A stretch of DNA of 40,786 nt from a virus. Of this stretch, positions 1-40,786 are shown piece by piece (within the stretch, counting starts at the first letter, position 1; every line of letters starts with the position of its first letter). The stretch is from IMG/VR virus record IMGVR_UViG_3300027413_000015, positions 1 through 40,786 of that record. The stretch is one strand, 5' to 3'. The notes below the pieces were generated by a model, which was given only the letters and a program-made list of their open reading frames with translations, was not told the DNA's origin and did not search any database. Position numbers and translations under genes: made by a program.

Positions 1-1
1 T

Positions 2-760
2 GAGGGTAAGATAAAAGCTATTGAAAATTCGCCACTAGGTAAAGCCGTTGAAGCATGGGATGTGCAAATTGCTTTAGATTTAAATAGACTAATGAATGAT
101 CAAAAATACCTAGACGCACTTGATAAAAGGGTCGAAACTTTTAAGAATAGTTCCTTAAACTTTGAGATTAGTATGGCCACTAATATTGTACAAGGCGTAG
201 AGGATATAATATATGAAGCTATAGAATTTGTTAGAACTAGGTATGAAACTGTTATTGAAGTATTGCCATCAGTAGTACGTTCGTTTAACCACAGCGCAAA
301 GCATGGTAACAAACTATTTGAATGGAATGAAATGCTTAGTAAACTATCAATAGATACAAAAAGGTTTAAAGAAAAGTTTCATTTCTTGCAAGGTGATGTA
401 TCACATAAAGTATTCCATTATGCTGTACTGAGCATATATCATGGTGATATGTATTTGTCTCCGTTTGTATATGAGAATGCTCAAATACACACAGATGATT
501 TTAAAGTTGATAATGGTTGGCTTTGGTTACCAGATGCTGATATATCAGATTATATATTAAACAAGAAGAATGAAATTGTACAGAGACAGATTAAAGAAAG
601 CTCTGATAAAGAATGTGGTTCTTGTAAGTATTTAAATATATGTGCAAACAGAATGGTTCCAATGATTATGGATACAGTATTCAAAGGAAGAAAAGAATGT
701 ATTCTTAATAAAGAAGTTATAGAACTATTTGATGATGAGATATATCGTGGGTGTAGTTAA
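2..760 (+). CDS. Radical-SAM family protein, C-terminal part (5' end outside window)
   Basis: The frame is open from the left edge, so the start and the expected CX3CX2C cluster lie outside the window. GTG at 62 is an internal codon, not a likely start. The visible part ends in CGSCKYLNIC (CX2CX5C) followed by a distal Cys, the auxiliary Fe-S (SPASM/twitch) signature. The stretch YLSPFVYENAQIHTDDFKV aligns with FWTPFVYNIVMIGTDEYKV of the next gene, so this is a diverged paralogue of the two genes downstream. Its 3' end overlaps the next gene, consistent with an operon. The substrate is unknown. Assignment as a radical-SAM enzyme rests on the paralogy and the C-terminal cysteines. Confidence 0.72.
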   Translation, partial: EGKIKAIENSPLGKAVEAWDVQIALDLNRLMNDQKYLDALDKRVETFKNSSLNFEISMATNIVQGVEDIIYEAIEFVRTRYETVIEVLPSVVRSFNHSAKHGNKLFEWNEMLSKLSIDTKRFKEKFHFLQGDVSHKVFHYAVLSIYHGDMYLSPFVYENAQIHTDDFKVDNGWLWLPDADISDYILNKKNEIVQRQIKESSDKECGSCKYLNICANRMVPMIMDTVFKGRKECILNKEVIELFDDEIYRGCS

Positions 761-1862
761 GGATAATAGACAACAGGCTGTAAACTATCACAAAGACTTT
801 GATGTGGGAGTTGGAGACGGGCACGAGATAAAAGTCCTATTTAATTGTGAGATATTATCTGGCTGTGAGTTTAAGTGCAAAGGGTGTTTTGTAAATAAAG
901 CTGGTAGTAATATCGGATCTTTTGATAGATTAAATAATGCTATTGATTTATTTAATACCAATGGATACAGAGTATCTACTATTAATATAGGACCTTCTGA
1001 CCTATTTGGTAATAACAATATTAAACAGCTATTAAATGATAGCGTATTCAGAGAAGCGTTATCGAAGTGCTCCACCATAGAATTTGCTACAACGTTGGAG
1101 AATGTTGACGAGGAAGTAATAGAGCTACTTAATTCTATACCTAAGATAGACGGGTTTATGTATGACATAAATGTTATAATAGATCCATATAAATTTGTTG
1201 ATAATAATCAGTATAGGTCTTGGTTAAAGGAAGCTATTAATAAAATAAACTTATTTACTCACGATGCTGATTATCATATACAAATGAATATGGGTAATGA
1301 TGATAAGATTAATAAACGTATTGTGGAAATGTGTTACATAGTAGAGGATGAGTTTGATTCTATATTCATACTTAACCCTAGTTTCTTTAGAGCCAGAAAG
1401 AGTAAAACTCATAAGCAGCTTATAGAGAAATGGAGTAAGACTCTAAAAGAAGAATGGACTGATAATCATACTGAAGTCTTTCCTCTTACTATAGCTGATC
1501 AAGCACAAGGAGGTTCTTTAGAACTTAACTTCACATACTGTAATGAGAACTTTTTCTGGACACCGTTTGTATATAATATTGTTATGATTGGTACAGACGA
1601 GTATAAAGTACAAGATGAAAATGATATCAATTCTTGGACACAAGTTAAAGAAAATCAATTCTTAAAACAATTAACATATTCAAATCAGACTAGCGAATGT
1701 AGTGGATGTGATAATATACTTACATGTATTGATAAAGGTGTTTTAAGTTATATGGAACATCATATGCTAACCGATTGTGTATATCCATCTAAAAATCTAA
1801 AGAGTGTATCTAATAATAAAAAAGTTTCTTTAACGACTGGGTTTGAATTTAAGGCAAACTAA
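732..1862 (+). CDS. Radical-SAM/twitch-type protein, paralogue 2
   Basis: The N-terminal motif CEFKCKGC is the CX3CX2C site that binds the catalytic [4Fe-4S] cluster and SAM. The C-terminus has CSGCDNILTC (CX2CX5C) plus a later Cys, an auxiliary cluster site. The usual GGEP-like SAM motif is replaced by INIGPSDLFGN. The start is uncertain: ATG occurs at 732 and 735, but GTG at 747 gives VGVVKDN, which lines up with MGIITNN at the start of the next paralogue and may be the true start. No strong ribosome site separates these options. It overlaps the upstream gene and ends one base into the next start (TAATG), so the three plus-strand genes are probably translationally coupled. The reaction is unknown; peptide or protein modification is the usual role of SPASM-type enzymes. 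Confidence 0.85.
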   Translation: MMRYIVGVVKDNRQQAVNYHKDFDVGVGDGHEIKVLFNCEILSGCEFKCKGCFVNKAGSNIGSFDRLNNAIDLFNTNGYRVSTINIGPSDLFGNNNIKQLLNDSVFREALSKCSTIEFATTLENVDEEVIELLNSIPKIDGFMYDINVIIDPYKFVDNNQYRSWLKEAINKINLFTHDADYHIQMNMGNDDKINKRIVEMCYIVEDEFDSIFILNPSFFRARKSKTHKQLIEKWSKTLKEEWTDNHTEVFPLTIADQAQGGSLELNFTYCNENFFWTPFVYNIVMIGTDEYKVQDENDINSWTQVKENQFLKQLTYSNQTSECSGCDNILTCIDKGVLSYMEHHMLTDCVYPSKNLKSVSNNKKVSLTTGFEFKAN

Positions 1863-2878
1863 TGGGTATTATAACTAATAATAAATCAGCAGCACAGGCT
1901 GACAAAGACTTTGACCTAACCTTTAGAAAAGGTCATGAAGTTAAAGTACAGTTTAATTGTGAGATATTATCTGGCTGTGAATTTAAATGTAAGGGTTGCT
2001 TTGTAAATAAATTAGGAAGTAATGTAGGTGAATTTGATAAACTAAATGATGCCATTGACTTATTTAATAATGAAGGTTATAGAGTATCAACAATTAATAT
2101 TGGTCCTACTGACCTGTTTGGTAATAACAATATAATTACTTTACTACAAAATGAAACCTTTGTAAAGTGTTTATCGAAAGTTTCTACTATACAATTTGTT
2201 ACTACTCTTGAGAATATTAATTACCAAGTTATTAAACTTCTGAACGATATTCCTAAGAAAGATGGTTTTATGTATGACTGTAATATTGCTTTACAGCCAC
2301 CTGTAGACTGGGATAGGATGGAGGAAAGATTAGAGTTATTAAACGACTTTAAAGATGATCTAAATTATTATTTTGTCTATAATATGGGTAACGATGATGA
2401 GTATAACAGTGAAGTATTGGCTATGAACTACCTAGCAGACCTTCGCTTTGATACTATAATACAACTTAATCCCTCATTCTTCCGTGCTAAGAAATCTAAA
2501 GTACAAAAGCATCTTATTGAGAAATGGAAAGGCTATGACTTTTCTGACGATCTATACCCTAAAACAATTGTAGATAAAGCACAGGGCGGAAGTCTTGAAC
2601 TTAACTATACGTTCTGTAATAATAGATTTTTCTGGACTCCATTTGTATACGACATTGCCTTAATCGGTACAGAGGAGTTTGAAGTAAAAGATGTAAATGA
2701 TATAGACAGCTGGATAGTACCAAAGGATATACAGTTTACAAAGCAATTACGATATTCAAGTAAAGCGGATAACTGTTCTACTTGTTCTAATCTAATGACT
2801 TGTATTGATAAAGGTGTGCTATCTTATATGGAGCATCACTCACTTACAGCGTGTGTTTTTCCTGGAGTCTTTTCATAA
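1862..2878 (+). CDS. Radical-SAM/twitch-type protein, paralogue 3
   Basis: A 338-aa close relative of the preceding gene. Long identical blocks include FNCEILSGCEFKCKGCFVNK, GYRVSTINIGP, DLFGNNNI and AQGGSLELN, so the pair is a tandem duplication. It has the CX3CX2C cluster site near residue 40 and CSTCSNLMTC (CX2CX5C) near the C-terminus, then a distal Cys. As in its sister, a GP(S/T)DLFGN motif stands where GGEP is usual. AAGG about 9 bases upstream of ATG 1862 is the ribosome site. The last 43 bases overlap the 3' end of the convergent minus-strand radical-SAM gene. The substrate is unknown. Confidence 0.88.
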   Translation: MGIITNNKSAAQADKDFDLTFRKGHEVKVQFNCEILSGCEFKCKGCFVNKLGSNVGEFDKLNDAIDLFNNEGYRVSTINIGPTDLFGNNNIITLLQNETFVKCLSKVSTIQFVTTLENINYQVIKLLNDIPKKDGFMYDCNIALQPPVDWDRMEERLELLNDFKDDLNYYFVYNMGNDDEYNSEVLAMNYLADLRFDTIIQLNPSFFRAKKSKVQKHLIEKWKGYDFSDDLYPKTIVDKAQGGSLELNYTFCNNRFFWTPFVYDIALIGTEEFEVKDVNDIDSWIVPKDIQFTKQLRYSSKADNCSTCSNLMTCIDKGVLSYMEHHSLTACVFPGVFS

Positions 2879-3936
2879 TTAAACCCTGTGATTAGATTTT
2901 GTCCAGTTTTATCCATATAGTTAAACCACATTCTCATAATACAATCTGGTAAATCTCTTTCACGGTTCTTCCAATCCCATTGTGTATAGCAACGGAATCC
3001 ACATTTATTCCACCACTTACAAGACAGACAACCATTCTCGTCCATATATGCTTGCATCATACCAGCATTATCTTTACGTTCATACTTTGTATTAAAGTCT
3101 CTCTGATCGTATCTATCCCACCTACAGTTTGATGTAGAGTTATCAGGAAAGATGGTAACCTTATTAAGAGCCAAACAGTGCATATGATTACTCTCGTTAT
3201 AGATCAGATCCTTAATAGGATTTATATCCGGATAGTTATGATATACAAACTTTAAGAACTCAAGGTACTTACTATCAGATGGAATCATATAGTCATAACC
3301 ACGATCTGGAATATAATCGTCAAAGTAAAAGTTATCAAACTTTTCATATAGGTAATGGAAATACTCATCATCATCTGCCATAAATTTCTCAATGGAGATA
3401 GTTGTTGCAACCATATTGATAGATGTAATATAATCTGCAAAGTGTTCTATGTTCTTACCATAAGGTCCTTTGACTGGTCTACCATCAAAGTCATATGAGC
3501 AAATAATATAAGATGGTATATCTACAGCATTTAGATCATCAAGTAATTTCTGTACTCTATCTCTTTTACTGAACTGAAAAGAAGTAACCCAAACAACTTT
3601 AATATTTTGTTTATGTTCGTCAAACATTTTCTTAATAGCAACCAGAAAGTCGTAGTACACTGGATAAGCCCATTCAGATATTCTATCTTGGAACAACTCA
3701 CCACCTACCATGTTAATCTGAATAGTGTCTACTCGACCTTTCATCTTAATAACATGTTGCTCAACTAAATCTAATTTTGAGAATATTTCTTCACGTGATA
3801 AACCTACTGTAGATTTCTTATCGTGGTGACAAAAAGAACAGTTAAGATGACAATTTTCAAACAGCGTTAGTTCTATCTCAGCGATGTCTGGTCGCTTAGA
3901 TTCAAGAAGCAGTTTGGTTGTGTCAAAGTTGTCCAA
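2836..3936 (-). CDS. Radical-SAM/SPASM protein D
   Basis: A 366-aa protein. CHLNCSFC at residues 29-36 is the CX3CX2C radical-SAM site, MVGGELF supplies the GGE SAM motif, and CLSCKWWNKCGFRC (CX2CX5CX3C) with a later Cys is a SPASM auxiliary-cluster motif. Translation appears to begin at TTG 3936, with GAGG about 10 bases upstream, inside the end of the preceding gene (14-base overlap). It is the last gene of the minus-strand run and converges on the plus-strand radical-SAM genes. SPASM enzymes typically modify peptides or proteins. The target here is unknown. Confidence 0.87.
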   Translation of the reverse strand: MDNFDTTKLLLESKRPDIAEIELTLFENCHLNCSFCHHDKKSTVGLSREEIFSKLDLVEQHVIKMKGRVDTIQINMVGGELFQDRISEWAYPVYYDFLVAIKKMFDEHKQNIKVVWVTSFQFSKRDRVQKLLDDLNAVDIPSYIICSYDFDGRPVKGPYGKNIEHFADYITSINMVATTISIEKFMADDDEYFHYLYEKFDNFYFDDYIPDRGYDYMIPSDSKYLEFLKFVYHNYPDINPIKDLIYNESNHMHCLALNKVTIFPDNSTSNCRWDRYDQRDFNTKYERKDNAGMMQAYMDENGCLSCKWWNKCGFRCYTQWDWKNRERDLPDCIMRMWFNYMDKTGQNLITGFNYEKTPGKTHAVSE

Positions 3937-4324
3937 TCAACATTTCCTCTTTATAGTATTCGTATATGTCTGGTACCATACCTTTAGATTCGTTCCATTC
4001 CATTTTATCTAATATAGCATCATATGTTTCTTCATCTTGCCAGTAAGGTACAAAGTGTGGATCATTATTAAAAAGCAAGTCTTCGTCATTAAGTGCATGA
4101 TAAAATGGTTCCTGAAAATCATGACCAAGCCAGTATGCATAGCATATAGCAACTACATAAGATTTGGCTGGATATATCCACTCATCAACATACTGAGTAA
4201 AATGTTTAAGAGCATCTTCAACTACAGTATTAGGTCTCCAAACAGTTTCTATGTTAGTCAGATCATCCTTAAAAAGAGATGCCGTCATGTGATATGCCGC
4301 TTGTCTGGCTTTCCATTCTTTCAT
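3923..4324 (-). CDS. Unknown 133-aa aromatic-rich protein within the radical-SAM operon
   Basis: I do not recognise this family. The protein is acidic and rich in Trp, Tyr and Phe, with a probable helical middle (DALKHFTQYVDEWIYP...) and a segment DPHFVPYWQDEETYDAI. It has only one Cys (about residue 60), so it is not an Fe-S enzyme. It is embedded between two radical-SAM genes, overlapping the upstream one by 56 bases and the downstream one by 14 bases, so it is co-translated with them. AAAGGA lies about 13 bases upstream of ATG 4324. It is the only member of the run without an enzymatic motif and could be a substrate, a chaperone-like carrier or a docking partner. That is inference. Confidence 0.75.
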   Translation of the reverse strand: MKEWKARQAAYHMTASLFKDDLTNIETVWRPNTVVEDALKHFTQYVDEWIYPAKSYVVAICYAYWLGHDFQEPFYHALNDEDLLFNNDPHFVPYWQDEETYDAILDKMEWNESKGMVPDIYEYYKEEMLIGQL

Positions 4325-5219
4325 AATATTCTAATAATCCTTTATATCCATTACAACTGTTTGTTAAATCTTTTACATAACGATAATGTTCTGTTAGACA
4401 ATTACCATAGTATTTACACTTTTTACATATATCTGATAGATTTTTTTCTGGTTCTTCTTTTGCCCATTGTTTGTATTCGTGATACGAATCGTACTCTTTA
4501 AAGTATTCTTTATCGTACTGGTCAAATTCTAATACACCAAATTTACCAGATGGTGTAATATACACATGGTCATTAGAGAATGCATCATATTCTCTATCTA
4601 TACTCCTGTAGATATTGTGAATATTTTGAAAGTCAAAATTCTTAGCTGTCTTGGCTTCATCAAACCTAATTACAAAGTCCTCAAAGTCTTTATGGGTAAC
4701 AGGGTGAGCATTTGCTTGGTTAATAGAGTAAGGCTTGATTTCTACAGAAGTCACGTTGTAAATCATATTAAGTGTAAAGACCATGAACTCAACATCCATT
4801 TCTAAAACTTTAGGCGATGCTAAGATAAGAACAGAAATTTCTTTATCAGTCTTCATCATATTATCTAATACAAATTGTTCTTTCTCGCGAGCATGAAAGT
4901 CATATGATACAGATAAAGTCACATCTTCATCACGGAAGAAATCTGGAAAGGCAGATAGATTTGTATTAATATTAATTGGTCCGTCATAGTATGTACGAAT
5001 AACGTCCTTAATAGAATAATAATAATCTGAAGAAAGTAGACCTATTTCACCACCATATAAATCAACGTGACTAATAGGATCTGTTATTTGTTGCATCGAG
5101 TTGTGTAACCACAATGGTGTTATCTTATGTCTATCACTTAGTTGAGCCTCTGTTAGATAGCAAAAGTCACATCTAAAATTGCAATAGTAAGTTGGATTAA
5201 TGGATAGATTCATCGACAT
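4269..5219 (-). CDS. Radical-SAM protein C with C-terminal CX2CX5C
   Basis: A 316-aa protein. CNFRCDFC at residues 13-20 is the CX3CX2C catalytic cluster site, DLYGGEIG near 53-60 carries the GGE SAM motif, and CKKCKYYGNC near the C-terminus is CX2CX5C with a distal Cys, giving a reduced SPASM or twitch layout. ATG 5219 has GGAG about 9 bases upstream; a second in-frame ATG at 5213 is less well placed. It overlaps the upstream radical-SAM gene by 23 bases and the downstream 133-aa gene by 56. The substrate is not identifiable. Confidence 0.87.
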   Translation of the reverse strand: MSMNLSINPTYYCNFRCDFCYLTEAQLSDRHKITPLWLHNSMQQITDPISHVDLYGGEIGLLSSDYYYSIKDVIRTYYDGPININTNLSAFPDFFRDEDVTLSVSYDFHAREKEQFVLDNMMKTDKEISVLILASPKVLEMDVEFMVFTLNMIYNVTSVEIKPYSINQANAHPVTHKDFEDFVIRFDEAKTAKNFDFQNIHNIYRSIDREYDAFSNDHVYITPSGKFGVLEFDQYDKEYFKEYDSYHEYKQWAKEEPEKNLSDICKKCKYYGNCLTEHYRYVKDLTNSCNGYKGLLEYYERMESQTSGISHDGISF

Positions 5220-6234
5220 ATGGTGTCACTCCATCAGGGCTCATTCCGTTTATCTCAAGTATGCGAGGGGCTAATGTTTTCATCTGCTTACAGTGATCCT
5301 CTACAATACCTTCTCTTTTCATATCTCGCACGGTTTTCTTACAGCCATTACATATTTCAAACATAGGACAAGTATAGCAAGCCATTTTCATAGTCTGTAT
5401 ATTAGGATCATCTTGAAGAGGTGTCTGCATCTCACCATTCATCTCAGTCTCAAAATCAATAGGATAATCCATATCATCAGCAAAAGAGCCACAAGAGTAA
5501 TAGTCACCACCTGGGTTCATAGCTCTAATACCCGTATCACATAATCTATTCTGAGGGCAAGATGTTGCTGATCCACCGAGGCGTTTCATCATTTGCTTTG
5601 TATTATATTCGTGATCTGCTAATCCCATATCATATATTTTAATATACGTCTCGTATATCTTAGATAGTCGATATGTGGTACCTTGCACACCAGAAGCCAT
5701 AGCATAATTTAATTTACACTCAACACCCATTTCTTTTGCTAACTCAACATTCTTAATAGCAAGGTGTTCGTTCTCATCTGTTATGACGGCAATAAAGTCT
5801 GGTCTTTCTCCAGTATGTTTAAGCATAGCATTAGATACCATCCAGAAATCACTCTCAGTAAATTCTGAATAGTCACCTTTTAATCTACCACCACCATATT
5901 GAAATGATGTAGCACAACCAAATCTTTCATTCTGAAATATAGGAAGCCATTTCTCTGGTCGCATTAAGAAAGGCCATAAATTAGATGTAAACGATATAGA
6001 TGCTTTATAATCATGCTCATCTAAGTGGTCGATTAATTCTTGATACCATTCTGGTTTAACCATAAGAGGATCGCCACCGTTAACAATAATAGTATTGCAA
6101 TCTGGCCATCTTTCAAGAAACTTGTAGATATAGTTTAAGTCTAATAAACCAACCTCATTAGGATCGATATCAGTAGACGAACAGAAAGTACATTTAAAGT
6201 TACAAGCCTCTGTTGGTTTTACAATTAGATCCAT
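5197..6234 (-). CDS. Radical-SAM/SPASM protein B (anSME-like layout)
   Basis: A 345-aa protein. CNFKCTFC at residues 11-18 is CX3CX2C and VNGGDP near 51-56 is the SAM motif. The C-terminal half has a full two-cluster SPASM arrangement: Cys residues around CPQNRLC, then GGDYYSCG, then CYTCPMFEICNGC and a final Cys. This is the layout of anaerobic sulfatase-maturating enzymes and peptide-modifying SPASM proteins. No sulfatase is present in the window, so a sulfatase-maturation role is not implied. It overlaps both neighbours by short stretches (10 and 23 bases), consistent with a coupled operon. Confidence 0.88.
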   Translation of the reverse strand: MDLIVKPTEACNFKCTFCSSTDIDPNEVGLLDLNYIYKFLERWPDCNTIIVNGGDPLMVKPEWYQELIDHLDEHDYKASISFTSNLWPFLMRPEKWLPIFQNERFGCATSFQYGGGRLKGDYSEFTESDFWMVSNAMLKHTGERPDFIAVITDENEHLAIKNVELAKEMGVECKLNYAMASGVQGTTYRLSKIYETYIKIYDMGLADHEYNTKQMMKRLGGSATSCPQNRLCDTGIRAMNPGGDYYSCGSFADDMDYPIDFETEMNGEMQTPLQDDPNIQTMKMACYTCPMFEICNGCKKTVRDMKREGIVEDHCKQMKTLAPRILEINGMSPDGVTPYVDESIH

Positions 6235-7256
6235 TCTTTTTCTTTCGCAAGTTTCATCATTAAAGTTTTAGGAGCAGGGCATACATCATCCATCCATACT
6301 AGCTGATGACAGTCTGAATGGCAATACATAAACACAGGGCAAGAATAACATCTTGGATCACGCTCATGTTGTTCACACGAAATAATTTCCATACGTTTAG
6401 GGCTTAGTCTTACTTCTTTTGCTGGAGTATCTATATGTCCATAATGCATAGTAGGTGCTGTATTAGGGCAACCTGCTACTGTACCATCTGCATTTATGGT
6501 ATGTATCTTTTGCTCACAATCACGACAGAACGTACCTATTCTAAATTGCCCTGCGCTAAACTTCTCATATACAGATTGCATAAAACCATTTTCAACTGGA
6601 TGGTTTTCAGTCTGCTCATGCATTAACATCCACCAATCATCTAAATCTTTATTATGAGGAAAAATATCTGTATTGATAGTAGCGTTACCATCATGAGTTA
6701 GCCTCTCATATGATATTTCTCTTATGCCTAGCGAATGCATATAGTCTGCAATATCTATAGGCTGTAATTTTATAACGTCTTTAGATACAGATATAAAGCA
6801 TTTTAGAGAATGGCCAAGTGATGTGAGATGCTTAACATTATTCTCCCACATCTTTCTTTGATGCTCATTAGTAAAACGTATGTTAGGATCCCATGACGTA
6901 CCTATATTACCGCCTGTGATAACCTCATCAAAGAACGCTAGTTTTTCTTCTGTAAGTTTAAAAACAAGGTTAGTGGTTATACCATGAGTAGCCCTATCAC
7001 CCCATTGTGCTTTTGTTATATCATGAAACTCACGTAGGTTTGCCATAGGAGCCAACATAGGCTCACCACCATGATATTCTAAATGTATAAGGTTATCGCC
7101 TGTGTCTAATTCATTACACCAGTTAGCTGTTTTAACATGATCAAAGTAAATCTTTCTACCATTCATACCAGATGTAAAACAATGGGCGCAATTTAGATTA
7201 CAAGTTTCAGTCGTTTTTATGTATACTACTGAGTGTGTTTGTGTCGTTAATGCCAT
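6225..7256 (-). CDS. Radical-SAM/SPASM protein A (anSME-like layout)
   Basis: A 343-aa protein. CNLNCAHC at residues 19-26 is CX3CX2C and EYHGGEPM near 60-67 is a canonical GGEP SAM motif. The C-terminus has FCRDC, then DGTVAGCPN, then CYSCPVFMYCHSDC (CX2CX5CX3C) and a last Cys, a complete SPASM domain. Of the six radical-SAM proteins here it looks the most canonical. ATG 7256 is the only reasonable start. It lies inside the 3' end of the cupin gene (50-base overlap) with AGAAGG about 14 bases upstream. SPASM enzymes of this shape oxidise or crosslink residues in peptides. The substrate is unknown. Confidence 0.89.
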   Translation of the reverse strand: MALTTQTHSVVYIKTTETCNLNCAHCFTSGMNGRKIYFDHVKTANWCNELDTGDNLIHLEYHGGEPMLAPMANLREFHDITKAQWGDRATHGITTNLVFKLTEEKLAFFDEVITGGNIGTSWDPNIRFTNEHQRKMWENNVKHLTSLGHSLKCFISVSKDVIKLQPIDIADYMHSLGIREISYERLTHDGNATINTDIFPHNKDLDDWWMLMHEQTENHPVENGFMQSVYEKFSAGQFRIGTFCRDCEQKIHTINADGTVAGCPNTAPTMHYGHIDTPAKEVRLSPKRMEIISCEQHERDPRCYSCPVFMYCHSDCHQLVWMDDVCPAPKTLMMKLAKEKEWI

Positions 7257-7677
7257 AACTGTATGTTAATGCCTTCTCATAATTTATTGCTCTATGTTCT
7301 ACACCAGCTCTCAAAAACATATTTTGACCTGGGCTCATATGATATTCACCGTTGAATGTTTCAATACATTTGGATCCGTCTATAACTTCTATTATAACAT
7401 TAACCGGATCAGAGTGTAATGGGAAAGTAGGTCCACCTGCTGGCGAATAAAATATATGTATAGTACCATTTTCAATATATTTAAACTGCTCATAACCTTC
7501 TATCTTAATAGTGTCATCACCGCTCATCCACAGGTCGGTTATTTTACCTCTGTAGGCCCATATATCTGTTTGTTCTATATATCGTTGTCTTTGATGTTCA
7601 TCTATAAAAGATACCAAGCATTTTTCAAAACAATCTTCTGACAACAGAAATTCGTAAAATTCATCAAATGATTTCAT
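7207..7677 (-). CDS. Cupin/JmjC-like protein with HxD...H metal site
   Basis: A 156-aa protein starting at ATG 7677 with AAGGGC 7-8 bases upstream; longer in-frame starts at 7698 and 7710 lack a ribosome site. FPLHSDP places H88 and D90, and GVEHRA places H128, forming an HxD...H facial triad on a cupin core (VNVIIEVIDGSK, YHMSPGQNMFLRAG). This is the Fe(II) site of cupin-type 2-oxoglutarate oxygenases, although a clear 2OG-binding Arg or Lys is not obvious. It is the first gene of the minus-strand operon and overlaps the next by 50 bases, so it probably acts with the radical-SAM enzymes. A metal-dependent hydroxylase acting on the same target is plausible. A non-catalytic cupin is the alternative. 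Confidence 0.72.
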   Translation of the reverse strand: MKSFDEFYEFLLSEDCFEKCLVSFIDEHQRQRYIEQTDIWAYRGKITDLWMSGDDTIKIEGYEQFKYIENGTIHIFYSPAGGPTFPLHSDPVNVIIEVIDGSKCIETFNGEYHMSPGQNMFLRAGVEHRAINYEKALTYSYGINDTNTLSSIHKND

Positions 7678-7742
7678 AATAGCCCTTGTTAAGTACATTA
7701 TATATACCATTATATATACAGATATAATATGAGGAATGCGAA
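7678..7742. promoter_or_regulatory. Divergent AT-rich promoter region
   Basis: These 65 bases separate the minus-strand cupin/radical-SAM operon from the plus-strand oxygenase gene. TATAAT boxes can be read on both strands (7723-7728 on plus; two copies of TATAATG on minus), and TATATA-ccat-TATATA forms a small inverted repeat. None has the TTTACA box 17 bases upstream that marks the other promoters of this genome, so it may be a different promoter class or need an activator. GAGG before ATG 7743 and AAGGG before ATG 7677 are the ribosome sites. Confidence 0.4.
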
Positions 7743-8309
7743 ATGGTTTTAATTGATAACCTATGGCCTACACAAATAGGTAGCGGTAAGTTTGACACTA
7801 CAGGATTAGTAGAACATATATTCACCCATCACAATATGTCTAATCCTCCGAATGATCTCAGCGGATATAATATATTAGATGATGATAATAGTGAAGTAAT
7901 GAATAAATTTAAAAGCACCGCATATGATTGCTTTGATTCATACTTAACTAAAACAATAGGTCGTCCTATTAGTGATTGGAATAACTATAGTCTCAAGGGG
8001 TGGCTTACTGGTCAAGGTAAACACTATAGTATGGCTAAACATAATCATGCTGGGTGTCAACTATCTGGAGTATTTTATATACTAGCAGAAGATCAAACCT
8101 CTGGAGGAGAGATAGTATTCTCTGATCCTAGATCAAATTGCAACAGAGGTTATGATCCTTATTTTAAACCAATGTTTGATAATCATATACATGCTCCGAA
8201 GACAGGGGACTTTATGATCTTTCCGAGTTTTACTTATCACGCCGTTAATCCATTCTTCTCAGAACTAAGAATATGCATGCCAGTGGATCTGTTTCTTAAC
8301 AGACAATAA
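7743..8309 (+). CDS. 2OG-Fe(II) oxygenase superfamily protein
   Basis: A 188-aa protein. The core HNHAGCQLSGVFYI (H100/H102), a middle GGEIVFSDPR, and the end GDFMIFPSFTYHAVNP (H166) with R176 ten residues later match the phage-common 2OG-Fe(II) oxygenase type (Pfam 2OG-FeII_Oxy_5-like). H166 and R176 fit the distal iron ligand and the 2-oxoglutarate-binding Arg. Such enzymes use Fe(II), O2 and 2-oxoglutarate to hydroxylate a substrate; marine T4-like phages often carry them, mostly with unknown targets. GAGGAAT precedes the ATG. It is divergent from the radical-SAM operon and 11 bases upstream of the PLOD-like gene, so probably co-transcribed with it. Confidence 0.85.
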   Translation: MVLIDNLWPTQIGSGKFDTTGLVEHIFTHHNMSNPPNDLSGYNILDDDNSEVMNKFKSTAYDCFDSYLTKTIGRPISDWNNYSLKGWLTGQGKHYSMAKHNHAGCQLSGVFYILAEDQTSGGEIVFSDPRSNCNRGYDPYFKPMFDNHIHAPKTGDFMIFPSFTYHAVNPFFSELRICMPVDLFLNRQ

Positions 8310-8320
8310 AGGAATAAATT

Positions 8321-10249
8321 ATGAAAAAGATAATTATCAATTTAAAGAAGCGTCACGATAGACTAGCCAATTTTAAAGCAAAGCATCAGTGGTTAGAAGA
8401 CTATGATGTACTAGAAGCTGTTGATGGTAATACCATTACTCATGAGAAAATGCTAAAGAACGAATTTAGTATTAACCATAAGTGGAGAGATCCATTTAAA
8501 AATAGACGTATCACAAAAGGTGAAGTAGGCTGTTTCTTATCTCATTATAAAGCATGGCAACAAGTTGTACAGCATGGTAAACCTTGTATTATATTTGAAG
8601 ATGATGCAATCATTGATAAAAATTTATGGAAAGAAAATGATTGGGGCGAATGGATAGATGAGCATAATATTGATGTTTTATATCTAGGTCATAATGAGAA
8701 TGAATATGGAGCTAGGAAAGACGGTGCAAGACCAGAATTAGTTAAACCTGGATATCCATACAACTTACATGCTTATATTCTTACTGTGCATATGGCTAAT
8801 GAATTACTCAATACAGGATTTCATACTGAAATTATTCCAGTAGATGAAGTTGTTGCAGGTAAAGTTTTAACTCATAACATACAAGCACTTGAAACAGAAG
8901 CTGTCACACAAGAGAGCAGAGCAGTGATGGGATCAGATATTGAACCTCAAAGTCACGATGATTGGTTTCAAAACTTCAATGTACATGCAATTACAGTAGG
9001 AACTGATAGAAAGAAATGTGCTGCACTTAATGATAGTGCGGCGATAAATGGCTTTAGTGTTAAGAACTTGGGTACCAATGTCGATTGGCATGGTACTGAT
9101 ATGGAGGGTCCAGGTGGAGGACATAAGGTAAACCTAGTTAGAAACTATTTAGATCAGTTGCCTGAAAATGATGTTGTACTATTTACAGATGCATATGATG
9201 TGTTCTTTATAAACGGCTTACAAGAAATTACTAAACGTTGGATGGATGCTTCTGTAGAAATTCTATTTGGATCAGAAGCATCGTGTTGGCCAGATGAAAG
9301 TATGACGATCAAGCATCCAGAGACTGGCTTATCTAAATATAGGTTCTTAAATAGTGGCCAATATATTGGTAGAGTAGGAGCTTTAAAAGACTTCTTTGCT
9401 GAACGATTAAATGATTCAGATGATGATCAGTTGTATATGCAAAGGGTATGGTTAAATGATACTACTAAATTCTCTGTAGGTTTAGATTACGAACAATATA
9501 TTTTCCAAACTCATGAACCTGCATGCCAAGTACATAATGAATTATATAACCCTATTACTAATACTGTACCTTGCTTATATCATGGTAATGGTGGTCCTGA
9601 AGCTAAGATACTATTCAATGAACTATGGCAAACTGTTTATTCAAAAAAGATGGCAGATCAAAACCCTGTTATTCCTGTTGCTGATACTAAAGTAACATCT
9701 CCTATGTTTATTCCACATCAAGGTAAGATTGATATTATTGATAAAGATATGTTTATTATTGACTTTATGACTCAGAGTCAATGTGAGAGACTTATTGAAA
9801 TGGGTGATAATCATGGTGAATGGGCTCCTATGCCAGAAGATAAGTTTCCTGCATATGAAATTAGGGTAAAAGAATTAGGTTTCTGGGATGAGATGAGTAA
9901 TCATTGGCAAGAACATGTCGTACCTATTGTTGAGAAGTATTGGAAGCCAATTGAGATGTATGGTATGCGAGATGCATTTATTATGCGATATTCAGTGGAT
10001 ACTCAAAAGAGTTTACCTTTACACAACGATGCATCTCTTGTAACAGGTTCAGTAAAACTTAATGATGATTATAAAGGTGCTTCTTTAGTTTACCCTAGGC
10101 AAGGTGTGAATAATGATGATGTACCATGCGGTAAGATGATCCTATTCCCTGGATTAGTTACTCACGGTCACGAATGTACTGAATTAACAGAAGGGGTAAA
10201 ATATAGTTTTACTATGTGGACTCAACGTTATCCCGGAGATGTAAATTGA
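8321..10249 (+). CDS. GT25 glycosyltransferase / LH3-like glycosyltransferase / PLOD-type lysyl hydroxylase fusion
   Basis: A 642-aa three-domain protein. Residues 1-200 are a GT25 (LPS glycosyltransferase-like) domain: IIINLKKRHDRL, EVGCFLSHYKAW, IIFEDDA at 91-96. Residues 215-445 match the glycosyltransferase domain of LH3/PLOD3: AITVGTD, GGGHKV, FTDAYDVFF (D290/D293), YLNSG-type RFLNSGQYIG, DDDQLY, HGNGGP. Residues 465-640 match the PLOD lysyl hydroxylase domain: RYSVDTQKSLPLHNDAS with H568xD570, and a distal His at 617. The 2OG-anchoring position ten residues after H617 is Lys627 rather than the usual Arg. In animals these activities hydroxylate Lys in collagen and add Gal then Glc; mimivirus L230 is a viral example with two activities. 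AAGGA lies before ATG 8321. The substrate here is unknown, possibly a fibre or other virion protein. Confidence 0.88.
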   Translation: MKKIIINLKKRHDRLANFKAKHQWLEDYDVLEAVDGNTITHEKMLKNEFSINHKWRDPFKNRRITKGEVGCFLSHYKAWQQVVQHGKPCIIFEDDAIIDKNLWKENDWGEWIDEHNIDVLYLGHNENEYGARKDGARPELVKPGYPYNLHAYILTVHMANELLNTGFHTEIIPVDEVVAGKVLTHNIQALETEAVTQESRAVMGSDIEPQSHDDWFQNFNVHAITVGTDRKKCAALNDSAAINGFSVKNLGTNVDWHGTDMEGPGGGHKVNLVRNYLDQLPENDVVLFTDAYDVFFINGLQEITKRWMDASVEILFGSEASCWPDESMTIKHPETGLSKYRFLNSGQYIGRVGALKDFFAERLNDSDDDQLYMQRVWLNDTTKFSVGLDYEQYIFQTHEPACQVHNELYNPITNTVPCLYHGNGGPEAKILFNELWQTVYSKKMADQNPVIPVADTKVTSPMFIPHQGKIDIIDKDMFIIDFMTQSQCERLIEMGDNHGEWAPMPEDKFPAYEIRVKELGFWDEMSNHWQEHVVPIVEKYWKPIEMYGMRDAFIMRYSVDTQKSLPLHNDASLVTGSVKLNDDYKGASLVYPRQGVNNDDVPCGKMILFPGLVTHGHECTELTEGVKYSFTMWTQRYPGDVN

Positions 10250-10257
10250 TATAAATA
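10250..10257 (+). promoter_or_regulatory. T4-type late promoter (TATAAATA) before gp13
   Basis: An exact TATAAATA lies one base after the PLOD-like stop codon and 32 bases before the gp13 start. This is the box recognised by gp55-type late sigma factors, and gp55 is encoded at 25353-25946. It marks the start of late transcription of the neck and packaging genes. Confidence 0.75.
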
Positions 10258-10289
10258 GAACTAAATAATATACATATTGGGAAAATGGA

Positions 10290-11042
10290 ATGGCAAACCC
10301 TAATTCAAGACAAAGTTTAATTGATTACTGCTTGAGACGCTTAGGCGATCCAGTTATTGAGATTAATGTTGATGAAGATCAATTAGAAGATAGGGTTGAC
10401 GAAGCAATCCAATACTGGCAAGAGTATAACTCAGATGCCACAAAAATGGTATATTTAAAGCATCAAGTTACAGCAGATGATGTCACTAATAAGTATATTC
10501 CTATCCCATCAGATTATATATTTGTAAAAAGATTGTTGCCTATTAGTAATGGTTCTGGAGGCAGCAACTTTATGTCTCTGAACTATCAGCTAAGACTTAA
10601 TGACTTGGCTAATATGGGAACATATCTTGGTGATATGACTTACTATAATCAGCTACAGATGCACTTAGATTATATACAGCAATCATTAGTAGGTCAACCA
10701 CAAGTTACTTTTGCTCAATATGAAGGTAGAATGTATCTACATGGCGAATTCGAAATGAATTCAATACAAGCAGGGCAATATCTAATAGCAGAAGCATATC
10801 AGTTAATTGATCCAGATACTAATACATCAGCATATAATGATAAGTGGTTGAAGTCTTATACGACAGCACTTATTAAACAACAGTGGGGACAGAACCTAAG
10901 TAAGTTTGAGGGAATGCAATTGCCTGGTGGTGTTACTATGAATGGTATGCAAATTCTTAATGATGCTACAGAGGAGATCAGACGGCTTGAGGAAGAAATT
11001 AGATTGACTCATGAACTTCCAGCTGACTTCTTTATAGGATAA
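10290..11042 (+). CDS. 13: Neck protein gp13
   Basis: A 250-aa protein, shorter than T4 gp13 (309 aa). It begins MANPNSRQSLIDYCLRRLG and continues with DEDQLEDRVDEAIQYWQEYN, typical of gp13 of marine T4-like phages. Position confirms it: first of the gp13-gp14-gp15-gp16-gp17 series. gp13 sits at the head-tail junction with gp14 and seals the packaged head for tail attachment. GGGA lies just upstream of ATG 10290, and a TATAAATA late box lies 32 bases upstream. It is followed after 2 bases by gp14. Confidence 0.88.
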   Translation: MANPNSRQSLIDYCLRRLGDPVIEINVDEDQLEDRVDEAIQYWQEYNSDATKMVYLKHQVTADDVTNKYIPIPSDYIFVKRLLPISNGSGGSNFMSLNYQLRLNDLANMGTYLGDMTYYNQLQMHLDYIQQSLVGQPQVTFAQYEGRMYLHGEFEMNSIQAGQYLIAEAYQLIDPDTNTSAYNDKWLKSYTTALIKQQWGQNLSKFEGMQLPGGVTMNGMQILNDATEEIRRLEEEIRLTHELPADFFIG

Positions 11043-11044
11043 TC

Positions 11045-11947
11045 ATGGCACGTAATCTTTACTTTTCGGATGGTCATAGACCAGAACAACTATTACATGA
11101 GGATCTAATCATAGAGGCCATGCAGATTTATGGCCACGATTTATATTATATGCCTCGTGATCTAGTAAATGTTGATTCAGTCTTTAAGGAAGATCCAGTA
11201 GGATCATTTAACTCAAGTTATAAAGTTGAAATGTATGTTGAGAACTTAGATGGCTTTGATGGTGAAGGTGATCTGTTTAGTAAGTTTGGTGTTGAGATTA
11301 GAGACTCAGTTACACTTGTATTATCTAAAAGACGTTGGAATGCAACAGTAAATAAATACGACAACGAAATTACATCTTCAAGACCTCTCGAGGGCGATCT
11401 TGTCTATACACCTTTTTCTAATAAACTGTTCCAGATTATGCATGTTGAACATGAACAGCCATTCTATCAACTAAACAACTTACCAATTTATAAGTTGCGA
11501 TGTGAACTGTTTGAATATAACGATGAGAATATTGATACCGGTATACCGAATATTGATCAAATAGAATTGGATCATGCTTATAAACATCAATTAACAGTAA
11601 ATGTTGATAGTGATGGTAAACAATTTATTCCTGGTGAAACAATCACATTTGATACACTTAGTGATGGTACTATAATGACTGCTCAAGTATCAACTTGGAA
11701 TGATTCAGATAATATGTTAAATATTATTCAGCTTGCTACAAACAATGGTACTTTCAAAGAACCAGCCACTGGTTATTTTGTAACTGGAGACGCAAGTACA
11801 ACTAGAGCGCAGATTACTAAAGCAACTGAGACTGCAGATAAACAAGCACAGAATGATATATTCTCTATAGAAATAGAGGACTTTGTTGATTTCTCTGAAA
11901 CTAATCCATTTGGAGAAATAGCACAATCTGGAGGGCATGAACACTAA
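11045..11947 (+). CDS. 14: Neck protein gp14
   Basis: A 300-aa protein (T4 gp14 is 256 aa). N-terminal motifs MARNLYFSDGHRPEQLLHED and IYGHDLYYMPRDLVN are characteristic of T4-like gp14. A C-terminal half rich in acidic residues and Thr carries a beta-type segment, accounting for the extra length. It forms the neck with gp13. AGGA lies about 7 bases before ATG 11045. The stop overlaps the gp15 start (TAATG), so translation is probably coupled. Confidence 0.87.
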   Translation: MARNLYFSDGHRPEQLLHEDLIIEAMQIYGHDLYYMPRDLVNVDSVFKEDPVGSFNSSYKVEMYVENLDGFDGEGDLFSKFGVEIRDSVTLVLSKRRWNATVNKYDNEITSSRPLEGDLVYTPFSNKLFQIMHVEHEQPFYQLNNLPIYKLRCELFEYNDENIDTGIPNIDQIELDHAYKHQLTVNVDSDGKQFIPGETITFDTLSDGTIMTAQVSTWNDSDNMLNIIQLATNNGTFKEPATGYFVTGDASTTRAQITKATETADKQAQNDIFSIEIEDFVDFSETNPFGEIAQSGGHEH

Positions 11948-12729
11948 TGTTAGGTACTTATTTTTATCACGAAAGAATTAGAAAGACAGTCGCCTTATTT
12001 GGTTCATTGTTTACTAAGATTCATGTTATGAGAACAACAAGTGCTGGTGCTAGTATTAATCAAGTACGAGTACCTTTATCTTATTCTCCTAGGTCAAAGT
12101 TTCTGGCAAGATTAGAACAGGTAGAAAATCTACCTGGTGACGAAACTGTTGCTATTAAACTTCCACGTATGTCTTTTGAAATGACTGCAATATCATATGA
12201 TTCAACTAGGCAGCTTTCTAAAACTAATAACGCACTAGTTGCTGGTGCATCTGGCACATCTACTGGTAGGAGTAAGATTAGACAATCTACACCATATATT
12301 ATTAACTTTTCTTTGAATGTTTATACTAATAACCAAGATGACGCCTTACAGATTGTAGAGCAGATTGTACCATACTTTGCACCTCAATATACAGTAACTA
12401 TTAAACCATATAAAGAACACCCTAGTATAAAGGAAGATGTTCCTATTACTTTACAATCAGTTTCTTTTATAAATGAATTTGAAGGACAACAAGAGTCACG
12501 GCAGTATGTACAATATGTACTTGACTTTGAAGTTAAAATTAACTTTACTGGTCCTATTGATGAAGGTAAAGTTATTACTAAAGCTATTACAGAATTTGAA
12601 TTTGAAAAAGGCACTAAACATCTTACAACTACTATTACACCAAACCCTAGTACAATCTATTATGATTCAGACTATGGTTTTACTTCAACCTATGACTATG
12701 CGGATATAATTAGTGATGACTCAGCCTAG
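11947..12729 (+). CDS. 15: Tail sheath stabiliser and completion protein gp15
   Basis: A 260-aa protein, close to T4 gp15 (272 aa). MLGTYFYHERIRKTVALFG and the following FTKIHVMRT are typical, as are the central PRMSFEMTAISYDSTRQLSKTN-type segment and VQYVLDFEVKINF. gp15 caps the tail end as a hexamer and mediates attachment to the head neck. It sits between gp14 and gp16 as in T4, overlapping both by a few bases. Confidence 0.9.
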   Translation: MLGTYFYHERIRKTVALFGSLFTKIHVMRTTSAGASINQVRVPLSYSPRSKFLARLEQVENLPGDETVAIKLPRMSFEMTAISYDSTRQLSKTNNALVAGASGTSTGRSKIRQSTPYIINFSLNVYTNNQDDALQIVEQIVPYFAPQYTVTIKPYKEHPSIKEDVPITLQSVSFINEFEGQQESRQYVQYVLDFEVKINFTGPIDEGKVITKAITEFEFEKGTKHLTTTITPNPSTIYYDSDYGFTSTYDYADIISDDSA

Positions 12730-13105
12730 TGACGATAAAGTACAAAATGACTATGAGAAGTCAAGGGATACTTACTACGACCTAATTGACAAGGGTAAAG
12801 ATGCTCTTGAGATGATGATGGAAGTAGCAAGAGAATCAGAGCATCCTCGTGCCTTTGAAGTCTTATCTGGTCTAATGAAAAATATTGCTGATGTAAATGA
12901 TAAGGTTATGGATCTAAATAAGAAACATAAAGACATCAATAAGGAAGATACTCCTTTACCAGTAGAATCAAAAACAACTAATAATATGTTTATAGGTTCG
13001 ACTGCAGACTTACAAAAGATGTTGCAGCAAGCAAATAAACCAACAGAATTAAAAGATAACGTAATTGATATAACTCCTAGATTAAATGATGATGAACAAC
13101 ACTGA
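12716..13105 (+). CDS. 16: Terminase small subunit gp16
   Basis: A 129-aa protein from ATG 12716 (a GTG lies one codon earlier). It is predicted mainly helical: NDYEKSRDTYYDLIDKGKDALEMMMEVARES, then HPRAFEVLSGLMKNIADVNDKVMDLNKKHKD. This coiled-coil-forming middle matches the T4-like small terminase, which forms a ring that recognises DNA and stimulates gp17. It overlaps gp15 (14 bases) and gp17 (20 bases). It is shorter than T4 gp16 (164 aa), as in other marine T4-like phages. Confidence 0.88.
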   Translation: MTQPSDDKVQNDYEKSRDTYYDLIDKGKDALEMMMEVARESEHPRAFEVLSGLMKNIADVNDKVMDLNKKHKDINKEDTPLPVESKTTNNMFIGSTADLQKMLQQANKPTELKDNVIDITPRLNDDEQH

Positions 13106-14684
13106 CGGTTATCTTGGCAATGTTAACGTAAAGCGTGACGGAATTGTTAGTAACTGGACTCAAGAAGAAATACTAGAATATAAAAAGTGTATGGATGATC
13201 CTATTCACTTTGCAAAGAGATATTGTAAAGTCATATCTTTAGACGATGGGCTTGTTAACTTTAATCTTTATCCCTACCAAGAAAAAATGTTTGAGCATTT
13301 TAATGATAATCGTTTTAGTATTGTTCTTGCTTGTAGACAATCAGGTAAATCTATTTCATCAGTAGCATATATTCTATGGTTTGCTTTATTCCATTCAGAA
13401 AAGACTGTTGCCATATTAGCTAACAAAGGTGCGACTGCACGTGAGATGTTGGCACGTATTACACTTATGTTAGAGAACTTACCATTCTTTCTACAGCCAG
13501 GCACTAAAGCACTTAATAAAGGTTCACTTGAATTTTCTAATAATAGTAGAATCATTGCAGCTGCCACAAGTGGCTCATCTATTCGTGGTATGTCTATCAA
13601 CCTTTTATTCTTAGACGAGTTTGCATTTGTTGAGAATGATGCTACCTTCTTTACATCTACATATCCAGTTATCTCGGCTGGTAAAGAAACTAAGGTTATT
13701 ATTACTTCTACAGCAAACGGCATTGGTAATGTCTTCCATAAGATATGGGAAGGCTCAATGCAAAAGACGAATGAATTTAAACCAATGCGAGTTGATTGGT
13801 GGGATGTGCCTGGGCGAGATGATAAATGGAAAAAACAAACAATAAACAATACTTCTAAACTACAGTTTGACCAAGAGTTTGGGAACACATTCTTTGGTAC
13901 TGGAGATACATTAATTAATGCTGAGACACTTCTATCTTTAAGAGCAAAGGCTCCTATAAGAGTAAACGGAGATTGTTTAATCTATGAAGAAACTATAGCA
14001 AAGCATGAATATGTTATGTGCGTTGATGTTGCACAAGGAAGAGGACAAGATTATTCTACTTTTAATTTGATCGACATTAGCCAAAGACCTTTTAAACAGG
14101 TTGCTGTATATCGCAATAACACTATATCTCCTATCCTCTTCCCTGATATTATTTATAAATTTGCTAAAGCCTACAATAATGCTTATGTTGTAATTGAGAA
14201 TAATGATCAAGGATCTGTTGTGTGTAATGGATTATACCATGACTTAGAGTATGAAAATATGCATCTTGAGTCAATGGTTAAGGCTAATGGTCTTGGTGTT
14301 CGTATGGATAGAAAAGTAAAAAGAATTGGTTGTTCTTCTTTCAAAGATATTATTGAAAACAATAAACTAGATATTGTTGATGAACAAACTATTATAGAAA
14401 TATCAACATTCGAAGCAAAAGGTCAGTCCTTTGAAGCATCTAATGGTAACCACGATGACTTAGTAATGAACTTTGTTATGTTTGGTTACTTTGCTGGTTC
14501 TACATACTTCTCAGAGATGACTGATATTAATTTAAAGAGTATGCTATTTGAACAAAGAATGAATGAAATAGAAAATGATGTATTACCATTTGGTTTTATC
14601 GACGATGGAGTACCAGACTTACCTCAAGTAGACCCAATGAGAGTAGGTTGGGGCATAAGTGAAGTGTGGGATCCAGATTTATAA
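13086..14684 (+). CDS. 17: Terminase large subunit gp17
   Basis: A 532-aa packaging ATPase/nuclease (T4 gp17 is 610 aa). The ATPase half has a Walker-A type CRQSGKS at 83-89, the Walker-B LLFLDEFA at 173-180 with catalytic Glu, and the coupling region ITSTANG. The nuclease half is RNase H-like: MCVDVAQGRGQDYSTF with D314, VVIENNDQG, and HDDLVMNFVMFGY. It powers DNA translocation into the prohead and cuts the concatemer. Three successive ATGs (13086, 13089, 13092) make the exact start ambiguous. It overlaps gp16 by 20 bases. Confidence 0.95.
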   Translation: MMMNNTDGYLGNVNVKRDGIVSNWTQEEILEYKKCMDDPIHFAKRYCKVISLDDGLVNFNLYPYQEKMFEHFNDNRFSIVLACRQSGKSISSVAYILWFALFHSEKTVAILANKGATAREMLARITLMLENLPFFLQPGTKALNKGSLEFSNNSRIIAAATSGSSIRGMSINLLFLDEFAFVENDATFFTSTYPVISAGKETKVIITSTANGIGNVFHKIWEGSMQKTNEFKPMRVDWWDVPGRDDKWKKQTINNTSKLQFDQEFGNTFFGTGDTLINAETLLSLRAKAPIRVNGDCLIYEETIAKHEYVMCVDVAQGRGQDYSTFNLIDISQRPFKQVAVYRNNTISPILFPDIIYKFAKAYNNAYVVIENNDQGSVVCNGLYHDLEYENMHLESMVKANGLGVRMDRKVKRIGCSSFKDIIENNKLDIVDEQTIIEISTFEAKGQSFEASNGNHDDLVMNFVMFGYFAGSTYFSEMTDINLKSMLFEQRMNEIENDVLPFGFIDDGVPDLPQVDPMRVGWGISEVWDPDL

Positions 14685-14690
14685 TAACTT

Positions 14691-14698
14691 ATAAATAA
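14691..14698 (+). promoter_or_regulatory. T4-type late promoter (TATAAATA) before gp18
   Basis: An exact TATAAATA lies 6 bases after the gp17 stop and 60 bases before the gp18 ATG. It would give a leader of about 55 nt before the tail sheath gene, which has the strong ribosome site AAAGGA. Confidence 0.75.
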
Positions 14699-14758
14699 CA
14701 TTAATATTGAAATCCCGTCGTATTATGATCAATTATTATTAGCTTAAAGGAAAAACAA

Positions 14759-16480
14759 ATGGCAATTGGAACACCATCCCAAAGTCCAGCGATTGTTATC
14801 AAGGAAGTTGATCTATCAGGTGTAGTACCTAATGTTCAATCTACCATGGGTGCAATTGTCGGCAACTATCGTTGGGGACCGGTCGAAACGAGAGAAAGAA
14901 TCAGCGATGAATCTCAGCTCGCAGCAACATTCGGTAATCCAGACGATGCACACACTATAGATTTTCACTCTGCAGCATACTACTTGCGATATAGTTCAGA
15001 TTTAACTGTCACTAGAACAGTTAATGGCGCTGTTAACGCACATGATGCTTCAGCAACTGGAGACGCTCCAGTAGTTAAGAACCGAGATGACTGGGATGCC
15101 CAGATTTCAGCTCGTGATTCTGACGGACACACATTCATTGCAAAATGGCCAGGAGACATGGGTAACTCAATTAAAGTTTCCGTATGTCCTGCTCACACTG
15201 CATCATTTGCAGGCTGGACTTATAAGTCAAGCTTTGACAATCAACCAGGCACATCAGCCACTGCAACAGATGTAGGTGCATCTAACGATGAGATTCACAT
15301 CGCAGTTATTGACGAAGGTGGTAAGTTTGGTGCTAAAGGCGCTGTACTAGAAACATTCCCATTTGTGTCTTTGGCTACTAACTCTAAAAAATCAGATGGC
15401 TCAACAAACTATTCAGTAGACGTTGTTAACAATGCTTCTCAATATGTTTGGATGGCAGGCTTTGAGACAGTATTCACAACTCAAGGTGCAGGTACTACAG
15501 CAGATAACGCAGATGACTTTATTCTATCGACTCCAGCAGTCAAAGAGTATAATATGGTTACAGGCACAAACTCTGCTGCTCTTACAGCAGCAAATGTTCA
15601 AACAGGCTTTGATCTATATGAAGATCAAGATACAGTAGAAGTTGATTTCTTAATTGCACCATCAATGGTTAGTAGAACAGATCAGACAACTGTTGTTAAT
15701 GATCTTGCAGCTACAGCTATTGCTAGAAAAGACTGTGTTGCAGTTGCTTCTCCAGCAAGATCAGATGTTGTAGGGCTTGCAGATGCATCCACTATTACAA
15801 CTAATATCGAAACTACAGCAGATAGTTATACAGCAACTTCATACTTAGTTGCAGATGCTAACTTCTTAAAGGTATATGATAAATACAACGATAAGTATAT
15901 TCATATCCCAGCGGCATCATCTACAGCAGGTATTATGTCTGCATCAGATGCTAATGCAGCTCCATGGGTATCACCAGCAGGCGCAAGACGTGGTGCTTAC
16001 TTAGGTGTAACCAACTTGGCTTATAGCCCAACAAAAGCACAACGAGACACATTATATAAAGCAAGTGTTAACCCAGTTGCTAATATCCCTGGTCAAGGAG
16101 TATTATTGTTTGGTGATAAAACACATATGAATAGACCATCAGCATTTGATAGAATCAATGTTCGCAGACTATTCTTAACTGTTGAAAGAGCAATCGGCGA
16201 AGCAGCTAAAAATGTAATGTTCGAACTTAATGACGAATTTACAAGAGCTGAGTTTGTTAATATTGTAGAGCCATTCTTGAGAGAAATCAAGGGTAGACGT
16301 GGTATTACAGACTTTAAAGTTGTGTGTAATGAAACTAATAACACATCATCCGTAATCGACCGAAATGAATTTGTAGCAAATATCTTCATTAAACCAGCAA
16401 GATCCATTAACTTTATCACATTGAACTTTGTGGCAGTTAGATCAGGTGTTGAGTTTGAAGAAGTTGTTGGTACAGTATAA
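14759..16480 (+). CDS. 18: Tail sheath protein gp18
   Basis: A 573-aa protein (T4 gp18 is 659 aa). It begins with SPAIVIKEVDLSGVVPNVQST and GAIVGNYRWGPVETR, and ends with the conserved C-terminal sheath domain: RRLFLTVERAIGEAAKNVMFE, FLREIKGRRGITDFKVVCNE, RSINFITLNFVAVRSGVEFEEV. It is the contractile sheath subunit. The variable middle is shorter than in T4. Strong AAAGGA lies before ATG 14759, with its own late promoter, consistent with high late expression. Confidence 0.95.
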   Translation: MAIGTPSQSPAIVIKEVDLSGVVPNVQSTMGAIVGNYRWGPVETRERISDESQLAATFGNPDDAHTIDFHSAAYYLRYSSDLTVTRTVNGAVNAHDASATGDAPVVKNRDDWDAQISARDSDGHTFIAKWPGDMGNSIKVSVCPAHTASFAGWTYKSSFDNQPGTSATATDVGASNDEIHIAVIDEGGKFGAKGAVLETFPFVSLATNSKKSDGSTNYSVDVVNNASQYVWMAGFETVFTTQGAGTTADNADDFILSTPAVKEYNMVTGTNSAALTAANVQTGFDLYEDQDTVEVDFLIAPSMVSRTDQTTVVNDLAATAIARKDCVAVASPARSDVVGLADASTITTNIETTADSYTATSYLVADANFLKVYDKYNDKYIHIPAASSTAGIMSASDANAAPWVSPAGARRGAYLGVTNLAYSPTKAQRDTLYKASVNPVANIPGQGVLLFGDKTHMNRPSAFDRINVRRLFLTVERAIGEAAKNVMFELNDEFTRAEFVNIVEPFLREIKGRRGITDFKVVCNETNNTSSVIDRNEFVANIFIKPARSINFITLNFVAVRSGVEFEEVVGTV

Positions 16481-16503
16481 GTAACTGGAAAGGAAAAAAA
16501 TAA

Positions 16504-17031
16504 ATGGCTATTCTCGGAGTAGATGACTTTAAAGCCAAAATTGCAGGTGGTGGAGCACGCCCTAACCTTTTCAAGGCTACGGTAAACTTTCCAGCATATG
16601 CAGGCGGAGATGTCGAACAAACGTCTTTCATGTGTAAAGGCGCACAACTTCCAGGTTCAAATATAGCACCGTTGCCTATCTCTTTTAGAGGTAGACAATT
16701 GCAGATTGCAGGTGATAGAACTTTTGAACCATGGACTGTAACAATTATTAACGACACAGACTTTGTTGTTAGAGATGCAATGGAACGTTGGATGAACGGA
16801 ATTAACGGTCATACAACTAACGTTGGTCTTGTTAACCCAGCAGACTATCAAGCAGACCTAGTTGTAGACCAATTGGATCGTGACGAAACTGTTCTAAAGA
16901 CATATAACTTTAGAGGTTGTTTCCCTACAGCGATTTCACCAATTGATCTTAACTACGAAGCAACAGGACAGATTGAGGAATTCACTGTTGAATTCCAAAT
17001 CCAATACTGGGAATCAGATACAACTTCTTAA
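16504..17031 (+). CDS. 19: Tail tube protein gp19
   Basis: A 175-aa protein (T4 gp19 is 163 aa). It starts MAILGVDDFKAKIAGGGARP and contains PNLFKATVNFPAYAGG, FMCKGAQLPGSNIAPLPISF and RTFEPWTVTIIND, the pattern of the T4-type inner tube subunit. It stacks as hexameric rings inside the gp18 sheath. AAAGGA lies upstream of ATG 16504, 23 bases after gp18, so it is co-transcribed with the sheath gene. Confidence 0.94.
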   Translation: MAILGVDDFKAKIAGGGARPNLFKATVNFPAYAGGDVEQTSFMCKGAQLPGSNIAPLPISFRGRQLQIAGDRTFEPWTVTIINDTDFVVRDAMERWMNGINGHTTNVGLVNPADYQADLVVDQLDRDETVLKTYNFRGCFPTAISPIDLNYEATGQIEEFTVEFQIQYWESDTTS

Positions 17032-17037
17032 AGTGTA

Positions 17038-17045
17038 TATAAATA
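17038..17045 (+). promoter_or_regulatory. T4-type late promoter (TATAAATA) before gp20
   Basis: An exact TATAAATA lies 6 bases after the gp19 stop. Initiation about 6 bases downstream would start the RNA at about 17051, at the base of the hairpin 17049-17072. Confidence 0.75.
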
Positions 17046-17048
17046 ATA

Positions 17049-17072
17049 AGGTGGAGGGGAAACTCTCCACCT
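17049..17072 (+). promoter_or_regulatory. 5'-leader hairpin of the gp20 transcript
   Basis: AGGTGGAG and CTCCACCT form a perfect 8-bp stem around an 8-nt loop. There is no T-run after it, so it is not a canonical terminator. It sits right at the predicted 5' end of the RNA from the late promoter 17038-17045, a position where a stem-loop can protect mRNA. Confidence 0.55.
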
Positions 17073-17096
17073 AACTCTAATTTGGACGAAAGAAAT

Positions 17097-18668
17097 ATGG
17101 CAGATAATCGAGGACTAAAATTATTTGGATTTGAGATTCGACGTGCTGGACAACAAACTAGCGCAAAGAGTAAACTTGATTCTATCGTTCCACCAACAGA
17201 TGATGATGGTGCAGGATATGTAACTGCATCTGGTTCACACTTTGGACAATATATTAATCTTGATGGCGACGAATCCAAAGACAACTCAGAACTTGTTAAA
17301 CAATATCGTGGTATTGCTATGCACCCAGAAGTGGATGCAGCAGTAGAAGACATTGTTAATGAGTCTATTACTATTGAAGATAATAAATCCGCAATCGAGG
17401 TTGTACTTGATAATGTGGAAACTTCTGATAAAATTAAAAAAGAAATTCAGGAAGAGTTTAAAAATATTCTTTCTATGTTAAAGTTTAATGATCTAGGTCA
17501 TGACATCTTTCGCAGATGGTATGTAGATGGTAGAATTTATCACCACCTAGTTGTTAACGAATCAAATACTAAAGCTGGTATACAAGAGATCAGACATATT
17601 GACTCAACTAAGATCCGTAAGGTGAAAGAAATAAAGTCAAAGAAAGATCCAGTAACTGGTGCTAAAGTCATTGAAAGGGTAGATGAACACTTCATCTATC
17701 AAGAAAAACCAGGCCAACAAACAAGTGGTGTCAAACTTACTACTGATTCGATCAGTTATGTGACATCTGGTTTGTTGGATGACCAACGGAAAAAAGTTGT
17801 GTCCTATCTTCATAAAGCGATCAAACCCATCAACCAGTTAAGGATGATGGAAGATAGTCTGGTGATTTATAGATTGTCAAGAGCACCAGAACGTCGTATT
17901 TTCTATATTGATGTTGGTAACTTACCAAGAGGTAAAGCCGAAGAATATATGAAAAACATTATGACCAAGTATCGTAATAAACTTGTATATGATGCAAACA
18001 CTGGTAAACTAAAAGATGATCGTAAACATATGTCTATGTTGGAAGACTTCTGGCTACCAAGACGTGAAGGCGGAAGAGGTACAGAAATCTCTACACTGCC
18101 AGGTGGTGAAAACTTAGGACAGATAGACGATATTATATACTTCCAAAAGAGGCTATATAAATCTTTAAACGTACCCGTATCAAGACTAGAGCAAGAGCAA
18201 GCTGCAGGGCTATTAGGTAGATCAACTGAGATCAACCGTGATGAACTTAAATTTCAAAAGTTTATTGATAGACTACGCCGTAGGTTCTCTACATTATTCT
18301 TAGAGGTTCTTAGAAAGCAATTAATGCTGAAAGGCATTATTACTAGTGAAGACTGGGAAGCATGGCGCAATAATATTATTGTTGAATATGCATCAGATAA
18401 TCATTTTGCAGAACTAAGAAATGCAGAACTTGTAAGAGAAAGATTGCAGACCTTGGATATGACTCAACAGTATGTTGGCGAGTTCTATTCTAAAGAGTGG
18501 GTATTTAAGAATATATTGAATCTGAACGAGGAAGAAATCGAACAGATGAAGAAAGAAATGACTGAAGAGCAAGCAAGTGGTGAGACAGATGATGAAGATG
18601 ATGAACCACAAGAGCAAGAAGCTCCACAGCCTACACCTGTTAAAATTGTAAAAGATGATGAGGAATAA
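17097..18668 (+). CDS. 20: Portal vertex protein gp20
   Basis: A 523-aa protein from ATG 17097, nearly identical in length to T4 gp20 (524 aa); a TTG at 17082 would add 5 residues but is less likely. Conserved portal segments include YRGIAMHPEVDAAVEDIVNE, FRRWYVDGRIYHHLV, SYLHKAIKPINQLRMMEDS, YRLSRAPERRIFYIDVGNLP and DFWLPRREGGRGTEI. The C-terminus is acidic (TDDEDDEPQEQEAPQ). It forms the dodecameric DNA entry portal and the nucleus for head assembly. Confidence 0.95.
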   Translation: MADNRGLKLFGFEIRRAGQQTSAKSKLDSIVPPTDDDGAGYVTASGSHFGQYINLDGDESKDNSELVKQYRGIAMHPEVDAAVEDIVNESITIEDNKSAIEVVLDNVETSDKIKKEIQEEFKNILSMLKFNDLGHDIFRRWYVDGRIYHHLVVNESNTKAGIQEIRHIDSTKIRKVKEIKSKKDPVTGAKVIERVDEHFIYQEKPGQQTSGVKLTTDSISYVTSGLLDDQRKKVVSYLHKAIKPINQLRMMEDSLVIYRLSRAPERRIFYIDVGNLPRGKAEEYMKNIMTKYRNKLVYDANTGKLKDDRKHMSMLEDFWLPRREGGRGTEISTLPGGENLGQIDDIIYFQKRLYKSLNVPVSRLEQEQAAGLLGRSTEINRDELKFQKFIDRLRRRFSTLFLEVLRKQLMLKGIITSEDWEAWRNNIIVEYASDNHFAELRNAELVRERLQTLDMTQQYVGEFYSKEWVFKNILNLNEEEIEQMKKEMTEEQASGETDDEDDEPQEQEAPQPTPVKIVKDDEE

Positions 18669-18671
18669 ATC

Positions 18672-18947
18672 ATGAGTGAAGTAGAAGTAGTAGATCCAGT
18701 TGTTGCCTCAACTGGTATTGGTGATTGGATTGATGCAGTAGTAGATAAAGATTATGCATCTGCAGATCCTATTTTTAAAGAATTAATGGCTGATCGTATG
18801 AATGATGCATTAGATGCAGAAAAGATCAAAGTTGCTGGAGAAATCTATAACGGTGACGAACCAGAACAAGTAGAAATGGAATTTGATGAAGTAGAAACTT
18901 CTGAGGAAGAAGAAGAAATGCCTGATATTGACGGGCATCCAGTATAA
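18672..18947 (+). CDS. 67: Small prohead core protein, gp67 position
   Basis: A 91-aa acidic protein ending in a Glu-rich tail (VETSEEEEEMPDIDG). It lies directly after gp20 and two genes before the gp21 protease, exactly where T4 encodes gp67 (80 aa), a minor prohead core protein. Assignment is by position, size and acidity rather than clear sequence identity. GAGGA about 10 bases before ATG 18672 is the ribosome site, and its stop codon overlaps a late promoter box. Confidence 0.65.
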   Translation: MSEVEVVDPVVASTGIGDWIDAVVDKDYASADPIFKELMADRMNDALDAEKIKVAGEIYNGDEPEQVEMEFDEVETSEEEEEMPDIDGHPV

Positions 18948-18966
18948 ATAGTTCTTTGTATAAATA
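18943..18966 (+). promoter_or_regulatory. Tandem late promoter boxes (two TATAAATA)
   Basis: Two exact TATAAATA boxes lie at 18943-18950 and 18959-18966, 16 bases apart. The first contains the stop codon of the gp67-position gene. They precede the small core gene and the gp21-gp22-gp23 head genes, suggesting a strong head-gene promoter. Confidence 0.72.
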
Positions 18967-18988
18967 AATGTAACAAAAGGTTATGTTG

Positions 18989-19204
18989 ATGAAAAGTTTT
19001 TTACAGTTACGCGAGAAGATGTCGAAAGGCATGCCTAAAGGTACTCACGTATTTGATACTAAAGTAAAAGGCATTGAAGTAATGGTACACAAAGAAGGCG
19101 GTAAGTTTTCTGTTTATGTGGACCGTGAAAAACTTGACACTTTTCGTGATCTCAATTCAGCTAAAAAAGCTGGGCTTGAATTTGTAAAACAATATAAAGG
19201 TTAA
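18989..19204 (+). CDS. Small basic protein at the gp68 position
   Basis: A 71-aa protein from ATG 18989 (MKSFLQLREKMSKGMPKG...). ATG 18983 also exists but is only 2 bases from AAGG, whereas 18989 is 8 bases away. It is Lys/Arg-rich with a short beta-like middle (IEVMVHKEGGKFSVYVD). In T4 this position, between gp67 and gp21, is held by gp68, a prohead core protein of 141 aa; this one is half as long and not recognisably homologous. A head-core role is inferred from context only. Confidence 0.6.
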   Translation: MKSFLQLREKMSKGMPKGTHVFDTKVKGIEVMVHKEGGKFSVYVDREKLDTFRDLNSAKKAGLEFVKQYKG

Positions 19205-19208
19205 TTAG

Positions 19209-19871
19209 ATGAAGCTGATTACAGAATATACTGAGACAGATGTTAACTGCATCGTAGAAGCCAAAGAAGACGGTTCTAAGAACTATGTCATTGAAGGCAT
19301 TTTTGCAATGGCTGAATCTAAAAACAGAAACGGAAGAGTTTACCCTAAACCAATCATGGAAGCAGCGGTAAACAAATACGTTACTGAACAAGTAAAAACT
19401 AAGCGATCTGTTGGAGAGTTAAATCACCCTGAGGGGCCAACAGTAAACTTAGATAAGGTATCCCATCTTATTACTGATCTCAAATTTGAGGGAAATAATG
19501 TGATGGGTAAGGCACAAATTTTGGATACACCAATGGGAAAGATTGTAAAAGGTCTACTTGATGGCGGTGTTCAACTAGGAGTGTCAACTCGTGGTATGGG
19601 TAGCCTCATGCAACAAAATGGCGCACAAGTTGTTAAAAACGACTTTATTCTTAATACGGTTGATATCGTACAAGATCCATCAGCACCGAATGCTTTCGTA
19701 AATGGAATTATGGAAGGTGTAGACTGGGTATGGAATAACGGCATTATTGAAGCAAGAGAAATTGAAAGAATGGAGACTGAAGTTAAGAAGGCTCCACGTG
19801 CTGATCTTTATGAGACACAGACACGTGAGTTTAAGAATTTCCTCTCGTTACTCAAAACAAAAAGCATGTAA
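19209..19871 (+). CDS. 21: Prohead core protease gp21
   Basis: A 220-aa protein (T4 gp21 is 212 aa). FAMAESKNRNGRVYPKPIM, ELNHPEGP with candidate catalytic H73, and QLGVSTRGMGS with candidate nucleophile S126 match the herpes/T4-type assemblin serine proteases. It degrades the scaffold and trims head proteins at (I/L)-x-E sites during maturation. AAAGG precedes ATG 19209, and the gene is followed by scaffold gp22 and capsid gp23. Confidence 0.93.
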   Translation: MKLITEYTETDVNCIVEAKEDGSKNYVIEGIFAMAESKNRNGRVYPKPIMEAAVNKYVTEQVKTKRSVGELNHPEGPTVNLDKVSHLITDLKFEGNNVMGKAQILDTPMGKIVKGLLDGGVQLGVSTRGMGSLMQQNGAQVVKNDFILNTVDIVQDPSAPNAFVNGIMEGVDWVWNNGIIEAREIERMETEVKKAPRADLYETQTREFKNFLSLLKTKSM

Positions 19872-19880
19872 GGAGTCAAA

Positions 19881-20903
19881 ATGGCTGATCAAGAAAACGC
19901 GATCATCGAAGCCGAACTCCATGACGAGGACGTTATGGAAGAAGCTCATGATCCAAAGAATGCCGAAGTACAGTCAGTCGATTCAGTCGACGCTGCTGCT
20001 AAAGCAATTAAAACACAAGCCCCGGTTCCAAAGACAAAAGCTGGAATGATCAATGCTATGTATGGTAAAATGAAAAAGATGAATAAATCATCTTTGACTG
20101 CATCATACGGCAAAATGATGGGTGAAGAAGTAGAAGCGGATGAAACTAATGTTGTTGCAGAAGATGCAATGGCTGCAGTACAATTCGATTATACAACTGA
20201 ACTCGATGCATTGGTTGAATCTGAAGCAACTCTTTCTGAAGAGTTCAAAGAGAAAACAGCAATAATCTTTGAGTCGGCTATTAAAACAAAACTTTCAGAA
20301 GAAATCGATCGTCTGGAAGAAACATACGCAACTGAATTAGCTGAGGAAGTTTCTACTTTGAAAACTGACTTGGTTGAAAAAGTTGATAGCTACCTAAACT
20401 ATGTCGTAGAATCATGGATGGAAGACAACCAAGTTGCAATCCATACTGGCCTACGTACAGAAATCGCTGAAGGTTTCATGAACAAGTTGAAAGACGTGTT
20501 CGAGGAGTCTTACATTGTAGTACCAGATGAGAAAGTTGACATGGTTGACGATCTTGCTGAACAAGTACAAGAACTGGAAACAGCTCTTAACGAACGTACT
20601 GAAGAAGCAATGGAAACAGCAAGCGAGTTGGAATCAATGAAACGTAATGCGGTTATCCGTGAGGCGTCTCGTGACCTAGCTGAAACACAAGTTGAGAAAC
20701 TTGCCAAACTGGTAGAAGGCATTGAATTCGATAATGAGGAAACTTTTGCAGACAAAGTTGCTATTATTAAAGAAACACACTTCAAGCCTAAAACTGTAGA
20801 ATCCACAATCGCAGAAGAAACTGAAGATACTGGCGAAGCTAGTGTTGAAGTGTCAGCAATGATGGAAACATATCTTTCTGCAATCAGAAATACATCTAAA
20901 TAA
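19881..20903 (+). CDS. 22: Prohead scaffold protein gp22
   Basis: A 340-aa protein, longer than T4 gp22 (269 aa). It is highly acidic and helical, with a long coiled-coil region (EEFKEKTAIIFESAIKTKLS, LAEQVQELETALNERTEEA). The N-terminal YGKMKKMNKSSLTASYGKMM and acidic linkers are typical of marine T4-like scaffolds. It forms the prohead core and is digested by gp21. Strong AAGGAG lies upstream of ATG 19881, 9 bases after gp21. Confidence 0.9.
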   Translation: MADQENAIIEAELHDEDVMEEAHDPKNAEVQSVDSVDAAAKAIKTQAPVPKTKAGMINAMYGKMKKMNKSSLTASYGKMMGEEVEADETNVVAEDAMAAVQFDYTTELDALVESEATLSEEFKEKTAIIFESAIKTKLSEEIDRLEETYATELAEEVSTLKTDLVEKVDSYLNYVVESWMEDNQVAIHTGLRTEIAEGFMNKLKDVFEESYIVVPDEKVDMVDDLAEQVQELETALNERTEEAMETASELESMKRNAVIREASRDLAETQVEKLAKLVEGIEFDNEETFADKVAIIKETHFKPKTVESTIAEETEDTGEASVEVSAMMETYLSAIRNTSK

Positions 20904-20917
20904 AGGGAATCCAAAAG

Positions 20918-22231
20918 ATGCAATCTTATGACAATCTAGTCGAAAAATGGAACCCAGTACTGAACGAAGAGTCAGCTGGCAACATTAGCGACAAGCACAA
21001 ACGTGCAGTAACTGCTGTTATGCTCGAGAATACAGAAAAAGCTCTAAACGAAGAGCGTATGATCACAGAAGCAGCTCCTACAAACTCAACTGGCGGAAAC
21101 ATCAATAACTGGGATCCAATCTTGATCTCATTGGTTCGTCGTGCAGCTCCAAACTTGGTAGCATATGACTTAGCTGGTGTTCAGCCAATGTCTGGTCCAA
21201 CAGGACTAATCTTCGCAATGAAGTCAAAGTACACATCACAAGGTGGTACAGAGGCTCTATTCAACGAAGCAGACACAGCATTCTCTGGTACACAAGTTGC
21301 TGGTGCAAACGGTGCTGCTGGTCCATCTGGTTTAGATGTAGGCAATCCTAACTCACCACACACAATCGATTCTGATCGTGTAACTGGTCACACTGGTACT
21401 GGTATGGGTACAGACTCAGCTGAAGCTCTTGGCGATACAACTAGTAACTCATTCAACGAAATGGGCTTCTCAATTGAAAAAGCAACTGTGACAGCTAAGT
21501 CACGTGCTTTGAAAGCTGAGTACTCACTAGAACTAGCTCAAGACTTGAAAGCAATCCACGGTTTGGATGCTGAATCAGAATTAGCTAACATCTTGTCTAC
21601 AGAAATCTTAGCGGAAATTAACCGTGAAGTTATCCGTACAATCAACTCACAAGCTAAAAACGGTGCTCAAACAAGCAACTGTACAGTAAAAGGCGTATTC
21701 GACCTAACATCTGATGCAGACGGCCGTTGGTCAGTTGAGAAGTTTAAAGGCTTGATGGTACAGATTGAGCGCGAAGCTAACACCATTGCGAAACAAACTC
21801 GTAGAGGTAAAGGTAACGTAATCATGTGTTCATCTGATGTTGCTACTGCACTTGCTGCAGCTGGAATGTTGGACTATACACCAGCGATTTCTGCTAACCT
21901 AAATGTTGATGATACAGGCAACTTGTTTGCTGGTGTTCTTAACGGACGCACAAAAGTGTTTATTGATCCATATGCAACAACAGACTATGTAACTGTAGGT
22001 TATAAGGGTACTAACCCATATGACGCAGGTGTATTCTACTGTCCATATGTACCATTAACAATGATGCGTGCAGTTGGTGAAAACAACTTCCAACCAAAAA
22101 TCGGCTTTAAGACTCGCTACGGCATGGCTTCTAACCCATTCGTTGGTGCTTCTCCTGCAGATGGTCTTGCAACAGCTAAGACTAACCAATACTACAGAAT
22201 CTTCCGTGTTGACAATATCTTAGACACATAA
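20918..22231 (+). CDS. 23: Major capsid protein gp23
   Basis: A 437-aa protein (T4 gp23 is 521 aa; marine versions are often shorter). Conserved segments: SLVRRAAPNLVAYDLAGVQP, GPTGLIFAMKSKY, KSRALKAEYSLELAQDLKAI, HGLDAESELANILSTEI, NEVIRTI-type EINREVIRTIN. The N-terminal peptide ends at MITE before AAPTN (after E51), a plausible gp21 cleavage site equivalent to the T4 pro-head cleavage. It forms the hexameric capsid lattice. AAAGGGAAT lies upstream of the ATG, and a strong terminator follows the gene. Confidence 0.96.
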   Translation: MQSYDNLVEKWNPVLNEESAGNISDKHKRAVTAVMLENTEKALNEERMITEAAPTNSTGGNINNWDPILISLVRRAAPNLVAYDLAGVQPMSGPTGLIFAMKSKYTSQGGTEALFNEADTAFSGTQVAGANGAAGPSGLDVGNPNSPHTIDSDRVTGHTGTGMGTDSAEALGDTTSNSFNEMGFSIEKATVTAKSRALKAEYSLELAQDLKAIHGLDAESELANILSTEILAEINREVIRTINSQAKNGAQTSNCTVKGVFDLTSDADGRWSVEKFKGLMVQIEREANTIAKQTRRGKGNVIMCSSDVATALAAAGMLDYTPAISANLNVDDTGNLFAGVLNGRTKVFIDPYATTDYVTVGYKGTNPYDAGVFYCPYVPLTMMRAVGENNFQPKIGFKTRYGMASNPFVGASPADGLATAKTNQYYRIFRVDNILDT

Positions 22232-22244
22232 GAATTAATAAACA

Positions 22245-22263
22245 GGAGAGGGTCAACCTCTCC
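22245..22263 (+). terminator. Hairpin downstream of gp23
   Basis: GGAGAGG and CCTCTCC form a 7-bp stem around GTCAA, 13 bases after the gp23 stop. No T-run follows, so it is probably a 3'-end stabilising stem or an accessory to the strong terminator that follows. Confidence 0.5.
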
Positions 22264-22273
22264 TACCTAAACT

Positions 22274-22301
22274 GGGCTGTCTTCGGACGGCCCTTTTTTT
22301 T
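22274..22301 (+). terminator. Intrinsic terminator after gp23
   Basis: GGGCTGTC-TTCG-GACGGCCC is an 8-bp stem (one G-U pair) with a UUCG tetraloop, followed by eight T residues. This is a textbook rho-independent terminator closing the head-gene transcription unit. A late promoter box starts two bases later. Confidence 0.93.
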
Positions 22302-22302
22302 G

Positions 22303-22310
22303 TATAAATA
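22303..22310 (+). promoter_or_regulatory. T4-type late promoter (TATAAATA) after the gp23 terminator
   Basis: An exact TATAAATA abuts the T-run of the gp23 terminator and lies 22 bases before the ATG of the tail-tube-like gene at 22332, giving it independent late expression. Confidence 0.75.
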
Positions 22311-22331
22311 CTATTATAAATTGGAGGCATT

Positions 22332-22826
22332 ATGGCTGAGCTAACAAAGAACCAAAACTTTTTACAACCATCTGGTTATAAGATTACAATAGAAAGGGTT
22401 AATTATCCTAACCTTGAATTCTTTGTACAATCTGTACAGCATCCATCGGTGTCTGTTCCAATGACAGAAGTAGGTTATCCTAGAGCAAATGTACACTTGC
22501 CTGGTGATAAGCTAGTTTATGATGAAGTTACATTTGATTTACTCTTAGATGAAGATATGAATGCATATATTGAGATGCATAATTGGTTAAAGAGTTTAGT
22601 CGAGGATAAGGTTCGAAGAGCTTCTGAGAGGCCTCTACAAGTGCCTACCACTGCTGATATAACTTTGACCCTATTATCCAGTCACAATAATATTACTAAA
22701 CAATTTATTTACAGAGACTGCGTACCAACAAATATCGGTGGTGTGCAAATGTCTTCTAATGTGACTGATGTTGCTTATATTAATGTGCCGATGGGCTTTG
22801 CATTTACTTACTTTGATATTGTATAG
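22332..22826 (+). CDS. gp19-like tail tube paralogue / tail completion protein
   Basis: A 164-aa protein. NFLQPSGYKITIERVNYPNLEFFVQSVQHPSVSVP-type sequence, then LPGDKLVYDEVTFDLLLDED and YIEMHNWL, matches the T4 tail-tube fold family seen in many myovirus tube-like and tube-end proteins. It is not the main tube, which is gp19 at 16504. In marine T4-like phages the gene after gp23 is a tail protein, often called gp3 (tail completion), but sequence alone does not prove that name. GGAGG lies before ATG 22332, with its own late promoter. Confidence 0.72.
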   Translation: MAELTKNQNFLQPSGYKITIERVNYPNLEFFVQSVQHPSVSVPMTEVGYPRANVHLPGDKLVYDEVTFDLLLDEDMNAYIEMHNWLKSLVEDKVRRASERPLQVPTTADITLTLLSSHNNITKQFIYRDCVPTNIGGVQMSSNVTDVAYINVPMGFAFTYFDIV

Positions 22827-22854
22827 ATAGTTATGATTATGATGGAGATATATT

Positions 22855-23298
22855 ATGAACCTAGAATCCGTTCTGGAGATGTGGAAAAAAGATAGTCAGA
22901 TTGAACAGTATAATCTTGATGAGACTAGCCGCAACACACCACAGTTGCATGCAAAATACTTAGAATTGCTTTCTATTGCTAAACTGCAAATGAAGAAAGC
23001 TGAACACACACAAAAATCTTTACTTCATAAAAAATGGCTTTACTATAATGGTAAGATGAGCCAAGAAGAAATTGTCGAACTAGGCTGGGAGTTTGATCCT
23101 TTTAATGGGCTTAAAGTATTAAAAGGTGAGATGGAATATTATTATAATTCAGATATAGATATTCAGAAGTCAGAAGAAAAACTAACTTACTATAAAACCC
23201 TTATTGAAACACTAACTGAAATAGTAACCAATCTAAACTGGAGACACCAGACAGTTGGTAATATGATTAAATGGAGGCAGTTCGAAGCCGGTGGATAA
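22855..23298 (+). CDS. uvsY: Recombination mediator UvsY
   Basis: A 147-aa protein (T4 UvsY is 137 aa). MNLESVLEMWKKDSQIEQYN, TPQLHAKYLELL and KKWLYYNGKMSQEEI are characteristic. UvsY loads UvsX recombinase on gp32-coated single-stranded DNA. GGAG precedes the ATG. It overlaps uvsW by 8 bases, so the two are translationally coupled, and their adjacency supports both calls. Confidence 0.95.
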   Translation: MNLESVLEMWKKDSQIEQYNLDETSRNTPQLHAKYLELLSIAKLQMKKAEHTQKSLLHKKWLYYNGKMSQEEIVELGWEFDPFNGLKVLKGEMEYYYNSDIDIQKSEEKLTYYKTLIETLTEIVTNLNWRHQTVGNMIKWRQFEAGG

Positions 23299-24805
23299 TA
23301 TCTATGTAAAGAAAAAGAATGAATCGGTACTACATGTTGGTACTGATATGGGTATATCAAATGAGTTGTCTGATTTTTTCAGCTTCTTTGTCCCTGGATA
23401 TAAATTTATGCCTGCATATAAGAATAGGGTATGGGATGGTAAGGTAAGATTATTTAATGCTCAAAGCTGTGAACTACCAGTAGGTTTGTTTCCGTATCTG
23501 CAAGAGTTTGCAGGACCTAGACAGTATACAGTAGAAGTTGATCACGATGCATTCTATGGAATTCCTGGTTCAACTATTGATGTTGACATAGATGAGTTTG
23601 TAAAGTTTGTAGAAGAATTAAATCTATCGTCACGGGGTAAAAAAATTAAGCCTAGAGACTATCAGTTGGAGGCTGTACTAGAAGGTATCCATAGAAAGCG
23701 AGCTATCTTGTTGAGCCCTACTGGCTCTGGTAAATCTCTTATCATCTATTTGCTTATGAGGTATCTATTAGAAAGAACTCAGAAAAAGGTATTGATTATT
23801 GTACCAACAACAAGTCTAGTGCAACAAATGTATGCTGACTTTGAAGATTACTCTGCATATGACGATAGTTGGAATACTGAAACTGAATGCCATAGAATTT
23901 ATTCTGGTAAACCTAAGATGAATATGAGCCAACGTGTGTTTATCTCTACATGGCAATCTGTCTATAAATTGCCTGGTGCTTGGTTTGAGCAGTTCGGTAC
24001 AGTCTTTGGAGACGAGGTTCATGGATTCAAGTCTAAATCTCTGACTGGAATTATGAATAAGTCAAGGGAAGCAACATACAGATTTGGCACCACTGGTACC
24101 TTAGATGGTACTCAAACACACAAGCTCGTATTAGAAGGTCTTTTTGGTAAGATATATAATGTAACCACCACAAAAAAGTTACAAGAGGATGAGACCCTTG
24201 CAGCTTTAGATATTAAGGTGATGCTTTTAAAATATCCAGATGAAGTACGAAAAGCATTTGGTAAAAAGCAATACCATGATGAAATAGATTATATTGTAAC
24301 TAACGATGCAAGAAATAATTTAATTAAGAATTTAGCAATAGATCAAGAAGGTAATACATTAGTTTTATTTCAGTTAGTTGATAAGCATGGTAAAGTATTA
24401 TTTGATTTAATTAGAAATGCCGCACACGAAAGAAGAAAAGTATTTTTTGTAAGTGGCGAGACAGAAACTTCAGATAGAGAGGCTATAAGAAAAATTGTTG
24501 AGAAACAGAAAAATTCTATTATTGTTGCGAGCTTGGGTACCTTTAGTACCGGTATCAATATTCGTAATCTTCATAATATTGTTTTTGCTTCTCCTAGTAA
24601 ATCCCAAATTAAAGTGTTGCAATCTATCGGCAGAGGGCTTAGACAATCAGATGATGGTAGAACAACCACATTATATGATATTGCCGATGATCTACACTGG
24701 AAAGCAAGAAAGAATTACACTTTAGTACACAGTGCCGAACGCATTAAGATATATGCAAAAGAATCCTTTAACTATAAAATTTACGAAATCGAGTTAAAAA
24801 CATGA
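23291..24805 (+). CDS. uvsW: DNA/RNA helicase UvsW
   Basis: A 504-aa SF2 helicase, the same size class as T4 UvsW (502 aa). It begins at GTG 23291, within the end of uvsY. LLSPTGSGKSLI (residues about 138-149) is Walker A, VFGDEVHGF is a DExH-type motif II, FGTTGTLDG is motif III, and VLQSIGRGLRQ is motif VI. Its N-terminal domain (FFVPGYKFMPAYKNRVWDGK) is typical. UvsW unwinds R-loops and branched DNA, shifting replication from origin-dependent to recombination-dependent. Confidence 0.96.
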   Translation: MDNIYVKKKNESVLHVGTDMGISNELSDFFSFFVPGYKFMPAYKNRVWDGKVRLFNAQSCELPVGLFPYLQEFAGPRQYTVEVDHDAFYGIPGSTIDVDIDEFVKFVEELNLSSRGKKIKPRDYQLEAVLEGIHRKRAILLSPTGSGKSLIIYLLMRYLLERTQKKVLIIVPTTSLVQQMYADFEDYSAYDDSWNTETECHRIYSGKPKMNMSQRVFISTWQSVYKLPGAWFEQFGTVFGDEVHGFKSKSLTGIMNKSREATYRFGTTGTLDGTQTHKLVLEGLFGKIYNVTTTKKLQEDETLAALDIKVMLLKYPDEVRKAFGKKQYHDEIDYIVTNDARNNLIKNLAIDQEGNTLVLFQLVDKHGKVLFDLIRNAAHERRKVFFVSGETETSDREAIRKIVEKQKNSIIVASLGTFSTGINIRNLHNIVFASPSKSQIKVLQSIGRGLRQSDDGRTTTLYDIADDLHWKARKNYTLVHSAERIKIYAKESFNYKIYEIELKT

Positions 24806-25203
24806 GCCAACCTTATTTAAGACAGTTTAAACTAACCACTGGAGAAGAAATCATATGTGAAATCCTTGAATGGAATGATGAAGAAACTGATTTGATTGTC
24901 GTTAGACACGCTGTAGAAATACAATATATAGTTAAAGATTCCTACAGAATGTGCACTATGAGGCCTTGGATGTTGCAACAAGTACAGAATGATTTCTTTC
25001 AAACTCTTAGTGCTAATCATATTGTTGCTGATGCCAAACCAGCTATGGAGACAGAAGCTAATTGGCAAGAGACTGTAGACTTTTTTCTTAATGCAAACCA
25101 ATTAGACGAGCCATCTGAAGGACCTATTGATTTAGAACCAGAGGATAGTATCGATGAAGTATTAGGAAAGGTCTTAAAATTCCCAAAGGATAAAATGCAC
25201 TAG
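24802..25203 (+). CDS. Unknown 133-aa phage protein following uvsW
   Basis: It starts at ATG 24802, overlapping the uvsW stop by 4 bases. The N-terminal LRQFKLTTGEEIICEILEWN resembles a small beta-barrel (Sm/SH3-like) strand pattern; the C-terminal part is acidic (EPSEGPIDLEPEDSIDEVL). Similar short proteins occur in marine T4-like phages, but I know of no function. A backward-facing early promoter just downstream would transcribe antisense to this gene. Confidence 0.75.
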   Translation: MSQPYLRQFKLTTGEEIICEILEWNDEETDLIVVRHAVEIQYIVKDSYRMCTMRPWMLQQVQNDFFQTLSANHIVADAKPAMETEANWQETVDFFLNANQLDEPSEGPIDLEPEDSIDEVLGKVLKFPKDKMH

Positions 25204-25237
25204 TTGTATACCATCTACCCCTAAAAGCTGTTAGCTT

Positions 25238-25266
25238 ATTATAACACAGATCCGTCAATCTGTAAA
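25238..25266 (-). promoter_or_regulatory. Minus-strand TTTACA-N17-TATAAT promoter
   Basis: On the minus strand TTTACA (25266-25261) and TATAAT (25243-25238) are exactly 17 bases apart, the same geometry as the seven plus-strand promoters. It shares the 14-mer GGGGGTTTACAGAT with the promoter before gp43. It points into the 3' end of the 24802 gene and uvsW, with no credible minus-strand gene downstream, so it would make antisense RNA. Confidence 0.6.
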
Positions 25267-25300
25267 CCCCCAAAATGAATTATTTTTAATTATTTTCTTG

Positions 25301-25329
25301 TTTACAACCTTTTTAAAATGTAGTATAAT
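25301..25329 (+). promoter_or_regulatory. Early-type promoter TTTACA-N17-TATAAT before gp55
   Basis: TTTACA (25301-25306) and TATAAT (25324-25329) have a 17-base spacer. It lies 23 bases before the gp55 ATG, in a non-coding gap of about 150 bases that also holds the minus-strand promoter and a small hairpin ACAGAT-N6-ATCTGT (25246-25263). It is a host sigma70-type promoter driving gp55 and the 47/46 genes. Confidence 0.85.
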
Positions 25330-25352
25330 GGAAATATTGAAAGGACTATATC

Positions 25353-25946
25353 ATGGCAAGAACAAAAAGAAAATCCATTCACTATGTTAATAATGCAGAC
25401 TTCTCTGCTGCAGTAGTTGAATATGTTACTGTTGTTCAAAAAGCAAAAGCAGACGAAATTAACCTACCTATTGTACCAGACTATATTGCTCAGTGTTTTC
25501 TAAAGATCGCTGAAGGCTTGTCTCACAAGTCAAACTTTATTCGCTATACATATCGCGAAGAAATGGTAATGGATGCGGTTGAGAATTGTCTGAAAGCTAT
25601 TGAGAACTATAACCTTGAGGCAGCTACTCGTACAGGTAAGCCTAATGCATTTGCTTACTTTACACAGATTAGTTGGTATGCGTTTCTAAGACGCATTGCT
25701 AAAGAGAAAAAGCAACAAGATATTAAATTTAAGTATCTAACCAATAGTGGTGTAGAAGCCTTTATGAATGTTGGTGATATTGGAGAGTTTCAGCATATTG
25801 TAGCTTCTAACTTTGTGGACCAGCTAAAGGATCGTATTGATAAAGTTAAAGATACTGACCTAGCTGTCAAGGAGTTGGTTAAAAAAGAAAAGCGCAAGAA
25901 GCGAGAGGTCAAAGTAGACTCAGATTTGAGTGGATTTATTGAATGA
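25353..25946 (+). CDS. 55: RNA polymerase sigma factor for late transcription gp55
   Basis: A 197-aa protein (T4 gp55 is 185 aa). YTYREEMVMDAVENCLKAIENYN and PNAFAYFTQISWYAFLRRI form the sigma-region-2-like core. The C-terminus DSDLSGFIE resembles the acidic hydrophobic clamp-binding tail by which gp55 contacts gp45. It directs host RNA polymerase to TATAAATA boxes, seven of which are found intergenically in this window before late genes. GAAAGGA precedes ATG 25353. Confidence 0.95.
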   Translation: MARTKRKSIHYVNNADFSAAVVEYVTVVQKAKADEINLPIVPDYIAQCFLKIAEGLSHKSNFIRYTYREEMVMDAVENCLKAIENYNLEAATRTGKPNAFAYFTQISWYAFLRRIAKEKKQQDIKFKYLTNSGVEAFMNVGDIGEFQHIVASNFVDQLKDRIDKVKDTDLAVKELVKKEKRKKREVKVDSDLSGFIE

Positions 25947-27004
25947 AGGTAGCAATCATAAATGACACTCATTGTGGTATCCGTAATAGCTCTGACATAT
26001 TTCTCGATAATGCAGAGAAATTTTATAATGATGTATTTTTTCCTTATCTTTTGGAACATGGTATTCAGCATATCGTGCATCTTGGTGATTACTATGATAA
26101 CAGGAAGTTTATCAATTTCCGTGCTCTTAACCGTAATCGTCAACATTTTCTTAAACCGTTAAGAGACCATGGCATTACTATGGATATTATCTGTGGTAAC
26201 CACGACACTTTCTATAAGAATACTAATGAACTAAACAGCTTGAAAGAGTTGCTAGGGCATTATATGAATGAAGTAAACATCATTAGTAAACCTAAAGTTA
26301 TGGAATATGGTTCTCTCAAGATGGGTCTAGTGCCATGGATCTGCGCAGAGAATGAGAAACAATCACTTGACTTTCTTGCCAACTGTAAAGCAGACTTTAT
26401 TGGTGGACACTTTGATATCATTGGTTATGAGATGATGAAAGGTATTAAATGTGATCATGGTCTTGATCGTAATCTTTTCAGTAGATTTGAAATGGTTATG
26501 TCTGGACATTTTCATACTAAATCTAATCAAGATAATATTCACTACCTTGGTTCTCAAATAGAGATGAATTGGAGTGATGCTCACGACCCTAAGTATTTTC
26601 ATATACTTGATACGGAAACAAGAAAAGTAGAACCTATTCGTAATCCACATGGTTTATATCATAAGATTGTATATGATGACTCTAAGCGTGACTACATGGA
26701 TTATGATCTAACTCAAGTAGAAAATAAATTTGTTAAAATAGTTGTAATTAATAAGGAAGACCTATTTACTTTTGACCGGTTTGTTGATAGAATACAAAAT
26801 AGGCCAATTCACGAATTAAAGATTGCAGAAAACTTTAATGAGTTTCTTGGCGATGCTGTTGATGATGAAGCAATCTCTGTGGAAGATACCACACAATTGC
26901 TTGATAGTTATGTTGATGGTGTTGATACTGAACTGGATAAAGATAGACTGAAAGGTAAGATGCGTGACTTGTTAACAGAAGCACAGGCATCAGAGATTGC
27001 ATGA
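25943..27004 (+). CDS. 47: Recombination nuclease subunit gp47 (Mre11/SbcD-like)
   Basis: A 353-aa protein (T4 gp47 is 339 aa). The metallophosphoesterase motifs are in order: NDTHCG (7-12), HLGDYYDNR, CGNHD, and GHFHTKS. It is the nuclease partner of gp46, processing DNA ends for recombination and degrading host DNA. ATG 25943 overlaps the gp55 stop (ATGA), and the end overlaps gp46 in the same way, so the three genes are coupled. Confidence 0.96.
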   Translation: MKVAIINDTHCGIRNSSDIFLDNAEKFYNDVFFPYLLEHGIQHIVHLGDYYDNRKFINFRALNRNRQHFLKPLRDHGITMDIICGNHDTFYKNTNELNSLKELLGHYMNEVNIISKPKVMEYGSLKMGLVPWICAENEKQSLDFLANCKADFIGGHFDIIGYEMMKGIKCDHGLDRNLFSRFEMVMSGHFHTKSNQDNIHYLGSQIEMNWSDAHDPKYFHILDTETRKVEPIRNPHGLYHKIVYDDSKRDYMDYDLTQVENKFVKIVVINKEDLFTFDRFVDRIQNRPIHELKIAENFNEFLGDAVDDEAISVEDTTQLLDSYVDGVDTELDKDRLKGKMRDLLTEAQASEIA

Positions 27005-28716
27005 TCATATTCCGAACATTAAAATATAAAAACTTCTTATCGACTGGTAACAAGTGGGTTGATATTGACTATACAAAGACAAAATCAACTCTGGTTATTG
27101 GTCATAACGGTGCTGGTAAATCAAGTATGCTTGATGCACTATCATTTGCTCTATTTGGCAAACCACACCGAAATATTAATAAAAGCCAATTAGTAAATTC
27201 TATCAATAAGAAAGATAGTGTTGTTGAAGTTGTATTTACTATTGGTAAAGCACACTTTAAAGTTGTACGAGGCATTAAACCTAACATCTTTGAAATTTGG
27301 AAAGATGGTGTTATGATTAATCAAGCATCTCATTCCAAAGAGTACCAGAAGATCCTCGAGCAGAATATCATTAAGTTGAATCATAAATCATTTCATCAGA
27401 TTGTGGTACTAGGCTCATCATCCTTCATTCCCTTCATGCAGCTTGCATCACAACACAGGCGAGATGTGATCGAGGATCTTCTGGACATTAACATCTTTAG
27501 TAAGATGAATTCACTTGTAAAAGAAAAGTCATCATCACTTAAAGACTTGATTAAGAATGTTGTATATGATATTGAGCTTACAAAAGAAAAGATTGATATA
27601 CAACGTAAGTATATACGTGATGTAGAAAATCTAAGTAATGATCAAGTTGATCTTAGAGTAATAGAAATAGAAGCAGCACTTGCAGATATAGAAAAGCATC
27701 AAGAAGAAAATGCCTTATTGTCAAATGAGATTGATGAAAGACAAAATGGTCTTAAAGAAAATCTTAAAGCAAGTAATGATAAAAAACAAAGTTTATTACA
27801 GTTTAAGGCAGAGTTTAATCAAAAGATTAAGGTACTTGTTAAAGAAACAAAATTCTATGAAGAGAATGCTGACTGTCCAACATGCTCACAAACTATTAGT
27901 GAAGACCTTAGATCAGAAAAGCTATCTGTAGGTAAAGAAAAAGCAACAGAACTACAGAATGCCTTAAACGATGTCTCTGATCAATCTACTAAGGTTGAGC
28001 AAGATATTACAAAGTTTAATACTATCACGGACGAGATTAGAGATCGTACTACAACTATTAGTGGTAATAATAGAGAAATTACTAGGCTGCAAGGTGTCAT
28101 TACAGCCTCTAACGAAGCTATCCAAAAGATACAAGGTACTGATGGTGATCTAAGTGTAGAAAAGAAATCACTGGAGACACTTGTAGAAAGCCGTAATGAT
28201 CTAACTGAGACTAAACTTGTCAAGAATGAAGAACTATCTTACAACTTGGCTATGGCAGAGATGCTAAAAGATACTGGTATTAAAACTAAGATTGTCAAAG
28301 AATACTTGCCAGTCATTAATAAACTTACTAATCAGTACCTACAAATCCTAGACTTTTTTGTTCACTTTAATCTTGATGAGAGTTTCCAAGAGACTATCCG
28401 CTCAAGACATCGTGACAACTTCTCATACGACTCGTTCTCTGAGGGTGAGAAGCAACGTATTGACTTGGCACTACTCTTTACTTGGCGACAAATTGCTAAG
28501 ATGAAGAACTCGGTGGCAACCAATTTACTAATACTTGATGAGACCTTTGACAGTTCATTGGATCATGAAGGTGTTGGTAACTTAATGAAAATCATCTACT
28601 CGCTTGGTGATGATGCTAATGTCTTTGTTATATCACATAAAGGAGAAATCTTAGATGATAAGTTTGAAGGCAAGATTGAATTTACTAAAGAAAAAAACTT
28701 TAGTAAAATTAAATAA
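27001..28716 (+). CDS. 46: Recombination ATPase subunit gp46 (Rad50/SbcC-like)
   Basis: A 571-aa protein, close to T4 gp46 (560 aa). VIGHNGAGKSSMLDAL (Walker A, 34-41) is followed by long coiled coils flanking a CPTC zinc hook at about 292-295. The SFSEGEKQRIDLALLF signature and LLILDETFDSSLD (Walker B, D-loop) complete the ABC ATPase. It works with gp47. Its final codons contain a perfect 10-bp inverted repeat (28681-28707). Confidence 0.96.
   Translation: MIIFRTLKYKNFLSTGNKWVDIDYTKTKSTLVIGHNGAGKSSMLDALSFALFGKPHRNINKSQLVNSINKKDSVVEVVFTIGKAHFKVVRGIKPNIFEIWKDGVMINQASHSKEYQKILEQNIIKLNHKSFHQIVVLGSSSFIPFMQLASQHRRDVIEDLLDINIFSKMNSLVKEKSSSLKDLIKNVVYDIELTKEKIDIQRKYIRDVENLSNDQVDLRVIEIEAALADIEKHQEENALLSNEIDERQNGLKENLKASNDKKQSLLQFKAEFNQKIKVLVKETKFYEENADCPTCSQTISEDLRSEKLSVGKEKATELQNALNDVSDQSTKVEQDITKFNTITDEIRDRTTTISGNNREITRLQGVITASNEAIQKIQGTDGDLSVEKKSLETLVESRNDLTETKLVKNEELSYNLAMAEMLKDTGIKTKIVKEYLPVINKLTNQYLQILDFFVHFNLDESFQETIRSRHRDNFSYDSFSEGEKQRIDLALLFTWRQIAKMKNSVATNLLILDETFDSSLDHEGVGNLMKIIYSLGDDANVFVISHKGEILDDKFEGKIEFTKEKNFSKIK
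28681..28707. repeat. Perfect 10-bp inverted repeat with A7 loop at the gp46 3' end
   Basis: TTTACTAAAG and CTTTAGTAAA flank AAAAAAA inside the last codons of gp46, 14 bases before the -35 box of the gp45 promoter. The stem is AT-rich and has no T-run on the plus strand. On the minus strand the loop reads T7. It may be a 3'-end structure of the gp46 message. Confidence 0.6.
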
Positions 28717-28721
28717 AATGG

Positions 28722-28750
28722 TTTACAACATGATCAATATGTTATATAAT
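28722..28750 (+). promoter_or_regulatory. Early-type promoter TTTACA-N17-TATAAT before gp45
   Basis: TTTACA (28722-28727) and TATAAT (28745-28750) have a 17-base spacer, 28 bases before the gp45 start. Confidence 0.85.
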
Positions 28751-28778
28751 GGTCATATTAATTCAACTGGAGTATATT

Positions 28779-29456
28779 ATGGAATTATCTGAAAACACTC
28801 TTTCTATTCTTAAAAACTTTGCTGGTATCAATTCCAACATTGTGATAGAAAAAGGCAATACTGTTAAAACTATCTCGGAGGCAAAGAATGTTATGTCTAC
28901 CGCTTCTATCGTGGAAGATTTTCCACAATCATTTGGTATCTATGATCTAAATGAATTTCTTGGGGTTCTAAGTTTGGTGGATACACCTAACCTAGTATTT
29001 CAACAAGACTATGTGACTGTCGGAGATTCCTCTGGTCGCAGTAAAGTAAAATATTTCTTCTCTGATCCTGACATGCTAACAAAGCCAGGCAAGAATGTAA
29101 ATATGCCAAATGCAGATGTATCTTTTATACTAGATGCAGATACACTTGGTAGAATTAAACGTGCTTCAACAGCACTAGGTCACAATGAGGTATCAATCAC
29201 CGGCAAAGATGGTGTACTAAGTATCTCTGTTGTTGATAGTAAGAATAATACATCTAATGCTTATTCTATTGACGTTGCTGGAGAATTTGATGATGGAGTA
29301 GATTTTAACTTTATTCTAAATATCTCAAATCTAAAAGTAATCGCTGGAGATTATAATGTTGAAATCTCCTCTAAACTTATCTCTAAATGGACTAATACGG
29401 AATATGGTATTTCTTATTGGATCGCCTTTGAAAAAACATCTACATACGGAGTTTAA
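28779..29456 (+). CDS. 45: DNA polymerase sliding clamp gp45
   Basis: A 225-aa protein from ATG 28779 (T4 gp45 is 228 aa). GGAG lies 7 bases upstream; an in-frame ATG at 28749 overlaps the promoter -10 box and can be discarded. ENTLSILKNFAGINSNIVIE at the N-terminus and the repeated clamp-fold strands (FILDADTLGRIKRAS, VDFNFILNISNLKVI) fit. It is the trimeric ring tethering gp43 and, with gp55 and gp33, the activator of late transcription. Confidence 0.94.
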   Translation: MELSENTLSILKNFAGINSNIVIEKGNTVKTISEAKNVMSTASIVEDFPQSFGIYDLNEFLGVLSLVDTPNLVFQQDYVTVGDSSGRSKVKYFFSDPDMLTKPGKNVNMPNADVSFILDADTLGRIKRASTALGHNEVSITGKDGVLSISVVDSKNNTSNAYSIDVAGEFDDGVDFNFILNISNLKVIAGDYNVEISSKLISKWTNTEYGISYWIAFEKTSTYGV

Positions 29457-29459
29457 TTG

Positions 29460-29660
29460 ATGTCTAAAAAAGAAAATAATGAACACGATGCAAGCTATGC
29501 TTTAATGGCACAGATTAGTCGTAGCACGGTTGCTGTAATTGATGCAGTCGTACAACGTGGTGGCTTTCGTGGTGAAGAATTATCCACAATCGGCACACTC
29601 AGAGACCAGTGCATTCAAGCTATCTCTACATCTGAAGCATATGAGGCTAATAAGTCATAA
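29460..29660 (+). CDS. Unknown 66-aa protein between gp45 and gp44
   Basis: It starts at ATG 29460, three bases after the gp45 stop, with CGGAG about 10 bases upstream. It looks mainly helical: DASYALMAQISRSTVAVIDAV, then FRGEELSTIGTLRDQCIQAI. I do not recognise the family. Its position between the clamp and the clamp loader suggests a replication-linked role, which is inference. Confidence 0.75.
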   Translation: MSKKENNEHDASYALMAQISRSTVAVIDAVVQRGGFRGEELSTIGTLRDQCIQAISTSEAYEANKS

Positions 29661-29665
29661 TAAAC

Positions 29666-29694
29666 TTTACAATTTGTCCAAAATATTATATAAT
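29666..29694 (+). promoter_or_regulatory. Early-type promoter TTTACA-N17-TATAAT before gp44
   Basis: TTTACA (29666-29671) and TATAAT (29689-29694) have a 17-base spacer, 26 bases before the gp44 ATG. Confidence 0.85.
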
Positions 29695-29720
29695 GAAATT
29701 CTTGAATATGGAGATTGTAA

Positions 29721-30656
29721 ATGAGTGACTTCCTATGGACCGAAAAATATCGGCCACAAAAAATTAGTGACAGTGTCTTACCAAAAGACCTAAAAGAAAC
29801 ATTTCAACAATTGGTGAATACTGGTGATTTACCTAATATGTTGTTATGTGGTACTGCTGGTCTAGGTAAGACAACTGTTGCTAAGGCTCTATGTAATGAA
29901 CTAGAGCTTGACTATATTATGATCAATGGATCCGAAGAAGGTAACATTGATACACTACGTGGTAAGATTAAACAGTTTGCTTCTACAGTATCTCTGCAAG
30001 GTGGCTATAAAGTAGTTATTCTTGACGAGGCTGATTATCTTAATCCACAAAGTACACAACCAGCCCTACGTGGCTTTATAGAAGAATTTGCAAACAATTG
30101 TAGGTTCATCTTAACTTGTAACTTTAAAAATCGTATCATTGAGCCACTGCATTCTCGTTGTGGTGTATATGAATTTAATACATCTAAGAAAGATATGGCT
30201 GGTCTTGCCGCACAGTTTATGGCACGGGCTAAGTTTGTATTAGAAACAGAAGGGATTGAATATGAAGAACCTAAACTTGCTGAAATTATCTTGGCTCATG
30301 CCCCTGATTGGCGCCGTATTCTCAACGAACTACAAAGGTTTTCAATTAGCGGCATTCTTATTCCTGGCGCTAGGATGGTTTCTACTGGTGATCAGTATGT
30401 TAATCTAATTAAACTCCTTAAAGATAAAGACTTCAAAAAGATGCGGTCTTGGGTAGTTAATAATATTGATGTTGATGCATCTTCAATCTTCCGTGGTGTA
30501 TATGATGGTATGAATGGATTAGTTCAACCACAATCTATACCACAACTTGTTCTTATATTAGCCGACTATCAATATAAGAATGCCTTTGTTGCAGATCATG
30601 AACTAAATGTAGTTGCTTGTATGACTGAGATCATGGCTAATGTGGAGTTTGTATAA
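29721..30656 (+). CDS. 44: Clamp loader large subunit gp44
   Basis: A 311-aa AAA+ ATPase (T4 gp44 is 319 aa). WTEKYRPQKISD opens the protein, GTAGLGKTT at 44-52 is Walker A, VVILDEADYLN is Walker B, and the SRC arginine-finger motif lies in EPLHSRCGVYEF. With gp62 it opens and loads the gp45 clamp. GGAG is upstream of ATG 29721. Its stop overlaps the next start (TAATG). Unlike in T4, gp62 does not follow directly: two genes intervene. Confidence 0.96.
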   Translation: MSDFLWTEKYRPQKISDSVLPKDLKETFQQLVNTGDLPNMLLCGTAGLGKTTVAKALCNELELDYIMINGSEEGNIDTLRGKIKQFASTVSLQGGYKVVILDEADYLNPQSTQPALRGFIEEFANNCRFILTCNFKNRIIEPLHSRCGVYEFNTSKKDMAGLAAQFMARAKFVLETEGIEYEEPKLAEIILAHAPDWRRILNELQRFSISGILIPGARMVSTGDQYVNLIKLLKDKDFKKMRSWVVNNIDVDASSIFRGVYDGMNGLVQPQSIPQLVLILADYQYKNAFVADHELNVVACMTEIMANVEFV

Positions 30657-31240
30657 TGGCTATAATCTTTGACTTTGAAACCTTATCTGTAGATAGAGTA
30701 AATGGTGTACTGCTTTCAATGGCTGTACTTGAGTTTGAAGAAAGCAGATTTAATCCTAAAGAGCAATATTCTTATACTGAATTGTTAGAAAGCTCACGAT
30801 ATATTAAATTTGATGTTGAAAGTCAAGTTAAAAAATATGGTAGACAAATCAATCAGGATACGTTAAAATGGTGGGGAGAACAATCTAAAGATGCTCAAAG
30901 GCAACTAAAGCCAACTGAGCTTGATGTAGATATTGATCAAGCAATACCATTTATCAATACCCATACAAAGAAAAAGTTAGATAAAGTTTATACTCGTGGT
31001 AATACATTTGATCCTATTATTATAGATTATATTGCCGAACAGTGTAAGCAAATCGTACCTTGGCCACATTGGGTTGTTCGTGATACTAGATCAATGATCG
31101 AAGGTATGTCTTGGGGTATTGATCTAAGAAATGGATTTATACCAGAAGGTTTGGAATCTGTGTTTGTCGCACATGATCCACAGCATGATATTGTTATGGA
31201 TGTGATGAGACTACAGACACTAGCATTAGCGTTAGGATAG
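30656..31240 (+). CDS. DnaQ/DexA-like 3'-5' exonuclease
   Basis: A 194-aa protein. IIFDFETLS at 3-11 is exonuclease motif I (D6, E8), YTRGNTFDPIIIDYI resembles motif II, and HDPQHDIVMDVMR motif III with catalytic His/Asp. This is the DEDD exonuclease family to which T4 DexA (227 aa) belongs. Overlap with gp44 (TAATG) and GGAG upstream indicate coupling. It probably degrades DNA ends or RNA during replication or host takeover; which one is not decidable here. T4 itself has dexA elsewhere in the genome. Confidence 0.85.
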   Translation: MAIIFDFETLSVDRVNGVLLSMAVLEFEESRFNPKEQYSYTELLESSRYIKFDVESQVKKYGRQINQDTLKWWGEQSKDAQRQLKPTELDVDIDQAIPFINTHTKKKLDKVYTRGNTFDPIIIDYIAEQCKQIVPWPHWVVRDTRSMIEGMSWGIDLRNGFIPEGLESVFVAHDPQHDIVMDVMRLQTLALALG

Positions 31241-31243
31241 ATT

Positions 31244-31507
31244 ATGGATAGATTGACTTTATTTACTAAAGATAGATGTGTATATTGCCACATGCTACAA
31301 GAAAAACTTGATATGTGGAATATAGAATATGTAATATTAAATAACCACCCTTTACCGGATGGTCATACAACATACCCTCAGTTATATTATAGAGATACTG
31401 ATGTGCAAAAAGGCGCATCAACAGATGTGACTGAAGCAGTTCTTTTGGAAAGAATGGAGCGCGTAATGTGGCCAGGTATGGACGGAGGTATTGAAGATGT
31501 CCGTTAG
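31244..31507 (+). CDS. Glutaredoxin-like thiol oxidoreductase
   Basis: An 87-aa thioredoxin-fold protein. LTLFTKDRCVYCHMLQ gives a CVYC redox site (C12, C15), and TTYPQLYY supplies the cis-proline (P45). Phage glutaredoxins commonly reduce ribonucleotide reductase, boosting dNTP supply. No reductase genes are in this window. AGGA lies before ATG 31244, and it overlaps gp62 by 11 bases. Confidence 0.88.
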   Translation: MDRLTLFTKDRCVYCHMLQEKLDMWNIEYVILNNHPLPDGHTTYPQLYYRDTDVQKGASTDVTEAVLLERMERVMWPGMDGGIEDVR

Positions 31508-31883
31508 CCCTTTTGATTATCTAAACTCTATTAACTTTACTAAGCAAGACATCATGATGGATGATCAAGCTGAGAAAGGTTATGCACCATTTATGGTCAA
31601 TCGTGGCTTATCTTACTTTCCAGATACAGTTGCTTTTGCTAATGAGATGAATAGGTATCACCACCTAGACAATCGTCTACAATTTGACTTTCTTATAAAT
31701 ATCACTAGAAAGCGGAAACGCTTTTCTAAATGGGCTAAGGCTCAACCTGAAAGTGATATTGATGCTGTCAAAGTGTATTATGGATACAGTAATGAGAAAG
31801 CTAGGCAAGCTTTGACACTATTATCACCTGAACAAATAAAAATTATAAAAACAAAGGTGAGTAAAGGTGGAAAAAGAAAATAA
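31497..31883 (+). CDS. 62: Clamp loader small subunit gp62
   Basis: A 128-aa protein from ATG 31497 with GGAGG about 9 bases upstream (T4 gp62 is 187 aa; marine versions are shorter). SPFDYLNSINFTKQDIMMDD, YAPFMVNRGLSYFPDTVAFA and YHHLDNRLQFDFLIN are typical gp62 segments. It is the non-ATPase subunit that assembles with four gp44 subunits. It lies between glutaredoxin and regA, overlapping both. Confidence 0.93.
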   Translation: MSVSPFDYLNSINFTKQDIMMDDQAEKGYAPFMVNRGLSYFPDTVAFANEMNRYHHLDNRLQFDFLINITRKRKRFSKWAKAQPESDIDAVKVYYGYSNEKARQALTLLSPEQIKIIKTKVSKGGKRK

Positions 31884-32280
31884 TATAGTTGAGTGGACTC
31901 CAAGTGATATGCTTGAGATTGTCCTCAACGAGCCAGATGACTTTTTAAAGATTAGAGAAACATTAACACGTATTGGTGTTGCTAGTCGTAAAGATAACAA
32001 ATTATTCCAATCGTGCCATATTCTACATAAACAAGGTAGATATTTTATAGTGCACTTTAAAGAACTATTTTTGCTTGATGGCAAAAAGAGTAATCTGGAA
32101 GAGAATGACATTGGTAGAAGAAATACAATTGCGACACTTATGTCGGATTGGGGTCTTGTAAGTATACAAGGCGAACAAAATCCAAAACCAGTTGCACCTC
32201 TCAGACAGATTAAAATTATCCCATTTAAAGATAAAGATAAATGGGAACTATGTCCGAAATATAATATCGGAAACAAATAG
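31867..32280 (+). CDS. regA: Translational repressor RegA
   Basis: A 137-aa protein (T4 RegA is 122 aa) starting at GTG 31867 inside the end of gp62. IVLNEPDDFLKIRETLTRIGVAS, CHILHKQGRYFIVHFKELF and NTIATLMSDWGLV are characteristic. RegA binds RNA around start codons of early messages and blocks translation. The order gp44...gp62-regA-gp43 is preserved apart from insertions. The GTG start may itself limit expression. Confidence 0.95.
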   Translation: MEKENNIVEWTPSDMLEIVLNEPDDFLKIRETLTRIGVASRKDNKLFQSCHILHKQGRYFIVHFKELFLLDGKKSNLEENDIGRRNTIATLMSDWGLVSIQGEQNPKPVAPLRQIKIIPFKDKDKWELCPKYNIGNK

Positions 32281-32315
32281 ACTAGCTGCTATTCTGAAAA
32301 TGAATAGCTGTAGTT

Positions 32316-32323
32316 TATAAATA
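32316..32323 (+). promoter_or_regulatory. T4-type late promoter (TATAAATA) before hsp20
   Basis: An exact TATAAATA lies 57 bases before the hsp20 ATG in a 99-base intergenic region. A stem GCTATTC-N7-GAATAGC (32288-32308) lies just upstream and may end the regA transcript. Confidence 0.72.
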
Positions 32324-32328
32324 CTATT

Positions 32329-32347
32329 GTAGTGCCGTAAGGGCTAC
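32329..32347 (+). promoter_or_regulatory. 5'-leader hairpin with GUAA tetraloop
   Basis: GTAG-T-(G)-CC / GG-G-CTAC pairs around a GUAA (GNRA-type) loop, with one bulged G and one G-U pair. It begins at about the expected first nucleotide of the RNA from the late promoter at 32316-32323, a second case of a 5'-terminal stem-loop on a late transcript. Confidence 0.45.
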
Positions 32348-32379
32348 GAATCATTCTTGCTGTTAAAAGGAGAAAAAAT

Positions 32380-32850
32380 ATGACAGGCATGAAAACACTA
32401 TTCCCCTCTTCCGCCTTTGTGGGCTTTGATCATCTATTCAACGAATTAGAATGGACAACAAAGCATGCACAAGATCACTATCCCCCGCATAATATCATCA
32501 AAACTAGTGAGGAAGATTACCTCATTGAGATTGCTGTTGCTGGATTTAGTAAAGAAGGTATTGAAGTCGAATATCACCAGCGAACGCTTACTGTAACAGG
32601 TGAGCATAAAAAGCAGGGTCGCGATTACATTCATCGTGGAATTTCCACTAAGAAGTTTAAGCGAACCTTTCGACTGTCTGAGAACGTAGAAGTTCATGGA
32701 GCAGATATTCAAGATGGCATTCTAGCAGTAGAACTGAAATATGTCATCCCAGAAGATCAGCGTCCTCGTAAAATCAATATTGGTCAAAACGAGGAACAAA
32801 ATGACACAACTAATACTAATACAAGCCAACTACTTACAGAAAGCAATTAG
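32380..32850 (+). CDS. hsp20: Small heat-shock protein (Hsp20 / alpha-crystallin)
   Basis: A 156-aa protein. The alpha-crystallin domain spans about residues 37-130: EEDYLIEIAVAGFSKEGIEVE, RTLTVTGEHK, RGISTKKFKRTFRL, DGILAVELKYVIPE. The C-terminus is Asn/Thr-rich. It is an ATP-independent chaperone holding unfolded proteins; Hsp20 is common in marine T4-like phages and may help virion assembly. Strong AAAAGGAG lies upstream of ATG 32380. Late expression is indicated by the TATAAATA box. Confidence 0.94.
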   Translation: MTGMKTLFPSSAFVGFDHLFNELEWTTKHAQDHYPPHNIIKTSEEDYLIEIAVAGFSKEGIEVEYHQRTLTVTGEHKKQGRDYIHRGISTKKFKRTFRLSENVEVHGADIQDGILAVELKYVIPEDQRPRKINIGQNEEQNDTTNTNTSQLLTESN

Positions 32851-33031
32851 CGCTCTGTTTGATCTATTTAAAGACGCAAACTCAACACGCAAGGGCATAT
32901 CAGAAGCTAGGAAAACTATGAAGGAGCTAAATAAGCTAACCGACAAAGATTTACTAGATATTGGTTTATGCCGTGGAGACATCTACAACGTTGCTCATAA
33001 TAAGACCGACGATTTAAGGAGACGTTTCTAA
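32801..33031 (+). CDS. DUF1127-like small protein
   Basis: A 76-aa protein from ATG 32801 with GAGGAAC just upstream; the longer frame from 32741 lies inside hsp20 and is unlikely. The C-terminal ELNKLTDKDLLDIGLCRGDI matches the YjiS/DUF1127 motif (L.D..L.DIG..R.DI), known mostly from bacterial proteins, especially alphaproteobacteria, where small versions affect RNA-linked regulation. It overlaps hsp20 by 50 bases and the next gene by one base (TAATG). A phage copy suggests acquisition from an alphaproteobacterial host. Confidence 0.78.
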   Translation: MTQLILIQANYLQKAISALFDLFKDANSTRKGISEARKTMKELNKLTDKDLLDIGLCRGDIYNVAHNKTDDLRRRF

Positions 33032-33201
33032 TGACTGAAGCAGTAATGAAATATGCCTTCGCACCGGTAGGTGGACTCTTTAGTGGATTTAATAGCTTCT
33101 TTCTATCACTAGGAAAAGCAAGAGCAGCATCTGAGCTTCATAGAATGGGTTACCATGAAGAAGCAAAGTATCTAATGCTGACTGATAATAAAGACTTGTG
33201 A
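33031..33201 (+). CDS. 56-aa protein paired with the DUF1127-like gene
   Basis: ATG 33031 overlaps the previous stop (TAATG), and the frame runs to TGA at 33199-33201. The product has a hydrophobic, Gly/Phe-rich first half (PVGGLFSGFNSFFLSLGKA) and a helical second half (RAASELHRMGYHEEAKYLM). The ARAA.EL.RMG.HEEA pattern is reminiscent of small bacterial proteins encoded with DUF1127 genes. AAGGAG lies upstream, about 11 bases before the ATG. Function unknown. Confidence 0.65.
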   Translation: MTEAVMKYAFAPVGGLFSGFNSFFLSLGKARAASELHRMGYHEEAKYLMLTDNKDL

Positions 33202-33217
33202 ATAAAAATAAAAGATT

Positions 33218-33247
33218 AAAAAAGGGGGTTTACAGATCCCCTTTTTT
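33218..33247. terminator. Terminator hairpin overlapping the gp43 promoter
   Basis: AAAAAAGGGG and CCCCTTTTTT form a perfect 10-bp stem around a 10-nt loop that contains the -35 box TTTACA. The T-run on the plus strand and A-run before the stem make it a bidirectional intrinsic terminator. It closes the hsp20 unit 16 bases after the 56-aa gene. Confidence 0.8.
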
Positions 33248-33257
33248 GGTATATAAT
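33229..33257 (+). promoter_or_regulatory. Early-type promoter TTTACA-N17-TATAAT before gp43
   Basis: TTTACA (33229-33234) and TATAAT (33252-33257) have a 17-base spacer, 26 bases before the gp43 start. The -35 box is in the loop of the terminator hairpin 33218-33247. Confidence 0.85.
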
Positions 33258-33283
33258 ACCAACATATATTATGGAGATACTCA

Positions 33284-35776
33284 TTGTCATTCTACACTTC
33301 TGTTAATCGTTACGGCAACTCTTTACTTTATCGTGGATATAATGACACTGGTCATGCAATAAGTAAACGTATTAAATACGAACCAACATTATATTTGCCT
33401 TCTAAGGAATCTGACACAAAATATACTGGTCTTGATGGATCACCTCTTAAAGCCATGAAGTTTGGCAAGATGTCAGAGGCAAAAGAATTTATTGATATGT
33501 ACAAAGAAGTGCCAGGATTTAAAATCTATGGTAATACTAACTATGTACAACAATTCATAGAAGAAAGATTTCCAGACAACATCAAGTTTAATCCTAGCCA
33601 CGTTAATGTGGTTAACTTTGATATTGAGGTTGCTTCTGATGAAGGCTTCCCTCGCCCAGAGGAAGCTGCATATCCTGTAATCTCTATTGCTCTCAAGTCA
33701 AGTCTATCTGGTGTCTACCAAGTGTGGGGTCTTGATGACTATGACTTTGAGAAAACAGAACTTGATATGGGTGATGATCTCATCCAGTACCACCGCTGTT
33801 CGTCAGAGGAAGAATTACTGGCTAAGTTTCTAGGCTATTGGCATAAGAATTGTCCAGACATTATTACTGGTTGGAATATACGTTTCTTTGACGTTCCGTA
33901 TCTGGTGAATCGCATTGCGAGAGTAGGTAGTGCCGAGGCAGTAAAAAGACTAAGCCCATGGAATTTAGTGAACGAGAGAAATGTCACCGTCATGGGTAGA
34001 CCTCAGCAAGGCTTTGAAATTGTTGGTATCCAGCAAGCTGATTATATTGAATTGTTTAAGAAGTTTGGTTATGCATATGGCACACAAGAATCATATAAAC
34101 TAGACCATGTTGCCAATACTGTACTCGGCGAGAAGAAATTATCATATGAAGAATTTGGTAATCTGTTTACTTTGTACGAACGTGATCACCAGAAGTTTAT
34201 TGACTATAATATTAAAGATGTTCAGCTAGTACAACGTATCGATGATAAGATGGGGTTGATCGAACTCTGTATGACTATGCAATATAAAGGTGGTGTTAAC
34301 TTATCAGATACCTTTGGTACTACTGCGATATGGGATTCAATCATCTGTCGAGAGTTGGCTCAGAGCAACATTATCATTCCGCCATCTAACCAGAATATTA
34401 AACAACCTTATCCTGGTGGTTATGTTAAAGATCCAGATATTGGTTTCCACGAGTGGGTGGTTTCTTTTGACTTAAACTCACTATATCCAAATCTTATTGT
34501 CCAATATAATATGTCACCAGAGACACTTATGCCAGGTTTAACAACTCAGGGTGTTGAACATTATCTACATGGACCAGCTACTGATGATGAACATTGTGTA
34601 GCCGCCAACGGTGCTAGGTTCTCCAAGTCTAAACAAGGTGTATTGCCTAAGATTATTATTGACTATGGTAATGAGCGTAAGGCTGTTAAGAAAGAAATGC
34701 TCAAGACAAAGCAAGCCTATGAAAAGGCACCTACTTATGAGCTTGAGAAAAAGATTAACCAACTTGAGAATAGACAGATGTCTGTTAAGATCCTACTCAA
34801 TTCTCTTTATGGCGCATTAGGCAATAAACACTTTAGATACTTTGATATGAGAATGGCTGAGGGTATCACACTATCTGGCCAGTTGTCTATCTTGTGGGCT
34901 GAGAAAGCAATCAACCAAGAGATGAACAAGATACTTAAATCTGATGATAAAGATTATGTGATTGCAATCGATACAGATTCACTTTATATTAATATGGCAC
35001 CTATTGTAGATCAACTTAAACCTACAGATCCAGTCAAGGCTCTGGATAAGATATGTGCACAACACTTCGAGTCTGTCCTAGAGAAATCATATGCTGATTT
35101 GTTTACTAAGATGAATTGCTTTGATAATCGTATGGTAATGGAGCGAGAAGTGATTGCTGATCGTGGTATATGGACTGCTAAGAAAAGATACATCTTAAAC
35201 GTACATAACTCAGAGGGTGTGCAGTATGACGAGCCTAAACTCAAGATCATGGGTATTGAGGCTATTAAGTCATCCACCCCTATGGTTGTAAGAGATAAGT
35301 TTAAAGAAATATTCTATATTATTATTGATGGTGACGAACGTAAGGTGCAGAAGTATATCGAAGACTTCCGCAATCACTTTAAAACTTTACCAGTTGAGCA
35401 AGTATCCTTTCCACGTGGTGTGTCTAATATTACTAACTGGCATGATAATCAGAAGATATACAAAAAAGGCACACCAATTCATGTTCGTGGTTGCTTGCTA
35501 TATAATCATACGATTAAAGGATTATCTCTTGATAAAAGATATGGCTTAGTTCAGAATGGAGAAAAGATTAAATTCTGTTATCTAAAATTGCCTAACCCTA
35601 TTAAAGAGAATGTAATTGCATTCCCAGATTATCTACCTGAAGAGACAACCCTACATAAATATGTTGACTATGATAAACAATTTCAGAAAACATTTATCGA
35701 CCCAATTACACCAATTCTGGAAGCTATTGGTTGGTCAGCAGAGGATCAAATGACTTTGGAGGACTTTTTTGTATGA
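33284..35776 (+). CDS. 43: DNA polymerase gp43 (family B)
   Basis: An 830-aa replicative polymerase (T4 gp43 is 898 aa). The proofreading exonuclease has NFDIEVASD (D113, E115), WNIRFFDVPYL and YNIKDVQLV. The polymerase has motif A VVSFDLNSLYPNLI near 390, motif B KILLNSLYGALGNKHFRYFD near 500, and motif C VIAIDTDSLYIN near 563. No ATG fits; TTG 33284 with GGAG about 8 bases upstream gives SFYTSVNRYGNSLLYRG, matching the N-termini of relatives. Its stop overlaps the next start (ATGA). Confidence 0.97.
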   Translation: MSFYTSVNRYGNSLLYRGYNDTGHAISKRIKYEPTLYLPSKESDTKYTGLDGSPLKAMKFGKMSEAKEFIDMYKEVPGFKIYGNTNYVQQFIEERFPDNIKFNPSHVNVVNFDIEVASDEGFPRPEEAAYPVISIALKSSLSGVYQVWGLDDYDFEKTELDMGDDLIQYHRCSSEEELLAKFLGYWHKNCPDIITGWNIRFFDVPYLVNRIARVGSAEAVKRLSPWNLVNERNVTVMGRPQQGFEIVGIQQADYIELFKKFGYAYGTQESYKLDHVANTVLGEKKLSYEEFGNLFTLYERDHQKFIDYNIKDVQLVQRIDDKMGLIELCMTMQYKGGVNLSDTFGTTAIWDSIICRELAQSNIIIPPSNQNIKQPYPGGYVKDPDIGFHEWVVSFDLNSLYPNLIVQYNMSPETLMPGLTTQGVEHYLHGPATDDEHCVAANGARFSKSKQGVLPKIIIDYGNERKAVKKEMLKTKQAYEKAPTYELEKKINQLENRQMSVKILLNSLYGALGNKHFRYFDMRMAEGITLSGQLSILWAEKAINQEMNKILKSDDKDYVIAIDTDSLYINMAPIVDQLKPTDPVKALDKICAQHFESVLEKSYADLFTKMNCFDNRMVMEREVIADRGIWTAKKRYILNVHNSEGVQYDEPKLKIMGIEAIKSSTPMVVRDKFKEIFYIIIDGDERKVQKYIEDFRNHFKTLPVEQVSFPRGVSNITNWHDNQKIYKKGTPIHVRGCLLYNHTIKGLSLDKRYGLVQNGEKIKFCYLKLPNPIKENVIAFPDYLPEETTLHKYVDYDKQFQKTFIDPITPILEAIGWSAEDQMTLEDFFV

Positions 35777-36456
35777 ACTATGTATTTGATGTTGACGGAA
35801 CTCTAACGCCTAGCCGTGGAGAAATGGATAAAGAGTTTGCAAATTGGATGGAGCACTTTACAACTCACAATGCTTGCTATCTGGTGACTGGTAGTGATCG
35901 TGTAAAAACTAGGGAACAAGTACCTGCAAGTGTTTATGATTCTTGTATGAAAGTATTCCAATGTTCAGGTAATCATATCTTTGAACAGAATAGAGAAATT
36001 CATAAAGACGAATGGGTATTATCTCATAAACAAAATCTTTTCTTATTAGATAAGTTGCATTCATCTCAATACGGAATAAGAACAGGGCAGCACTTTGATC
36101 ATAGACCTGGATTATGCAACTTCAGTGTTGTAGGTAGAAATGCTGGTCCATATCAAAGACAAGATTATATTTGGTTTGATGAAATATTTGAAGAGCGCTC
36201 TAATATTGCAAAGGAGTTTAATAAGAAGTTTGGTAAGGAAGTGCGAGCTACTGTAGCTGGAGAAACTGGTCTTGACATCACTCCAGTGGGTAAAGGTAAA
36301 GCACAGATCCTTAAATGGTTAAAAGGTCCTATCACATTTTTTGGTGATAAGACTATGGAAGGTGGCAATGATTATGATCTTGCTGCAGCACTAGAATTTA
36401 AAAATGTAAATCAAGTAGATGATTGGAGACACACTTGGAAAATCTTGTCGAATTAA
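35773..36456 (+). CDS. HAD-superfamily hydrolase (phosphomannomutase/Cof-like)
   Basis: A 227-aa protein from ATG 35773, overlapping the gp43 stop by 4 bases; the longer frame from 35731 is inside gp43. FDVDGTLTPS has the nucleophile D6 and acid/base D8, SDRVKT follows LVTG (motif II), and FFGDKTMEGGNDYDLA is motif IV. The cap region is compatible with Cof/PMM-type sugar phosphatases or mutases. The substrate is unknown; a sugar phosphate or nucleotide is plausible given the neighbouring glycosyltransferase and NTP pyrophosphohydrolase-like genes. Confidence 0.85.
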   Translation: MNYVFDVDGTLTPSRGEMDKEFANWMEHFTTHNACYLVTGSDRVKTREQVPASVYDSCMKVFQCSGNHIFEQNREIHKDEWVLSHKQNLFLLDKLHSSQYGIRTGQHFDHRPGLCNFSVVGRNAGPYQRQDYIWFDEIFEERSNIAKEFNKKFGKEVRATVAGETGLDITPVGKGKAQILKWLKGPITFFGDKTMEGGNDYDLAAALEFKNVNQVDDWRHTWKILSN

Positions 36457-36734
36457 TTAAACAATGGCATCACGACCGCAATCTAATTGAGGGTTCTACT
36501 GATAAAGATCAGTACCTTAAACTTATACAAGAGGCTGGTGAACTATCAGATAGCATCTGTAAGGGTAAGGATATCCGTGATGATATTGGTGATATGATGG
36601 TGGTTCTAATTAACATTATGGCTCGTAATGAGTTATCTATGGATGAATGTCTACAAGTAGCATATGATGATATCAAAGACCGTAAGGGTAAAATGATTGA
36701 TGGCGTTTTTGTGAAAGAAAGTGATTTACAATAG
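36435..36734 (+). CDS. MazG-like NTP pyrophosphohydrolase
   Basis: A 99-aa all-helical protein. LIQEAGELSDSICKGKDIRDDIGDMMVVLINI carries the paired acidic Mg2+ sites (EAGELSD and DDIGDM) of the MazG / all-alpha NTP-PPase superfamily; the block is quoted only by its core residues here. TTG 36435 has GGAG 6 bases upstream; TTG 36423 is an alternative with no good ribosome site. It overlaps the HAD gene by 22 bases. Such enzymes hydrolyse NTPs or dNTPs, or influence host alarmone levels. The end overlaps the next promoter. Confidence 0.85.
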   Translation: MENLVELIKQWHHDRNLIEGSTDKDQYLKLIQEAGELSDSICKGKDIRDDIGDMMVVLINIMARNELSMDECLQVAYDDIKDRKGKMIDGVFVKESDLQ

Positions 36735-36753
36735 GCGCTAAATATGTTATAAT
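36725..36753 (+). promoter_or_regulatory. Early-type promoter TTTACA-N17-TATAAT before the glycosyltransferase gene
   Basis: TTTACA (36725-36730) and TATAAT (36748-36753) have a 17-base spacer. The -35 box lies inside the last codons of the MazG-like gene, 25 bases before ATG 36778. Confidence 0.82.
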
Positions 36754-36777
36754 GGTTTTATATATTATGGAGTACAC

Positions 36778-37719
36778 ATGACTAACTACAGCCAACCAAA
36801 ATATCCAATCTATATTATCTCTAAAGGTAGGGCGGACTCTCGCCTTACTTCTAAGACATTGGATGAATTAAATGTGCCGTATCATATTGTTATCGAAAAA
36901 GATGAGTATGATGCTTATGCAGAAAACATACACCCTAGCAAAATTCTTACATTGCCTGATGGATTCCGAGAGGATCCTGAACTAGCTCTTGGTGATGCTG
37001 CAGGGCGAGTTGGTGGTAGTATACCAGCAAGAAATTTTGTATGGCAGCATGCTATATCAACTGGTGCTAAACGTCACTGGATTATGGATGATAACATTCG
37101 TCACTTCTATCGTGTACACCAGAATAAGAAAACTATTGTAACTAATGGTAATGTGATCCGTGCTTGCGAAGAGTTTACTGATCGCTTTACTAATGTTGCA
37201 ATGTCTGGTATGAATTATCAATACTTTGTGCCAGCATCTCAAAAGAAAAGACCTTATACACTTAATACTAGGGTTTATTCTTGTATTCTACTGCGTAATG
37301 ATCTACCGCACCGATGGCGTGGTAAATATAATGAAGACACAGATTTAAGTCTGCGTATTCTAAAAGATGATCATTGCTCTATTCTTTTTAATGCATTTGT
37401 TTGTGGTAAGATGACTACCCTAGTTATGGGTGGTGGCAATACAGACAATGTTTATATTGATGGTGATAATCGCCGTACCTTTGCAGAAGCACTTAAAGAA
37501 CAACATCCGGATATTACAGAAGTTGTTTGGCGCTACAATCGTTGGCATCATCATGTAGATTATTCTGGCTTTTCTAAGAATAAACTTATATTTAGAGATG
37601 ACTATGAAAAGAAAGCTGGAGTCAACGAGATGGGTATGGAAATGGTCAGACTTACTAAAGATCAACATATCAAACATAAAGAAACATTTGGAAATACAGA
37701 GGATAGATATTATGGCTAA
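36778..37719 (+). CDS. TET-associated-type glycosyltransferase (TAGT-like)
   Basis: A 313-aa GT-A-type protein. PIYIISKGRADSRLTSKTLD opens the nucleotide-sugar fold, HWIMDDNIRHFYR at 100-112 has an acidic metal motif (D104/D105), and RWRGKYNEDTDLSLRIL places NEDTD at 185-189; a late WRYNRWHHHVDY block follows. This combination fits the family described with phage TET/JBP oxygenases, proposed to glycosylate oxidised pyrimidines in DNA. No TET-like gene is in this window. GGAG lies 7-8 bases before ATG 36778, with its own early promoter. DNA modification is inferred from family, not shown. Confidence 0.72.
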   Translation: MTNYSQPKYPIYIISKGRADSRLTSKTLDELNVPYHIVIEKDEYDAYAENIHPSKILTLPDGFREDPELALGDAAGRVGGSIPARNFVWQHAISTGAKRHWIMDDNIRHFYRVHQNKKTIVTNGNVIRACEEFTDRFTNVAMSGMNYQYFVPASQKKRPYTLNTRVYSCILLRNDLPHRWRGKYNEDTDLSLRILKDDHCSILFNAFVCGKMTTLVMGGGNTDNVYIDGDNRRTFAEALKEQHPDITEVVWRYNRWHHHVDYSGFSKNKLIFRDDYEKKAGVNEMGMEMVRLTKDQHIKHKETFGNTEDRYYG

Positions 37720-38017
37720 ATCAACAGCATCAAGTTTATTTGTACTAGATGGTACAGAAGAAGAATGGAACGTACAACACTGGGAAGATATGCCAGCGTT
37801 TGACCAACCGGACCTAGACATCTATGGTTCTATGAACATTGCATTTAGAACAGAGCAAGACTTTATTAAATTTCGTCAACTGATTGAACAGCCTAGTATT
37901 TCTATTCGATCCCGTGGTGTCTATTATCCAGCTCGTGGCGAGAATGATGCCACCCTATTGCGTTGGATGGATGAAGACACTACGGAGAAAGCAAATGTAT
38001 CAACTGACGATATTTAA
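37712..38017 (+). CDS. Unknown 101-aa phage protein with W-x-x-M-P motif
   Basis: It starts at ATG 37712 with GAGG upstream and overlaps the glycosyltransferase by 8 bases. HWEDMPAFDQPDLDIYGSMN, FRTEQDFIKFRQLIEQ and GVYYPARGEND resemble a short module seen in phage proteins next to DNA-modification genes (W..MP.F.Q.D, then ...F..L..Q..., then YP), whose function I do not know. The C-terminus is acidic. It is coupled to the next gene by a 23-base overlap. Confidence 0.72.
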   Translation: MAKSTASSLFVLDGTEEEWNVQHWEDMPAFDQPDLDIYGSMNIAFRTEQDFIKFRQLIEQPSISIRSRGVYYPARGENDATLLRWMDEDTTEKANVSTDDI

Positions 38018-38927
38018 AAGCCAGTTTGACAACAAGACACATCGTCAAATTGAAATTCAAACCTGGGATCAGTTCAAGGATTTTTTGTTCAAGTTATCCC
38101 AAGCACCTAAGAAAGGTAAGAAAGATGCTGAGCTTATTTCACCAGCTGTATATACGGATGGTACTACAAGAGCCAACAAAAATGTATTACATTGGGCAAA
38201 TTGGGCTGCTGTTGATGTTGATGATTATGTCTTCGAGGGGAATTTAGAAAATGTATTACGTTCTCGTTTTGGTAAGTATAATTTTGTTTGTTATAGCACT
38301 GCTAGCAGCACGGACGATTTACCGAAGTTCAGACTTGTCTTTGACCTTGGCAGAAAGATTGTCGCAGAAAATATCAGAGGTTTCTGGCACGCCCTTAACA
38401 AAGAGCTTGGTGAAATTGGAGATTCGCAGACTAAAGACCTATCAAGGATGTATTATATCCCTGCAGATTATGCTGGTGCTAACAACTTTTTCTTTAGTAA
38501 TACTGGCGATTGCCTTGATGTGGATGCCCTTATGGCTGCCCATCCCTATGACGATAGGCAACATTCCACTTCCTTTTTAGATAGATTGCCAGACGAGTTA
38601 AAAGAACAAGTCTTATTATATAAAAAGAATAAATTAAACAATCACGATTATAAATGGTCTGGTTATCGTGACTGTCCGTTCTGGCCAAAAGATTTGGCTG
38701 GTGAATATCTAACCATATCAGACACTGGTTGGTATTCTAAGATGTATGCTATTATGGTTAAGATAGCAGGCAACGCAACATACAGAGGCTATCCTATATC
38801 ATCAACACAGATTGCTGAATTATGTAAACAGTTTGATGTAGAGAATGGTAACTGGTATGAGAACCGCCCATTGGAGACTGAAGCCGATAGGGCCCTTGAG
38901 TATATTTACAGAAATGGAACACTATAA
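37995..38927 (+). CDS. Primase-polymerase-like replication protein (AEP-type, tentative)
   Basis: A 310-aa protein from ATG 37995 with GGAG upstream; the longer frame from 37884 lies inside the previous gene. WAAVDVDDY (D74, D76, D77) looks like the first metal motif of archaeo-eukaryotic primases, CYSTASSTDDLPKFRLVFDL matches the second conserved block of phage/plasmid primase-like proteins although the usual His is Ser, and DLSRMYYIPADY follows. A C-terminal helical part (KMYAIMVKIAGNA, YPISSTQIAELCKQFD) resembles PriCT-type domains. T4 uses gp61 instead, so this would be an extra or substitute primase. The call is moderately supported. Confidence 0.6.
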   Translation: MYQLTIFKSQFDNKTHRQIEIQTWDQFKDFLFKLSQAPKKGKKDAELISPAVYTDGTTRANKNVLHWANWAAVDVDDYVFEGNLENVLRSRFGKYNFVCYSTASSTDDLPKFRLVFDLGRKIVAENIRGFWHALNKELGEIGDSQTKDLSRMYYIPADYAGANNFFFSNTGDCLDVDALMAAHPYDDRQHSTSFLDRLPDELKEQVLLYKKNKLNNHDYKWSGYRDCPFWPKDLAGEYLTISDTGWYSKMYAIMVKIAGNATYRGYPISSTQIAELCKQFDVENGNWYENRPLETEADRALEYIYRNGTL

Positions 38928-39064
38928 TGAAAGCACAAAGAATTGCTAAATCTCAAAAAGCACGTATCCGTCGTAAAAAATTAAAGGTTATTCTTGAAGA
39001 GAAGACCGAAAGATTGTATGCAAAAATGAGAAGGGCACGTAGGTCTCGATCATGCAAACAATAG
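38927..39064 (+). CDS. Small basic 45-aa protein
   Basis: ATG 38927 overlaps the stop of the primase-like gene (TAATG), and the frame ends at TAG 39062-39064. The product is strongly basic: KAQRIAKSQKARIRRKKLK and MRRARRSRSCKQ. It is probably helical and nucleic-acid binding, but no family is recognised. Its end overlaps the next small gene by 13 bases. Confidence 0.55.
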   Translation: MKAQRIAKSQKARIRRKKLKVILEEKTERLYAKMRRARRSRSCKQ

Positions 39065-39246
39065 TTTGGCTCACAATTTTATTGGCTCTTTGTACGATAT
39101 CCATAACTTGGGCGTATCAAACATATCTAAATGGTATGACTCGTCATAAAAAATTAGAATATTCGGTAAAGGTTCTGGTTATATGTGTAAGCATATTCCA
39201 AGGCTTACTGGTGATATTACAAATCTTAGTATTAATGATAGTGTAA
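39052..39246 (+). CDS. Small membrane protein, two predicted transmembrane segments
   Basis: A 64-aa hydrophobic protein. Residues about 3-22 (TIVWLTILLALCTISITWAY) and 40-63 (VKVLVICVSIFQGLLVILQI...) are membrane-length hydrophobic stretches separated by a basic loop (GMTRHKKLEY). TAGGT about 10 bases upstream is a weak ribosome site. Small early membrane proteins in T4-like phages often affect host envelope or superinfection; that is only a possibility here. Confidence 0.5.
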   Translation: MQTIVWLTILLALCTISITWAYQTYLNGMTRHKKLEYSVKVLVICVSIFQGLLVILQILVLMIV

Positions 39247-39299
39247 CATATTTGTTACAATATCGCATTAAATACAAAAAAAGTTAAAAAAAGTAAAAA

Positions 39300-39320
39300 A
39301 AACACTTTACATCTGTGTTT
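39300..39320 (+). terminator. Hairpin whose loop holds a -35 box
   Basis: AAACAC and GTGTTT form a 6-bp stem around a 9-nt loop TTTACATCT, followed by GTTTG. It is weaker than the other two examples but has the same arrangement: stem upstream and downstream of TTTACA. Confidence 0.5.
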
Positions 39321-39334
39321 GTTTGTAGTATAAG
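39306..39334 (+). promoter_or_regulatory. Early-type promoter TTTACA-N17-TATAAG
   Basis: TTTACA (39306-39311) and TATAAG (39329-39334) have a 17-base spacer, 32 bases before ATG 39367. It is the only copy whose -10 deviates from TATAAT. Confidence 0.78.
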
Positions 39335-39366
39335 AGTTATAGAAACAATAACTAAGGAATTATATT

Positions 39367-39729
39367 ATGTCAAACTCAAACGTATTTTCATCAAACATGG
39401 AATTTTCAACTACTAAATTCGATAACTTCTATAAAGCTACTAACTCAATTTCACCTTGTTACTTAGAGCAAGTAGCATGTGTTGGTTGGGTTGCTTCTTA
39501 TGAAGATCCTAAGTGGAAGCAAACAGGTCTATCATATGAAGATGCTGTTGCAGAATTTGGTTTTAAGAATGTTAAAGCTAAACCTAATGGTTGTGTTAAC
39601 GGAGATTGGTTAATCGAAGTTAAAGATGGCTTCACATCTGATGAAAAGGAATTCGATACTCCTACACAAGCAATTGCTTGGTTAGAAACTAAGGTTCCTT
39701 TTTCAATGAAACTAGCAGAATTTATATAA
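39367..39729 (+). CDS. Unknown 120-aa protein
   Basis: It starts at ATG 39367 with AAGGAAT upstream and has its own early promoter. MEFSTTKFDNFYKATNSISP, CVGWVASYEDPKWKQTGLSY and VNGDWLIEVKDGF show no family I can name. The Trp/Asn-rich, single-domain look and strong promoter suggest an abundant early protein. A terminator hairpin follows within 10 bases. Confidence 0.8.
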   Translation: MSNSNVFSSNMEFSTTKFDNFYKATNSISPCYLEQVACVGWVASYEDPKWKQTGLSYEDAVAEFGFKNVKAKPNGCVNGDWLIEVKDGFTSDEKEFDTPTQAIAWLETKVPFSMKLAEFI

Positions 39730-39736
39730 TTCAACT

Positions 39737-39759
39737 GAGAGGGTTTACAAAGCCCTCTC
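39737..39759 (+). terminator. Terminator hairpin overlapping the next promoter
   Basis: GAGAGGG and CCCTCTC form a perfect 7-bp stem around TTTACAAAG, followed by TTTATG. It closes the 39367 gene and its loop carries the -35 box of the following promoter. Confidence 0.7.
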
Positions 39760-39772
39760 TTTATGCTATAAT
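39744..39772 (+). promoter_or_regulatory. Early-type promoter TTTACA-N17-TATAAT before the GIY-YIG-like gene
   Basis: TTTACA (39744-39749) and TATAAT (39767-39772) have a 17-base spacer, 25 bases before ATG 39798. Confidence 0.85.
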
Positions 39773-39797
39773 GTTTACAAACTTGGAGATTTATATT

Positions 39798-40313
39798 ATG
39801 AGAAAACCTTCTATTGAAATTGCAATTAAAAAAGCTGGTACTTACCTTGGTTACTTTACAATTGCTGAGCACACCACAAACGTCAGCAATGATAAACCTT
39901 CTCGCACATTTGAGAAATTGGTTTTTACTAAAGCTGATGGTATGGAAACACGTGACTATAAAGCAATGGGTGATATTGTATATGGTATGTATGTTAACGA
40001 CAGCTTGGTCAAGATTGGTAAAGCTGGATCAACAAATGGTTGGGCTGGGCGTATCGGTACATATGGTGTCGATCCTAAAGGCGAAGCAACCAATCGTAAG
40101 ATCATTACTCATCTAAAAGAAGATTTCACATATGAAACTCGTGTTGATGTTTATGGTATCTCAGTACCACGTGTACACTCAGAATACTTTTGCCCAGTAA
40201 CTAATGGCACTGTATCTATTGATCTACCTCGTAATCATCAGGTAGAAACTCACTTAACAGCAGAAGCAGAAGCTGAGGGTATCGACCTTATGTTCTGTAC
40301 GCAGAAAGTTTAA
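39798..40313 (+). CDS. GIY-YIG-like (T5orf172-type) protein
   Basis: A 171-aa protein from ATG 39798 with GGAG about 11 bases upstream; the longer frame from 39771 overlaps the promoter. GDIVYGMYVNDSLVKIGKAG places YGMY at 62-65 and KIG at 72-74, with RIGTYG (R85, Y89) after it. This resembles the GIY...(Y/K)IG...R...Y core of GIY-YIG nuclease domains. A late catalytic Glu could be one in RVHSEYF or HQVETHL. Whether it cuts DNA is not certain; its early promoter fits a role in host DNA attack or regulation. Confidence 0.6.
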   Translation: MRKPSIEIAIKKAGTYLGYFTIAEHTTNVSNDKPSRTFEKLVFTKADGMETRDYKAMGDIVYGMYVNDSLVKIGKAGSTNGWAGRIGTYGVDPKGEATNRKIITHLKEDFTYETRVDVYGISVPRVHSEYFCPVTNGTVSIDLPRNHQVETHLTAEAEAEGIDLMFCTQKV

Positions 40314-40316
40314 ATT

Positions 40317-40709
40317 ATGACAAAAATAATATCACAATCAGCACCTCTATTCGATAATGAAGAAGAAACTGTCGTATGGGATTCAGCTAACACACCTGAC
40401 TGTTGTAACTGCAAAAGTTATAAAAGAGGTGGTAGGGAAGAAGCCATTGGTGTTCGTAAAGCTGAACTTCATGTATCAATTGAAGATGCTTTAAAAATGA
40501 AAAAGCGCAAACATGCATTTAAAAGAATTAAAAATGTTGATGATGAGACATGGGAGAGAATGAAAAAAAGTGGGCCTAGACCTCCGGAACTCGACCGTCG
40601 TGAAATATATTGTTGCATTGTTTGTGTTAATGCCTTTTATGGAGGAAAAAGAATTGAGAAAGAAAAGCATCAATGGGAAGCTGAAGGCGCACTTACTCTT
40701 GGTCAGTAG
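40317..40709 (+). CDS. Unknown 130-aa protein with two Cys clusters
   Basis: It starts at ATG 40317, 3 bases after the previous stop. TPDCCNCKSYKRG and REIYCCIVCVNAFYGG give two CxxC pairs separated by a basic helical stretch (KMKKRKHAFKRIKNVDDETW), suggesting a split zinc ribbon that binds nucleic acid or protein. No family is recognised. It is probably co-transcribed with the GIY-YIG-like gene. Confidence 0.75.
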   Translation: MTKIISQSAPLFDNEEETVVWDSANTPDCCNCKSYKRGGREEAIGVRKAELHVSIEDALKMKKRKHAFKRIKNVDDETWERMKKSGPRPPELDRREIYCCIVCVNAFYGGKRIEKEKHQWEAEGALTLGQ

Positions 40710-40755
40710 AAATTTTGATTGCGCTATATACAGTGCGTACTAAGAAAGGTAAAAT

Positions 40756-40786
40756 ATGAAAAAGATTGCTATCGTTGGTCATGGCT
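40756..40786 (+). CDS. Start of a protein cut by the window edge
   Basis: ATG 40756 follows AGAAAGG by 7 bases. Only MKKIAIVGHG is visible. A hydrophobic strand then a G-rich turn would suit a nucleotide-binding (Rossmann or P-loop-like) N-terminus, but ten residues cannot decide. Confidence 0.55.
   Translation, partial: MKKIAIVGHG

Follow-up and report, generated by a model that had tools for sequence, protein, structure and literature searches.

The locus analyzed here raises the question of which molecule a phage would modify with a battery of radical-SAM enzymes. The window is the whole 40.8-kb IMG/VR record IMGVR_UViG_3300027413_000015, and because it is the complete record, the island at its start is cut by the record end. 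It comprises the right half of a conserved cassette, and the record ends before the presumed substrate gene. Its surroundings are a T4-like virion region with genes for a head-tail adaptor, head closure, tail sheath stabiliser, terminase, sheath, portal, and major head protein, which bears out the T4-like setting proposed in an earlier note on this DNA. The source is a marine T4-like phage carrying half of a widespread, previously undescribed enzyme cassette.

The features of the island lie where the earlier note had placed them, but its count of six radical-SAM genes has to be raised to seven (A–G). On the plus strand, ORF A (2–760), a radical-SAM/SPASM-type protein of family A, is truncated at its 5′ end by the record end, as had been recognized, and its C-terminal cluster (CGSCKYLNIC, at residue 205) alone is visible. 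ORF B (735–1862, plus) is a radical-SAM-type protein of the A/BC subfamily with the motifs CEFKCKGC and CSGCDNILTC, and ORF C (1862–2878, plus) is its tandem paralogue with CEFKCKGC and CSTCSNLMTC. The minus strand encodes the cassette core, consisting of the radical-SAM/SPASM-like ORFs D (2836–3936) and E (4269–5219), the radical-SAM ORF F (5197–6234), and the 133-aa protein P133 (3923–4324, phrog_20737), together with the radical-SAM/SPASM maturase G (6225–7256). The cupin next to G (7207–7677 (/7710), minus) has a conserved HxD...H motif and is probably an Fe(II)/2-oxoglutarate-type hydroxylase. Further along, on the plus strand, are a 2OG-Fe(II) oxygenase (7743–8309, PF13759), which usually accompanies the cassette, and a glycosyltransferase/2OG-Fe(II) oxygenase fusion (8321–10249, phrog_61), which flanks it and is not part of the core.

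ORFs B–G each contain one CX3CX2C and one CX2CX5C motif. The earlier note had regarded loss of the CX3CX2C site in homologues as evidence against its reading. Among homologues of at least 250 residues, the site is kept in 43/43 (B/C), 54/57 (A), 49/51 (D), 55/55 (E), 52/55 (F), and 44/45 (G) sequences, and the printed exceptions are truncated or mis-started ORFs. For family A, it is the full-length relatives that retain the site. Because the motifs are conserved across the homologues of A–G, they are not chance occurrences, and the combination characteristic of the radical-SAM/SPASM family, a conserved CX3CX2C site with a conserved downstream auxiliary-cluster cysteine motif, is present. Among the window ORFs, F alone exceeded the cut-off of Pfam Radical_SAM and G alone that of the SPASM domain model TIGR04085. 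D–G match PHROG_1802 "radical SAM" (E = 2e-19 to 8e-57), and several cassette enzymes match Pfam or NCBIfam radical-SAM models weakly. B and C match phrog_31457, a PHROG of unknown function (1e-10 and 2e-4, respectively), and have at most trace similarity to known radical-SAM models; their assignment follows from the presence of the motifs and their conservation in the A/BC family. IMG/VR contains at least 362 relatives of G.

Placement in a known unrelated pathway would also have spoken against the earlier reading. None of the curated radical-SAM pathway models, including those for cofactor, queuosine, sulfatase, and viperin pathways, scored above its cut-off for any of the seven window proteins. 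D–G reached 17.9–22.9 of 180 bits with viperin (NF038283), F reached 38.3 of 349 bits with the anaerobic sulfatase maturase (TIGR03942), and G reached 19.5 of 350 bits with the CXXX-repeat radical-SAM maturase (TIGR04115). The queuosine, cofactor, viperin, and sulfatase readings were rejected because the scores were far under the curated cut-offs. Together with the conserved sites, this result supports the core of the earlier proposal, namely that several radical-SAM enzymes form a hitherto undescribed system for modifying a phage protein. As a whole, that proposal is partly supported.

The part that failed concerns the substrate, as P133 had been considered the sole possible precursor. P133 is confidently predicted to be a folded protein and is conserved in phages and in the predatory bacteria Bdellovibrionota; a search of the PDB with the predicted fold found no match. 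Since it is predicted to be folded, also occurs in Bdellovibrionota, and lacks a CHxS tail, it was rejected as a precursor and is a partner. The likely substrate genes are two genes in an 85%-identical sister contig, about 5.8–6.2 kb to the left of the window edge. By comparison with this contig, the phage of the window probably carries them to the left of the record end, with none inside the window. Their products belong to a group of proteins of 124–364 aa that end exactly in ...CHxSCHxSCHxS-RGRR (or RSRR) followed by the stop codon. A complete cassette contains one or two such tail genes, usually with three C-H-x-S modules.

The neighborhood is conserved in related phages, as the earlier note had suggested examining. 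The cassette encodes the tail gene in 30 of 30 relatives that had the right region present and were collected independently of the substrate. Among loci fetched by G or P133, a tail gene lies within 1.5 kb 3′ of G in all 16 where F does not follow G, and all 14 window-type loci spanning c21 to c16 contain tail genes. When DNA was searched blindly for the tail, 135 coding loci were obtained, 129 of which have radical-SAM families in the examined DNA; the pattern matches L284, L285, and L292 are not coding tails. By these counts, a candidate ribosomal substrate with a conserved core is co-encoded with its presumed modifying enzymes, as in RiPP systems. The blind pattern fixed Cys, His, and RGR, and therefore the invariance of these residues counts only for loci fetched otherwise. 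Module position 4 was left free, and it is Ser in 136, 121, and 134 of 145 distinct proteins across the three modules. A tblastn search of phages with a 37-aa tail peptide, a query that was too short, gave no match.

Two cassette architectures were found, and G directly adjoins the tail-protein gene in the non-window type. The c23-type tail gene is flanked 5′ by G in 63/76 cases and 3′ by c18 in 55/73, and the c27-type gene of window-type loci has c21, a tail fibre-like collagen/Peptidase_G2 gene, on its 5′ side in 19/19. The bodies of the c27-type and c23-type proteins have no detectable homology to each other, and the c23-type bodies are homologous to those of Bdellovibrionota (hhalign 97.8%). 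The same 16-residue tag is found on unrelated bodies, and it stays constant while bodies diverge to about 20% identity. The model of the c27 tail protein (pLDDT 78.7) is a helix/beta-hairpin/helix with a poorly predicted tail. It had no significant match in the PDB or BFVD, and its weak likeness to pore-toxin hairpins and an S74 chaperone was set aside (E > 0.1).

The tail is also present in the cultured jumbo phages SURPRISE13, FLC6, DT01 (a Pseudomonas phage), Atu_ph07 (Agrobacterium), and Phosso (Sinorhizobium). In Atu_ph07, the tail gene is gp170. According to the text of the published study (PMC6102473), the virion proteins of this phage detected by MS cluster in CDS 170–215, so that gp170 is the first gene of the published cluster. 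Its presence in virions is suggested by these cluster limits, which give a range rather than a gene-by-gene account.

Here, we propose that the cassette is a RiPP-like system that remodels a virion or surface fibre protein at its Cys-His tail, a reading we consider likely. A complete cassette would comprise a fibre-associated protein with a C-terminal portable tag closed by R-G-R-R-COOH; the core enzymes D, E, F, and G, with several A/B/C-family paralogues in the window's type; the partners P133 and the c18/c15 protein; and the cupin and 2OG-Fe(II) oxygenases. As the target, a protein that is associated with the fibre and ends in a (CHxS)3-RGRR tail has good support, and the tail appears to be the substrate of the cassette enzymes, which would act on it post-translationally. 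Action on the tag itself is suggested because at least two bodies without detectable mutual homology share it. The most likely chemistry would combine hydroxylation with one crosslink per H-x-S unit. The modified protein may be displayed on the virion beside the tail fibre or, in Bdellovibrionota, on a surface fibre; there, a chemically hardened, crosslinked, or metal-binding tag would contact the Gram-negative cell under attack.

The cassette resembles known systems in part. Like the Hxs system (TIGR03977/TIGR03978), it combines at least two radical-SAM maturases with a protein containing H-x-S repeats, and G and F are weakly similar to HxsB and HxsC (30 of 370 and 23 of 268 bits, far below the cut-offs). 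Its repeat, however, has the form C-H-x-S and is closed by a fixed RGRR, and P133, c18, the cupin, and the fibre genes are absent from every Hxs model matched. Triceptide maturases (FxsB, XyeB, HaaB, and YhhB) are SPASM enzymes that join an aromatic or His residue to the C-beta of residue i+2, and His-containing motifs are known for these three-residue cyclophanes (PMC11002830). Judged by its spacing, H-x-S would be compatible with such a ring carbon–C-beta bond, but triceptides are made from short bacterial precursor peptides, whereas the cassette has a full-length fibre-linked phage protein, and no window protein reached an equivalog cut-off. The best NCBIfam similarity of F is to the dynobactin maturase DynA (6e-12; 45.2 of 450 bits with NF041298, below the cut-off), and G also matches DarE and DynA, but the substrate and gene context of dynobactin and darobactin maturases are unlike those of the cassette. 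Radical-SAM cassettes were noticed previously in pelagimyophages, in the variable region of the host-recognition cluster between vrlC and a neck gene (PMC7029224), and the available part of that paper proposes no substrate, tail motif, or function for them.

Other explanations of the tail were weighed. It could be a sorting or anchoring signal comparable to PEP-CTERM or MYXO-CTERM, with the enzymes processing or lipidating it so that the protein is attached to a fibre or membrane, instead of building a functional warhead. The C-terminal position, the Arg-rich end, the portability between unrelated bodies, and the exact stop after RGRR in 251 of 253 pattern matches fit such a signal. No hydrophobic segment precedes the tail, however, lipidation, sortase, and rhombosortase models were unmatched among the members scanned, and four to seven radical-SAM enzymes exceed the need of tail processing, which makes this explanation unlikely. 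We give a similarly small chance to excision or conversion of the tail into a peptide or small molecule that would resemble PQQ/mycofactocin or a bacteriocin and be directed against the host or rival phages, with the body as a large leader. The RiPP-like layout, the SPASM-type relatives, and the relatives of halogenases and B12 methylases that some islands encode are in line with it, but the bodies are 124–364 aa and adjoin tail-fibre genes, gp170 opens the Atu_ph07 virion-protein cluster in the available text, and no transporter or leader peptidase was recognized among the scanned cassette genes.

Unmodified Cys-His repeats can coordinate metals, and the tail might be an ordinary motif of this kind while the enzymes modify a host protein, tRNA, or lipid. 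In phages and Bdellovibrionota alike, the tail genes adjoin and co-occur with the enzyme genes, and the tail stays constant where bodies diverge, which makes this still less probable. The least probable explanation is auxiliary metabolism serving host Fe-S, queuosine, or cofactor pathways, the reading given previously to phage Fe-S genes (PMC5332604). Of 24 virus records bearing the island, 5 have genes for A-type Fe-S carriers that scored above the cut-off, an uncontrolled frequency. The absence of an above-cut-off pathway model among the window's radical-SAM proteins opposes this explanation, which also leaves the linkage to the tail protein unexplained. The carrier genes fit better as the Fe-S supply of the cassette.

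To our knowledge, radical-SAM tailoring of a virion protein has not been described, and the present searches found no such case. The system is large, extending over T4-like phages, several jumbo phages, and Bdellovibrionota chromosomes, and its portable 16-residue tag allows immediate tests in cultured phages. If correct, the remodeling of the tail would account for the sets of genes for radical-SAM enzymes and Fe-S assembly in marine T4-like viruses, supply a portable peptide-modification tag, and hint at a common chemistry for contacting Gram-negative prey. Sister islands carry further tailoring genes, namely a B12-type radical-SAM enzyme, a Trp-halogenase-like flavoenzyme, and DHFR.

The chromosomal cassettes of Bdellovibrionota, one of them on a 4.15-Mb contig, adjoin a fibre gene that joins prepilin and Peptidase_S74 parts, and homologues of this gene lie near 7 of 8 Bdellovibrionota loci examined. 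The mosaic adhesive trimers (MATs) of Bdellovibrio are likewise fibres with an S74 chaperone for contact with Gram-negative prey. The S74 gene beside the cassette, however, has a prepilin N-terminus unlike that of a MAT, the CHxS protein is not a MAT, and radical SAM is not mentioned in the available main text of the MAT fibre paper (PMC10769870). We tentatively suggest that phages and predatory bacteria may share a dedicated radical-SAM machinery building a non-canonical, polycyclic Cys-His tag at the C terminus of a fibre-associated protein, and that this tag engages or breaches the Gram-negative outer membrane, which would arm a viral structural protein with natural-product chemistry, although we hold this to be somewhat less probable than its opposite. 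The gene of 194 aa that follows the S74 fibre gene in Bdellovibrionota was considered as a relative of the c21 C terminus, and the similarity was not significant. In a midpoint-rooted tree of F, the Bdellovibrionota sequences do not form one clade.

The window spans an entire IMG/VR record (40,786 bases), a genome fragment of a T4-like phage with virion genes for the head–tail adaptor, head closure, tail sheath stabiliser, terminase, sheath, portal, and major head protein. Its first 7.7 kb encode seven radical-SAM-type ORFs (A to G, positions 2-7256), a cupin, and a 133-aa protein (P133). The earlier note had correctly recognized a radical-SAM battery here but counted six members. Each of B to G has one CX3CX2C motif and one CX2CX5C motif downstream; in ORF A, interrupted by the record end, just the CX2CX5C motif is visible. 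Similarity to curated models was weak; above the cut-offs, only F matched Pfam Radical_SAM and only G the SPASM domain model. D, E, F, and G strongly matched PHROG_1802 (radical SAM), the sole PHROG match of B and C was an unnamed one, and none of the seven ORFs corresponded to an NCBIfam equivalog. The CX3CX2C motifs are real: among 306 homologues of ≥250 aa, 297 retain the sites pointed out from the sequence, and the listed exceptions are ORFs that are truncated or have a wrong start. At 36778-37716, the window also encodes a protein matching the PHROG beta-glucosyl-HMC-alpha-glucosyltransferase (2e-42), a hint that the phage DNA may be modified.

The radical-SAM island makes up one half of a larger cassette. 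Its genes were also found by tblastn in cultured jumbo phages from different lineages (Burkholderia FLC6, FLC8, and SURPRISE13, Pseudomonas DT01, Sinorhizobium Phosso, and Agrobacterium Atu_ph07), and an IMG/VR scan gave at least 362 relatives of G and 204 of P133. Gene clustering over 64 non-redundant loci defined a constant core of cupin, G, F, E, P133, and D, joined in most loci by a 2OG oxygenase. Window-type loci show, in leftward order, A/B/C radical-SAM paralogues, clusters c15 and c16, another A, two small genes, and c21, a collagen/Peptidase_G2 tail-fibre gene. The other architecture consists of cupin, G, a small gene, and c18, then D, F, E, and P133 interspersed with further enzymes; c15 is homologous to c18 (hhalign 98.6%). 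Phage-type cassettes also occur on contigs assigned to Euryarchaeota, Rickettsiales, and Rhodobacteraceae bins (L279, L282, L287, L289, and L295); these contigs probably come from phages and were put into cellular bins.

The proteins encoded by the small cassette genes range from 124 to 364 aa and have nearly identical C-termini, in which the consensus [VIL]-C-H-x-S-C-H-x-S-C-H-x-S-R-G-R-R is followed by the stop codon (the tail). The tail was searched for as a DNA pattern in IMG/VR contigs and species genomes. Since Cys, His, and RGR were preset in that pattern, independent evidence comes from the stop codon, the Ser at position four of each module, and gene linkage. At least 253 reading-frame matches were obtained, and 251 of the 253 listed end exactly at RGRR; the other two were rejected as GC-rich chance matches. 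Among the matches listed, Ser occupies the fourth position of modules 1, 2, and 3 in 136, 121, and 134 of 145 distinct proteins, respectively. At least two groups of protein bodies share no detectable homology (c27 versus c23), which suggests that the enzymes recognize the tail itself. No Pfam or NCBIfam family covers these proteins, and the related PHROG_35144 is labelled "unknown function". Two tandem tail proteins of 247-309 aa adjoin G in some large phages (L199 and L217), and tandem tail proteins also occur, in short form, in window-type phages.

At least 135 coding tail loci were found, and a cassette radical-SAM family was present in the locus DNA examined for 129 of the 135 listed; several of the remaining six are very short or lie on contigs whose other loci have these families. 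In a reverse test, loci were fetched without using the tail and then inspected for tail genes. A tail gene was located within 1.5 kb 3′ of G in 16/16 such loci of the non-window architecture, and tail genes were present in all 14 window-type loci spanning c21 to c16. The 5′ neighbor of the tail gene is G in 63/76 c23-type loci and the tail-fibre gene in 19/19 c27-type loci; c18 is the 3′ neighbor in 55/73 c23-type loci.

The earlier note had regarded P133 as the possible precursor peptide. Tail genes were out of its sight because the window ends inside ORF A at the left. The sister contig IMGVR_UViG_3300020169_000058 (85% DNA identity over window 7-7800) extends further left; there, adjoining the tail-fibre gene, it has two tail genes ~5.8 to 6.2 kb past the first base of the window. 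P133 itself is ruled out as a precursor, as its AlphaFold2 model is a confident, compact fold (pLDDT 90.8, pTM 0.87; no match in the PDB) and it is conserved in both phages and bacteria. The candidate substrates are instead the products of the small tail genes, expected outside the window.

The tail gene of Atu_ph07 is gp170 (ending ...CHSSCHASCHNSRSRR). A passage of the Atu_ph07 report (PMC6102473) places most virion proteins detected by mass spectrometry in CDS 31-76, 170-215, and 284-329; by these limits, gp170 opens the second cluster, and it was presumably itself detected. The annotation "virion structural protein" is given to SURPRISE13 gp069 and FLC6 gp68, whose genes adjoin the cupin gene or lie one gene away from it. 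The corresponding region of pelagimyophages is named the host recognition cluster in a passage that lists radical-SAM cassettes among its variable elements (PMC7029224).

The cassette is also present in predatory bacteria. G and P133 are encoded in all nine Bdellovibrionota genomes having tail matches, and P133 in 16 of 291 genomes sampled across the phylum. One of the cassettes is located on a contig of 4.15 Mb and is therefore chromosomal. The order is E, A, BC, A, c18, a 347-aa protein of unknown function, the tail protein, D, P133, F, cupin, and G, and tail variants include YCHTNVPTPPPCHASRGRR, YCHGNFPPPCHGSRGRR, and YCHSNHCSHSNHGSRGRR. An adjoining protein combines a prepilin N terminus with a Peptidase_S74 chaperone domain (2e-14); homologues of it and its 194-aa neighbor lie near the cassette in 7/8 larger loci examined. 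Together with phage c21, this indicates that in both settings the tail protein occurs alongside fibre genes that have intramolecular chaperone domains. In Bdellovibrio, S74 fibres serve prey contact (PMC10769870). At L314 (G246:C1, 490000-509900), L316, L317, and L312/L313, where chromosomal cassettes lie beside the prepilin/Peptidase_S74 gene, the tails are two-module or irregular rather than of the usual three modules.

A conserved enzyme set and a conserved tail are tightly linked to each other and to fibre genes. We consider it probable that the cassette enzymes modify this tail and that the protein bearing it belongs to a virion or a surface fibre; a role of the modified tail in host contact is somewhat favored. 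The chemistry is a guess constrained by knowledge of the enzyme families. SPASM radical-SAM maturases form C–C, thioether, or C–N crosslinks. Three-residue cyclophane enzymes link an aromatic or His residue to the C-beta at i+2 (PMC11002830), a spacing compatible with H-x-S of the tail. Crosslinking at H-x-S is offered tentatively, as less likely than not. The cupin (conserved HxD...H) and the 2OG oxygenases point to hydroxylation. The modified tail would likely act as a hardened or metal-binding tip touching the Gram-negative envelope. Papers on the host phages either count the radical-SAM genes as accessory or offer no explanation for them, and the literature searched, which excluded most subscription papers, held no description of a tail/radical-SAM system. 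The enzyme class is known; the substrate, tag, and setting are new.

Sister islands carry extra enzymes, namely a B12-type radical-SAM protein, a Trp-halogenase-like flavoprotein, and dihydrofolate reductases. The flavoprotein and the B12-type enzyme, which is similar to C-methyltransferases, were seen at L086 19235-20518 and L152 3551-5227. Two genes of the SURPRISE13 cassette (L003 20001-21178) carry a dihydrofolate reductase annotation, which Pfam confirmed for the first of them (1e-46). A-type Fe-S carrier genes (PF01521 above the cut-off) occur in 5/24 island-bearing records (L015, L045, L068, L166, and L176) and possibly supply clusters to the radical-SAM battery.
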